Virus record (IMG/VR): IMGVR_UViG_3300025137_000066
Span: 1 to 46,197 of that record
Strand: one strand, 5' to 3'
Source: a virus
Length of the DNA stretch: 46,197 nt
Positions 1 to 46,197 of this stretch are shown here, piece by piece. Numbering within the stretch: position 1 is the first letter of the stretch; each line of letters begins with the position of its first letter. Below the pieces are notes generated by a model that made no database searches, was not told the DNA's origin, and saw only the letters and a program-made list of their open reading frames with translations. The translations under genes were made by a program, and so were the position numbers.

Positions 1-2
1 GT

Positions 3-56
3 TTAGGCGCTATGCGTAGCTACGAAAAAACTAGAGGCGTTAGTCGGGAGAAGTAA
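3..56 (+). CDS. 3' end of an upstream gene (partial)
   Basis: An open frame enters from the left edge and ends in TAA at 54-56, sharing its last base with the lysozyme start (TAATG). Only 17 residues are visible, basic and polar (ending SREK), so no function can be given. The stop/start overlap is the same coupling seen between many gene pairs in this genome, which is the main reason to believe the frame is coding. Another reading is that this is simply leader sequence of the lysozyme gene, since a GGGAGAAG ribosome-binding site lies inside it. Confidence 0.4.
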   Translation, partial: LGAMRSYEKTRGVSREK

Positions 57-475
57 TGACAAAACTAATTGAAATGCTAAAGCTGCACGAGGGTGTGCGT
101 AGTCATGTATACCTGTGCTCAGCCGGGTATGAAACTTTGGGCGTCGGGAGAAATATCAGCGACTCTGGCCTTGGGCTGTCTGATGATGAAATAGACTACC
201 TTTTAAATAATGATATAGAGCGCGTCCGACAAGAACTGACAGACGCCTACTTCTGGTTCCCTGCCCTTAACGAAGCGCGGCAAGATGCAATGATCGACAT
301 CAGTTTTAATCTGGGTCAGACAAGGCTGCGTGGGTTTGTCAAAGCCGTTGAAGCCATGTCCCGCGAGCAGTTTGACATTGCTGCTGATGAATTTATGGAC
401 AGCCGTTGGAGCCAACAGGTTGGCAATCGTGCTGTAGAAGTAACCGAGATGATACGAACTGGTGAATATCAGTAA
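56..475 (+). CDS. T4-type lysozyme (endolysin, GH24)
   Basis: A 139 aa muramidase that would cleave the peptidoglycan glycan strand for host lysis. The catalytic pattern of the T4 family is E-x8-D-x5-T. Here E12 (LHEG) and T27 (ETLGVG) are in place, while the middle residue is C21. The distal W/R region (SRWSQQVGNRA, about residues 116-126) matches the conserved C-terminal lobe. Length is slightly below T4 lysozyme (164 aa) but complete. There is no signal peptide or membrane anchor, so export would need a holin, and none is recognised nearby. A GGGAGAAG site precedes the ATG, and the gene sits 5 bp before the large terminase gene. Confidence 0.9.
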   Translation: MTKLIEMLKLHEGVRSHVYLCSAGYETLGVGRNISDSGLGLSDDEIDYLLNNDIERVRQELTDAYFWFPALNEARQDAMIDISFNLGQTRLRGFVKAVEAMSREQFDIAADEFMDSRWSQQVGNRAVEVTEMIRTGEYQ

Positions 476-480
476 TAACA

Positions 481-1965
481 ATGTCTGAGTTATCGCTCAA
501 AGATTTTGAGATCCTAAGTGAGCAGGATCAAAACGAGGCTCTGGCCCTGCTGTCCCGTTATGACCAGATGGACAAGCAGGACAAGTGCCAGAACGACTTC
601 ATTGGCTTTGTTCAGCATATGTGGCCTGACTGCATACTTGGTCGGCACCATAAGATCATCGGTGAGAAGTTTAATAAGATTGCTCAGGGCAAGCTCAAGC
701 GCCTGATCGTCTGTCTACCACCTCGACACTCAAAATCTGAGTTTGCCAGCACCTACTTCCCAAGTTGGATGATGGGCAGACGGCCAGACCTCAAGATAAT
801 TCAAACCACGCACACCGCTGAGCTGGCTGTACGATTTGGTCGTAAGGTAAGAAACCTTATTGACTCGGACGATTACTCACAAATATTTCCAGACGTAAAG
901 CTTCAATCAGATAACAAGTCAGCGGGTCGTTGGACAACGAACCACGAGGGCGAATCGTTCTATGCTGGTGTGGGCGGTGCAATCACGGGTCGTGGTGCTG
1001 ACCTCTTGATCATTGACGATCCTCACTCTGAGCAGGACGCGCTGTCGCCCACGGCGATGGAATCAGCTTATGACTGGTACACGTCAGGGCCGCGTCAACG
1101 TCTCCAGCCGGGCGGCATTATCATCATCGTAATGACCCGCTGGTCTACGAAAGACTTGGTTGGCAAGGTTCTCAAGAAACAGGGCGATGAACACGCAGAC
1201 CAGTGGGAGGTCGTTGAGTTTCCAGCGATCATGCCTGAGTCAGACACACCGCTTTGGCCTGAATTCTGGAAGAAAGAAGAGCTTCTGTCTGTCAAAGCGT
1301 CGTTGCCAATCAGCAAGTGGAATAGCCAGTGGATGCAGAACCCCACGGCAGAGGCTGGCTCTATCGTAAAGCGCGAATGGTGGAATCGGTGGGATTATGA
1401 GCATGTGCCTGCTTACGAGTATGTCATTCAGTCTTACGACACCGCATTCAGCAAGAAAGAAACCGCCGACTACAGCGCCATCACCACTTGGGCTATTTTT
1501 ACGCCGCCAAACAGCGACGCTGAGCAGATCATATTACTAGACGCAAAGCGTGTTCGGCTGGACTTTCCTGAGCTTAAAAAACTTGCTTACGAAGAGTACA
1601 AATACTGGGAGCCTGACTGCGTTTTGATAGAGGCCAAGGCTTCAGGCACACCGCTTACCCAAGAGTTGCGTCGTATGGGAATACCTGTTACCGCCTATAC
1701 ACCAAGCCGAGGTCAAGATAAGATTGCGCGGATGAATAGTGTTGCCCCGATTTTTGAGTCGGGAATGGTTTGGGCACCAGACGAGGTCTTTGCCGACGAG
1801 GTCATAGAAGAGATGGCCTCGTTTCCATTTGGCGAGCACGATGACTATTGCGACAGCTCAACGATGGCGTTGATGCGTTTTAGGCAGGGCGGCTTCTTAG
1901 CCTTGGATAATGATTATCCTGAAGAGGCGGATTTTTTGAGGCGTGACAGACAGGTATATTACTAA
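481..1965 (+). CDS. terL: Terminase large subunit
   Basis: DNA-packaging motor, 494 aa. The N-terminal ATPase carries a Walker A variant PPRHSKSE at residues 80-87 and Walker B DLLIIDD at 174-180, followed by a coupling segment VMTRW (217-221). The C-terminal RNase H-like nuclease has the acidic set D320 (SYDTAF), E384 (LIEAKASG) and D454/D455 (GEHDDYCDS). Length and motif order fit the TIGR01630-type phage terminases. It cuts concatemers and pumps DNA through the portal encoded directly downstream, whose start overlaps this stop by one base (TAATG). The likely small subunit lies far away, at 36077-36604. Confidence 0.97.
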   Translation: MSELSLKDFEILSEQDQNEALALLSRYDQMDKQDKCQNDFIGFVQHMWPDCILGRHHKIIGEKFNKIAQGKLKRLIVCLPPRHSKSEFASTYFPSWMMGRRPDLKIIQTTHTAELAVRFGRKVRNLIDSDDYSQIFPDVKLQSDNKSAGRWTTNHEGESFYAGVGGAITGRGADLLIIDDPHSEQDALSPTAMESAYDWYTSGPRQRLQPGGIIIIVMTRWSTKDLVGKVLKKQGDEHADQWEVVEFPAIMPESDTPLWPEFWKKEELLSVKASLPISKWNSQWMQNPTAEAGSIVKREWWNRWDYEHVPAYEYVIQSYDTAFSKKETADYSAITTWAIFTPPNSDAEQIILLDAKRVRLDFPELKKLAYEEYKYWEPDCVLIEAKASGTPLTQELRRMGIPVTAYTPSRGQDKIARMNSVAPIFESGMVWAPDEVFADEVIEEMASFPFGEHDDYCDSSTMALMRFRQGGFLALDNDYPEEADFLRRDRQVYY

Positions 1966-4472
1966 TGGCTATTGAAAAAAGCGGTTTAGGTACAGAAGAC
2001 AATCCTGACGTTATGCCGATGGGCAGCGCCATCGAGGTCGAGCCTGAGATGACTCTGAACGACGAGATCCGCAACGCCGCTGAAATACTGGTTACCGAAG
2101 AAGCCATCCTGATTGACGATGAAATCGATGCGCCAGAAGAAATGCCCATTGAAGCTGGCTTCAACGAAAACCTTGTAAACCTAGTATCAGATAGCGACCT
2201 TTCAAAGCTTGCCAGCGAAATTATTGACTCAGTCAAGTCTGACAAAGAAAGCCGCTCAGAGTGGGAGAAGACTTACAAAGACGGGCTAAAGTATCTGGGC
2301 ATGAAGTTCGATGACTCCAGAAGCCAGCCCTTTGAAGGCTCTTCTGGCGTGATACACCCGATACTGGCTGAGTCTGTCACTCAGTTTCAGGCGCAGGCGT
2401 ACAAAGAATTATTGCCAGCCAAAGGCCCAGTAAAGACTGAGGTGATTGGAAACCGCAACGCCGAGTCTGAGATGCAGGCTGAGCGTGTTCAAGACTTCAT
2501 GAATTACTACATCATGAACATCATGCAAGAGTACGATCCTGAGCTGGATATGCTGTTGTTCTATTTGCCGTTGGCAGGCTCTGCATTTAAGAAGGTCTAC
2601 TTTGACACTGGCGCAAGTCGCGCTATGAGCAAGTTCATTGCGCCAGAAGACTTGGTTGTGCCTTACGAGGCTACCGATTTATTTACGGCTGAGCGCGTTA
2701 CTCACGTTATCAGCATGAGCAGAAACGAGATTAAGAAGCAGCAGCTCAACGGTTTTTATGCAGATATTGAGCTAAAAGGCGGCAGCGTTGCTGTTAGCCG
2801 TAGCGAGATCGAAGAAGAGATTGATGAGATTGAGGGCATGGAGCCTTCTTATCAAGAAGACCGTGATCGCTCTGTCTTTGAAACCCACACGATACTAGAC
2901 CTACCCGGCTTTGAAGACGTAGGCGAAGATGGTGAGCCTACAGGACTAAAGCTGCCTTACATTGTGACTGTCGATGAAAGCAGCCGCAAAGTTTTGCGTA
3001 TTTCGCGCAACTATGCGGAGGGTGATCCGCTCAAGAATAAGATTAACTTCTTCGTTCAGTACAAATTTTTGCCCGGCTTAGGATTTTATGGTTTGGGCCT
3101 AAGCCACATGATTGGCGGCATCTCGAAATCAGTAACGTCCATCCTGCGCCAGCTCATCGATGCGGGTACGCTGGCTAACTTACCAGCAGGCTTCAAGGCT
3201 CGCGGTATGCGTATTCGTGACGAAGACAGCCCACTACAGCCGGGCGAGTTCCGAGACATCGATACGACTGGCGCGTCATTGCGCGAGAACCTGATCCCGC
3301 TGCCGATCAAAGAGCCTTCTAACGTGCTCATGCAGCTACTAGGACTGCTTGTGGAGTCTGGCAAGCGGTTTGCCTCTATCGCTGACACAAACATCGGTGA
3401 TGTAAACCAAGCCATGCCTGTAGGCACTACGGTGGCTTTATTGGAGCGTGGCACCAAGGTCATGAGCGCAATCCACAAGCGATTGCACTACAGCCAAAGG
3501 CTAGAGTTTCAGCTTCTGGCAAAGGTCTTTTCTGAGTACCTGCCCCAAAGCTACCCGTATATGTCAAAGAACGGCCCACAAGAGATTATGGGTCAGGACT
3601 TTGATGGTCGAGTGGACGTGATACCTGTATCTGACCCCAACATATTCAGCCAAAGCCAACGCATTACTATGGCTCAAGAGCTGTTGCAGATGGTGCAGTC
3701 TAACCCTCAGATACACGGGCCAAACGGCATCTACGAGGCTTACAGGCGCATGTACGCCGCACTTGGCATAAACGACATTGACAGCTTATTGACGCCTCCA
3801 CCGCCTCCACAGCCACCTATGCCGATTGATGCTGGCATCGAGAACTCAGGATTCTTGATGGGTCAGCCTGCTCAGGCGTTTGAGCAGCAAAACCATCAGG
3901 CGCACATTGACGCTCACAGGTCGTTGTTCCTGACCGATGTGGTAAAGCAGAACCCTCAGCTACAGGGCATGATTATTGGGCATATGATGCAGCACCTACA
4001 GTTCATGGCTGGGCAGATGGTTCAAAACCAGCTACCGCCAGAGGTGCAGCAGCAGATGCAGGAGGTTCAACAGGCTCAGCAATCGGGTCAGGTTCCGCCA
4101 GATCAACTGCAACAGATGAGCAGCCAAGTGCAAATGGCTATCGAAAAGTTTTCTTCTCCAGTCTTGGCTCAGCTTACCCAAGAGCTGCTTGAGTCAATTG
4201 GTCAGGGTGATGAGACTGATCCGCTCGTTCAGATTCGTGAGCAAGAGTTGTCCCTGAGAGAGAAAGAAATTGATTCTGATAACCAGCAGTTTGAGTCCAA
4301 ACAACAACAACGGCTTCAAGAGAAGCTATTAGAAAACGAAATTGCAAAACAACGGCTTGGCGTCCAAAAAGACGTAGCCGACGATAAGCTCGATGTGGCT
4401 ATCCGCCGTCTTGATCAACAGGCTGAGCTAAAGCTGCTCGACATGCAAAACAAAAATATGGGAGGCCGATAA
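1965..4472 (+). CDS. Portal protein
   Basis: At 835 aa this is the second gene of the packaging module. It follows the terminase with a 1 bp overlap. The size and layout fit P22-like or podoviral portals that form the dodecameric DNA gate: an acidic N-terminus (residues 1-80), a mixed alpha/beta core (about 80-600), then a glutamine- and methionine-rich helical C-terminus (about 620-835) that resembles a barrel or crown extension. The core includes a long stretch typical of portal wing and stem domains, around GGISKSVTSILRQLIDAGTL (residues 382-401). No catalytic motif is expected. The call rests on position, length and general resemblance, not on a catalytic signature. Confidence 0.88.
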   Translation: MAIEKSGLGTEDNPDVMPMGSAIEVEPEMTLNDEIRNAAEILVTEEAILIDDEIDAPEEMPIEAGFNENLVNLVSDSDLSKLASEIIDSVKSDKESRSEWEKTYKDGLKYLGMKFDDSRSQPFEGSSGVIHPILAESVTQFQAQAYKELLPAKGPVKTEVIGNRNAESEMQAERVQDFMNYYIMNIMQEYDPELDMLLFYLPLAGSAFKKVYFDTGASRAMSKFIAPEDLVVPYEATDLFTAERVTHVISMSRNEIKKQQLNGFYADIELKGGSVAVSRSEIEEEIDEIEGMEPSYQEDRDRSVFETHTILDLPGFEDVGEDGEPTGLKLPYIVTVDESSRKVLRISRNYAEGDPLKNKINFFVQYKFLPGLGFYGLGLSHMIGGISKSVTSILRQLIDAGTLANLPAGFKARGMRIRDEDSPLQPGEFRDIDTTGASLRENLIPLPIKEPSNVLMQLLGLLVESGKRFASIADTNIGDVNQAMPVGTTVALLERGTKVMSAIHKRLHYSQRLEFQLLAKVFSEYLPQSYPYMSKNGPQEIMGQDFDGRVDVIPVSDPNIFSQSQRITMAQELLQMVQSNPQIHGPNGIYEAYRRMYAALGINDIDSLLTPPPPPQPPMPIDAGIENSGFLMGQPAQAFEQQNHQAHIDAHRSLFLTDVVKQNPQLQGMIIGHMMQHLQFMAGQMVQNQLPPEVQQQMQEVQQAQQSGQVPPDQLQQMSSQVQMAIEKFSSPVLAQLTQELLESIGQGDETDPLVQIREQELSLREKEIDSDNQQFESKQQQRLQEKLLENEIAKQRLGVQKDVADDKLDVAIRRLDQQAELKLLDMQNKNMGGR

Positions 4473-4837
4473 TGGCAACAGTTACTTCATCTACTAGCTA
4501 TGTGCGTGATCGCGTAGACGAGTTACGCAAACAAAAACAATTGATGCGCGAGGTTGAGCAAGCCTTAGCAGCAAAGCAGGCGGCTGAGCAAGAAGAAAAA
4601 AAGCGTCTGAGTGATCACAGGATTGCCACTAAGCTGGCTCGAATAAACGGCACCGATGCCCCTGTTCCACTAAAAGCGCCTCCGCCAGTAGAAGCGCCAG
4701 CGCCAGTCGTTGAAAGCCCTGCAACTCCAGAAGCAGAAGAAGCTCCAGCGAAGCCAAAGAAGGTTGCGGCTAAAAAAGCACCCAAACCAAAGAAAGCGCC
4801 TGCAAAGAAAACCACTCCGAAAGGGACTAAAAAATGA
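4472..4837 (+). CDS. Small coiled-coil protein with H1-like basic tail
   Basis: A 121 aa protein starting one base inside the portal stop (TAATG). Residues 10-50 form a charged helix rich in K, E and Q. After a Pro/Ala/Val hinge (about 65-90) the last 30 residues are Lys/Pro/Ala repeats (AKKAPKPKKAPAKK) like histone H1 or AlgP-type tails. It may contact DNA or act in head assembly near the portal (inference). No named family is recognised. Its stop overlaps the next start in an ATGA arrangement, so it is translationally coupled. Confidence 0.8.
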   Translation: MATVTSSTSYVRDRVDELRKQKQLMREVEQALAAKQAAEQEEKKRLSDHRIATKLARINGTDAPVPLKAPPPVEAPAPVVESPATPEAEEAPAKPKKVAAKKAPKPKKAPAKKTTPKGTKK

Positions 4838-5010
4838 AAATTAAAGATATGAGCCGAGTTGAGAAGGTTGATTCTCCAAAGGAAAGCATCAAATCTATCC
4901 CCACGGCACCTGCATTGGTTCGCCGCACGATGGGCGGAAAGATCAAAGTAATTAAAGCTCGTGGAGCTGGAGCTGCAACTCGTGGGTTTGATTTTCACGA
5001 GAAAGTCTAG
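4834..5010 (+). CDS. Small basic protein, 58 aa
   Basis: ATG at 4834 overlaps the preceding stop (ATGA), and the frame runs to TAG at 5008-5010, whose last base begins the next GTG start. The product is Lys/Arg-rich with a central RRTMGGKIKVIKARGAGAATRGF segment. It is too short for a fold prediction by eye. The double overlap with both neighbours and the conserved spacing argue strongly that it is translated. Function unknown; probably part of the head assembly cluster. Confidence 0.7.
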   Translation: MKIKDMSRVEKVDSPKESIKSIPTAPALVRRTMGGKIKVIKARGAGAATRGFDFHEKV

Positions 5011-5192
5011 TGGACGATATTGACCTTGGATCGCGCCTGAAAAGAGTCATGGCCGAGCGGAGAGAGCTTATCCGCGAGGTCATGATGGAAGGTATGTTAA
5101 AAGATATAGAACATTATAAAAGTTTGCAGGGCGAGCTAACTGTTATAAACTTGGTCGAGGACACCATTAAAGAGTTCTATAAGGAAATTTAA
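5010..5192 (+). CDS. Small helical protein, 60 aa
   Basis: GTG start sharing its G with the previous TAG. The product is almost entirely predicted amphipathic helix (LGSRLKRVMAERRELIREVM, then a Lys/Glu-rich C-terminus ending TIKEFYKEI). No family is recognised. It ends 1 bp before the co-chaperonin gene, so it belongs to the same transcript. It could be a small assembly factor (inference). Confidence 0.65.
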   Translation: MDDIDLGSRLKRVMAERRELIREVMMEGMLKDIEHYKSLQGELTVINLVEDTIKEFYKEI

Positions 5193-5193
5193 A

Positions 5194-5613
5194 TTGACTA
5201 CGCCCACGACTGAATCCGCTTACGTTACAAACGAAGAGCGCGTTCTCGATCCAACCCTGCTTGATAAATCCGCCCTAGAGCGAATGCCAGACCCATCGGG
5301 CTGGAGGATGCTAGTTTTACCCTACAAAGGTAAGGCCCAGACAGATGGCGGAATTCACCTCTTAAAAGAAACCATAGAACGAGATGCGCTTGCCACGGTT
5401 GTGGCTTACGTTGTCAAGATGGGGCCGCTCTGCTATAGCGACACCGAAAAGTTTGGCGACACGCCTTGGTGCCAAGAGAGGCAGTGGGTTCTTATTGGCC
5501 GTTACTCAGGCGCTCGCTTCAAGCTGGAAGACGGCGGAGAGGTCAGAATGATCAATGACGATGAAGTTATTGGCACCATCCTTAACCCTGATGACATAGT
5601 GAGTTTCACATGA
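5194..5613 (+). CDS. GroES-like co-chaperonin
   Basis: A 139 aa protein with a Cpn10-type fold, starting at TTG. The core runs from W37-RMLVLPY (beta strand 1) to GTILNPDDIV (C-terminal strand, residues 127-136), which parallels the end of GroES. Between them, residues 46-60 form a mobile loop whose centre DGGIHLL matches the GroES pattern GGIVL, the part that binds GroEL. An extra N-terminal arm of about 30 residues and an insert around CYSDTEKFGDTPWCQE (80-95) distinguish it from bacterial GroES. It lies just before the scaffold and capsid genes, so a role in folding the capsid protein with host GroEL, as T4 gp31 does, is likely. The 3' end overlaps the next ATG (ATGA). Confidence 0.85.
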   Translation: MTTPTTESAYVTNEERVLDPTLLDKSALERMPDPSGWRMLVLPYKGKAQTDGGIHLLKETIERDALATVVAYVVKMGPLCYSDTEKFGDTPWCQERQWVLIGRYSGARFKLEDGGEVRMINDDEVIGTILNPDDIVSFT

Positions 5614-6569
5614 TTGAGAATCAAAACGCAGAGCAAGAAGTCTTTGAAGAAGAGCAGGTTGAGATTGAGGTCACAGAAGACGTTGTAGAGTCAGAAGACT
5701 CTGGCGGTGACGAGCTTGAGAACTACACCAAGTCGGTTTCCAAGCGGATCAACAAGCTAAACCAAAAGAATCGAGAGACTGAGGCTAGGGCGCAACAATT
5801 AGAGCAGATTGCGCTGCAAAAAGAGGCCGAGCTTCAACAGTATCGGCAGTATAGCGCCCAGCAATCAAATGCGGTTTTAGCCAAAGAAGAAGAGGCTTTG
5901 GTGTCTAAAGAGGCCCAGATTGATGACGTTTATCGCAAGGCCGTTGAGTCTGGCGATGCCGATTTAATCACTAAAGCCAACAAGCTTCAGAATGACATTT
6001 CTATCCAGAAAGAAAAGCTTCGAGTTGCCAAGAACAGGCAGCAACAACAAGCCGCCCAGCAGGAACAATACGTCTCTCAGGGCAACGAGCGCGTTGTGCA
6101 GCAGCAAGAGTCTCAGCAGGCCGAGCAAGAGGTTCAGCCTACCGAAGACGCTTTAGAGTGGCATTCTCGAAACGAGTGGTATGGAGACGGTGAAAACGAA
6201 GATAACTTGAAGGCTACGCAGTACGCCTATTACGTCCACTACAACCTAGCCAATGAGGGCTTTGATGTAGGCTCAGACGAGTATTATCAAGAGTTGGACA
6301 GCCGTGTCGGGACGGTTTATCCTCACACAAGATCTGCTAATAGTGGGTCGAAGGCCGTTAGAAGTGAAAAGCAACCCGCCGTGCAAAGAGTTGCTTCAGC
6401 CCCTCAAGGGGGTCGGTCACAAACACGAGGCAACAAGAATGGCGTAAGCTTTTCTAAGTCAGAACTAGAGCGACTCAGAAACTTAAAGCCGCATAACATG
6501 ACTGAAGAGGCATGGTTGCAGCGGGTAGCGAAAGAGAAGCAGAAAATTGCATCAAGAGAGGCAAGTTAA
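5610..6569 (+). CDS. Probable scaffolding protein
   Basis: A 319 aa, very acidic N-terminus (residues 5-40, Glu/Val/Asp) followed by a long Gln/Glu/Lys coiled coil (about 45-175), a short aromatic domain around EWHSRNEWYGDG (about 183-195), and a basic C-terminus (250-319). This composition and its place two genes before the decoration and capsid genes are typical of capsid scaffolds, whose basic C-terminal helix binds the coat protein. No protease motif is visible. Identity rests on context and composition; it could also be a head-internal structural protein. Confidence 0.7.
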   Translation: MIENQNAEQEVFEEEQVEIEVTEDVVESEDSGGDELENYTKSVSKRINKLNQKNRETEARAQQLEQIALQKEAELQQYRQYSAQQSNAVLAKEEEALVSKEAQIDDVYRKAVESGDADLITKANKLQNDISIQKEKLRVAKNRQQQQAAQQEQYVSQGNERVVQQQESQQAEQEVQPTEDALEWHSRNEWYGDGENEDNLKATQYAYYVHYNLANEGFDVGSDEYYQELDSRVGTVYPHTRSANSGSKAVRSEKQPAVQRVASAPQGGRSQTRGNKNGVSFSKSELERLRNLKPHNMTEEAWLQRVAKEKQKIASREAS

Positions 6570-6570
6570 A

Positions 6571-7044
6571 ATGACAGAAGCAAAAGCAAGCGCACGTTCT
6601 TCCCGTGATTCGCAGTCACACGATAATCAGACTCGCAGGAAACCGTGGCGTCCAGTACGCAGCCTAGAAACCCCTCCTCCACCTGAAGGTTATACCTACC
6701 GATGGATCAGGGAGTCTATGTTGGGACAAGAAGACCGAGCTAATGTCTCGCGTCGCCTTAGAGAAGGTTGGGAACTCGTAAGAGGCACCGACCTACCTCC
6801 AGAGTGGCGTTCTTTACCAACAATGGACAACGGGCGGCATGAGGGCGTGGTTTACAACGAAGGGTTGTTATTAGCGAAGATCCCTAACGAAACGGTAGAA
6901 GAGCGAAGAGCCTATTACAAGGCTAAGAGCCAAGAAGCCACTGATGCGTTGGACAATAATATGTTCAACGAAACCCGTGGCGATAGCCGTTATGTTAAAT
7001 ACGATCCTCAGCGCGATACCAACGTAACATTTGGACGTAGATAG
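6571..7044 (+). CDS. Conserved-type head-region protein, 157 aa
   Basis: The start at 6571 (MTEAKASAR) is preferred over an in-frame ATG 24 bases upstream, which lies inside the scaffold gene. The N-terminal 40 residues are Ser/Arg-rich and disordered, then RKPWRPVRSLETPPPPEGYTYRW-type sequence (quoted as two parts here: RKPWRPVRSL and PPPPEGYTYRW) leads into a compact acidic/basic domain. The end, with GDSRYVKYDPQRDTNVTFG, is a pattern I associate with small virion proteins of aquatic podoviruses. It probably joins capsid or scaffold assembly; function unknown. Confidence 0.72.
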   Translation: MTEAKASARSSRDSQSHDNQTRRKPWRPVRSLETPPPPEGYTYRWIRESMLGQEDRANVSRRLREGWELVRGTDLPPEWRSLPTMDNGRHEGVVYNEGLLLAKIPNETVEERRAYYKAKSQEATDALDNNMFNETRGDSRYVKYDPQRDTNVTFGRR

Positions 7045-7056
7045 AGGTAATTACAA

Positions 7057-7641
7057 ATGGCGAACAAAAACGCTGCATTTGGAATGAAGCCAGTCAGAAT
7101 GATTGGCGGCGCACCCTACTCAGGCGGTCAGAGTCGATATCGTATTGCTGCGAACTATGGAACCTCCATATTTCAAGGCGACATGGTTGCTCAGGTCACT
7201 GGCGGTACGGTGGAAGTACACGCTGACGGAGGCACTGTGCCTGTAGTTGGTGTTTTTAATGGTGTTCAATACACTGATCCGACTTCTGGCGATCAAGTAT
7301 TTAGCAACTACTACCCTGCAAGCACGAATGCTTCAGACATCATCGCTTTCATCATTGATGATCCAGATGTTGTTTACGAAGTGCAGGCTGATGACACATT
7401 TCCAGTTACCGATCTTTTCGGCAACTTCGATATTGTCTACACCAGCGCGGGTAGCACATCGACTGGTATATCAGGTGCTGAGCTGGACGTAACCACTGGT
7501 GCGACAGCAACAACCTTGCCTATCAAGGCGATTGATATCTCAGAAGATCCGAATAACTCGGACACAGGGGCTGCAAACACTAACGTGCTTGTAGTTATTC
7601 AAAACTCGGTATTCGGCGTCAAAGGCGCTGGCTTAGCGTAA
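7057..7641 (+). CDS. Probable capsid decoration or minor head protein
   Basis: A 194 aa beta-rich protein with a high content of Gly, Thr, Val and Asp and no charged helices. It opens ANKNAAFGMKPVRMIGG, a start common to phage structural proteins placed just before the coat gene. The position between scaffold and major capsid genes and the composition suggest a decoration or head-stabilising protein. No signal peptide. A GAGGTAATTACAA leader precedes the ATG, and the capsid gene follows after 14 bp. Confidence 0.65.
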   Translation: MANKNAAFGMKPVRMIGGAPYSGGQSRYRIAANYGTSIFQGDMVAQVTGGTVEVHADGGTVPVVGVFNGVQYTDPTSGDQVFSNYYPASTNASDIIAFIIDDPDVVYEVQADDTFPVTDLFGNFDIVYTSAGSTSTGISGAELDVTTGATATTLPIKAIDISEDPNNSDTGAANTNVLVVIQNSVFGVKGAGLA

Positions 7642-7655
7642 CAGGAGGCTAAAAA

Positions 7656-8573
7656 ATGGCTATCTCAAGAGCACAACTAGCCAAAGAGCTAGAGCCGGGT
7701 CTGAACTCGCTTTTCGGCATGAGCTACGACTCATATGACCGCGAGTACGAAGAAGTCTTCGCTATCGAGGACTCGCAGCGAGCCTTCGAGGAAGAGGTGT
7801 TGATCACTGGCTTCGGTGGAGCGCCAACTAAAACTGAAGGCCAAGGCGTTGTTTTCGACAATGCTTCTGAGTCTTATACAGCTCGCTACACGCACGACAC
7901 TGTTGCGTTAGCTTTTGCTTTGACCGATGAAGCCGTAGAGGACAACCTTTACGACTCACTGGGCAAGCGATATGTGAAGGCTCTGGCCCGATCTATGGCT
8001 AACACCAAAGAAGTTAAAGGCGCTGACGTATTGAACAATGCGTTTGACACCAACTTCACTGGTGGAGATGGAGTGACGCTGATTAATACAGCCCACCCAC
8101 TGGCTGGTGGCGGCACTGCTGCAAACCGTGCGGCTTCAATGGCTGACTTGAACGAAACGTCTTTGGAAGATGCGTTGATTGATATCAGCACATTCACCGA
8201 TGACAAGGGTCTAACGATCTCCGTTCAAGCCACTAAGCTTGTTGTTCCACCTCAGTTAGTGTTTGTTGCTGACCGTATCCTGAACTCAACATTGCGTTCT
8301 GGTACTGCCGACAACGACATCAACGCTATACGCAACACGGGTGTATTGCCCGGCGGTTACACGGTAAACCATTACCTGACTGATCCTGATGCGTTCTTCT
8401 TGCTGACTAGCGTTACTGACGCTGGCGAAGGCTTGAAGATGTTCCAGCGTACTGGCATGGAAACTACGATGGAGCCTGACTTCACGACTGGTAACATCCG
8501 TTACAAGGCTCGTGAGCGTTACAGCTTCGGCTTTAGTGACTGGCGCGGCATCTACGGCTCGCAAGGGGCGTAG
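7656..8573 (+). CDS. Major capsid protein (Mu gpT / HK97-fold type)
   Basis: A 305 aa coat protein. It resembles the Mu gpT-like head subunit family, with an N-terminal helix (ISRAQLAKELEPGLNSLFG), a TEGQGVVFDNA..YTARYTHDTVALAFALTDEAVEDN core typical of the E-loop to spine-helix transition (the ALTDEAVEDNLY helix is near residue 90), and a conserved HPL segment near 147. The strong AGGAGG ribosome-binding site at 7643-7648 fits a highly expressed gene. It is the last gene before a terminator, as expected for the end of a head operon. Confidence 0.88.
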   Translation: MAISRAQLAKELEPGLNSLFGMSYDSYDREYEEVFAIEDSQRAFEEEVLITGFGGAPTKTEGQGVVFDNASESYTARYTHDTVALAFALTDEAVEDNLYDSLGKRYVKALARSMANTKEVKGADVLNNAFDTNFTGGDGVTLINTAHPLAGGGTAANRAASMADLNETSLEDALIDISTFTDDKGLTISVQATKLVVPPQLVFVADRILNSTLRSGTADNDINAIRNTGVLPGGYTVNHYLTDPDAFFLLTSVTDAGEGLKMFQRTGMETTMEPDFTTGNIRYKARERYSFGFSDWRGIYGSQGA

Positions 8574-8587
8574 AAACCAAGCAAAAG

Positions 8588-8614
8588 AAAGGGGGCTTTA
8601 TGCCCCCTTTTTTT
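8588..8614. terminator. Bidirectional intrinsic terminator
   Basis: Six-base perfect stem GGGGGC (8591-8596) and GCCCCC (8602-8607) with a 5-base loop, followed on the plus strand by seven T. On the minus strand the stem is followed by a TTTCTTTT run. It separates the end of the plus-strand capsid gene from the end of the minus-strand gene, so it can serve both. Confidence 0.9.
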
Positions 8615-8621
8615 GTGCCTG

Positions 8622-9452
8622 TTACGCGGCCTCCTCTAGTATTTCCGCTTTGGTGGGACGCTTGTAGAAACCAAACTTGTCATCGTCGTTTGATGGTTCG
8701 ATAGCAGCAGTGAATGTCACTCGGCAACCGCGAGAAGCGTCAAGTGATGATGGGATGCTGCCCCACACCTTGAAGCCTCGGTCATCTTTGACCAGCATCT
8801 TCCATGTGCTGCCGTAGTAACTTTCTTGCAACTTGGTGCTCAAAACCTCGCCAGTAATGACAACGCGACCAGTAGGGCATGGGTCGGCAGCATCACGCTC
8901 AGCCTCTTGAGCGGCTTTGGCAGCAGCAGCGGCTGCAACTTTAGGAGCATCAAGGTAAGCCTCAACAGCGTCTGCTACGTCTTTACAACGCTCATCGATG
9001 TAGACGTAAACAACTTGATCGCCGTTTCGACCCTCGAAAGCAGCGCCCGTATAAATCTCAACGACATCTGACAAGGCATCAATCACGGCGTTGGCTCGAT
9101 CAACGGAGATGTAGGTAACGCGTCGGACTGGTGAGTCATTGCGCTTGTCAGCGTAGTTGCTGCAAAACAGCTTGATCTTCTTGTCCCAAGGGAGGAACTC
9201 GCCAGCCATAAACGTGTTTTCGCAGATATCGTAAAGATCGCCCAAGGTGTCGTACAAATTCCACACCCAGTGGTAGTTGTCGCAAGGGGCGTGGATACCT
9301 GCGTCGCTGTAAATAGGCTCAAGATCCTTGTTCAACGTAACATTTTTCTTTAACCGCTCATCTCGCGCAGCTCTGGCAGCAGCAGATCTCGCATCAAACT
9401 TCTCTACGCGATCAGTGACTGTTTGAACCAACTCTTGTAAATTTTCCATCAT
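8622..9452 (-). CDS. OB-fold-type protein, moron-like
   Basis: A 276 aa cytosolic protein on the opposite strand to all its neighbours. Residues 1-60 are helical (Arg/Ala-rich), residues 60-165 contain HWVWNLYDTLGDLYDIC and a beta-rich segment, then an Ala-rich linker (about 170-188) and a C-terminal beta domain (GRVVITGEVLSTK..GFKVWGSIPS, about 193-260). The last part resembles OB-fold domains seen in phage DNA-binding proteins, so nucleic-acid binding is possible (inference). It has its own sigma70-like promoter and an AACGGAGAACG ribosome-binding leader, and ends at the shared terminator, the layout of a moron gene inserted in a structural operon. Confidence 0.8.
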   Translation of the reverse strand: MMENLQELVQTVTDRVEKFDARSAAARAARDERLKKNVTLNKDLEPIYSDAGIHAPCDNYHWVWNLYDTLGDLYDICENTFMAGEFLPWDKKIKLFCSNYADKRNDSPVRRVTYISVDRANAVIDALSDVVEIYTGAAFEGRNGDQVVYVYIDERCKDVADAVEAYLDAPKVAAAAAAKAAQEAERDAADPCPTGRVVITGEVLSTKLQESYYGSTWKMLVKDDRGFKVWGSIPSSLDASRGCRVTFTAAIEPSNDDDKFGFYKRPTKAEILEEAA

Positions 9453-9475
9453 CGTTCTCCGTTGTGATGGCTATT

Positions 9476-9503
9476 ATTATACTCATCCCGTGTCGATGTG
9501 CAA
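9476..9503 (-). promoter_or_regulatory. Sigma70-like promoter of the minus-strand gene
   Basis: On the minus strand: TTGCAC (9498-9503), 16 bp, TATAAT (9476-9481). The spacer contains CGACACGGGATGAG, shared with other accessory promoters in this genome. A perfect 8 bp palindrome GTGTACAC (9508-9515) lies just upstream of the -35 box and may be an operator. Confidence 0.82.
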
Positions 9504-9548
9504 GTGTGTGTACACCCCAAACAGCATTTATTTTAGTGTCCTATTAAA

Positions 9549-9577
9549 TTGTCCGTTTCTAGCCTGTGTGGTATAAA
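9549..9577 (+). promoter_or_regulatory. Promoter of the second virion operon
   Basis: TTGTCC (9549-9554), 17 bp, TATAAA (9572-9577), facing right and giving a leader of about 50 bases before the ATG at 9637, which has the ribosome-binding site ACAGGAG. It is back to back with the minus-strand promoter at 9476-9503, so the intergenic 184 bp is a divergent control region. Confidence 0.65.
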
Positions 9578-9636
9578 AGGTAAGATCCTGACAGCCGCAA
9601 TCCCGCGTCTGACATTTGCCACGACAGGAGATCAAC

Positions 9637-10254
9637 ATGGCTACAACAACTTTCAACGGCCCAGTCCGCTCAGAGAACGGGTTTCAACAAATTTCAAAAG
9701 CAGCTAACGGCACAATCACCGTTAATAGCGGCATCAAAATGGCAACTGAAGCTACTGGCGGAGCTGGTATCGAGGGAACCGCTGCCGTTTACGTTACTCA
9801 GGTTAACCGCCTTAAAAGCGATGTGGCGACTAACGTCAACATCGTGAAAACCACGATCATGATTGACCTTACTGGCTTGAAAGACGGCGGCACCGCTGGC
9901 GACATCATTGGTAAGGATGGCTCTGGCGTTGCATTTATAGGCAAGGTGACCGCAGCTAACCAAGGCAGCGTGTTTGGCGTGACCATGACTTGCGTGGAAA
10001 CACCCGCAGGCGGCAGCACAGACATCGATCTGTTCTCAGCAACCGAAGGCACTGGTGTCAACGACACTGCAATTGGTGACCTGACCGAAACGCAAATCAT
10101 CAACGCTGGCGCTGCTTCTGCTGGAACAATGGTTGCTGGTGGCGACATAGCTGCTGACCAATTCTTGTATCTCGTGAGCCAAGGCACGGGTGACGCGACT
10201 TATACTGCTGGACGTTTCCTCATCGAAATCACTGGCTTCGACGTAGCTTCCTAG
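9637..10254 (+). CDS. Beta-rich virion protein, 205 aa
   Basis: Starts at ATG 9637 behind ACAGGAGATCAAC; an upstream in-frame start at 9616 lacks a ribosome-binding site. The protein is Gly/Thr/Ala-rich with few aromatics and opens with FNGPVRSENGFQQISKAANG, a pattern seen in head fibre or decoration-like proteins of aquatic phages. Likely secreted into the virion as a surface or decoration protein. No catalytic motif. First gene of an operon that runs to 27262. Confidence 0.65.
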   Translation: MATTTFNGPVRSENGFQQISKAANGTITVNSGIKMATEATGGAGIEGTAAVYVTQVNRLKSDVATNVNIVKTTIMIDLTGLKDGGTAGDIIGKDGSGVAFIGKVTAANQGSVFGVTMTCVETPAGGSTDIDLFSATEGTGVNDTAIGDLTETQIINAGAASAGTMVAGGDIAADQFLYLVSQGTGDATYTAGRFLIEITGFDVAS

Positions 10255-10267
10255 ATAGGAGAAAATC

Positions 10268-10672
10268 ATGGCTGATGCAGTAACAAGCCAAACCATCCAT
10301 GATGGCGAGCGTAAAGCAGTGTTGAAGTTCACCAACGCCAGCGATGGCACAGGTGAGTCCGCAGTCAAAAAGGTAGATGTCTCGGCACTAGCCGCTAACT
10401 CGGCTGGATTGTCATGCAACCGCGTGACAATCAATAAGATTTGGTGGCAGTGTACTGGGATGTCGGTAAAAATTGAGTTCGATGCAACGGCTAATGTATT
10501 GGCGATAGGCGTGAGTGAAGACTCAAACGGATACCACGACTACAGCGACTTTAGTGGCATACCCAATAATGCAGGAGCTGGAATTACGGGCGATCTTGAT
10601 TTTACAACCGTTGGTCATACCAGCGGAGACACCTATATGATTGTTTTGGAAATGATTAAGTCTTACGCCTGA
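10268..10672 (+). CDS. Beta-rich virion-associated protein, 134 aa
   Basis: A 134 aa product with alternating hydrophobic and polar residues and a central INKIWWQCTGMSVKIEFDA segment, suggesting a small beta-sandwich. The AGGAG site 7 bases upstream of the ATG supports the start, and the TGA stop overlaps the next ATG by one base (TGATG). Its place beside the 205 aa beta protein suggests a shared structural role. No family recognised. Confidence 0.65.
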   Translation: MADAVTSQTIHDGERKAVLKFTNASDGTGESAVKKVDVSALAANSAGLSCNRVTINKIWWQCTGMSVKIEFDATANVLAIGVSEDSNGYHDYSDFSGIPNNAGAGITGDLDFTTVGHTSGDTYMIVLEMIKSYA

Positions 10673-10965
10673 TGGCTGACACGAGCGATGTGACAAGAAC
10701 CAAGTCTGGGCGTTTGTCCTACAGAGGGCAGACGTTTCCCGGCTATAACAAGCAGGTTCGCACCTCTGGTGAAAACAAGAAGTTCAAAGTTTTAGCCAAA
10801 AAGGGCGATCAGGTAAAGATTGTAAAATACGGTGATCCGAATATGGAGATCAAGCGCGACAACCCAGAGCGTCGGCGCAACTTTCGTGCTCGCCACAACT
10901 GCGATGCGGTTCAGAAGAAGAAAGACGTATTCGCAGCTTCATATTGGTCTTGCAAAAATTGGTGA
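10672..10965 (+). CDS. Conserved small protein with C-terminal RARHNCD motif
   Basis: A 97 aa basic protein. The second half, KVLAKKGDQVKIVKYGDPNMEI followed by RRRNFRARHNCD and ending SYWSCKNW, is a module I recognise from many aquatic phages, where it occurs alone or fused to head-assembly proteins; its function is not established. The paired Cys/His residues (H..C and C near the end) could bind a metal (inference). It is coupled to the preceding gene by a TGATG overlap. Confidence 0.72.
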   Translation: MADTSDVTRTKSGRLSYRGQTFPGYNKQVRTSGENKKFKVLAKKGDQVKIVKYGDPNMEIKRDNPERRRNFRARHNCDAVQKKKDVFAASYWSCKNW

Positions 10966-10970
10966 TTTAG

Positions 10971-12743
10971 ATGGCAGAAAGTGATTTAAGCAGAGCGCAA
11001 GACGAGTACGGCAGTGCGGCGTCTCCCTATGCTGATCTGAGCAGCTATTTGATGCAGCGACCAGTCTATGACCGTGGCACAAGGGCTGACCCCGTTGGGC
11101 CAACAATGAGAACCTTGGACGCTACACAGCCGTCCACAGAGGATCTTCTTGCAAAGCAATATGAAGACATTATGGCTGAGCAAACTGCTGCAAACGAAGC
11201 GGCTGGTTTAGCTAGGCAAACCGAGATTGATGCGCTTAGAGACGCTTTGAGAGAAGAGTTGGCGTCATCCGAAGACGCCGCGTTGTCTCAGCGATCTGAT
11301 TTAACTACGGCTTTAGAAGGTCGAATTGACGAGCTGCGCCGAGGCGTTGACGCAGAAACGCTAGACCTGCGACAAGCTGGTTTAGATGAAAGGTCTGAGT
11401 TAGCTAGGCAGATTGAGGAAGGCGACAAGCTAGTTAGAGAAGCTCAGACCGCTGCTATTGGCGACCTGAGTGACCGCCAAGGCTCTTTGATTGGCGACTT
11501 AAAAACCAGAATTGGTTCTTTGTCGGGCGACCTGACAGACATCAACAGCGTCATTGAAGGCAACTATTCCCAGCTTAATGAGGCTCAAAAAAGTTCTGCT
11601 GACGCAACTCAGAGTGAGATTAACTCTTTAAACCAGCAGCTAGAAACACTGTATACCGACGTAGATTCGGGCAACGCAGCACAGTCTGAGGCAATAAGAA
11701 GCGAAACAGCAGACCTTGTATCGGCTTTAGAGCAACAAATTGGTGGTGTGGCAGAAAACCTTGGCTCCTTGCCAATTGAGTCAATTCAAAATCAATTGTC
11801 TGGGTTGAGCGACCAAACGGCTCAGTTTCAGTCGGCGGTTGACTCCGCGACAAGCGAAAGAGCAGACCTAGCCTCGATGATAGATGCGTTGCAAACTGGC
11901 GCTTTGAGCCAAGAAGACCTTTCAAGCCTGTCTCAATCAATTGCTGAGCAGCGCGGCACTGACATTTCATCTGCACTCAACCCCCTTCAAGAGCAGATAA
12001 CATCCTTGCAGGGGCAAATTCCAGCAGAGGTTGATGTTGATGCGCTGCGTAAGCAGATTACTGAAGAAGTAATGGGTCAGGTGGGCCAACAAGGTGGTGG
12101 CGCTACAGCAGACGTGCCAACAGGCGTAAATCCAAACGTATCAGCAGGAGTCGGCGCAGGCGGGGTTCCTTACACCGGAGGTAGCACTGGAGTAAACACC
12201 GGAGTGCCAACGACTGAGGGCGCTGCCGAGATGGGCGCTACGCCATACTTTGATGGCGCTGGTATTGGAAACGAAATGGGACAGGGCCAGTTTGATTCAT
12301 CGGGTATAGATTACACCCAATATGATCCAAGTGATTATGTAAGAAGCACAAACCCTAGTCAGGGGCAGCAGTCTGGCTCATCTGGCGTAGCCGCATTGCC
12401 AGCTCAAGCTACTCATGTAATGCCTGATAACCAGTATCAAGTAGATCAAGGATTGTTGGATCAATTCAACACCAACGACGCCTCAAAAAACTTTGGCCTT
12501 ACCGCTACATTTGATCCTCTTACGGGCGAGTATGTAACCGACCTTAGCGGCATGGGTTTTCAGGGCGCAAACCAATTTAAGAGGCAGTCTCCAGAAGAAT
12601 TTGCAGCTCAGTTTGGAAGCAAAAAAGACACACAACAGGCGGCAGTAGCGCCACCGCCAGCGGTTCAAGGCGGCGCACCGCGAAGGCAGCAGACTCCATT
12701 TAACCCAGCCGCTTTCAGGCTACAAAATATGAGCTTTATGTAA
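10971..12743 (+). CDS. Long coiled-coil virion protein
   Basis: A 590 aa protein. Residues 55-370 form a nearly continuous coiled coil rich in Leu, Glu, Gln, Ser and Asp, then a Gly/Thr/Val-rich low-complexity linker (about 375-470) and a C-terminal segment with basic patches (APRRQQTPFNPAAFRLQNM). Probably an elongated structural element such as a fibre or internal core protein. No enzyme domain. It overlaps the next gene by one base (TAATG). Confidence 0.65.
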   Translation: MAESDLSRAQDEYGSAASPYADLSSYLMQRPVYDRGTRADPVGPTMRTLDATQPSTEDLLAKQYEDIMAEQTAANEAAGLARQTEIDALRDALREELASSEDAALSQRSDLTTALEGRIDELRRGVDAETLDLRQAGLDERSELARQIEEGDKLVREAQTAAIGDLSDRQGSLIGDLKTRIGSLSGDLTDINSVIEGNYSQLNEAQKSSADATQSEINSLNQQLETLYTDVDSGNAAQSEAIRSETADLVSALEQQIGGVAENLGSLPIESIQNQLSGLSDQTAQFQSAVDSATSERADLASMIDALQTGALSQEDLSSLSQSIAEQRGTDISSALNPLQEQITSLQGQIPAEVDVDALRKQITEEVMGQVGQQGGGATADVPTGVNPNVSAGVGAGGVPYTGGSTGVNTGVPTTEGAAEMGATPYFDGAGIGNEMGQGQFDSSGIDYTQYDPSDYVRSTNPSQGQQSGSSGVAALPAQATHVMPDNQYQVDQGLLDQFNTNDASKNFGLTATFDPLTGEYVTDLSGMGFQGANQFKRQSPEEFAAQFGSKKDTQQAAVAPPPAVQGGAPRRQQTPFNPAAFRLQNMSFM

Positions 12744-13105
12744 TGGCAAGCGAAGTGCCAAAGAATGTAGCGAACCCTTCTTTGTACAGGAAAGCGAGAG
12801 CAAAGGCCAAAGCCAAGTTTGATGTTTGGCCCAGTGCATATTCGAGCGGCTGGATGGTGCAGGAGTACAAACGCATGGGTGGTAAATATAAAGGCGCTAC
12901 TGGAGGCGAAGTGACGCTTGACCCAAAGAAAAGCGATCTCGACAAGGATGGCAAGCTAAGCCGATATGAGCGTAAGCGCGGCACCGCAATCGCCAAGAGC
13001 ATGGCAAAGAACATGAATATGGGCGGAAGCGTTATGGTGCAAGGCCGAGGCTGTGGCGCGATTATGCCCAGCAAACAAAAGAAAACTAGAGTGCCTCGTG
13101 GCTAA
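12743..13105 (+). CDS. DUF5872-like protein with an EF-hand-type loop
   Basis: A 120 aa very basic protein. Residues 1-55 (NPSLYRKARAKAKAKFDVWPSAYSSGWMVQEYKRMGG, split here as NPSLYRKARAKAKAKF and DVWPSAYSSGWMVQEY) match the DUF5872 pattern known in aquatic phages and giant viruses. Near residue 66 the loop DLDKDGKLSRYE has Asp at positions 1, 3 and 5, Gly at 6, Leu at 8 and Glu at 12, the ligand pattern of a calcium-binding EF-hand. Function unknown. The stop overlaps a GTG start of the next basic protein. Confidence 0.72.
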   Translation: MASEVPKNVANPSLYRKARAKAKAKFDVWPSAYSSGWMVQEYKRMGGKYKGATGGEVTLDPKKSDLDKDGKLSRYERKRGTAIAKSMAKNMNMGGSVMVQGRGCGAIMPSKQKKTRVPRG

Positions 13106-13622
13106 GCCAAAGAAGGGACTCAAGCAGTGGTTTGGCAAAGGGCCAAAAGGGAACTGGGTTGATATTTCAGCTCCAAAGGAAGGCGGCGGCTTTGAGAAGT
13201 GCGGACGTGGCAGCGCAAAGGATTCCAAGCGCGGTTACCCTAAGTGCGTACCATCATCAATCGCAAGCGGTATGTCAAAAAAAGAAATCGCATCGGCAGT
13301 TAGCCGTAAGCGATCAAAGAAACAGGGCGTAGGCGGCAAGCCGACTAACGTCAAAACATTTGCCAGAGATGGAGGCGAAATCGTGAGAATGAAAAGCAAG
13401 ATGGGTACGAAGGGTGGCGCAATGGGCGGCAAGAAGAAGATGATGATGCCCGGCGGCATGAAGAAAGGCGGGTCAGCCATGAAGCCAAAAGGTATGGCTA
13501 AGGGCGGCAAAATGATGACTAAAGGCTACGCTAAAGGTGGAGCAGCCAAACCAAAGGGCGCGGTAAAAGGCGGCATGAGAAAGCCTTCAACCAAGAAGAG
13601 TGGTTTATTTGGTCGTAGATAG
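13098..13622 (+). CDS. Highly basic Gly/Lys/Met-repeat protein
   Basis: I place the start at GTG 13098 (MAKPKKGLKQWFG), overlapping the previous stop by 8 bp, because the upstream in-frame ATG at 13053 lies inside the previous gene. The N-terminal 75 residues (KQWFGKGPKGNWVDISAPK, then GYPKCVPSSIASGMSKKEIASAVSRK) form a recognisable aquatic-phage/giant-virus domain. The last 90 residues are tandem Lys-Gly-Gly-Met repeats with almost no acidic residues, suited to binding nucleic acid. It may be packaged with DNA, like a histone-like or core protein (inference). Confidence 0.7.
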   Translation: MAKPKKGLKQWFGKGPKGNWVDISAPKEGGGFEKCGRGSAKDSKRGYPKCVPSSIASGMSKKEIASAVSRKRSKKQGVGGKPTNVKTFARDGGEIVRMKSKMGTKGGAMGGKKKMMMPGGMKKGGSAMKPKGMAKGGKMMTKGYAKGGAAKPKGAVKGGMRKPSTKKSGLFGRR

Positions 13623-14320
13623 TGTCTTACTTGCAGAGCAATATCCCACACTTCAAGGCGTGGGTTAGGCGAGAGTACACGGCAAATCACGAGAAGTATC
13701 ATGGCGAGTTTCTACACGCTATGGTTATTGCTGTAACTACGATGCCGACAAGGTGCCTGAGCTTTCAGGTGATTTTTACGGGTGCGGAGTCTTACGACGA
13801 TGACAACGAACCTAACGTACATGGTGGAGCGATGTGGGCAAGAATGCCGATCACTGCTCTCGTGGGCGACACCCCATTTGAAGAATGGCCTGAGCCGATG
13901 CCAGTCTGGGCTGCGCAGCCTTGGGATTGTTCTTCTCTTAACCATGCTGTTTATGTGCTGGATCGCTGCACCCCTTGCCCGTGGATGGCGAAGATTGACG
14001 GAGAGTTTTATGCTGCCCGATATCTCTTTACCGTCGATTATGCGGAGAATGAGATAGCGGACGATCCCGCGCAGCACAAGCAAAGCCATGTGATGGAGCT
14101 TCTCGACGCAGGGCCGTGGACTGGCAACATAATCGCCTTACCCAACAATCGTGTGCGAGTTACCCACCCAGCGTGGTTTGAGACAGGCGAAGGCGCTCCA
14201 GACTTTAAACCGAGTCAGCATATCCACTACAGCAAAAGTGATTTAGACTACACGTTGGACGTGAATCAGGTATTCGACAACCTCTACGCAGGCACAAAAG
14301 ATGGCGGTAAGCGGAAGTAA
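13622..14320 (+). CDS. Conserved virion-region protein, 232 aa
   Basis: GTG start sharing its G with the previous TAG. The protein is rich in Trp, Pro and aromatic residues (EEWPEPMPVWAAQPWDC near 90-106), with an acidic N-terminal part and several Cys/Met residues. This composition fits small tail or neck proteins of aquatic podoviruses, where I have seen similar sequence without an assigned role. The 3' end overlaps the adaptor gene by 20 bp. Confidence 0.65.
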   Translation: MSYLQSNIPHFKAWVRREYTANHEKYHGEFLHAMVIAVTTMPTRCLSFQVIFTGAESYDDDNEPNVHGGAMWARMPITALVGDTPFEEWPEPMPVWAAQPWDCSSLNHAVYVLDRCTPCPWMAKIDGEFYAARYLFTVDYAENEIADDPAQHKQSHVMELLDAGPWTGNIIALPNNRVRVTHPAWFETGEGAPDFKPSQHIHYSKSDLDYTLDVNQVFDNLYAGTKDGGKRK

Positions 14321-14996
14321 AGATTTTGAGTTAGACGTAGCTGACTATGTTGAAGAAGCTTTTGAGCGTTGCGGCTTGGAGCTTCGCACGGGCTATGACC
14401 TGAAGACAGCCAACCGCTCTTTGAATCTTATGCTTGCAGAGTGGGCAAACCGTGGTTTGAACCAGTGGACTGTGAATCAAAAGATTTTAGCGATGGTCAA
14501 AGACACGACCTCGTACACCATAGACACCACAAATCCCACAGCAACAATTGACGTTCTCGACGTGTTTATCAGAGAAACCATTGGCGGTGTGAGCACTGAC
14601 GTTCCGTTAAACCGCATGTCTCGCAGCGAATACGCGAATCTGTCTACAAAAGCCACCACTGGCAAGCCCAACCAATACTTTGTAGACAAGCAAATTAGCC
14701 CTACCGTGACGGTTTGGCCTGCACCAGATCAAAGCTCCAAGTACGACTTGTACCTCAACGTGCTAAGTCGAATGGATGACGCCGACGCTGGGGCAAACAC
14801 CATGCAGATACCGTTTCGGTTTTACCCGTGTCTGGCTGCTGGCCTTGCCTATTACTTGGCGCTAAAGAGAGCGCCTGAGAAGGTCGGTATGCTCAAGGGC
14901 TTGTACGAAGAAGAGTTTCAACGCGCACTCAGTCAAGATGAAGACCGTGCGTCGTTTCGAGTAGCCCCAGACCTTAGAAATTACAACTCAGCGTAA
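14301..14996 (+). CDS. Head-tail adaptor-like protein 1
   Basis: A 231 aa protein with a helical N-terminal bundle (VADYVEEAFERCGLELRTG, ANRSLNLMLAEWANRGLNQW), a beta insertion (residues 70-125), and a C-terminal helical part (YLALKRAPEKVGMLKGLYEEE). The layout resembles P22 gp4/HK97 gp6-type adaptors that sit under the portal. An ATG start overlaps the previous gene, and the stop shares bases with the next start (TAATG). Exact role (adaptor versus tail connector) is inferred from fold pattern and place. Confidence 0.75.
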   Translation: MAVSGSKDFELDVADYVEEAFERCGLELRTGYDLKTANRSLNLMLAEWANRGLNQWTVNQKILAMVKDTTSYTIDTTNPTATIDVLDVFIRETIGGVSTDVPLNRMSRSEYANLSTKATTGKPNQYFVDKQISPTVTVWPAPDQSSKYDLYLNVLSRMDDADAGANTMQIPFRFYPCLAAGLAYYLALKRAPEKVGMLKGLYEEEFQRALSQDEDRASFRVAPDLRNYNSA

Positions 14997-15319
14997 TGTC
15001 TTTTGCATCCAACCATCGGGCCTATGGGATTTGTGATATCACGGGATTCAGATATCGCTTGAAGGACATGCGTATGACGTGGGACGGCTTTTTGGTTGGC
15101 CCAGATCAGTGGTCGCCCAAGCATCCTCAGCTTATGCCCAAGCCTGTACCCGCAGATCCACAGGCTTTGCAAGTGTCTAGGCCAGACCAAGCTGCTGGCG
15201 GTAATGACAACAACTTTTTCACCGTCTACACAAATGTTGGCAATGGTATTTTAGGCACAACTTTGCAAACTTTTGGACTAACGTGTAGTGTTGGTACTGT
15301 GGAGGTAACCACGTCATGA
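14996..15319 (+). CDS. Small tail-region protein with a degenerate zinc-ribbon
   Basis: A 107 aa protein. The first 45 residues have the layout of a short zinc ribbon found in small phage proteins between adaptor genes (C-x2-C-GF ... C-x2-CW..RHPQ), with GFRYRLKDMRMTWDG and PKHPQ preserved. Only C13 remains of the four expected Cys; positions 16, 35 and 38 are T, G and Q. The rest is Gly/Thr-rich and ends overlapping the next ATG. Likely structural, not metal-binding. Confidence 0.68.
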   Translation: MSFASNHRAYGICDITGFRYRLKDMRMTWDGFLVGPDQWSPKHPQLMPKPVPADPQALQVSRPDQAAGGNDNNFFTVYTNVGNGILGTTLQTFGLTCSVGTVEVTTS

Positions 15320-15966
15320 GTTTTACATTGGCAACGCTGAAAACAGCGGTTCAAGATTATTTGCAGGTTTCAGAAACCACGTTTACGAGCCAGCTCAACA
15401 CGTTCATTCAAGAGTCGGAAAGCCGCATCTTCAAGATGGTGCAGCTTCCTGAGCAGCGTAAGAACGTCCAAGGCACGGCCTCATTAGGTAATCGGTTTTT
15501 GGCAACGCCAAGTGATTTTTTTGCACCGTTTTCGCTTGCCATAATCGATGGTAACAACAAGTACATTTACCTTGATTTCAAGCACCCGTCTTTTTTGAAA
15601 GAGTACAGCCCCACATCCACAGTCACTGGTCAGCCAAAGTATTACTCTTTGTTTGATGAGTCGGCCTTTGAGATGTCGCCTGTACCCAACTCAAACTACA
15701 CGGTTGAGCTTCACTATCTGCACAAGCCTGCGTCCCTGACGGTAGGCTCAGACAGTGGAACCACTGTGCTTTCAACTGATCACCCCGACGCGCTGCTGTA
15801 CGGCACGTTAGTTGAGGGCGCGATTTTCCTTAAAGAAACCCCTGACGTAATTGCCAATTTTGAAGCGCGGTTCAAGGAAGCTGTCTCTCGAATGAAGAAT
15901 CTGAGTGAAGGCCGAAACACCCGCGATGAATTCAGATATGACTTATTGCGTACAGGGGTGACCTAA
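15316..15966 (+). CDS. Head-tail adaptor protein 2 (phage adaptor family)
   Basis: A 216 aa protein of the phage adaptor type: N-terminal helical segment (LATLKTAVQDYLQVSETTF, then TQLNTFIQESESRIFKMVQ), a beta-rich middle (residues 55-150), and a C-terminal helix (ARFKEAVSRMKNLSEGR, near 185-201). This pattern is common in aquatic podoviruses directly before the tail-tube-like gene. Starts in an ATGA overlap with the small protein and ends next to a TTG-started Rossmann protein. Pairs with the 231 aa adaptor in the connector. Confidence 0.8.
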   Translation: MSFTLATLKTAVQDYLQVSETTFTSQLNTFIQESESRIFKMVQLPEQRKNVQGTASLGNRFLATPSDFFAPFSLAIIDGNNKYIYLDFKHPSFLKEYSPTSTVTGQPKYYSLFDESAFEMSPVPNSNYTVELHYLHKPASLTVGSDSGTTVLSTDHPDALLYGTLVEGAIFLKETPDVIANFEARFKEAVSRMKNLSEGRNTRDEFRYDLLRTGVT

Positions 15967-16689
15967 TTGGAACCAATCAAAGAGCTTGAAGGCAAAAGAA
16001 TAGCAATCATCGGTCTGGGAGCCTCTCAGATCGACTATGTAATCGGTAAAGAAAACAGCGAAGAGTGGGATGAGGTCTGGGTTATCAACTCGGCCTTATC
16101 GGTTTTTGAGTGTGACCGAGTGTTTATGCTCGACCCAGCCAGCAGATTTCTGGATACAGATGATGCGGGTAACCAGACTGGTGTTATGCGCAAGCTTCTG
16201 CCCACATTTGACAAGCCGATCTATACTTGCGAGCTAGACGAGCGCGTACCCGCGCTGACCGTATTCCCCATAGAAGAGGTCATCAAAGACCAACGCTGCG
16301 CCTACTTAAACACCACGGTTGCTTACTCACTGGCTTTTGCAGCCTACAACAAAGTCGGTCAGGTAGACCTTTTTGGCATGGACTTCAGCTACAAAAACAA
16401 TCTGCACTTTGCGGAAGCTGGCAGAGCGTGTCTTGAGTTTTGGATATGCAAGCTAATATCTATTGGGGTTGTTGTAGGCGTTAGCCCAAGGTCTTCGCTG
16501 CTGGATCAGAACGTCGATCTTGAAGAGAGGCTGTATGGTTTCCACAGGCTGGCTAACCCAAAGATTGCGATGCCAGATCCGCAGGGTGAGTGGGTTGTGT
16601 GCAATCGATCCGAGCTTGCCAGCATGGTTAAAAAACACAACCTAGAAACCATTGAGCTGCCACGCTCACCAGAGCCGTACAAGGGATAG
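15967..16689 (+). CDS. Rossmann-like protein with a GLGAS loop
   Basis: A 240 aa protein starting at TTG directly after the previous stop. It has a beta strand and loop KRIAIIGLGASQIDYV at residues 10-25, a WVINS motif (38-42), DRVFMLDP (51-58), and LFGMDFSYKN (137-146), a pattern like DUF115/MptE-type proteins or nucleotide-sugar-dependent transferases. This suggests binding of a nucleotide or sugar, not a structural role. It sits inside the connector/tail cluster, where its function is unclear; modification of a virion protein or of the cell envelope is possible. Confidence 0.62.
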   Translation: MEPIKELEGKRIAIIGLGASQIDYVIGKENSEEWDEVWVINSALSVFECDRVFMLDPASRFLDTDDAGNQTGVMRKLLPTFDKPIYTCELDERVPALTVFPIEEVIKDQRCAYLNTTVAYSLAFAAYNKVGQVDLFGMDFSYKNNLHFAEAGRACLEFWICKLISIGVVVGVSPRSSLLDQNVDLEERLYGFHRLANPKIAMPDPQGEWVVCNRSELASMVKKHNLETIELPRSPEPYKG

Positions 16690-16691
16690 TC

Positions 16692-16979
16692 ATGGGTGAA
16701 CAAGGAAATATTGAGCTTGGCAACGTCATGGTTTTTACCACTGACAATGAAGGCCACCCTCCTGAGTTTTGGGCTGAGCAGATCACAAACAAGATTGTAT
16801 CTGTGTCAGAGAACGCGGAGCCGCACGTCAGGCAGCAAGCGTTGGCTTTCAGAAAGTATATTTATAACGTAGTATTGAGTGGAATTGGTAATGCAATTAC
16901 CTCTGATCGTGTCACAATTAGGGGTAAGCTTATTGCTCAGGGCCATGAAGACATGGCTAACATCATAAAGGAGCTTTGA
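16692..16979 (+). CDS. Small conserved-type helical protein, 95 aa
   Basis: A short protein with an N-terminal beta strand (NVMVFTTDNEGHPPEFWAEQ) followed by two long helices (residues 45-95, including RQQALAFRKYIYNVVLSG and RGKLIAQGHEDMANII). Similar proteins sit beside tail genes in many aquatic phages with no assigned role. It ends one base before the next ATG. Probably a virion assembly factor. Confidence 0.68.
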   Translation: MGEQGNIELGNVMVFTTDNEGHPPEFWAEQITNKIVSVSENAEPHVRQQALAFRKYIYNVVLSGIGNAITSDRVTIRGKLIAQGHEDMANIIKEL

Positions 16980-16980
16980 C

Positions 16981-17409
16981 ATGGCTATCACATCTGCAAT
17001 TTGTTCGTCATTCAAGCAGGAAGTGCTTGTTGGCACTCACAACTTTACAGCTTCAAGCGGCAACAGCTTCAAGCTTGCGCTGTACACCTCCAGCGCAACA
17101 CTGGGCGCTGCTACGACGGCCTTTACTACAACAGGTCAAGCCAGCGGCACGAACTACACCAGCGGCGGTAACGCCTTAACCAGCGTAACGCCTGTGCTGA
17201 GCGGCACGACTGCTGTATGCGATTTTGCAGACCTGACTTTTGGAACAGCAACAGTCACTGCGAGAGGCTGCATGATCTATAACGACACCCAGTCTGATAA
17301 GGCGGTTGCTATCATCGACTTTGGTGGTGACAAGACATCTACCGCTGGCAACTTCACTGTTGTCTTTCCAAGCCCAACAGCGACTGGCGCAATCATTCGG
17401 TTGGCCTAA
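16981..17409 (+). CDS. Beta-rich tail-region protein, 142 aa
   Basis: A 142 aa protein dominated by Thr, Ser, Ala and Gly, opening AITSAICSSFKQEVLVGTHNF, typical of small virion proteins in aquatic phages. Predicted beta-sandwich throughout, with no charged helix and no enzyme motif. It directly precedes the large tail protein after 6 bp. Likely a structural part of the tail or a fibre connector (inference). Confidence 0.7.
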   Translation: MAITSAICSSFKQEVLVGTHNFTASSGNSFKLALYTSSATLGAATTAFTTTGQASGTNYTSGGNALTSVTPVLSGTTAVCDFADLTFGTATVTARGCMIYNDTQSDKAVAIIDFGGDKTSTAGNFTVVFPSPTATGAIIRLA

Positions 17410-17415
17410 TGCCAA

Positions 17416-19308
17416 ATGCCATTATCAAGGATAGATTTTCAGCCGGGAATCAATAAAGAAGAAACCGACTTAGCCGCCAAAGGCGGATGGGTAGACGGAA
17501 ACCTTATTCGATTCCGAAAGGGTCGCCCAGAGAAAGTGGGCGGATGGTACAAGCGTGGAACTCAATCATTTCTTGGGTCGTGCCGCGCACTGCATAGCTG
17601 GATATCTTTGGCGGGAACTCGCTACCTTGGCTTAGGCACCACGGTTAAATACTACATCGAGGAAGGCGACAGATATTACGACGTAACGCCGATACGAAAG
17701 ACCTCGACCAACAGCATCACCTTTGCCGCTACCAACGGCTCATCAACCATCACTGTTACAGACTCAAGCAACGGGTCTGTAACCAACGACTTTGTCACTT
17801 TTTCAGGCGCGGTTAGTCTTGGTGGGTTAATCACCGCTGAGGTTTTGAATCAGGAATATCAAATACTGTTAGTGACTGGCACAAACACCTACACGATCAC
17901 TGCAAAAGACACAGACGGCGCAACTGTCACAGCCAACTCTTCTGACACGGGCAACGGCGGCTCAGGCGTTGACGGCTCGTATCAGATAAATGTTGGGCTA
18001 GACACCTACGTTCAAGGGTCTGGCTGGGGTCTTGGCACTTGGGGCGCTGGTGGGTACGGATCTGCATCAGCCATTAGCGCAGTAAACCAGCTTAGGCTTT
18101 GGACGCATGACAACTTTGGCGAGAACCTCATTATCAACCCGCGTGGAGCTGGCATCTTTAGATGGCTTGAGAATGGCGGGACTTCAGAGCCAGCAGTTTT
18201 GCTTTCAGGGATTACGGGCGCAAACTTAGTCCCAACACTTGGTTTGCAGGTCATAACCTCCGAAACCGACAGGCACCTCATTGTGCTTGGCGCTGACCCG
18301 ATAGTGAATAATTCGAGGTCTGGAGCTATTGACCCAATGCTTGTTGCTTTCAGTGCGTCTGAAGATGATTTGCAGTTTGAGCCATTGGCAACCAACAGCG
18401 CAGGCTCTGTAAGGCTGTCTAGCGGGTCGTTTATTGTTGGTGGAATGAAGTCGCGCCAAGAAATACTGATCTGGACAGACACCAGCCTGTACTCGATGAG
18501 CTTTATCGGGCCTCCGCTTACCTTTGCGATCAACCTAGTCAACGAAGGCTCTGGCATTGTTGGCCCGAAGGCCGCTGTAAACGCTCCAAACGGCGTGTAC
18601 TACGCAAGCAAGACAGGGTTCTACTTCTACAACGGAGCTGTTCAGAAGCTTCCTTGCACCGTGCAAGAGTATGTCTTTGAAGACCTCGATCTTGGTCAGG
18701 CGTTCAAGTGCTTTATGGGGCTGAACTCAGAGTTTGGTGAGATGTGGTTCTTCTACCCAAGCCTTACAGATGGCACTGGCGAGATAAGCCGATACGTTAT
18801 CTACAACTACGAAGAAAACACATGGTCTGTCGGGTCTTTGATTCGATACTCGTGGATCGATGCTGGTATTGAAGATCAGCCTATGGCGGCTGGCTTAACG
18901 AGTAGCGAAAACTGCATATTCAACCACGAGACTGGGTTTGATGATTACAACCAGCCCATGACTGGTGTTTTCATTGAGTCAGCGGACATTGACATATCTG
19001 ACGGCGAAAACTTTGCTTTCGTGAAACGAATGATTCCTGACGTTGCGTTTATTAAAGACGCCACCGTCAGCAACACCCCCGCTATGAATATTGTGCTGAA
19101 GCGTCGAGACTTCCCCGGTCAGTCTTTGACCACTGACTCCACTACTCAGGTGACTGAAAGCTCTACGTTCAACAGCCTGAGAAGCCGAGCGCGTCAGGTG
19201 GTGTTGCGGTTTGAGTCTGATGATGACGCATCAAGCGGCGATCAGGTTGGTTATAAGTGGAGGCTTGGTGCCACAAGGCTAGACCTTCAGCAAAGCGGCA
19301 GGCGCTAG
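17416..19308 (+). CDS. Large beta-rich tail tube / hub protein
   Basis: A 630 aa protein with GGWVDGNLIRFRKGRPEKVGGW-type N-terminus (parts: GGWVDGNLIRF at 23-33 and GRPEKVGGW at 36-44), a pattern found in tail-tube or nozzle proteins of aquatic podoviruses. It is nearly all beta strands, with repeated Thr/Ser-rich segments around 90-160 and blade-like repeats in the middle and end, consistent with a beta-propeller nozzle comparable in role to P22 gp10 (inference). Placed after the adaptors, as expected for a podoviral tail. A second in-frame ATG is not visible nearby; the 5' site is weak. Confidence 0.75.
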   Translation: MPLSRIDFQPGINKEETDLAAKGGWVDGNLIRFRKGRPEKVGGWYKRGTQSFLGSCRALHSWISLAGTRYLGLGTTVKYYIEEGDRYYDVTPIRKTSTNSITFAATNGSSTITVTDSSNGSVTNDFVTFSGAVSLGGLITAEVLNQEYQILLVTGTNTYTITAKDTDGATVTANSSDTGNGGSGVDGSYQINVGLDTYVQGSGWGLGTWGAGGYGSASAISAVNQLRLWTHDNFGENLIINPRGAGIFRWLENGGTSEPAVLLSGITGANLVPTLGLQVITSETDRHLIVLGADPIVNNSRSGAIDPMLVAFSASEDDLQFEPLATNSAGSVRLSSGSFIVGGMKSRQEILIWTDTSLYSMSFIGPPLTFAINLVNEGSGIVGPKAAVNAPNGVYYASKTGFYFYNGAVQKLPCTVQEYVFEDLDLGQAFKCFMGLNSEFGEMWFFYPSLTDGTGEISRYVIYNYEENTWSVGSLIRYSWIDAGIEDQPMAAGLTSSENCIFNHETGFDDYNQPMTGVFIESADIDISDGENFAFVKRMIPDVAFIKDATVSNTPAMNIVLKRRDFPGQSLTTDSTTQVTESSTFNSLRSRARQVVLRFESDDDASSGDQVGYKWRLGATRLDLQQSGRR

Positions 19309-19620
19309 ATGAGCCGCCTTTTGGAAACAAGGCTTCCTTCCGCCCAAGGCGACAAGGTCGAGTCTGGCACGTTTAACCGATTGGTTCGTGTGCTTGAGCT
19401 GAACCTTGGAAGCGTAGACATCACAATATCTCCGCACTTCAACGCAAATGAAATCAGTACGCTTCAGTTTGCAACAGGTGCTATTATCTTCAATACTACG
19501 ACAGAGATACATCAGGCGTTTGATGGCACTACGTTTAGGGACTTGTATAGCCATCAAACCTACCCAACAGGCCAGTCCGCCACCTTTGGCTTAGGGTCTG
19601 TAACAGTGAGTACACCGTAA
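19309..19620 (+). CDS. Small tail-associated protein, 103 aa
   Basis: Starts directly after the previous stop (TAGATG). N-terminal helix (FNRLVRVLELNLGSVDIT) and a beta-rich C-terminus with a Gly/Thr/Ser end (GLGSVTVSTP). Small proteins with this GxFNRLVRVLE layout follow the tail nozzle gene in many aquatic phages. Overlaps the next gene by one base (TAATG). Likely a tail structural part; no motif decides the role. Confidence 0.7.
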   Translation: MSRLLETRLPSAQGDKVESGTFNRLVRVLELNLGSVDITISPHFNANEISTLQFATGAIIFNTTTEIHQAFDGTTFRDLYSHQTYPTGQSATFGLGSVTVSTP

Positions 19621-21416
19621 TGGATGCAATGCTTCAGAGTCGAATTCAAAACCTCATTGGCGGTGACATGCCTGTTCAAATGGCTGAGGGCGGGATGGTA
19701 GAGCCGATGCCTGAAATGGCTATGCCTGAGATGGCAATAGCTGAAGCTGCGCCTGAGATGCAACAGAACTCAAATGCTGGTCTTGAGATGGCTCTAAACG
19801 AGCTGATGATGCAACAGGGCATGGCAGAAGATCCCGTTGAGCAAGAGATGTATGAGCGCATGGGCGATGCAGCCAACGCTCCTATGGCCGAGCAAGCGCA
19901 AATGCTTGCAGCCGAAGGTCGCGGTGATGACACGGTGTTGGCTCACTTACGACCCGGCGAGGTTGTGCTTCCACCTGAGATGTTTGATGACGCTCAGTTT
20001 GAGGCCGCAGTAGAGAATAGATTCAACGAGCTGGACATCGACCCTGAGCGTCACGTTGTGGCTATGGGCATTGCAAGCCTGAACCCGATTACTGGCTTGG
20101 AAGAGTTTGGCTTTTTCAAGAAGCTTGGCAAGAGCATCAAGAAGTTTGCAAAGAAGATAGCGCCTGTAGCTGGCCCACTGGCTAACTTTATACCCGGCGT
20201 TGGGCCTTTGATCGCTGCTGGTATTGGCGCTGCAACCAACGTGGTTGGCGGCAAGGGCTTGAAAGGCGCTATAAGTGGTGCGCTTGGTGGCTATGGCACT
20301 GGTAAGTTGCTCAGCGGCATTGGCAGCTTAGGTAGTGGCGCAGCAAGCGCAGCAAGCGGAGCAAGTGGTGCGGCAAGCGGAGCAAGTAGTGCGGCAAGCA
20401 GCGGCGGCGGCTTTTTTAGCAATCTAGGCAAAGGAATAGGAAGCATTTTCAAAGGCGGTGGAGCTGACGGAGTAGGAAAGTTTGGAAAAATAGGTGATTT
20501 CTTTGGTGGTGGCATCGGAAGCTTGATGGGTGGAGGCGCTGATGGCTCCACATTAGAACAGTTTGTAAGCCAGAACCCAAACTTTGCGAAAACAATAGAA
20601 GGCTTTAAACAAGCTGGTCTTAATGAAGGGCAGATTTTAGAAGCGTTGAAAGGCACTCCCGGATTATCGGATTTGGTTAGTCAGGGTGGAGGCAACTTCT
20701 TCAGCAACCTAATTAGTGGCGGCGGAGCTGACGGCAAAGGCAACTATGGCGCTCTAGGGGATTTCCTTGGCGGCGGTTTAGGCACAGGTACAGGCACAGG
20801 CAGCGGCGGTCTTGGTGGACTTCTGGGTGGCGCTGGCGGTCTTGCGGCAGCAGGCTTGCTTGGCAAGCTGGCTTATGATGAAGCCAAGAACAGAAAAGGC
20901 GTAGCCCTTACCCCGCTCACTCAAGAGGGATCTACTGGCCGATACAACATTGAAGCCGAAATTGCACGGCGCACTGGTCAGCCTGCACCCAACCCTGTTG
21001 AATTCGGTTTGTTACCAAAGGGAACAATACCTACCCTGAGCGGCGGCAAGCCGCCTCAACAAGAAGCTGCTACGGGTATGCGTTACGGCGGCATGGTCAT
21101 GCCAATGGCTTACGCCAAGGGCGGTAACGTAGCCACAGAGGACTTTGAGCGCATGAACGGCGGTATCAACGGCGAAGGCACTGAAACCAGTGACGATGTG
21201 CCAGCGATGCTGTCGGACGGCGAGTTCGTTATGACGGGCCAAGCGGTTCGTGGTGCGGGAGCCTTTGATCTATCTAAGGGTGATGGCGGCATCATTACGC
21301 TCACGCCAAATGGCGGTGAAAGCCGTGGCGATGGCACCGCGCTCATGTACGAAATGATGGACTTGTTTGCCGAGTTTGCGGATAAGCCCAAGCCAAAGAG
21401 GGCTAAAAAGAAATGA
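19620..21416 (+). CDS. Internal virion / ejection protein A (Gly-rich, hydrophobic)
   Basis: A 598 aa protein. Residues 20-80 are Met/Glu/Ala-rich and include MAEGGMV. A GDDTVLAHLRPGEVVLPPEMF segment (split as GDDTVLAHL and RPGEVVLPPEMF, about 101-121) is typical of this protein class. A Gly/Ala-rich hydrophobic stretch (APVAGPLANFIPGVGPLIAA, about 181-200, then glycine-zipper repeats to 260) could insert in membranes. Near the end DVPAMLSDGEFVMTGQAVRG (540s) repeats the theme. Likely ejected with DNA to form a channel, as T7 gp14-16 do (inference). Confidence 0.7.
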   Translation: MDAMLQSRIQNLIGGDMPVQMAEGGMVEPMPEMAMPEMAIAEAAPEMQQNSNAGLEMALNELMMQQGMAEDPVEQEMYERMGDAANAPMAEQAQMLAAEGRGDDTVLAHLRPGEVVLPPEMFDDAQFEAAVENRFNELDIDPERHVVAMGIASLNPITGLEEFGFFKKLGKSIKKFAKKIAPVAGPLANFIPGVGPLIAAGIGAATNVVGGKGLKGAISGALGGYGTGKLLSGIGSLGSGAASAASGASGAASGASSAASSGGGFFSNLGKGIGSIFKGGGADGVGKFGKIGDFFGGGIGSLMGGGADGSTLEQFVSQNPNFAKTIEGFKQAGLNEGQILEALKGTPGLSDLVSQGGGNFFSNLISGGGADGKGNYGALGDFLGGGLGTGTGTGSGGLGGLLGGAGGLAAAGLLGKLAYDEAKNRKGVALTPLTQEGSTGRYNIEAEIARRTGQPAPNPVEFGLLPKGTIPTLSGGKPPQQEAATGMRYGGMVMPMAYAKGGNVATEDFERMNGGINGEGTETSDDVPAMLSDGEFVMTGQAVRGAGAFDLSKGDGGIITLTPNGGESRGDGTALMYEMMDLFAEFADKPKPKRAKKK

Positions 21417-23161
21417 GCATTCTGACGCCAGCACAACTGCAAAGGGTTCGTAAGTTTCAAGAAGGCGGTACAGCCGATACGTCTCAGCCTTTTGTTTCAG
21501 GCGTAACCAAAACCGAAACACGCCTTGATCCGATAACCCAGCAACTGCTGTTTGGTTTGGATGGCGAAGGCGGCTTCATACCGGGCGCGTTTCAGGCTGC
21601 TGAGCGTACTTTCTTTGACGAGCAGGGCCGACCCATCGTCATACCTCAAGAGATTGCAGGCTTTAGCCCAGATCAAATCAGGGCCATGCAACTGGCTCGA
21701 TCCAATGTCGGCACTCAACAGCCATTCATTGAAGAGGCTATGCGCCGAGGCCAGATGGGGATCGACTCATTACAAGGCGGCTTGAGCGATCAAGCAGTAG
21801 CGTCGCAGCAGGCGCTAGAGTCTATTCGTGAAGGCTCACGCTTTGCACTAGACCAACGAGATCGCGCTCTAATGGACTCAATGAGAGGGTCGCAGCAGGG
21901 CAGAGGCAGAGCGATAGCGGCTGAAGAGCGGCTTCGTGGCGACCTTGGTGACATGAGCCGAAAGGGTATTCGTGACACCCAAAGATTTGGAATGGACTTG
22001 GCTCGCGCTCAACAGCAGGGCCGCAAGACTTACGATGAGTTTGGCCGAGACATAACCGACACAGTCGGCATGAGCATGACTGAGGCCGAGCGTTTTCGCA
22101 GTGGCTTGGGCGAGTCTGAGGGATTATTGCGCGGAACAACTGGCGCACTCGACATAGCCGAAGCCACATCTAAATATCAAAACCCATACGAAGACGCCGT
22201 CGTTCAACAGATGATTGATGACGCCACTAAGGGTTTGGCTCAACAAGATTTAACGCAGTATGCGCGTGATGTATCGTCTGGTGGAGAGTCAGCATTCGGC
22301 TCCAGAGCGCGTCTAAGCGCCGCTGAGCGAGCCGAAGCGATGGGCAGGGGTTTGTCAAAGGGTGTTGGTGCATTGCGCTCACAGGGCTTCCAGCAGGCTC
22401 AACAGACTGCAATTGCAGAAGATGAGCGCCAGAAGCAAGCCGCCAGAACAGCATCGGCTGGTTTGGCAGGATTGCAAGGTCAATCTTATGGCGCAGGTCG
22501 TGATGTGACTGGTCAGCTAGGTCAGGCAGCTCAATCCAAACTGGCAGCAGGAACTGGCTACGGAAACCTCATTCAGCAAAGCGCCCAACAACAATTAGGT
22601 GCTCAGCAGCAACTTAGCGGTCAAATGGGGCAAGCGGCCCAGCAAAGATTTGCGGCTGGTACTGGCTTAGGTCAAACACTTTCTGGCTTGGGTCAGCAAG
22701 ATGCAGCCGCACGTCAGATGGCAGGACAGACTGGCATGGGCGTAGCAGGCACTCTAGCGGGTCAGTACGGGCAGATAGGTCAACAGCAGGCTCAGGCAGG
22801 ACAACAGCTTGGCGCGGCTCAGACGGGCTATGGAAGCTTCCTGAGCGGTCTTGGGGGGCAGGCACAGCAGGCTGGGGCGCAAGACGTTGCAGCGTTGCAG
22901 GGCATTGGTGGAATGGCTCAGCAGAACCGACAGGCGCAGCTTGATGCACAACGCGCTGGCTTGTTGCAGGCGCAACAGGCTCCGCTGGCTCAATACCAAG
23001 CCTTGATGCCATTCGTGAACATGGCTCCCGCAGGGCAGACCCAGTTCCAAACCAACTTTACGCCTGATCCTTCTGCGTTGCAGGCGGGTGTAGGCACTGG
23101 CTTGGCGACACTAGGCGCTTTGGGCAACTTTTACGGAAAGCCTCAACAACAAGCGGGTTAA
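21413..23161 (+). CDS. Internal virion / ejection protein B (Gln-rich)
   Basis: A 582 aa protein, opening in an ATGA overlap with the previous gene. N-terminal FQEGGTA (15-21) parallels motifs in the neighbouring proteins. A central helical part (residues 100-340) is followed by a long Gln/Gly/Ala repeat (about 340-540; for example GQLGQAAQSKLAAGTGYGNL in 20-residue periods). Periodic AAGTGYG/AAGTGLG units suggest an extended amphipathic structure, possibly a channel-forming internal core protein. No enzyme motif. Confidence 0.68.
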   Translation: MSILTPAQLQRVRKFQEGGTADTSQPFVSGVTKTETRLDPITQQLLFGLDGEGGFIPGAFQAAERTFFDEQGRPIVIPQEIAGFSPDQIRAMQLARSNVGTQQPFIEEAMRRGQMGIDSLQGGLSDQAVASQQALESIREGSRFALDQRDRALMDSMRGSQQGRGRAIAAEERLRGDLGDMSRKGIRDTQRFGMDLARAQQQGRKTYDEFGRDITDTVGMSMTEAERFRSGLGESEGLLRGTTGALDIAEATSKYQNPYEDAVVQQMIDDATKGLAQQDLTQYARDVSSGGESAFGSRARLSAAERAEAMGRGLSKGVGALRSQGFQQAQQTAIAEDERQKQAARTASAGLAGLQGQSYGAGRDVTGQLGQAAQSKLAAGTGYGNLIQQSAQQQLGAQQQLSGQMGQAAQQRFAAGTGLGQTLSGLGQQDAAARQMAGQTGMGVAGTLAGQYGQIGQQQAQAGQQLGAAQTGYGSFLSGLGGQAQQAGAQDVAALQGIGGMAQQNRQAQLDAQRAGLLQAQQAPLAQYQALMPFVNMAPAGQTQFQTNFTPDPSALQAGVGTGLATLGALGNFYGKPQQQAG

Positions 23162-23164
23162 AGA

Positions 23165-24562
23165 ATGGAAAGATTAGAGCCAGTTCAGGGGATAGACCCG
23201 TTTGACGATTACACCACTGGTGCTCCCGGCCTAAAGCCGTTGGACATGGAGCAGTTTGACGAGCCTGATCCCATTGCTCAATTAGAAGCTGCTATTACAG
23301 AAGCTCTCAAAGCCGACCAAGCGAAACAAAAGGTCGGGGTCGCAGAGAAAACTGGGATGTTTAGTAATCGTTACGATGATTACGTTAAAAAGCTAACTCC
23401 TTTATTCAGCTCGCCACAAAAACCAACACTTTTTGACTTGGCGAGCGATGTCGGCGCTGCGATGTTGTCAGCAGACCCGACGGCTGGCGCTTTTAGGTCT
23501 GCCGGTGCAGGTTTTACTGCGTTCAATGAACGGTTGAGAAAGTCACGAGAAGACAAGAGATTGATTGATCAATCAATTGGACTGAAAGCTTTTGAGCTTG
23601 CACGGGCGGATGAAGCGGCAGCGAGGGACTATTTGAACAAACGTGATTTGGAGCGTTTAAAGTTAGACGCCAAACCTTTCGATCCTCTCGTTTACGAAAT
23701 CGATGAGAAAGATAGCAAAGGACAAGTCATTGGCAGGAAGCAGGTTCGCGTCGATCCCAGAAACAAGATCGAGGTGAAGGCGATAGAAGACGATCCCAGT
23801 GCTAGGCTTATCAGAACGCCGCAAAGTAGCATAACGACCACGGTTGAAGCCCCCAGAACACCGACTAGATATGACGTTAAGGCTGGGGAAGCCTTAGCGA
23901 AACTTGAGTCAGACATATTCAAAGCGGCGGAAGACGCGGCTAATCAGAACCAATTGACCACTATGTTTTTGAACGTAGTCGAGGAGTTGGGCGAGGAAAA
24001 TTTTGGGACGCTTCAAAGCCAAACCTTGCAAGCCAGAAAAGTTTTGTCCGAGTTAGGTTTGTTTACAGAAGAAGACAAGACTTTCTCAGCTCAGGAATTG
24101 GCTAACACTCTAGGCACTCGAATTGCTATGGGTCTGGTCGGCCAAACTAAAGGGGCAATCACCGAAATGGAAATGCGGCTATTCATCGCCGCATCGCCTA
24201 GCTTAGCGTCAACTTACTATGGCGCACTTGAACAAGCCAGTTTTTTACAGCGCATGGCGAATCGGAACGTGGAAATACAACGGGAATATGGTCTTGCAGT
24301 TCAGAACGGTCTTTTCAATGGCATGGAAACAGATGCCGACAAACTCAGTCAGGCTCGTGCGTGGATTACGAATTGGAGATTAGAAAACCCGTTCTTCGAT
24401 GCAAGCGAGCTGCAAAATTTACGAGATTTAGCAGATAAGCAACCGGCTGCTGCGAAAGCTTTCGGCCAAAGTTTCTTGAATAAACTGTATGGTAAGGGGG
24501 AATCAGCTCCTAGCGAGCAAATGGCCGACGATGATGAAGAAATGACCACGGACTTTAGCTAG
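23165..24562 (+). CDS. Internal virion protein C, 465 aa
   Basis: Acidic N-terminus, then a helix-rich body (residues 40-150 and 220-420) and an acidic C-terminus ending MTTDFS. A Gly/Ala hydrophobic patch (DLASDVGAAMLSADPTAGAF, about 88-107) is moderate. Its place between two other large internal proteins, and the end overlapping nothing but adjacent to the next ATG, suggest a set of core proteins made together. No conserved enzyme site is seen; no homology could be named. Confidence 0.65.
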   Translation: MERLEPVQGIDPFDDYTTGAPGLKPLDMEQFDEPDPIAQLEAAITEALKADQAKQKVGVAEKTGMFSNRYDDYVKKLTPLFSSPQKPTLFDLASDVGAAMLSADPTAGAFRSAGAGFTAFNERLRKSREDKRLIDQSIGLKAFELARADEAAARDYLNKRDLERLKLDAKPFDPLVYEIDEKDSKGQVIGRKQVRVDPRNKIEVKAIEDDPSARLIRTPQSSITTTVEAPRTPTRYDVKAGEALAKLESDIFKAAEDAANQNQLTTMFLNVVEELGEENFGTLQSQTLQARKVLSELGLFTEEDKTFSAQELANTLGTRIAMGLVGQTKGAITEMEMRLFIAASPSLASTYYGALEQASFLQRMANRNVEIQREYGLAVQNGLFNGMETDADKLSQARAWITNWRLENPFFDASELQNLRDLADKQPAAAKAFGQSFLNKLYGKGESAPSEQMADDDEEMTTDFS

Positions 24563-27262
24563 ATGGCAGAATCCAACAAAGCGACCAAACAAATAACGTA
24601 TATGGGAATACCGTATACGGTCGGCGCAGATGACACTTTGGAAGACTTGTTGAAAAAGTCTGGGTTCGAGGCTGCTCATGCTGAAAACATGAAGATACAA
24701 GCCCGTAAATTGATTGCGCCGTCACCAGAAGATCGTCTCAAGAAAAAAGAAGAGGATGAAAAATCTGGGTTTTTGACAGCTTTGTTAGCCGGTATGTCGA
24801 ACGATCAAGCATACCAACTGGCATGGTTAGCGCGACGTAGGTTTCCCGGTTTACTTGAAAGGGACGGCATTGATCCAGTCGAGTTTTACTTTGTCGATGA
24901 GGACGAGGACATCGCTTACGTTGACCCCAACACTGGCCGCGTCGTGAAAGAATTCAAAGAAGGGTTGTTGAGCGACTCTGAGAGAACCTACCTGAACCCG
25001 CTACCCCAGTACGATGTAATGGACACAGCAGGGATGGTCGGCCCTACGATGCAATTCATTGCAGAAGCTGGTCTCGGAACTGCTGGCATGACCGCTGGTG
25101 GATTTACTCTCGGTATACCCGGCGCTATTGCCGGTGGAGGCATAGGAACGGCAGCAGGTGGCGGTGCAGCGGGCGCGGGTAGATTAGGTATATCTGCCGC
25201 TTTTGATGGGCCTCCCCTCAACGTCGCCCAAGCCAAAGAAGATCTCATGTACGCCACTGGATTCGGAGCTTTTCCTTTTGGCTCATTCGGCGCAAAAGGT
25301 TTGGCTCAAACCCTCGGTAGTGTGAAGTCCAAATTTGTCGGAGACGAAGGTCTAACAGCACTTCAAACGATCATGCGAGAAGGTGGCAAAACAGCAGATG
25401 AAAAAATTGATTTTGCTCAAGACAGGTTTGGGGTCGTGCTCACTCGCGGCGAGGCAGAGGGAATCATTAATAACACAGCTCAGTTGCAAAGATATATGCA
25501 GATGCAGCCGGGTTCACAAAAACTATGGGACTTCTACCACAATCGAGCCTTACAGGTAGAAGAGGCTGCTGATGAGTTTTTTGACCAAGTCTTACGCGGA
25601 GATTTTCTCACAAAATTAAAACAAGGCCGTCTCAGTGGGAAAACTGGGTTTGAGTTTGAGGACGATTTAGCCGAGGCGTCCAACCGAGTTTTGAAAAAAC
25701 TAGCAGGGAAAAGACAGGAGCGAGCAAACCAAGTTTACAAAAATGCTTACGAACTTGAATTAGAAATTGATGTGAGTGACATAGCCCGACAACTACAGAT
25801 GGATCTGTCTGATCCAAATCTGAGGGGCAAGGCCCGTACCGTTAAGCAGGAACTTTTAGATTCTTTAACGGATTTTTCTGGCCTGTCAAAAAACCAACTG
25901 GTTACCAACCAAGGCACGTTGGCGTTGAAAGATAACACGCAGATGTTGCATAGCGCCCTCAAAAATGATTTTCGACCGCTGATTGAAGGCTTGACTAAAG
26001 ACGGTCAAAGATCGTTGAAAAGAGAGGTCAGCCAGATTCGAGAACAGATTTCTGAAAGGATGAAGGGGCTGAATCCCGAATATAAACGCGCAACAGAAAT
26101 TTACGATCCATCAAAAGGACATTTGCAAGCGTTGGAAGCAAGTATTGTGACCAACTTCGCTAAAGCGGCGAGCATAGGTGGCGAAACAGCGATACGCCTG
26201 ACCGACAAATTGTTTAGCGGAAAAGCCAAGCCGAAAGATATCCGTATGTTGCGTCGCTTGATTGAGACTGAAGATCCGCAAGTCTGGCAGAACATGAAAG
26301 GCAACTGGCTCCGCACACAGCTTGATGACGCCATCGGGACAACCACCAATCCGCTTGGCGCTACGAATACTTTTTTGCGTCGTATAGGTTTTTCTGGTCG
26401 CCCTCGCCAGAGCTTCAACGAATTTTTAAGAGACAATCCGCAGATCACCAAGCAGCAAGTAAAGTCTAGTGAGGCGTCTAAAATTTTTCGTGAGCAATCT
26501 GCTGAAAACTTAAAATTGCGCGGCAAGAAAGCGCAGGCACTGAAAGCCATTATGGATCCGCAGGAGCTGCAAAACTTTGTAGACCTAGTGGAGCTAATGC
26601 AAGCTACAAGCTTCATTGCAACCAAAAGCTCCTCACCAACACAGCCGTTCACTGTCATACAACGGGCCTTAGAAAAAGAAACTGCCGGTATGGGCCGAGT
26701 TGCTCAGAACGCCCTGCGAGCAGTGTTTGAAATACCACAGCGCCTGTTGGTTCGCGGGTTTGATGACATAGCCAGAGCTACGCTTACGTTCCAAAGGGAA
26801 GCTTACGAAGACCAATTGATTCAGGCTTTGATCGATCCCGCGTTTGCAAAAGAGCTTGCCGAGTCGATCAACAAGGTCAAGCCCTTGGTTTATTTCACCA
26901 CTCAAGCTGTAGCTAGAGGCGGTAAAGAGGTGTTTGAGAATCTTACAGAAGGTGATTTCGGCCCCGGCCCTACTGCCACCGGCATGGTGCGAGGATCAGA
27001 GGGTGAGCGAACTATTGAGCGTGCTCGTGAGGCTGCTCGTATTATGGATGAAGAAAATCAACCAAATCCGGTTGCTCCGCCTCAGTCCAACGTATCACCC
27101 ATCGATTTGGATATTTTTGAGCCACTCCCAGACACCCAGCCAGCGCCTGCAACGGGTAACCTTGATCTTGCGCTTTCTTCTGCGATAGTGCCGCTCGACA
27201 AGGACAGAGAGATTGCCATGCGGACTAGGGGTAACTTGGGCGGTATTGCTTCACTCGTCTAG
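24563..27262 (+). CDS. Large internal virion protein D (899 aa)
   Basis: Starts directly after the previous stop. Residues 150-215 hold a Gly/Ala hydrophobic stretch (TAGMTAGGFTLGIPGAIAGG and GIGTAAGGGAAGAGRLGISA) that resembles a membrane-inserting or glycine-zipper region. Residues 270-780 are long charged helices. The C-terminal tail is Pro/Asp-rich and carries SPIDLDIFEPLPD (845-857), a motif shared with the protein at 37572. Size and position at the end of the virion operon fit the largest ejection protein of short-tailed phages. Its 3' end overlaps a minus-strand gene by 12 bp. Confidence 0.7.
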   Translation: MAESNKATKQITYMGIPYTVGADDTLEDLLKKSGFEAAHAENMKIQARKLIAPSPEDRLKKKEEDEKSGFLTALLAGMSNDQAYQLAWLARRRFPGLLERDGIDPVEFYFVDEDEDIAYVDPNTGRVVKEFKEGLLSDSERTYLNPLPQYDVMDTAGMVGPTMQFIAEAGLGTAGMTAGGFTLGIPGAIAGGGIGTAAGGGAAGAGRLGISAAFDGPPLNVAQAKEDLMYATGFGAFPFGSFGAKGLAQTLGSVKSKFVGDEGLTALQTIMREGGKTADEKIDFAQDRFGVVLTRGEAEGIINNTAQLQRYMQMQPGSQKLWDFYHNRALQVEEAADEFFDQVLRGDFLTKLKQGRLSGKTGFEFEDDLAEASNRVLKKLAGKRQERANQVYKNAYELELEIDVSDIARQLQMDLSDPNLRGKARTVKQELLDSLTDFSGLSKNQLVTNQGTLALKDNTQMLHSALKNDFRPLIEGLTKDGQRSLKREVSQIREQISERMKGLNPEYKRATEIYDPSKGHLQALEASIVTNFAKAASIGGETAIRLTDKLFSGKAKPKDIRMLRRLIETEDPQVWQNMKGNWLRTQLDDAIGTTTNPLGATNTFLRRIGFSGRPRQSFNEFLRDNPQITKQQVKSSEASKIFREQSAENLKLRGKKAQALKAIMDPQELQNFVDLVELMQATSFIATKSSSPTQPFTVIQRALEKETAGMGRVAQNALRAVFEIPQRLLVRGFDDIARATLTFQREAYEDQLIQALIDPAFAKELAESINKVKPLVYFTTQAVARGGKEVFENLTEGDFGPGPTATGMVRGSEGERTIERAREAARIMDEENQPNPVAPPQSNVSPIDLDIFEPLPDTQPAPATGNLDLALSSAIVPLDKDREIAMRTRGNLGGIASLV

Positions 27263-27496
27263 CGGTTCAGGCTCTACCTCACGCGCAACGATCATAGCGC
27301 CCTCGACCTCATAGCCAAGGTCATAACCCATGAGTGCGCCACCATCGACCTCGATCATTAGGTTACGGCTCATTAGGCGCATAAGAGCCGCCTGCTGGTG
27401 CATGGTTAGTCGGCCAAACAACTCGATAACCTCTCTAGCCTCAAGCACTGGGCGGTAAGACTGAGGCACGGCTTTGGCCTTAAAAGGATTTCTCAA
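27251..27496 (-). CDS. Small protein coupled to the RHH regulator
   Basis: An 81 aa protein starting at TTG 27496, overlapping the stop of the preceding regulator gene (TTGA). It has a helical N-terminal half (REVIELFGRLTMHQQAALMRLMSRN) and a beta-rich acidic end. No family is recognised. The tight overlap with a DNA-binding protein gene suggests a two-gene unit, possibly a regulator with a modulator or a toxin-antitoxin-like pair (inference, not shown by sequence). A later ATG (residue 32) is possible but would leave the first helix out. Confidence 0.6.
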   Translation of the reverse strand: MRNPFKAKAVPQSYRPVLEAREVIELFGRLTMHQQAALMRLMSRNLMIEVDGGALMGYDLGYEVEGAMIVAREVEPEPLDE

Positions 27497-27666
27497 AGGT
27501 AATCCTTGTAAAACAACTCTTGGTGCTTGGCCTCAATCAAACGCTGTAACTGATGGATCAAAGAGCGACGCTCCTTGGCGCAGATTTCACGAAGCAGGTC
27601 GTAGGTGTCTTTGTCGATTGCCAACGACTTACGCTGACGCTCGACAGGCTCTTCTTCTGGTTGCAT
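27493..27666 (-). CDS. Ribbon-helix-helix (Arc/CopG-type) regulator
   Basis: A 57 aa protein read from ATG 27666 on the minus strand. After an acidic start, RKSLAIDKDTYDLLREICAK (residues 12-31) has the beta strand and first helix of an Arc/CopG/MetJ fold, then RRSLIHQLQRLIEAK (33-47) gives helix 2. Such proteins dimerise and bind operators through the paired strand. It is transcribed from a promoter that overlaps the one of the divergent oxygenase gene, so it may control both. Ribosome-binding site weak (GAGA). Confidence 0.78.
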   Translation of the reverse strand: MQPEEEPVERQRKSLAIDKDTYDLLREICAKERRSLIHQLQRLIEAKHQELFYKDYL

Positions 27667-27685
27667 AGCAATTCTCTGTCAAAGA

Positions 27686-27714
27686 TTGATGGATTTTACA
27701 AGATTGTGTAGAAT
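27686..27714 (+). promoter_or_regulatory. Promoter of the oxygenase gene (possible leaderless start)
   Basis: TTGATG (27686-27691), 17 bp, TAGAAT (27709-27714). The expected transcription start falls at the ATG at 27721 or next to it, and no Shine-Dalgarno site is seen upstream of it. The site overlaps the minus-strand promoter by 22 bp, and a perfect 10 bp palindrome ATTGTACAAT (27713-27722) spans the start codon. Confidence 0.55.
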
Positions 27715-27721
27715 TGTACAA
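27693..27721 (-). promoter_or_regulatory. Promoter of the RHH regulator operon
   Basis: On the minus strand: TTGTAC (27716-27721), 17 bp, TAAAAT (27693-27698), about 30 bases before the regulator ATG at 27666. The -35 box lies inside the palindrome ATTGTACAAT (27713-27722), a natural operator position for autoregulation. Confidence 0.6.
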
Positions 27722-28434
27722 TGTATGAAATAAAAAACTATATGCTGTCGATGCAGTCGCATTGGATGGTGAACCAGCCTTTGTACGAGGCTGTGCAAAA
27801 GACTGTGCCTGTTATTGCCGAGTTTAGGGCTAGGATGGGGGTCGATAAGATGCAGCCCACACCCGTCTCTCAGCTCTGTAAGAAGGTGTTTCCAGACGTT
27901 TACAAGGTGCCTTTGTTCAGGCGGCAGTTCTGCAAGATGCTGGTCGAAGAGATCGACAGCATGGTCAAAGAGATACCGTTTGAAACCAACGATGACGAGG
28001 ACGAGCTGAGGCAGATCCCTGAGATTGTTCTTCGAGAGCATGTGCCAGAGCTTTATCGAACCATGTGGTTTGTTGTGCAGAACGTGCTCAATCCAATCTT
28101 CTTGGCGCTTTACCAGCGCGACTGTGCAGACGTATCGAGCATCCAGATAGCCAACTACAACCTCAAAGAGAAGCAACAGGGCGCTTGGCACCACGACGAG
28201 AGTGCCGATATTAGTGTGGTGGTTCCGCTCAACACGGGCGACTACAAAGGCGGCGGCACAGAGTTTCACAACCACGGTACGCTTAGCCCACTGCCCAGCG
28301 GTCACGCACTGATCTTCCCAAGCTTCACCAACATGCACCGAGGGCTGGCCGTTGAGGGCGGCGACAGGTACTTATTGGTCTTCTGGCTCTACAACAAGAA
28401 ACGCCTTCTAGAAAACGCTGCAAATATCACATAA
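27721..28434 (+). CDS. 2OG-Fe(II) oxygenase (prolyl-4-hydroxylase type)
   Basis: A 237 aa enzyme that would use Fe(II), O2 and 2-oxoglutarate to hydroxylate a substrate. The double-stranded beta-helix core is in the C-terminal half: WHHDESAD gives the H157-x-D159 metal pair, H206 (NMHRG) is the distal ligand, and R216 (GDRYLLVFW), ten residues on, would bind 2-oxoglutarate. GGGTEF and the following segment (177-185) are typical of P4H-type enzymes. The N-terminal 120 residues are helical and could set substrate specificity. Targets could be protein, nucleic acid or a small molecule; sequence does not decide. It stands alone on its promoter, divergent from the RHH gene. Confidence 0.85.
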   Translation: MYEIKNYMLSMQSHWMVNQPLYEAVQKTVPVIAEFRARMGVDKMQPTPVSQLCKKVFPDVYKVPLFRRQFCKMLVEEIDSMVKEIPFETNDDEDELRQIPEIVLREHVPELYRTMWFVVQNVLNPIFLALYQRDCADVSSIQIANYNLKEKQQGAWHHDESADISVVVPLNTGDYKGGGTEFHNHGTLSPLPSGHALIFPSFTNMHRGLAVEGGDRYLLVFWLYNKKRLLENAANIT

Positions 28435-28448
28435 CTATTTACACTATT

Positions 28449-28490
28449 TTGCACAAATGTGTGTACAACGACACGGCATTATGAGATTAT
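28449..28490 (+). promoter_or_regulatory. Promoter region of the small-gene operon
   Basis: Contains TTGCAC (28449-28454), then TGTACA (28462-28467), 17 bp, GATTAT (28485-28490). The segment ACGACACGGCAT between boxes matches the spacer of other accessory promoters here. It is followed by a GGGAGG/CCTCCC stem-loop (28500-28516) and the leader ACTAACGGAGAAG before ATG 28531. Confidence 0.55.
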
Positions 28491-28530
28491 ATCTGTGTCG
28501 GGAGGATGACCCTCCCCACTAACGGAGAAG

Positions 28531-28725
28531 ATGATGAAGACATTCAAGAACTCACTGGTAACGCTGAATAAAAACTCTATAGGCGGATGGACGGTTCGGT
28601 GGCCCAGTGTCGAAAACCCCGGTCTATCTCATGAAAAACATTTCGACAAAGGCACTTGCGGGTATTCGTCATATTTATCTGCAAACCGTTTTGCAAAAGA
28701 CAGGCGGGATGAAGAGAAAAAGTAG
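28531..28725 (+). CDS. Small accessory protein, 64 aa
   Basis: Starts ATGATG behind CGGAGAAG. A basic protein with a GGWTVRWPSVENPG segment (18-31) and a Lys/Arg/Glu-rich C-terminus (KDRRDEEKK). No family recognised. It is the first of three genes with near-identical leader and start arrangement, suggesting gene-cassette origin. Likely early-expressed host-interaction gene (inference). Confidence 0.65.
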   Translation: MMKTFKNSLVTLNKNSIGGWTVRWPSVENPGLSHEKHFDKGTCGYSSYLSANRFAKDRRDEEKK

Positions 28726-28742
28726 CCTCCAACTGACGAGCT

Positions 28743-28799
28743 GGGCGGGTGGTTCCCGCCCCGAAACCGAAAGGTCTTGGAAAACCAATTAAGGAAAAG
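28743..28799 (+). other. Stem-loop and leader of the next small gene
   Basis: Perfect 7 bp stem GGGCGGG (28743-28749) and CCCGCCC (28755-28761), loop TGGTT, followed by CCGAAAGG, AACCAAT and the ribosome-binding site AAGGAAAAG. No T-run follows, so it is not a standard terminator. The block from 28752 aligns with the leader in front of the minus-strand HTH gene (31906-31954). Confidence 0.55.
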
Positions 28800-28958
28800 A
28801 TGATGAAAATTGATTACGCAATGAGCTGGGAATTCATCCACATGTGGTTGCGTTCGCACCCAGAGATTGGGGCGCTATGCCGCAATGGGGAAGCCGTGTT
28901 TTACGTTTACCCTGCTGGCGGCGAGTACCGCGAACTTAAAGCTTTTGAGACGCCATAA
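28800..28958 (+). CDS. Small accessory protein, 52 aa
   Basis: ATGATG start behind AAGGAAAAG. Composition is mixed, with a WEFIHMWLRSHPE helix (10-22) and a beta-hairpin-like end (AVFYVYPAGGEYRELK). A longer frame starts upstream but its start lacks a ribosome-binding site and crosses the stem-loop. Function unknown. Confidence 0.6.
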   Translation: MMKIDYAMSWEFIHMWLRSHPEIGALCRNGEAVFYVYPAGGEYRELKAFETP

Positions 28959-28975
28959 ATCCAACTGAGGAAAAG

Positions 28976-29185
28976 ATGATGAAGGTACGAGTAGATTTTA
29001 CCCTTGACGTTGATGCAGAAGTGATCCGCAAATTGATGCGCGACCACCACGAAACCAACGAAACGCTTAAAGAATTTTTAGTGTCTTTTTGTTCTCAAGG
29101 CTCGGCAATTATTCTCGATGAGCACGTCGAGTCTTCAATCAGCGAGATGCACTCAACTCGCGTTGTAAGAGAGCAGCTAAACTAA
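28976..29185 (+). CDS. Small accessory protein, 69 aa
   Basis: Starts ATGATG behind GAGGAAAAG, the same arrangement as the two genes upstream. N-terminal beta strand (KVRVDFTLDVDAEVIRKLM) and an acidic helical C-terminus. No family recognised. The third of a tandem set; its end converges on the minus-strand lipoprotein gene 11 bp away. Confidence 0.62.
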   Translation: MMKVRVDFTLDVDAEVIRKLMRDHHETNETLKEFLVSFCSQGSAIILDEHVESSISEMHSTRVVREQLN

Positions 29186-29196
29186 TTTTCAGCAAC

Positions 29197-29385
29197 CTAG
29201 TAAGCCGCACACTGGCAGATCAGGTGCGGCCCATACTGCCTGCATATCTTGATTTCTTTTCGAGGGTAACACTTAGTTTTCTCTGGCGAAAAGTATTCCC
29301 ACTGGCTTACGCCTGCCGTAGAACACGCAGTCATCAGAAGCACAACAAAAACAAAGAAGACCATAAATAATATTTTGTACTTCAT
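29197..29385 (-). CDS. Small predicted lipoprotein
   Basis: A 62 aa protein with a two-residue basic start (KYK), an 16-residue hydrophobic core (ILFMVFFVFVVLLMTA) and a lipobox MTAC with the modifiable C21. The mature 42 residues hold four more Cys (38, 48, 57 and 59), possibly disulfides in the periplasm. Candidate roles for small phage lipoproteins are superinfection exclusion or a spanin partner, but nothing decides. Coupled to the upstream gene by an ATGA overlap. Confidence 0.75.
   Translation of the reverse strand: MKYKILFMVFFVFVVLLMTACSTAGVSQWEYFSPEKTKCYPRKEIKICRQYGPHLICQCAAY
29204..29230. other. Hairpin at the convergent gene ends
   Basis: Perfect 7 bp arms GCCGCAC (29204-29210) and GTGCGGC (29224-29230), 13-base loop, inside the 3' end of the lipoprotein gene and just past the stop of the converging plus-strand gene. 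No T-run on either strand, so it is at best a weak or factor-dependent terminator. Confidence 0.35.
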
Positions 29386-29594
29386 TTCTTTCTCATGCGC
29401 TCAGCGTAATCTAAGAGCGGTTCACCGAACTTTTTCTCAAACCATTGCTCCCAAGTGACCCGTCGATGCGGCGGGTTGTTTGGGGTGGCATGGTGCCGAC
29501 GCTTCCAACACCACCGCGCAGCGTGATACATCTTCTGCTCAGCCCATTCTTTTTCTTGGGCCAGCTCTTCTTCAGTTAAGGTCGGTAAGGCCAA
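29382..29594 (-). CDS. Small protein downstream of the nuclease
   Basis: A 70 aa protein. I use TTG 29594 as start, overlapping the nuclease stop by 23 bp, because a longer frame runs antisense through the nuclease gene in unnatural composition. The product has an N-terminal helix (TEEELAQEKEWAEQK), a basic middle (WKRRHHATPNNPPHRR) and VTWEQWFEKKFGEPLLDYAER at the end (split as VTWEQWFEKKFGEP and LLDYAER), a pattern known from small phage proteins of unknown role. Ends in ATGA overlap with the lipoprotein. Confidence 0.62.
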   Translation of the reverse strand: MALPTLTEEELAQEKEWAEQKMYHAARWCWKRRHHATPNNPPHRRVTWEQWFEKKFGEPLLDYAERMRKK

Positions 29595-30345
29595 ACTCTT
29601 TGATCCCGTCTTGGTTGTAGGGCAGGTACAGGTCTTGCTCACGGCACTTGATGCCAACAGCCATCGCCTGCTCGTTCTGGGCGTCAGCATAAGCGATGGC
29701 TTCATCACTCAGCGTGTAGACGCCATATGGATAAGGGTGAGCCTTTTCCTGAGCCAAGAAGTAAAACTTCTCTGTGGGCAGTCCCACGGCCTTGCAGCCA
29801 GCCAGATAGTAAGCAGCCTGCTGATGATAGCGGAACGTGTTGATCGCGCTCCTGAAGCCACGAGGTGAGGCGTCACGACAGGTCTTAAAATCCCAAATGT
29901 CAGTGCCAGTGTGCCAGTCAAGTTTGCCCTTACACTGCTGACCATTCCAGATCCAGCACAGCGTCAGCTCAACACCGTGATCTGGCTGGGGAATGAACTC
30001 AGAAACAACCTCGCGCCTTTCCATGCAGATGTCGTACAGGTCTTGCTTGCAGGCCGTTTTATCACCCAGATCCTCAAGCCACTCAGCGTACTCCGCCTTG
30101 CCAACCTTGGTTCGCTTATCAACCGCTGGCTCTATGGCAAACTCGTCAAAGAACTTGTGGTGCTCTAAAAACACGGTGTGCTGCACCCTGCCTTCAAGCA
30201 GGGCTGGTGAGTTGTTAAAGGTTTGGTTCTTCCAAGTGAACGGACATTTGGCTATGGCGCTCAGATCGTGAGATCGCCACGCAGGTATCGAGTCATACGT
30301 TGGGTAATCCAGATCCTCGTAAATGCCTACTTTAAATTCCATCAC
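29572..30345 (-). CDS. RecE/RecB-like exonuclease (PD-(D/E)XK)
   Basis: A 257 aa nuclease. H56 (GRVQHTVFLE), E126, then GKLDWH with D143, DFK at D152/K154, and YHQQAAYY (173-180) follow the order of the RecB/lambda-exonuclease-like or RecE-type phage nuclease fold (H-E-D-DxK-Q). Acts on double-stranded DNA ends to make single-stranded tails for recombination. It is co-transcribed with the SSB-type protein, a logical partner. Coupled to the glycosyltransferase by an ATGA overlap. Confidence 0.87.
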   Translation of the reverse strand: MMEFKVGIYEDLDYPTYDSIPAWRSHDLSAIAKCPFTWKNQTFNNSPALLEGRVQHTVFLEHHKFFDEFAIEPAVDKRTKVGKAEYAEWLEDLGDKTACKQDLYDICMERREVVSEFIPQPDHGVELTLCWIWNGQQCKGKLDWHTGTDIWDFKTCRDASPRGFRSAINTFRYHQQAAYYLAGCKAVGLPTEKFYFLAQEKAHPYPYGVYTLSDEAIAYADAQNEQAMAVGIKCREQDLYLPYNQDGIKEFGLTDLN

Positions 30346-31220
30346 TTATCCTTAGCTTTTGGTTTTAAGACCATGCCGTACTCGTTGACGCCATGACATA
30401 CTTTTGAGTTTTTTCTAATCAGCTTGTTGTCTTTGAACGGTTTGTAATCGACGTGGTGATGCCATCGATTGAAGCGCCAAACGACGGACGCAACATCAGG
30501 GTGAAGGTCTGCAAGCATCTGGCTTTTTGGCTTAGTGCCTTCGCCCGAATAAAACTCTTTGGTGTTGCCACCAGACATTCTTTGAGTTGTTACTTTTCCA
30601 CACAAAAAAGCATTGAACTGCACCGTGCAGTAACCGTCCTTTAGGACTCGCAAACAGATGTCGGTATCCTCGTTATAACGCCCACGCCAACGATAAGGGA
30701 TGTCGTTTCTTATCAGCAGGCAACTGTAAATTCTAGTGTTCAAAACAAATGGCGGCACCGAGTCTGTTGATTTGCAAAACGAGTAATAGTTCAAACCACT
30801 GATTGCCACGTTCTCGTAGCGGTCAACAAAATCTTCAGCAGCCCTGAGCGTTGCCCCTGTCCGCACAGATACTTTTTGGTTTCGGTTTAGACGATGAAAG
30901 TCATCGAGGTTATCGTCCATCACCCAATGAGATGTATGGCCCTCAGCAACCGAGTGATCCCAAGCAAAGTTTCTAGCAGCGCCCGGTCCTTTTGATTTGC
31001 CATGTTCATCGTCGCATGTGTCGTAGTTGTCCAGATACTCTTGCGGTAGCACTAACAATCTTTCTCGGCCTACAGCGTCTGCATAGTTTTCAAGCTCATG
31101 AGCTTCAACAATAACCTTGAACGGCACACCCATACGAGTCAAAGCTTTGGCTGTTAGACCATTGTGCCACCGACCCTTGCTTACAATATATATTGGATGC
31201 TCAGGGTTCATCGCCATCAA
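30342..31220 (-). CDS. TET-associated-type glycosyltransferase (GT-A fold)
   Basis: A 292 aa protein opening PIYIVSKGRW (9-18), with AKALTRMGVPF (24-34), RNFAWDHSVAEGH (83-95), the metal/sugar-nucleotide DD motif MDDN (101-104), RYENVAISGLNYYSF (134-148), LNTRIYSCLLIRNDIPYRW (split LNTRIYSCLLI and RNDIPYRW, 160-178), RYNEDTDICLR (181-191) and RWHHHVDY (252-259). I recognise this set as the TAGT family described by Iyer and colleagues in phages with modified DNA. The likely role is transfer of a sugar to a hydroxylated base, protecting phage DNA, but the substrate is not shown here. Overlaps its small partner by 20 bp. Confidence 0.85.
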   Translation of the reverse strand: MMAMNPEHPIYIVSKGRWHNGLTAKALTRMGVPFKVIVEAHELENYADAVGRERLLVLPQEYLDNYDTCDDEHGKSKGPGAARNFAWDHSVAEGHTSHWVMDDNLDDFHRLNRNQKVSVRTGATLRAAEDFVDRYENVAISGLNYYSFCKSTDSVPPFVLNTRIYSCLLIRNDIPYRWRGRYNEDTDICLRVLKDGYCTVQFNAFLCGKVTTQRMSGGNTKEFYSGEGTKPKSQMLADLHPDVASVVWRFNRWHHHVDYKPFKDNKLIRKNSKVCHGVNEYGMVLKPKAKDK

Positions 31221-31461
31221 CCCAAGCCATCATGTTGTGCTCTGCACCCCAGTGAGACTTGAATGGAAACCAGATGCTTTTTGTTTTTGGCGTAAGCGTT
31301 TGGTTTATTAGCTTTGCAAACTCTTTCAGGTCTTGCTCTGTTTCAAACCGCATGTTGATGCAGGCGAATGGCTCTTGTTTGTCTTGAACAAACTCAGGCA
31401 TACCCTGCCAGTGTTCCACCCACCAAGAATCTGGTTCGCCAAAGAAGCTTTCTTGTTCCAT
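31201..31461 (-). CDS. Small conserved partner of the glycosyltransferase
   Basis: An 86 aa acidic/aromatic protein: FGEPDSWWVEHWQGMPEFVQ (7-26), FACINMRFETEQDLKEFAKL (32-51), then TPKTKSIWFPFKSHWG (57-72). I recall this pattern next to TAGT-like or other DNA-modification genes in phages. Shared 20 bp overlap with the glycosyltransferase start and 1 bp overlap with the upstream gene (TGATG) place it in the same unit. Likely a co-factor or adaptor, or a modified-base-related enzyme (inference). Confidence 0.75.
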   Translation of the reverse strand: MEQESFFGEPDSWWVEHWQGMPEFVQDKQEPFACINMRFETEQDLKEFAKLINQTLTPKTKSIWFPFKSHWGAEHNMMAWVDGDEP

Positions 31462-31631
31462 CAGTCCTCCGACGCCTCAACAATATCGACGCGGCGGAAG
31501 TCTTTACCGAAGTGTTTGCGCGATTCTTTAAGCGCCAACTCTTTGGCCTCGCTCAACGAGTCGGCCTCGATTTTAAAGTGCTTAACAGAAGTGATTAACA
31601 CCTCAAGGTCAAAGCTTTCTTTGAATTCCAC
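31461..31631 (-). CDS. Small protein, 56 aa
   Basis: A GTG-started protein (31631) with GGGAG five bases upstream. An N-terminal beta strand (FDLEVLITSVKHFKIEADS) and a charged helical second half (LSEAKELALKESRKHFGKDF) give a small alpha/beta layout. Overlaps the next gene by one base. No family recognised; membership of the same operon is clear from spacing. Confidence 0.72.
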   Translation of the reverse strand: MEFKESFDLEVLITSVKHFKIEADSLSEAKELALKESRKHFGKDFRRVDIVEASED

Positions 31632-31632
31632 T

Positions 31633-31905
31633 CTAACTCCCTAGCCATTTGTACCATTTGGTTCCGTTCTTAACGTCAATGAGCAGGTATCGTTGCTTCA
31701 CGTTGTAGACGGTCTGAACCGTTACACCCACTTCTTTTGAGATATCAAAAGCTTTAAATCCTTGCTCCTGTAGCCTCAAGATTTGCATGATCGTTGACTC
31801 TTTAATGGGCGGCCTTTTTTCAGGCGTCATCTTGGGCTTAGGCAGTTTTGGCTTTTTCATGTAAGCCTCTTGCGACCGAATTGCTTTCAAAAATAAATTG
31901 TTCAC
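31633..31905 (-). CDS. HTH DNA-binding protein (resolvase-type helix-turn-helix)
   Basis: A 90 aa basic protein, GTG start behind CGGAGAAG. The Lys/Pro-rich N-terminus (KKPKLPKPKMTPEKRPP) is flexible; residues 36-72 (ESTIMQILRLQEQGFKAFDI, then SKEVGVTVQTVYNVKQRY) form a helix-turn-helix with a pattern like resolvase/Hin C-terminal domains. Likely a regulator of the early genes. A leader repeat (31918-31954) directly precedes the ribosome-binding site. Confidence 0.75.
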   Translation of the reverse strand: MNNLFLKAIRSQEAYMKKPKLPKPKMTPEKRPPIKESTIMQILRLQEQGFKAFDISKEVGVTVQTVYNVKQRYLLIDVKNGTKWYKWLGS

Positions 31906-31917
31906 GACTTCTCCGAT

Positions 31918-31954
31918 TGGTTAGCCCCGCCTTTCGGTCAAACGCGGACGGGAA
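31918..31954 (-). repeat. Leader repeat copy 2
   Basis: Matches a second copy at 32071-32106: CCCCGCCT, then a loop with CGGTC, then CGGACGGGAAC. On the minus strand it can form an imperfect stem (CCCGtCC/GG-CGGG) and lies 12 bases before the HTH ribosome-binding site. Confidence 0.6.
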
Positions 31955-32070
31955 CACGCAAGTGAGGTGGGGTACTAAGCCACCCTGACCAGTCCAGTTT
32001 TCGACCACCCTAACTGGGGAGGGCTTACCCCCAAACCTAAAGGAACAAAAGGAGAAACTTTAGATTCAGA

Positions 32071-32106
32071 TGGCCTACCCCGCCTACGGTCTACTCGGAC
32101 GGGAAC
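32071..32106 (-). repeat. Leader repeat copy 1
   Basis: Related to the repeat at 31918-31954 with the same CCCCGCCT and CGGACGGGAAC ends. The 238 bp between the small membrane peptide and the HTH gene (31906-32143) hold these two repeats and no convincing gene. Confidence 0.6.
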
Positions 32107-32143
32107 GAGCTGGAGGGCGTGATGACACCCAGACCAATCACAA

Positions 32144-32248
32144 CTATACGACAAAAGCTCCAAGCAGGAAGCCAACAACAAAGGATAGAACCAGTGCGTA
32201 TGTTGTGAATTTCGCTACCCCAAATTGACGCGCTACAGTAAGTCTCAT
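32144..32248 (-). CDS. 34 aa single-span membrane peptide
   Basis: ATG 32248 shares its A with the stop of the DUF3310 gene (TGATG). The product has a basic N-terminus (MRLTVARQFGVAKF) and a hydrophobic segment (YALVLSFVVGFLLGAFVV, 17-34) that ends at the stop codon. Probably inserted in the inner membrane. Tiny membrane proteins in phages can block superinfection or alter host transport; no specific role is seen. The overlap strongly supports translation. Confidence 0.65.
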   Translation of the reverse strand: MRLTVARQFGVAKFTTYALVLSFVVGFLLGAFVV

Positions 32249-32751
32249 CACGACCTTCGAGGGTCATCGCCCATCGAGTAGCGCAAGTACCATATGGCTT
32301 TGCTCTTGTCCTCGCTGGGGTTGCCCTTCTTGTTGGAGCGCCAGTTGTACTTGAACGCCGCAATCTCAGCGTATTCCTGCACACGCTGTAACCCGAAAGC
32401 CGACACCATTGCGTCAATGCACTCGACCTCACCCGAAGCGTAGTGCGACGGGCTATTGATCATGTCTTTCGGCTTGGTTGGCTTCGATCCAATCCATTCA
32501 TCCAAATGCTCCGCCAGCTTGTTGCCTTTGAAGCCTTTGGTTAGATTGGTCGAATCGAAAAACCGTTCTAGCTTAGCCAAAGTTGCACTCGTACAGCCTG
32601 CCTTCTTGAAGATGATGTCTTTTATCGTGTTGCGATCTACACCAACCTCAAGGGCCACTGCGCTCACCGCAGTGGTTACCTTGACACTCTTTTGACGCGA
32701 GTATTCGACCACCGCATGGTGGAGCATGTCGCGTTGTTTGATTGTGATCAT
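32248..32751 (-). CDS. HTH-DUF3310 fusion protein
   Basis: A 167 aa protein. Residues 10-70 resemble a helix-turn-helix (VALEVGVDRNTIKDIIFK), and residues 95-162 are a DUF3310-type domain: INSPSHYASGEVECIDAM (98-115), then EYAEIAAFKYNWRSNKKGN and SKAIWYLRYSM. DUF3310 proteins occur in many phages beside replication genes and are linked to nucleotide-kinase-like proteins (T7 gp1.7). Likely early-phase nucleotide metabolism or regulation. Follows the SSB gene by 8 bp. Confidence 0.82.
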   Translation of the reverse strand: MITIKQRDMLHHAVVEYSRQKSVKVTTAVSAVALEVGVDRNTIKDIIFKKAGCTSATLAKLERFFDSTNLTKGFKGNKLAEHLDEWIGSKPTKPKDMINSPSHYASGEVECIDAMVSAFGLQRVQEYAEIAAFKYNWRSNKKGNPSEDKSKAIWYLRYSMGDDPRRS

Positions 32752-32759
32752 GCTACCCC

Positions 32760-33470
32760 CTAAAACGGTATGTCATCTTCAAAGTCTTCTTCTGCAACCG
32801 CAGGCTCAGGCTCAGGTGCTGGCTCTTCAGCTACTGCTGTCGCCGCGCCACCGCCTTTCTTCATTGCAGCCTGCACCTCAAAGCATGGCTCGACAGGTTC
32901 TTTACCCTGCTCGTCGCACCCACCGATTTGCCACTGCATAAACCGTGGTAACTCCTCGAAGATGTCGCAGGCTTTCTTGCTCGCTTCATCAGACTCGCCA
33001 GAAAACTCTTTGCAGTAGTCTTCGAGATCGAAGACCTGCTGATCATTCACCGTCGCAACTTTCTTGGCACCACCATCCGCGCAGAACACGCCGACCACCT
33101 TGGCGTTCCCGCCACTGGTTAAGCCGACATCGACCTTGCAGGTTGTGCCTAAAATCTTGGTGAGGTCAAACGACTTCAGCTCTTCCTCAGTGAAAGACTT
33201 GTTCCTCCACGCCTGTAAATGCTGCCGCAGCTTGGCTCGCTCGTTCAGAGACAGGGTGTATTGGCAGTTGATAACCATCGGTCGGTCATCGGTCATCCGC
33301 AGTTCTGGCAGCTCCCAGAATATGAACACGTTGTGCTTCTTGCTGATCTCGCCTTGGAAGTCGTTCAACGACGTTCCCGCATCGACTAGCTTGTAACAAA
33401 TTGCGTTATGGGTGCCGACTGGTACTTGCTCGAAGTCACTGCCGCCACCACCTGATGCTATTATTGCCAT
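32760..33470 (-). CDS. Single-stranded DNA-binding protein (phage type)
   Basis: A 236 aa protein. An N-terminal beta-rich core (residues 10-110; GTHNAICYKLVDAG, KHNVFIFWELPEL), a variable linker, and an acidic C-terminal tip ending EDFEDDIPF. This tip is the hallmark that recruits helicases, nucleases and other partners in bacterial SSB. It heads the early minus-strand operon that also encodes the RecE-like nuclease. The promoter is at 33506-33535; the leader GGAAAAGCGG provides the ribosome-binding site. Confidence 0.85.
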   Translation of the reverse strand: MAIIASGGGGSDFEQVPVGTHNAICYKLVDAGTSLNDFQGEISKKHNVFIFWELPELRMTDDRPMVINCQYTLSLNERAKLRQHLQAWRNKSFTEEELKSFDLTKILGTTCKVDVGLTSGGNAKVVGVFCADGGAKKVATVNDQQVFDLEDYCKEFSGESDEASKKACDIFEELPRFMQWQIGGCDEQGKEPVEPCFEVQAAMKKGGGAATAVAEEPAPEPEPAVAEEDFEDDIPF

Positions 33471-33505
33471 CCGCTTTTCCTTGTAGTTATGTAAGAAGGT
33501 GTACT

Positions 33506-33535
33506 ATCCTACACTATATGGAAAAATGTGTACAA
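33506..33535 (-). promoter_or_regulatory. Promoter of the early minus-strand operon
   Basis: On the minus strand: TTGTAC (33530-33535), 18 bp, TAGGAT (33506-33511). GTGTACAA covers the -35 box (33528-33535) and GTGTAC recurs at 33499-33504. The region is divergent from the primase-helicase gene, for which a weaker match may exist. Confidence 0.5.
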
Positions 33536-33546
33536 GGGAAAAGTTG

Positions 33547-35709
33547 ATGGGATTGAAAATAACCGATGGTAATAGCAAAGATTTTAGCAGGCCGCTAAGC
33601 GGAGACATACGGGCAGAGTTCTTAGACTTCTTGTTAGATAACGGTATGACGCCCGATCCGAAGAAGGGATTGGTTGTCGGCGGTGACATTGGCCGTGCTT
33701 ACATGGACGTTGGCGGTCAGCAGAAGTTGGTCGGCTGGTATCAGTTCTGGCCTGATCAAGAGGTTGCGTTTGGTCGTTGTGGTGATCGAACCGTGAGCAA
33801 CGACGAGCCTACGGCGACGTGGAAGCCTGAGAATGCGGCCAACCACAGGATGACCGACGAGCAGCGCGAAGAAATGCGGTTGCTCAGCGAGCAGGCAGCA
33901 GCGGAGCGCGAAGAGAAGCAAAAGCAGGCAGCAGCTCGCGCCCAGCAGATGTGGGACGCCTACCCTGAAGCCACAGACGAGAACCCCTACCTTGAGCGCA
34001 AGGGCGTCACCAACCACGGTCTGCGAGAGGCGCAGGACGGTAAGCTCGTCGTGCCAGTGCTGGACGCTAAGCTCAAGATCGCTGGCTTGCAGTTCATTGA
34101 CGGCGACGGCAGCAAAAAGTTTCTCACTGGCACAAAGAAGAAGGGGTCGTTCTTTGTCATCGACCCAAACTCGATGCGTACTGCCCACACGATCAACTAC
34201 GTTGAAGGTTACGCTACGGGAGCCAGTTACTTTGCCGATCTAGGCCAACCAGTCGTGGTTTGTTTCGACGCCTACAACCTAAGCCCAGTCGCAGACACGA
34301 TCAGCGGTTACTTTCCGAAAGCCAAGCACGTCTTTATTGCGGACTTCGATGACACCAAGACGGGTGAGAAGGAGGCGATCAGGGCCGCGCAGACGGTGCA
34401 GAAGAAGGGTTCGCAGGCTGAGGTGTTGATGCCGCAGTCTAAGGGCGACTACAACGACCACGCTATCGAAGGCGAGCTGATGCCTGAGCTTAACAATGTG
34501 GAGGTGCCAGTCGAATACGACTGGAACAAAACGGAAAAGGGACGGTTTCTAAACACCAAGGATAACGTGCGCGGTGTCTTGACGGTAAACCAGATCGATG
34601 TGCGCTACAACGTGATCAAGAAGAACATGGAGATCAGCATCCCCCACACCGACTTCATTGCCGATATGCGTGACGAGTCTGCACTCATTGAGATCGAGGA
34701 TCGCTGCATACAGATTGGTGTGCCGCACATGAAGGTACGCGACTATCTGAAGCTCTTGGCACGGGAGTACAACCCAGTGCGAGAGTGGATGGAGCACAAG
34801 CCGTGGGACGGCACAAGCCGACTGAAAGAGTTTCTTGGCACCATCAAGAGCAGTAACGAGCCGCTCAAAGAGATGCTGATGACCAAGTGGCTGGTTTCCT
34901 GCGTAGCAGCGGCTTGCGAACCCAATGGCGTGGCTCTAGAGGGCATACTGGTGTTCCAAGGGGCGCAGGGACTGGGCAAGACGCTGTGGTTCAAGCGGCT
35001 GGCAGATTATGAGCAGGGGTGGCTGTTAGAAGGCGCTACACTCAACCCATCAGACAAGGACAGTGTGAAGCTTGCGGTAAGCCATTGGATCGTGGAGCTT
35101 GGTGAGATTGAATCTACCTTTAAGAAGAGCGACATAGACCAACTCAAGGCGTTTGTAACCAAGAAGGTGGACGAGCTACGGCTACCCTATGATCGCGCCA
35201 GCACAACGTACCAACGACGCACAAGCTTTTACGCAAGCGTCAACGCCCGTGAGTTTTTGACCGATACCAGCGGCAACCGACGATTCTGGGTCGTGCCTGT
35301 CACCGCTATTGATGCAAACCACGGGCTTGATATGCAGCAGGTGTGGGCCGAGGTAAAGGAAACGCTCTACGACAAAGGGGTGAACTGGTACTTGGATCAG
35401 GCGCAGCGAGACAGCCTGCAAGACTCCAACGAATACTACCGCACCCAGTCTAGCGTCGAGGATCTGATACTCGAACACGTTCACTTTAAGAGCTTGAACA
35501 CCCAGCCAGTGCAGATGACAAAGCTGCTGCGTGACCTTGGAATTAGCCAGCCGAGGATGCCAGATATCAAGGACGCGAGCAGGGTACTCGCGGCTCACGG
35601 GCTGGAACCGCGAAAGAGTAACGGTAAAAAAGTGTACGATCTGGACTATACAAAAGTAGAAGTTGGGAATGCTGATAAGTTTTCTGGTGGCTGGACTAAG
35701 GATTTTTGA
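33547..35709 (+). CDS. Primase-helicase (TOPRIM + VirE-type ATPase)
   Basis: A 720 aa protein from ATG 33547 (AAGGGAAAAG site); an upstream in-frame GTG start has no ribosome-binding site and falls in the promoter. Residues 165-310 form a TOPRIM-type fold: NYVEGYATG with E220, and IADFDD with D266/D268. Residues 410-600 form a VirE-like superfamily-3-type ATPase with Walker A GAQGLGKT (472-479) and WIVELGE (514-520). Likely the main replication initiator-helicase that primes and unwinds DNA. The GGGTA-rich candidate origin lies directly after its stop. Confidence 0.9.
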   Translation: MGLKITDGNSKDFSRPLSGDIRAEFLDFLLDNGMTPDPKKGLVVGGDIGRAYMDVGGQQKLVGWYQFWPDQEVAFGRCGDRTVSNDEPTATWKPENAANHRMTDEQREEMRLLSEQAAAEREEKQKQAAARAQQMWDAYPEATDENPYLERKGVTNHGLREAQDGKLVVPVLDAKLKIAGLQFIDGDGSKKFLTGTKKKGSFFVIDPNSMRTAHTINYVEGYATGASYFADLGQPVVVCFDAYNLSPVADTISGYFPKAKHVFIADFDDTKTGEKEAIRAAQTVQKKGSQAEVLMPQSKGDYNDHAIEGELMPELNNVEVPVEYDWNKTEKGRFLNTKDNVRGVLTVNQIDVRYNVIKKNMEISIPHTDFIADMRDESALIEIEDRCIQIGVPHMKVRDYLKLLAREYNPVREWMEHKPWDGTSRLKEFLGTIKSSNEPLKEMLMTKWLVSCVAAACEPNGVALEGILVFQGAQGLGKTLWFKRLADYEQGWLLEGATLNPSDKDSVKLAVSHWIVELGEIESTFKKSDIDQLKAFVTKKVDELRLPYDRASTTYQRRTSFYASVNAREFLTDTSGNRRFWVVPVTAIDANHGLDMQQVWAEVKETLYDKGVNWYLDQAQRDSLQDSNEYYRTQSSVEDLILEHVHFKSLNTQPVQMTKLLRDLGISQPRMPDIKDASRVLAAHGLEPRKSNGKKVYDLDYTKVEVGNADKFSGGWTKDF

Positions 35710-35909
35710 GGGTAGGTAAAATGCTACCCTATGAGCAGTTGGTGTAAGTTATTGATTTATAGTCTTTTATTAACAGGGTAGGGTAGGGTACTACTAATTA
35801 ATAATAATAATAATATATAGATATAGGTATACAGCACACCGTGAGTGTCTGGAGTCTCTAGGGTGTTACGAAAGTTTTGAGACACTGTACCCTCCCTGCC
35901 CCAGTACCC
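35710..35909 (+). other. Candidate replication origin: GGGTA repeats and AT-rich tract
   Basis: A 215 bp gene-free gap. It holds a hairpin GGGTAG/CTACCC (35710-35715 and 35724-35729), three perfect tandem GGGTA units (35776-35790), an AT-rich tract of AAT repeats (35795-35819), and two inverted TACCC units (35888-35892, 35905-35909). The combination of short iterons next to an AT-rich unwinding tract, immediately after the primase-helicase gene, suits an origin. Confidence 0.5.
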
Positions 35910-35924
35910 TGAGTGGAGAATTGC

Positions 35925-36101
35925 GTGGAAAATTTTGTGTATGATCACGAGCAAAATCGAGAGGCGAATTACAGGCGCTGGCGAATCATGAATACGGATG
36001 AGCGTGAGGAAGCAGGGCAAGCGCCACATCTAGAGGATGTGGCGCGGAGGTTGTTTAACGAACTGGCGGACAGTGGATGGCTGAAGAAAAAAAGCGGGTA
36101 G
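35925..36101 (+). CDS. Small protein before the small terminase, 58 aa
   Basis: I choose GTG 35925 because GGAG stands 6 bases before it; an upstream in-frame GTG at 35913 has no such site. The protein is charged (EANYRRWRIMNTDEREEAG) with an amphipathic C-terminal helix (LEDVARRLFNELADSGWLKKK). It overlaps the small terminase gene by 25 bp. No family recognised. Confidence 0.65.
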   Translation: MENFVYDHEQNREANYRRWRIMNTDEREEAGQAPHLEDVARRLFNELADSGWLKKKSG

Positions 36102-36604
36102 GCAGGCCGAAGAAAGAGCGCAAGCAGTTGGTGGAAACGCCGAGTGCTTTCGTTCCTGATGAAGAGGCTGGCATAACTGAAATGCAGGCGAGCTTTGTTT
36201 GGCACTACACCGAGGGAGCGAGTGGGCAGACAGAGGCGGCTCGGAGAGCTGGGTTCAGCTTCCCCGCTGCTGCTGCGACAAAGATGCTCAACGGCAAAGA
36301 CTTCCCGAAGGTTACGCGAGCTGTGCGGGTTAAGCAGGACGAGCTGCGTGAGAAGTACGCGGTTACGCCGCAGAAGACGGGGGCGATGCTGTGGAATATT
36401 GCCGAGACTGCATTCGAGAGCGGCGCATACAATGCTGCCGTGAGTGCTGTGAAAGAGTTGAACCAGCTCGCTGGCCTCACGATCCACCGCAGCCAGAACC
36501 TCAACATCAACGCTGACCTACAGAAGATGACAAAGGATGACATCAAACATCGGCTCAACGAATTGCTCGGCGTGGACACCGAGATGAGCGACAAAGACCA
36601 CTAA
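36077..36604 (+). CDS. terS: Probable terminase small subunit
   Basis: A 175 aa protein with an AT-hook-like N-terminus (VGRPKK, 8-13), then a helix-turn-helix-type domain (FVWHYTEGASGQTEAARRAGFS, split FVWHYTEGASG and QTEAARRAGFS, about 40-61), and a helical C-terminus (TPQKTGAMLWNIAETAFESG and AVKELNQLAG). This pattern is typical of phage small terminases that bind the packaging site. Position next to a dyad-rich non-coding block supports that. It lies about 10 kb from the large subunit gene counted across the open ends, a split that is unusual. Confidence 0.8.
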   Translation: MAEEKKRVGRPKKERKQLVETPSAFVPDEEAGITEMQASFVWHYTEGASGQTEAARRAGFSFPAAAATKMLNGKDFPKVTRAVRVKQDELREKYAVTPQKTGAMLWNIAETAFESGAYNAAVSAVKELNQLAGLTIHRSQNLNINADLQKMTKDDIKHRLNELLGVDTEMSDKDH

Positions 36605-37161
36605 CCTCGTCGGTTTCGCGTATCCCAGAAAGCAACTACGTTCTGGCCCCGCCTCCCGCCCAGCCCCTCAAAATCTGGGGAAATTCCCGATATTATGTTA
36701 AATAGGATTAAAAACGAATAAAAACAACGACTTACGCGCTTAGGTTAGTAAGCACTAACTAACTAGCGTTGATCGGCCCTGCTCAGAGGCGAGACACGTC
36801 TCGGCCAGAAGGCCGTGCGTCCTTGGTTTTCTTCTCTCTGAGCGCCTGTACGCGCCTCTCACGGTCTGGCGTCACGCGGAGTAGGAACCCTATAGGGTCG
36901 GAAAAAGCCTGTCAGATCGCGTTAGATTGCGACCCCCGCACCCCCCTGTTTGGCGACCTCGGCAGGCGCGATAGCTATAGCAAGGTTTTGCTCACAGAAT
37001 CCCCAAAAATCTACAACCGAAAGGATAGGTACTCTGAGCGACCACTTTTTCCAGTCGGGGTTGGAGTTTGCAAAGTGACCGCCCAGAGTGATCCAGAATT
37101 TAACCGAAAAAGTTTTGCCCCAAAAATTTTATTTCAATTTTTTTTCAATTAAACTCCAGCG
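36605..37161. other. Dyad-rich non-coding block (packaging, origin or att candidate)
   Basis: No convincing gene. Structures include GTTAGT/ACTAAC (36743-36758 region), a stem GCTCAGAG (36781-36788) with CTCTGAGC (36836-36843) enclosing CGAGAC/GTCTCG and CGGCC-AGAA-GGCCG (36802-36815), a 12 bp perfect palindrome ACCCTATAGGGT (36887-36898), and an AT-rich end (37108-37150) with TTTCAATT repeats. It follows the small terminase gene, so a pac/cos site is the favoured idea. Confidence 0.5.
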
Positions 37162-37572
37162 ATGGCAGATTCCAGAAACAAAGGCGCGTCTTTCGAGCGC
37201 GACATAGTAAAGCGCATCAATGCGTTCGCCGACCAACACGCCCTTGGTTTCACCTGCAAGCGTAACCTCGACCAATATCAAACCGCTGACCTGTGTGACA
37301 TCCAAATCCCCAATCACGCCATCGAGTGCAAGGCGTACAAATCAGGCTGGTGGTTTGCACCCGCTTGGTGGGAGCAGGTTTGTGCCGCTTGCGGTGACGA
37401 TACGCCCGTTCTAATCTACAAGTTCAACAACAAAGCGATCAGGGTATGCCTGCCGCTGTACGCGATTAACGAAAATATGGCGCGAGACAACTCTCGGACA
37501 GCGGTGGTTACTCTTGATGAGTGGCTGGAGCTGTTGAAGGTTAGCTTTGAGCAACAGCGAGAGGCTGCGTAA
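37162..37572 (+). CDS. Holliday-junction-resolvase-like PD-(D/E)XK nuclease
   Basis: A 136 aa protein. The nuclease core E12 (ASFERD), D46 (LCDIQI) and E55-x-K57 (IECKAY) fits the resolvase/Hjc-type branch of the PD-(D/E)XK fold. It likely cuts branched DNA during late replication so that the packaging motor meets a linear template. Start is ATG 37162 without a clear Shine-Dalgarno site. The gene overlaps the next by one base (TAATG). Confidence 0.82.
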   Translation: MADSRNKGASFERDIVKRINAFADQHALGFTCKRNLDQYQTADLCDIQIPNHAIECKAYKSGWWFAPAWWEQVCAACGDDTPVLIYKFNNKAIRVCLPLYAINENMARDNSRTAVVTLDEWLELLKVSFEQQREAA

Positions 37573-38534
37573 TGGCTGATATCGACATCTTTGACGATCC
37601 AAACCGCGACCCCGTGTACGAAGACATGGGTTTTAGCTTCGACAACGAGCGCGGCCAGTATTTTGAGGTGGTTTCTCACCCTGAGCATGGCGTTATGCGC
37701 CAGTACATCTCACCCCGCGACCAATCCCCCGTTCCTGCGTTGAGTGATGCTCGCAACGACGCTGACATGCTTAGACGTGTAATAGCCTCGGTTTCTGGTC
37801 GCGTGTCAGACAAAGAGTTTGCAAAGATAAATGTTGGGTCTAAAAAATATGGCAGCAAGGGCTTAACTAAGGGCCGTGGCTACAAAGAAGGCGGTGGCGT
37901 GGGTGATATCGACATCTTTGAACCCTCGAACCCAGCGCCACCCGCGAGGGCTGAGTACATACCGCCGCAGCGGTTTGATCAGTTGCAGCAGTTTGCAGAA
38001 GACCCGCAGGGTTTTAGCAGCAATGAGGCCGTTGTTACTCGGTACGAACAAGGCCGTCAGGACATTTTGAACAAGCGAGAGCAGGGTGGCTACGGCGTTG
38101 GCGACAATTTTGACCTCGAAGCTTTCCGACAAGACTATCAAAGCCTGAATAAAGCCCTAGACATGGGTATGCCAGCCCGAATTTTCCCTGCTTTTACCCC
38201 GTATACCGCGAAAGAAGCGGATATGGCGGCTGAGATCACGCAGTATGAGGGTGTACCCGCTCCAGAGCAGCAGGCTGCTGAGCAGATTTTGGCAAGAACC
38301 TCTGCTGACCGTGCTTTAGAGAGAAAAATAACCGATTTAGACCCTTTTGGCAGGCGTGTTCAGGAAATTGCTGGCGGAGTTGGCTCGTTATTGGGTCGAT
38401 TTGGCGGAACGGGCGATGAAAAGCAGCTTATTTTGCGCGAAGAGGCCAGAGGGCCAGAGATAAAGCTGTTTAGGCAAGAAGCGCGTAGAGGTATGCCGTC
38501 TCAAACGGGCGTGACGTTCACGCGGCGGTTTTAA
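37572..38534 (+). CDS. Virion-associated protein with DIDIF motifs
   Basis: A 320 aa protein opening MADIDIFDDP and repeating GDIDIFEPSNPAPP at 111-124, preceded by YKEGGGV (104-110). The motif DxDIFEP also occurs in the tail of the 899 aa internal protein (848-854). The rest is helical with an acidic-basic mix and a C-terminal basic segment (RRGMPSQTGVTFTRRF). Motif sharing suggests it is a virion component, possibly sorted together with the ejection proteins (inference). Confidence 0.62.
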   Translation: MADIDIFDDPNRDPVYEDMGFSFDNERGQYFEVVSHPEHGVMRQYISPRDQSPVPALSDARNDADMLRRVIASVSGRVSDKEFAKINVGSKKYGSKGLTKGRGYKEGGGVGDIDIFEPSNPAPPARAEYIPPQRFDQLQQFAEDPQGFSSNEAVVTRYEQGRQDILNKREQGGYGVGDNFDLEAFRQDYQSLNKALDMGMPARIFPAFTPYTAKEADMAAEITQYEGVPAPEQQAAEQILARTSADRALERKITDLDPFGRRVQEIAGGVGSLLGRFGGTGDEKQLILREEARGPEIKLFRQEARRGMPSQTGVTFTRRF

Positions 38535-41534
38535 ATGGGATTTTATAAGCGTTTACTAAAGCCAGCGAAGACAGATAAGTTTGGTTTTTACAGCCAAGCA
38601 GAAGAAATCGCTTTAAACGCGCCTCAAAAGAAGATGCGCGGCGATGATGCTCGTCGGATGTTCAATAAAAAGGGTGTCAGTAAAAAAGAGTTACAAGAAT
38701 TAGGATTAGACGAACTTTTTCAACAAGATCGAGTCACCCAAGACGAGATCCTGAAGGCTATTGATGAAAACCGCATTGAGTTTTCTGTAACTGAATACAA
38801 AGGTGGCGCTCCCTCTAACATAAACTTTAGCAGCGATGTCTTAAGCTTTAATGAGGCTCATCAAAACCTTTTTGTTGAGCTGGATGATGGAAGAAAGCTG
38901 ACATATTTTCCTCTCCGAGAAGCGCGTGATGGGCGGTTTGGTGTTTTTGCAGATCGAAACGCAATCAAGGCTCCCGGCTTCGGCCCTGATGAGGTTGTTG
39001 GAGTGTTGGATACTGGCCCAGACGCGACAAATTTTGAATTTGTAGGCGAAGTTACGGAAGGGACGCCGGTTTTTCGTGAAGGAAGCACTGATGTTATTGG
39101 TCGTGTAGAAAAAGAATTTGATGCTGACGGTGCGAGAGTCACTGATATCTTGGAGGATGACGATTTGGCGCGTGACGCGCTAAACATGAGTTATAACAGG
39201 GATGAGGCTACTGCCTCTTATGTGATGGACGAGGATAACGAGTCTATCCGAGACTTTCTTTTTGAGGGCGCAAGCCAAGATGTCTTAGATAATACTGACA
39301 AAAACATTTTGTATGATGCTGCGTACAGCATGGCGGAAAGCAATTATTTAGACGAGCCTGTACAACGAGTCACCCTAATGCTTGACGGCAATCCAACGCC
39401 GTATTCTATGGTTGGTAACGATGAATATGGGTTTTTCTTGCCCGGCAACAGCGACCCGCGCCTTCTTCGAGAAGGTAGAAATTTCTTAGATGATGAAGTG
39501 CCGAGCCAACAAGAAGCTGAGGTGCAGTTGAGTGCGGCTTTGGAGCGATACGAAAACATTATAGAAGGTGACAACAACAACCTGCGTTGGGAAGATCGCA
39601 CCTTGCCGGGTGGAGACAATTCAGTAGAGGCGGTTTTTAAGTTGAAATTGCCTGAATTAAGATTCAGCGAAGAAATACACTATCCAGATGCTGAAAATCA
39701 AATCTTTCATGTACGAACAAAAGATCGAAAAGACAAAAACGGCAATTTAATTCTATACGTTGAAGAGCTTCAATCAGATTGGGGTCAAACGGGCCGAAAT
39801 CAGGGGTTCAAAGATCCTGAAACTATTGAGTATGCCGAGTCAAAAGCTAAGGACGAGTTTGAGGGTCTATTTGATATTTATGAAGGAATAAAAGCAAAAG
39901 ACAGCTTGAGATTGCCCAGATTTATTGATCAAGCTGCTCGCGCACTCAGCGAGCCATACAACATAAGAGATGTTAGTCCAGCCGATAGCGTGAAGTTTGG
40001 CATCCGTTCCAGATCGATGGAAAGAATCAAGTCTGCTTTGAGCGATTATAAAAAAGACATCAACACCATAGCGAAACAACAGCGCAAAGACGCCATTATT
40101 GCAAGCTTTTCGATTGATGAAAAAAACGAGATTCTCAAAAACATTTATCGTGGAGCTTACCTAAAAGGTCAAAGAAGCCAAAACTTCTATTTACCTGAAG
40201 CGCTGAAAGGCAAATTGTATAAGGCCGAGCAGGGGCCATTGAAAAGTCCTTTAGAGGCAGACCAGACATTAGTAAGAAAAATCATATCCGATTACGTTGA
40301 CGGAGACGATTTAGATGGGATAGACAAAAAGTTAGCTGAATTTTCTTCCGAGATGATCGCTGGCACCACCCTGCCTGAAGTAAATGATTTCACCCTTGAG
40401 GCAAAGCGCCGACTCCTCAGCGGTTTCGGTGCTGAAAGTCTGGGGCAGGTGCAAAAAATGCTCAAAGCAGAAGCTGCTAACGATATCGCAGTTACATTAG
40501 AGCTTGAGGGTCTGCCGAAAGACGCGATGGCTCGCTTGGAAAAAGCCTACAACAATTTTTCTGTCGATGAACGAGCAAAAAAAGGCGGCCAAATGGTGAG
40601 TCCCTACTCGTCTTTTGTTGAAAGAGCGCCTTTTGTTACCGACACTGAAAGTTGGAACAACTTGGGCATGAAATACATTTTTGATCGAGCTTCTAGGGAG
40701 GGCTATGACGGGGTGTCATTTACGCCCGGTGAAGTCCAAAAGAATAGATGGAACAACCCCGGCTTAATTGGCGCTTACGATGAGCAAATACCGTTTTCTA
40801 TAAAAAGAGTATTCAATCCATCAGAAACAACTACTGGCAAGCCTAAAGGTAAAACAATTACGGTTGAAGATGCTGAAGGGGTGCCGCACGAAAGCCGAGT
40901 TTTTTATCTGAATGAACCTACAAAAGACGGCAAAACCATAGGAGAAAAAGCAGCTAAAAGACGAGCAATGTTTACGGTGCCGCCAGCAGGATTAGCCGCT
41001 CTTCAAATGCTCTCTCCAGAACAAGCTCAAGCTCAAGAGCAAAAATCAAAAGATGCCGAGTCTATGATGCGCGAGCAAATAACCCCTGAGAGCCGAGGAA
41101 TTGGTGGGTTGGGTGATACTTTATATGGCGCAGGCGAGGTCGCTTATGAAGGGTTGTCAGATATATTTATTGAGCCGTTTATGGGTATGGCTGGAGCTGA
41201 AGCCGCGTTTGAAGCTGGATTGTCGCCTGAAGAAGTTGAAGCAGCGCGTAAGAGATCATCTGCTTTAGTAGACTTTGAAACTCAAAGCCCTAGAGGTCGT
41301 GAGTTAAAAGCCTCGGCGTTGGGGGGGTTAGGTTCTTTAGCTGAATACCTGACTGATGAATCTAACATGGGGCCAGCTCAATTTTTATTTCAAAAAGCAA
41401 TAATGCCAGCAGCAGAAGCTGTCACAGAAGCTGGGCTGGGCGTTATTGGACTAGACCCTCGTGACACTCCAGAGATGGAGCGCCTGCGACAAGAGGCTGC
41501 TCGCCCAGTCATTGAGGCGATTCAGCCAATTTAA
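38535..41534 (+). CDS. Very large (999 aa) putative injected protein
   Basis: A 999 aa protein starting directly after the previous stop. N-terminal region KFGFYSQAEEIALNAPQKKM (14-33) and KGVSKKELQELGLDELFQQD (47-66) recurs in very large proteins of aquatic phages. A later block carries LYVEELQSDWGQTGR (411-425) and REGYDGVSFTPGEVQKNRW (split REGYDGVSFTPG and EVQKNRW, 717-735), also typical of such giant proteins. Similar proteins in polyvalent-protein studies are injected to counter host defence; here that is inference. A hydrophobic VPPAGLAALQMLS (814-826) lies before an acidic end. The 3' end overlaps a minus-strand gene by 26 bp. Confidence 0.68.
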   Translation: MGFYKRLLKPAKTDKFGFYSQAEEIALNAPQKKMRGDDARRMFNKKGVSKKELQELGLDELFQQDRVTQDEILKAIDENRIEFSVTEYKGGAPSNINFSSDVLSFNEAHQNLFVELDDGRKLTYFPLREARDGRFGVFADRNAIKAPGFGPDEVVGVLDTGPDATNFEFVGEVTEGTPVFREGSTDVIGRVEKEFDADGARVTDILEDDDLARDALNMSYNRDEATASYVMDEDNESIRDFLFEGASQDVLDNTDKNILYDAAYSMAESNYLDEPVQRVTLMLDGNPTPYSMVGNDEYGFFLPGNSDPRLLREGRNFLDDEVPSQQEAEVQLSAALERYENIIEGDNNNLRWEDRTLPGGDNSVEAVFKLKLPELRFSEEIHYPDAENQIFHVRTKDRKDKNGNLILYVEELQSDWGQTGRNQGFKDPETIEYAESKAKDEFEGLFDIYEGIKAKDSLRLPRFIDQAARALSEPYNIRDVSPADSVKFGIRSRSMERIKSALSDYKKDINTIAKQQRKDAIIASFSIDEKNEILKNIYRGAYLKGQRSQNFYLPEALKGKLYKAEQGPLKSPLEADQTLVRKIISDYVDGDDLDGIDKKLAEFSSEMIAGTTLPEVNDFTLEAKRRLLSGFGAESLGQVQKMLKAEAANDIAVTLELEGLPKDAMARLEKAYNNFSVDERAKKGGQMVSPYSSFVERAPFVTDTESWNNLGMKYIFDRASREGYDGVSFTPGEVQKNRWNNPGLIGAYDEQIPFSIKRVFNPSETTTGKPKGKTITVEDAEGVPHESRVFYLNEPTKDGKTIGEKAAKRRAMFTVPPAGLAALQMLSPEQAQAQEQKSKDAESMMREQITPESRGIGGLGDTLYGAGEVAYEGLSDIFIEPFMGMAGAEAAFEAGLSPEEVEAARKRSSALVDFETQSPRGRELKASALGGLGSLAEYLTDESNMGPAQFLFQKAIMPAAEAVTEAGLGVIGLDPRDTPEMERLRQEAARPVIEAIQPI

Positions 41535-41697
41535 CCCCCCGCTCCTTCTTCCACGTCCTGATAATGTAATCCGCCTCTGGCCCAGCCTCGTGCTCTACGT
41601 CAAGCACATGCCTGAACAGGCGCATAGCCTTGGGCGAATCCATTTGGTGCATCATCCTGAACGCAGCCATGTCGAGCGTCTCGAAGTATTTATCCAT
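41509..41697 (-). CDS. Small helical protein, 62 aa
   Basis: Start ATG 41697 overlaps the preceding stop by 8 bp (ATGGATAA); two upstream in-frame ATGs (41721, 41712) would run further into the upstream gene. The product is helical and His/Met-rich (MDKYFETLDMAAFRMMHQMD) with a basic end. No family recognised. Last gene of the minus-strand run; its 3' end overlaps the 999 aa gene. Confidence 0.6.
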   Translation of the reverse strand: MDKYFETLDMAAFRMMHQMDSPKAMRLFRHVLDVEHEAGPEADYIIRTWKKERGVKLAESPQ

Positions 41698-41860
41698 CAG
41701 ACTTTGTTCCATGTGAAACATTCGACTTGCGCCTCGGCGCTGGCTTTTTCACCGCCAAGGCGTCTCGGATCTCAGTGAGCAGCCGCTCGATGTTGGATAG
41801 GTAGTCGATCAGAACCTCGGCGTCATCGCCCTCAACCTCGACGGTTATCTTCTTACTCAT
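41690..41860 (-). CDS. Small coiled-coil protein, 56 aa
   Basis: ATG 41860 lies in an ATGA overlap with the upstream stop; a longer frame starts inside that gene and lacks a ribosome-binding site. The product has a beta-like start (SKKITVEVEGDDAEV), a helix (LIDYLSNIERLLTEIRDAL) and a basic end. Role unknown; probably an oligomerising accessory protein. Confidence 0.62.
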   Translation of the reverse strand: MSKKITVEVEGDDAEVLIDYLSNIERLLTEIRDALAVKKPAPRRKSNVSHGTKSDG

Positions 41861-42108
41861 AGCGTTTCCACCACTTGGCTTAGATTGCCCTCGATGAAGG
41901 CGTTGAAGCAATCGACTACCTTGGACTCAAGGCCCAACTCTTTCGACAGCTTGATGATGGCGTCCCGCTCTTCCTGACCCTTTGTCCAAGCGCGGTGATC
42001 GTCGGAGTAGTTGTACGTCCAGTCGTGGCTTAGTAGCATCTGCCTGAGTTTTTCAATCGGGTTTGCTGTCATCGCTGCGCCCTCCGCGTTTGTTTGGTTT
42101 GTCATCAT
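41857..42108 (-). CDS. Small accessory protein, 83 aa
   Basis: ATGATG start behind AGGAG. After a flexible start, PIEKLRQMLLSHDWTYNYSDDHRAWTKGQEERDAII (quoted as PIEKLRQMLL and SHDWTYNYSDDHRAWTKGQ) is a recognisable small domain found in accessory regions of many genomes; the rest is helical. It follows a terminator on this strand, so it may depend on read-through or a promoter I cannot place. Role unknown. Confidence 0.65.
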   Translation of the reverse strand: MMTNQTNAEGAAMTANPIEKLRQMLLSHDWTYNYSDDHRAWTKGQEERDAIIKLSKELGLESKVVDCFNAFIEGNLSQVVETL

Positions 42109-42121
42109 GCCATGTATCTCC

Positions 42122-42150
42122 TAAAAAAAATAAAGGCCGCTTACGCGGCC
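42122..42150 (-). terminator. Intrinsic terminator of the metalloprotease operon
   Basis: On the minus strand: GGCCGC-GTAA-GCGGCC (42135-42150) followed by TTTATTTTTTTTA (42122-42134). The stem includes the last codons and the TAA of the gene at 42141, so termination and translation end overlap. Confidence 0.85.
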
Positions 42151-42644
42151 TCCGACTGGTTGATGTAAGGATTCACTAACGTGCGCCGCAGCTCACGGTA
42201 GATTGTTTTGAACGCATCGCCGTGTGGTTTGCGATAGGTGTTCTTGAGGTATCGAGTCCAAGCCCCGTATCGAGATTGAATGTGGTGCGCGACCTCGTGG
42301 GCGACCAAGCACTTGAGCAGCAGCTCAAGATCATCACAATCGACAATGTTGCCAATCACTGGGTCATCAGCGAATGAGGCATATTCTTTGAATGAAGACC
42401 GATTGCTTCGATAACGCTGCATGTCGATGCAGATCCGATTAGCACCGCCATAGCTGCTCTGGCTACGATACTTGGTCTGTACCTGAAGAAACTTTACAGC
42501 CTCAGCGTACACAACAGGCTTGCCGCGATACTCGATCTCGTACTGCTTTTTGCAGATTTCCCGCAGGCACTGCTTGGCAAACTTAACGACGAGCTTGTGC
42601 TCGTAAGGTTTCACATTGTCACCGCGCTTTGAACGTATGGTCAT
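42141..42644 (-). CDS. SprT-like zinc metalloprotease
   Basis: A 167 aa protein with the HEVAH zinc site (H116-E117-V-A-H120) and a third ligand at H141 (KPHGDAF), then IYRELRR. The helix-rich N-terminal half and length match SprT/Wss1-type peptidases, some of which act on DNA-protein crosslinks. In a phage it may clear host proteins from DNA or process a regulator (inference). Starts in a TAATG overlap with the upstream small gene and ends at the terminator stem. Confidence 0.82.
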   Translation of the reverse strand: MTIRSKRGDNVKPYEHKLVVKFAKQCLREICKKQYEIEYRGKPVVYAEAVKFLQVQTKYRSQSSYGGANRICIDMQRYRSNRSSFKEYASFADDPVIGNIVDCDDLELLLKCLVAHEVAHHIQSRYGAWTRYLKNTYRKPHGDAFKTIYRELRRTLVNPYINQSEAA

Positions 42645-42850
42645 TACAGCTCCCTCACGAAACGCATTTCTGCTTTGCTCAACTTCTTTCTGCCAAGAGC
42701 AGGGAAGCGAACAAACGTGTAGGTCGGCGTCTGCTTATAGATCCAACCGTTGTAGACGCCGTTGTCGCCGCGATAGGCAATGGGGGTAAACCCTCGGTTC
42801 CGCACCTTGCGGCTCGTTGGGTTTTTGATTATCGATTTGTCAGTCATCAC
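42644..42850 (-). CDS. Small basic protein, 68 aa
   Basis: ATG 42850 behind TGGAG. Lys/Arg/Thr-rich with GFTPIAYRGDNGVYNGWIYK (20-39) and a helical end (LSKAEMRFVREL). No family recognised. The stop overlaps the protease start. Transcribed from the strong promoter at 42881-42908. Confidence 0.65.
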   Translation of the reverse strand: MMTDKSIIKNPTSRKVRNRGFTPIAYRGDNGVYNGWIYKQTPTYTFVRFPALGRKKLSKAEMRFVREL

Positions 42851-42880
42851 ATCTCCAGTGCTTTGTTGTTGACACCCTGT

Positions 42881-42908
42881 ATTATACAGATCCCGTGCTT
42901 ATGTGCAA
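42881..42908 (-). promoter_or_regulatory. Strong minus-strand promoter
   Basis: On the minus strand: TTGCAC (42903-42908), 16 bp, TATAAT (42881-42886), for the small-gene/metalloprotease operon. The -35 box is inside an 11 bp inverted repeat. Confidence 0.85.
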
Positions 42909-42940
42909 CACCTTATACAAATAAATAAAGTGTTGCACAT
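42901..42940. repeat. Inverted repeat between divergent promoters
   Basis: ATGTGCAACAC (42901-42911) and GTGTTGCACAT (42930-42940) are perfect 11 bp arms, 18 bp apart. The two -35 boxes lie inside the arms, so one regulator could act on both promoters. Confidence 0.8.
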
Positions 42941-42961
42941 CGACACGAATGACCGTAAGAT
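42933..42961 (+). promoter_or_regulatory. Promoter of the recombinase operon
   Basis: TTGCAC (42933-42938), 17 bp, TAAGAT (42956-42961). The spacer contains CGACACG as in the promoter at 9476-9503, with which it shares 15 identical bases (TTGCACATCGACACG). Leader CTTAACGGAGAAAC precedes the GTG at 42985. Confidence 0.75.
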
Positions 42962-42984
42962 GCAATCTCACTTAACGGAGAAAC

Positions 42985-43260
42985 GTGAAAATGGAAATGA
43001 CCCCTGAAAATCAAATGTTCGTAAAGCTTCTAACAAGCTTCTCTCGCAGGCATGACCTCAATCCGATTGCCTCTATGTTGTTGCCCGGCCTGTTCCGCAA
43101 GGCCTCTGCCGAGACTGACATCGAGCTTCTTGAGTTTACGAGACGCTCGCTGAAGATTGCTGAGCTTAGCAACTATCTGGCTGGACGCGCTCGCGTCTTG
43201 GCCGAGACGGACAAGGCCAAAGAGCTTTGGGAAGAAGATTTGCAGGAGGGCGTCGCGTGA
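42985..43260 (+). CDS. Small helical protein, 91 aa
   Basis: I keep GTG 42985, right behind CGGAGAAAC, matching the start spacing in sister leaders; an ATG at 42991 is the alternative. The product is nearly all helix (FVKLLTSFSRRHDLNPIASM, IELLEFTRRSLKIAELSNYL). No family recognised. Its stop overlaps the next GTG (GTGA). First gene of the recombinase transcript. Confidence 0.65.
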   Translation: MKMEMTPENQMFVKLLTSFSRRHDLNPIASMLLPGLFRKASAETDIELLEFTRRSLKIAELSNYLAGRARVLAETDKAKELWEEDLQEGVA

Positions 43261-43490
43261 GCGCCCAAGCAAAGAAGGTTTTCTACAACCGAGTGCGCCG
43301 CACCTGTCTCAAGCACAACATCGACATTGTGTACGATGGAATGCCCAAGGCAGTGTACGGCGTTGAGCTGGTTAAGGACGGTCAGGTGATGTTCGCTGAC
43401 CGTACCAACGACAACATGCCGCTTGATATCAATTGGAAGCGGCTGCATGAAGAGATGGCCGACTACGGCTACAAAGGTGGAGTGAAGTGA
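43257..43490 (+). CDS. Small alpha/beta protein, 77 aa
   Basis: GTG start behind AGGAGGG, overlapping the previous stop. N-terminal SAQAKKVFYNRVRRTCLKHN helix, then beta strands (IDIVYDGMPKAVYGVELVKD) and a helical end. No family recognised. Overlaps the next ATG by one base (TGATG). Role unknown. Confidence 0.67.
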   Translation: MSAQAKKVFYNRVRRTCLKHNIDIVYDGMPKAVYGVELVKDGQVMFADRTNDNMPLDINWKRLHEEMADYGYKGGVK

Positions 43491-43744
43491 TGTTGAAAGT
43501 TGATAAAGGTGTGCCGATTCCGAAAAAAGCAACCGCCAGACCAAAAAACCAAGATCTTCACGACGCCTTGAGCCATATGGAGATTGGAGATAGCGTTGAG
43601 TTTCCTAAGGACGGAATATCGAACGGGATACGATACTCCAAAGATGGCAATACCCTTAGGCAACTGGCTCGTTTGCGCGGGATGCAGATGACTCAAAGAG
43701 AAAACGAGGACGGAAGCGCCATTCGTTTCTGGAGGGTCAAGTAA
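43490..43744 (+). CDS. Small protein, 84 aa (DUF7303-like pattern)
   Basis: ATG 43490 in a TGATG overlap. A Lys/Pro-rich start (LKVDKGVPIPKKATARPK), then IGDSVEFPK..GIRYSKDGNTLRQLAR (quoted in parts) and FWRVK at the end. The pattern resembles small phage/plasmid proteins near DNA-processing genes; the family name is a guess. One base overlap with the recombinase start (TAATG). Confidence 0.65.
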   Translation: MLKVDKGVPIPKKATARPKNQDLHDALSHMEIGDSVEFPKDGISNGIRYSKDGNTLRQLARLRGMQMTQRENEDGSAIRFWRVK

Positions 43745-44535
43745 TGAGCGGCAACCCATTACGGCAGATCAACAACATCTACGGCTACGTCCGCGTATCC
43801 ACCGACGAGCAGGTCAAGTCTGGCATCTCGCTGGAGACTCAGATGCAGCAGATCCGCGAGTTTGTGAAGGAGAAGTACAACCGTGAGGTTGATCAGTTCT
43901 TCGCAGACGAGGGTGTCTCTGGCACTCACGCGGTGTTGGAGCGACCTGCAAGCCGCGATTTGACGGACGTAATTGACCGCCACGACGTAGTGATCTGCAC
44001 TCGGCTTGATCGACTGAGCCGCTCAAGCTCTGACCTTCTTGGCCTGATTCCAGTGCTCCAAGACATCGGCATAACGCTGTACTTCTGCGAGCAGTTTGGT
44101 GAGATGCCGATTGTCTACCCTGACGCCGCTAAGTCTAAGGGCTTGGACTCGAAGTTTGATATGAACTCGATGGCGAATCAGATCATGCTGATGGTTTTAT
44201 CGGCGGTTGCCGAGATTGAACACGCGACCATCAAGGATCGCTTTGCAGCAGGAAAGATCGACTGGGCCTCACGCGGGTACGCCATCGGCGGCTCTGCGCC
44301 CTATGGCTACCGCCATGTTGAGGAAAAGACTGGCAGCAAGACCCGAAAGTTTCTTGAAGAGGTGCCTGAAGAGCAAGACGTTCTCAAGACAATCTACAAG
44401 CTCAAGAAGCGCGGCTTGGGTGCTCGCAAGATTGCCAAGCAGGTCAATAGCCTGCACGATATACCGCCTATGACGCACAGCAAGGTTGATCGTATCTTGA
44501 AGCGCAAGTTTCAGGGTATCCCTAACGCTGCATAG
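43744..44535 (+). CDS. Serine recombinase (short large-type)
   Basis: A 263 aa recombinase. The catalytic domain has YVRVSTDEQ with nucleophile S19 and R17, and TRLDRLSRS (86-94). GGSAPYGYR (182-190) starts the recombinase domain found in large serine integrases, followed by EEQDVLKTIYKLKKRGLG, but the zinc-ribbon and coiled-coil end normal for those (about 450-550 aa) is missing. So it is shorter than typical integrases and longer than classic invertases. Could mediate integration, plasmid-like resolution, or inversion near the tail-fibre genes that follow; no att site was found. Confidence 0.85.
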   Translation: MSGNPLRQINNIYGYVRVSTDEQVKSGISLETQMQQIREFVKEKYNREVDQFFADEGVSGTHAVLERPASRDLTDVIDRHDVVICTRLDRLSRSSSDLLGLIPVLQDIGITLYFCEQFGEMPIVYPDAAKSKGLDSKFDMNSMANQIMLMVLSAVAEIEHATIKDRFAAGKIDWASRGYAIGGSAPYGYRHVEEKTGSKTRKFLEEVPEEQDVLKTIYKLKKRGLGARKIAKQVNSLHDIPPMTHSKVDRILKRKFQGIPNAA

Positions 44536-44567
44536 GTTCTATCATATGTTTTTGCTTGGAGCCTAGC

Positions 44568-44714
44568 ATGACAGCAATTGAAGACATTCAAGAAGCAATC
44601 AGCACAATGGAGGCGTCGCTGGCGACCGACTTCATGACGGATGCTGTTCGAGACATTATGAGCACAGCGGTCAAGCTTCTCAAAGACGCCGAGTCTCAGC
44701 TAGAAAATGGCTAA
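44568..44714 (+). CDS. Small helical protein, 48 aa
   Basis: ATG 44568 with a weak GGAGCC site, overlapping the next gene by 8 bp (ATGGCTAA). Helical, acidic (AIEDIQEAISTMEASLATDF). No family recognised. Translation is supported by the overlap and its regular composition. Confidence 0.6.
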   Translation: MTAIEDIQEAISTMEASLATDFMTDAVRDIMSTAVKLLKDAESQLENG

Positions 44715-45606
44715 CATAAACGGCTGGGGCCGTGGCGGTTGGGGTGAAGGTGCGTGGAGCACTCCCCTGCCCGTCGAACCCACAGGTCAGGCGATCACGT
44801 CTGGCATCGGCTCGCTGTCGGTTAGCGGTGTAGCCAACCTCACGCTTACAGGTCAGGCGGTAACCTCCGCCCTCGGCACACCAGTCGTTGCAGCGGCTGC
44901 GACGGTTAGCGTTACTGGCCTTGCAATCACCTCGGCGCTCAGCACGGCCCTCACGGTAACGGGTCAGGCGAATATCACGCCAGCAACTCAGGTGATCACG
45001 TCTGGACTTGGCGCTCCTGTAATTGATGCTGAAGCCAATGTTTCGGTCACAGGTCAAGGCGTCACTAGCGCATTAGGCTCGGTTACTACTGATGCGGAGG
45101 CTAATGTCACGCCTACGGGTCAGGCGATTACTTCTGGCCTTGGCGCTCCAAGCATTGACGCCAAAGCCAACGTCACAGTTTCTGGTCAGGCGATAACCTC
45201 TGGTGTCGGCGCGATGACCACTGTTGCGGCGGCGTTCGTTCAGCTTACGGGTCAGGCAATCACGTCTGGTCTTGGAGCTGTCACATTCGATGCTGAGGCC
45301 AATGTCACGCTCACTGGCCGCTCAATTACGTCTGGCTTAGGTCAGCCCAACATCATAACCGTGAATAATGTTTTTATTACGGGGCAGCAGATGACATCAT
45401 CTGTGGGCGCAATGACCACGGTTGCAGCTTCGATTGTTCAGCCAGCAGGCGTCTCTATGACCGCTGGCCTTGGAAACATTTTGATTTGGGGTGAGATCGA
45501 CACAGATCAAACGCCGAGTTACGGTCAGATAGACACAAGTCAAACCCCAACCTACAATGACATCAGCACAACACAGACGCCTAGTTACGCAAATGTCAAG
45601 ATCTAG
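44707..45606 (+). CDS. Repeat-rich tail protein
   Basis: A 299 aa protein. The N-terminus (NGWGRGGWGEGAWST) is Gly/Trp-rich. From residue 25 about 11 imperfect repeats of roughly 24 aa follow, each with TGQAITSGLG or a close variant and often IDAEANV. The last 35 residues hold three 12-residue units (for example DTDQTPSYGQI). Such repeats are common in tail-spike or fibre proteins of aquatic phages. DNA repeats are also close, so copy number may vary. Starts inside the small gene before it. Confidence 0.8.
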   Translation: MANINGWGRGGWGEGAWSTPLPVEPTGQAITSGIGSLSVSGVANLTLTGQAVTSALGTPVVAAAATVSVTGLAITSALSTALTVTGQANITPATQVITSGLGAPVIDAEANVSVTGQGVTSALGSVTTDAEANVTPTGQAITSGLGAPSIDAKANVTVSGQAITSGVGAMTTVAAAFVQLTGQAITSGLGAVTFDAEANVTLTGRSITSGLGQPNIITVNNVFITGQQMTSSVGAMTTVAASIVQPAGVSMTAGLGNILIWGEIDTDQTPSYGQIDTSQTPTYNDISTTQTPSYANVKI

Positions 45607-45626
45607 GTTTTTTTAGAGGATAGAAC

Positions 45627-46197
45627 ATGGCAACTTTCGTCAATGATTTACGGCTCACAGAACTCGCCACCGGGGAAGGCTCAGGAACTTGGGGCACGAC
45701 CACAAATGCCTCGTTAGGGCTTATAGGCGAGGCGATGGGCGCTGGCGCAGAGGCTATCGCTAACGCTTCGACCCACACAATCACGATGGCAGACGGAGCC
45801 ACAGACGGCTTCAGGTCTTTGTTCCTACGGCTTACTGGCGGTGGTCAGGCATGTACGGTAACGCTTGCTCCTAACACGCTTTCTCACGTTTGGATCATGC
45901 GGAACGAAACCTCTGCAACCCTGACCTTAACCCAAGGCTCTGGGGCCAATGTCGCTATCGCGGCTGGTCAGACCAAGATTGTGGCAACGGATGGTGCTGG
46001 CTCTGGCGCGATTGTCTATGAAGTGGATGATCTTGAGCTTGCTGGCAATCTGCTTGTTGGCGGCACCTTGGGTGTCACTGGCGTTCTTACCGCTACATCT
46101 TTAGACATCTCAGGCGATATAGACGTTGATGGCACCACTAACTTAGATGTCGTGGACATTGATGGTGCTGTGGACATGGCTTCTACCTTAGCTGTAG
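45627..46197 (+). CDS. Tail fibre protein (partial, runs off the right end)
   Basis: ATG 45627 behind AGAGGA. The frame stays open for 190 codons to the edge. The N-terminal part (FVNDLRLTELATGEGSGTWG) is typical of phage fibre proteins that attach to the tail; the C-terminal visible part has repeated short units (GDIDVDGTTNLDVVDIDGAV, then MASTL) that form beta-structured fibre shafts. Likely receptor-binding, with the tip missing. Confidence 0.82.
   Translation, partial: MATFVNDLRLTELATGEGSGTWGTTTNASLGLIGEAMGAGAEAIANASTHTITMADGATDGFRSLFLRLTGGGQACTVTLAPNTLSHVWIMRNETSATLTLTQGSGANVAIAAGQTKIVATDGAGSGAIVYEVDDLELAGNLLVGGTLGVTGVLTATSLDISGDIDVDGTTNLDVVDIDGAVDMASTLAV

Follow-up and report, generated by a model that had tools for sequence, protein, structure and literature searches.

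A conserved array of spaced DNA sites behind the small terminase gene of an uncultured tailed phage as a candidate pac-like packaging-initiation site

The block between terS and the nuclease gene

The window (the whole stretch of DNA analysed here) is a linear virus record of 46,197 bp from a tailed phage, the TerL of which is 57–62% identical in protein matches to those of HTVC023P-type pelagiphages and an uncultured relative. Between its terS-like open reading frame (36077–36604) and a nuclease open reading frame (37162–37572) lies a gap of 557 bp (36605–37161), as the earlier note on this DNA had described (all features are collected in Table 1). The gap is real and the block is non-coding; the sole ORF longer than 60 aa that lies wholly inside it (36769–37152; 127 aa from a TTG start) is not open in any of 25 close relatives and lacks an excess of third-position substitutions among them. 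The A+T-rich end of the block was likewise confirmed and carries a repeat at 37125–37150. That the block is the longest gene-free stretch is a claim that depends on gene calls, as 41535–42140 and 45607–46197, which hold only weakly conserved ORFs, could match its length.

The small terminase (TerS) is assigned through its PHROG family, while the matches to PF03592 are weak (in 11 of 27 relatives, with E values of 0.1 or below). The predicted TerS structure is poor (pLDDT 64) and gave no clear fold match, with the SF6 small terminase (3zqq; Z 3.7, rmsd 7.1, 90 aligned) ranking no better than unrelated rows, and a search of the TerS sequence against solved structures returned nothing relevant. 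In the window and its relatives terS is located approximately 10–19 kb from terL.

Relatives were gathered by scans with the nuclease protein, with the TerS protein and with patterns. A total of 286 loci carry both the terS and nuclease genes, several of them sharing one contig, and these give 116 distinct blocks; across the relatives compared, TerS is 65–90% and TerL 82–91% identical to the proteins of the window. The nearest annotated phages gave neither a DNA match to the region nor a TerS match, and no plasmid match was found. The gap measures 476–685 bp in the first set of relatives, and the longer cases of 1055–1683 bp contain inserted genes, namely a proline/glutamine/glycine-rich ORF behind the conserved core of the block or a methyltransferase-like ORF that follows terS and precedes the block. 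The former differ from one another at one and the same place (L016 4041–4862, L022 2695–3423, L032 3802–4863 and L057 4123–4866), and the latter is seen in L012 at 3942–4442, where it was recognised by eye from a DPPH motif. The core is unbroken despite these insertions, which sets it apart from its neighbours.

Table 1. Features of the block and its surroundings (positions in the window)
Feature	Position	Strand	Observation
Origin-like element	35725–35915		AGGGT ×3.2 at 35775–35790; exact IHF consensus on the minus strand at 35745–35757; TAA ×5.7 at 35799–35815; then GTACCCT words
Small terminase (TerS)	36077–36604	+	phrog_51 in 27/27 relatives, best E 2.7e-12
IHF-like site AAACAACGACTTA	36722–36734	+	one mismatch to WATCAANNNNTTR
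Site B, dyad CTGCTCAG	36779–36786		in relatives GTG(AG/CT)CAC or CTG(AG/CT)CAG
Site D, GGAACCCTATAGGGTC	36884–36899	+	holds a perfect palindrome, 36887–36898
A/T tract after D	36902–36906		≥4 consecutive A/T bases within D+14 to +23 in 54/54
Element E, GCACCCCCC	36938–36946	+	C-run; CCCC nearly invariant, 1.6–2.0 bits per position
Element F, GATAGCTATAGCAAGGTTTT	36970–36989	+	dyad GCTATAGC at 36974–36981; GTT invariant in 54
Element G, GCTCACAGAATCCCCAAAAAT	36990–37010	+	CA 36993–36994 and A/T tract 37005–37010 near invariant
Variable 3' segment, hairpin arms 37031–37048 and 37072–37089	37031–37089	+	z = −3.02 in window
PDDEXK nuclease, RusA-like resolvase family in PHROGs	37162–37572	+	phrog_244 E 5e-16; PF24608 E 1.3e-9

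An ordered array with fixed and stepped spacings

The conserved part of the block is an ordered DNA array comprising an IHF-like site, B, D, an A/T tract, E, F and G (36722–37010), and numerous related phages of the ocean share it. The exact form of WATCAANNNNTTR, which we take to be the IHF consensus, is present in 26 of the 56 dissimilar blocks from relatives, compared to a mean of 0.75 (maximum 2) in 20 shuffles; permitting up to one mismatch raises this to 39 of 56 vs. 9.2 in shuffles, and the remaining 17 blocks have neither an exact nor a one-mismatch site. The orientation of the consensus is reversed in some clades. Of 115 blocks, 102 have site B upstream of D; it is missing in the other 13 and also in 7 of 12 held-out modules. 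A second palindrome, TTAGTGAGCACTAA, is found upstream of B in some relatives (L236, L239 and others) and is degenerate in the window (36744–36759).

The remaining elements were compared in a module alignment of 54 out of 107 sequences (one per 90% identity) drawn from the 116 distinct blocks, with 9 blocks left out since they fall outside its strict D pattern. The D core positions (GG, C, C, TA, G) and the CC of E are invariant in these 54 dissimilar sequences. D scores 19.8 in the window and the runners-up only 6.5 (the same site on the opposite strand) and 6.3, which makes D unique in the genome and rules it out as a genome-wide repeated word; in some relatives the block does contain a second D-like copy (27 vs. 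9 in shuffles). The perfect 12-bp palindrome ACCCTATAGGGT to which the earlier note pointed is present at 36887–36898, but by itself it means little because 46 kb should hold approximately 11 such palindromes by chance alone (at 4^-6 per position), and it is the surrounding core GGnnCnCTATnG that is conserved. In the two TerL-matched relatives that were checked, the D and F words were not found, apart from a single CTATAGG in L183. Behind D, the A/T tract reads AAAA in 30 of the aligned sequences, TTTT in 13 and mixed in 11, and the fact that it stays fixed in place while A-runs and T-runs are exchanged suggests that DNA shape matters here rather than sequence. For phased A/T runs the block ranks at the 99th percentile, with stronger ones elsewhere, in genes; across the window, AA/TT phasing at 10.5 bp is strongest at 38314, within a gene.

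The distances between these elements fall into two kinds. The spacing from D to F (measured to the GTT) is 99–102 bp in 115 of the 116 distinct blocks, and in a pattern scan permitting 78–92 bp the distance from D to the end of F was 85–87 bp in all 22 distinct real modules, a 23rd (L376) being a chance match. As the stretch between D and F can go from GC-rich to T-rich, its length is kept and its sequence is not. The distance from the IHF site to B is similarly narrow, at 56–58 bp in clades with B–D distances of 105, 104, 76, 65 or 42 bp (in the 76- and 65-bp clades the IHF sites are degenerate), and it is 68 bp, one turn longer, in two clades; other clades have no recognisable IHF site there. 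The length from B to D, on the other hand, varies in classes of 29.5, 42, 52, 63.7, 74.7, 84, 96.5 and 104.5 bp, corresponding to a step of approximately 10.7 bp.

A phase test of the B–D lengths at 10.5 bp gave R = 0.79 with a simulated p of 0.0005, in a simulation that ignores phylogeny and with two clusters (three blocks of 206/217 bp) removed for matching the TTAGTGAGCACTAA palindrome, in addition to the 13 of 115 blocks that have no B. The signal weakens when the three blocks are kept (R 0.52; Rayleigh 0.066; simulated p 0.036). The held-out modules have B–D lengths of 83, 105 and 213 bp. Helical stepping of this kind points to sites that need the same face of the helix, and thus to a DNA–protein complex instead of an RNA.

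The array is also tied to its gene neighbourhood. When it was located by pattern alone, 66 loci had 900 bp or more of upstream sequence and 65 of these had terS there, the exception being a chance match inside a gene; of the 54 loci with 1.8 kb or more of downstream sequence, 51 had the nuclease gene within 2.5 kb (two have it slightly farther away and the remaining one is the chance match). The two gene-free pattern scans behind these counts gave 80 loci, and most of their contigs are also in the gene-based sets, so the sample is not an independent one.

RNA, regulatory, recombination and replication readings

The earlier note drew attention to a stem enclosing two further hairpins and offered a late ncRNA as one possible function. 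The arms of this stem, GCTCAGAG (36781–36788) and CTCTGAGC (36836–36843), are present, but the fold is weak (z = −1.73) and only 12 of the 115 blocks from relatives have these arms. Single-strand folding of the core gives no RNA fold (z −0.45), and the ncRNA guess is unsupported there. A structured RNA, either a leader or an sRNA, could instead be made from the block's 3' part, where the window's hairpin at 37031–37089 folds well and several relatives form hairpins of different sequence at the same place. Among relatives, however, z ranges from +0.57 to −3.69, and the consensus fold over 16 of 19 segments (L062, L214 and L234 were left out for lacking the hairpin) is nearly empty, with 3 pairs and no compensatory change. 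Rfam gives nothing in the block at gathering score and one chance-level match (E 3.4), and the segment is replaceable, its position being occupied by cassette genes in some relatives. We consider a structured RNA at this place exceedingly improbable. Elsewhere in the window, at 9586–9639, there is a match to the Mu-gpT-DE RNA family with 63.7 bits.

The block could also be mainly a regulatory region of the downstream (late) genes, with D and B as operators, IHF bending the DNA, and F–G as a promoter for the nuclease and following genes or for the cassette genes behind G. This is the sole long non-coding region ahead of the nuclease gene, the inserted ORFs start soon after G, and F has a TATA-like core, all of which would fit such a role. 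Against it, no sigma-70-like promoter was found in the block vs. 1.3 in shuffles, and the array is linked to terS, which lies upstream. We know of no promoter layout with a fixed 100-bp D–F spacing and a C-run; a sigma-54 layout was looked at by eye and dropped. Regulation as the main function therefore appears rather unlikely to us, though it retains some weight. A promoter for the downstream genes may nonetheless lie in the same region as a packaging site, and SPP1 pac overlaps promoters according to the available part of its description (PMC6316719).

For site-specific recombination, the phage encodes a serine recombinase (43744–44535), unusual and 263 aa long, which is present in 16 of 19 records, and the block might serve it as a res or attP-like site. 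Dyads with a TA centre together with a DNA-bending protein fit some resolvase sites, and the TA-centred dyads of the block with a bending protein would do so as well. The recombinase gene is 6.6 kb away, however, and its product falls to 38–42% identity in two records whose D/F cores persist, so that it diverges far more than the site. A tyrosine integrase (PF00589) was found in 0 of 19 records, several of which are fragmentary, with 14 of 14 controls positive, and two genome scans found no relatives of TerS or the nuclease in host genomes. The attachment site proposed in the earlier note is thus disfavoured, and we regard a res or attP-like site for the serine recombinase as very unlikely. 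Two further observations concern this part of the window: approximately 250 bp at 43491–43742 are missing from relatives L341 and L343, and the coding region at 44707–45606 contains internal repeats, which show up as several overlapping hits in comparisons with relatives.

A replication origin or partition site would be in keeping with the IHF-like site and the A/T-rich end of the block, but no iterons were found in the block, and a separate element with iterons, an IHF site and AT-rich sequence, kept in relatives, lies upstream of terS at 35725–35915. Of 42 dissimilar relatives, 31 carry tandem repeats of this element, compared to 0.6 after shuffling. Its presence speaks against the origin that had also been suggested for the block, and we find this assignment highly improbable.

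A candidate packaging-initiation site

If the block serves packaging, contig ends and record starts bear on how the DNA would be cut there. An obligatory cos site, at which the terminase cuts every copy by staggered nicks to give cohesive ends, would be in keeping with the dyads, the C-run and the IHF-like site, which partly resemble lambda cos as far as the available text of PMC4856287 describes it. No hot spot of contig ends is seen at the block, however: contigs run through it in 86 of 99 cases and the right ends inside it (13 of 99) occur at a rate per kb like that of the flanks. The seven records of 43–55 kb (the window and six relatives) also begin at seven different distances from terL, and an obligatory cos cut seems unlikely to us. 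Since the contigs are unbroken at the block, a rarely cut, pac-type site is favoured; the background rates of contig ends are compatible with occasional cutting and equally with no cut, and the assembled contigs may include cellular DNA. Four contig ends near F (L298 = L073, L227 = L111, L231 = L097, and L099) were discarded as evidence of packaging ends as the rates are at background, and no terminal repeat was found in the window.

With these results in mind, the reading that we find probable, if with some reserve, is that the core of the block (36722–37010) is an IHF-bent, pac-like packaging-initiation site recognised by TerS, where binding of TerS and IHF, cutting by the terminase and the position of the cut are what we infer from sequence. 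The first guess of the earlier note, that the neighbouring small terminase starts packaging here, is the best-supported reading on account of the spaced conserved sites, the IHF-like site, the exclusive linkage to terS and the lack of a better origin, att or RNA assignment; the reason then given, the nested hairpins, is not conserved, and the contig ends show no cut. Under the proposed mechanism, TerS, encoded next door, would bind the dyad-containing sites B and D, while IHF or a similar host protein would bend the DNA at 36722–36734 and so bring B and D together. The bent complex would then position the large terminase, with a first cut expected near D to F, and cutting would probably be pac-like (headful), such that few copies of the site per concatemer are cut.

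The TerS of the headful phages SPP1 and SF6 is presumably of the PF03592 type, and the candidate site resembles their pac in being a DNA region at the terS gene with a TerS that matches PF03592 weakly. As in SPP1, where according to the accessible portions of two accounts most copies go uncut (PMC6316719; PMC4737164), DNA shape is likely to matter. SPP1 pac overlaps the start of terS, whereas the candidate site lies behind the gene; moreover, the available parts of the same accounts mention neither an IHF-like site nor helically stepped lengths such as those between B and D for SPP1 pac, in a comparison made by layout and not by sequence (PMC6316719; PMC4737164). The likeness to lambda cosB/cosN, in so far as the available text of PMC4856287 covers it, would consist of repeated recognition sites with an IHF site, critical spacing and dyad symmetry. 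Unlike lambda cos, there is no sign here of an obligatory cut, the site follows terS, which is itself distant from terL. HK97 cos has, in the available portion of PMC11331095, an A-tract near the cut and a 15-bp minimal TerS site that starts 15 bp from the cut. The A/T tract following D at the candidate site is reminiscent of this, but order and extent differ.

The two kinds of spacing may further reflect a ruler for a ring-shaped TerS, in which the IHF-bend/B unit and the D–E–F unit are each near rigid and the DNA between them changes by whole helical turns, such that both units could dock on one face of one TerS ring. We offer this only tentatively, as a possibility that is less probable than the packaging function itself. 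If true, it would represent a design for starting packaging that is between lambda cosB and SPP1 pac.

For this phage group, a literature search found no account of a site of this kind, with most subscription journals outside its coverage. Sites at which packaging starts are short and diverge fast, and they are normally mapped only in cultured phages. The uncultured relatives compared here vary enough for an architecture to be read from their sequences, that is, which parts are fixed, which parts slide, and by what step. If the packaging-initiation reading is right, IHF-like bending would be tied to a terminase family other than that of lambda, and the array would provide a clear target for work on TerS–DNA binding as well as a route to packaging sites in metagenomic phages.
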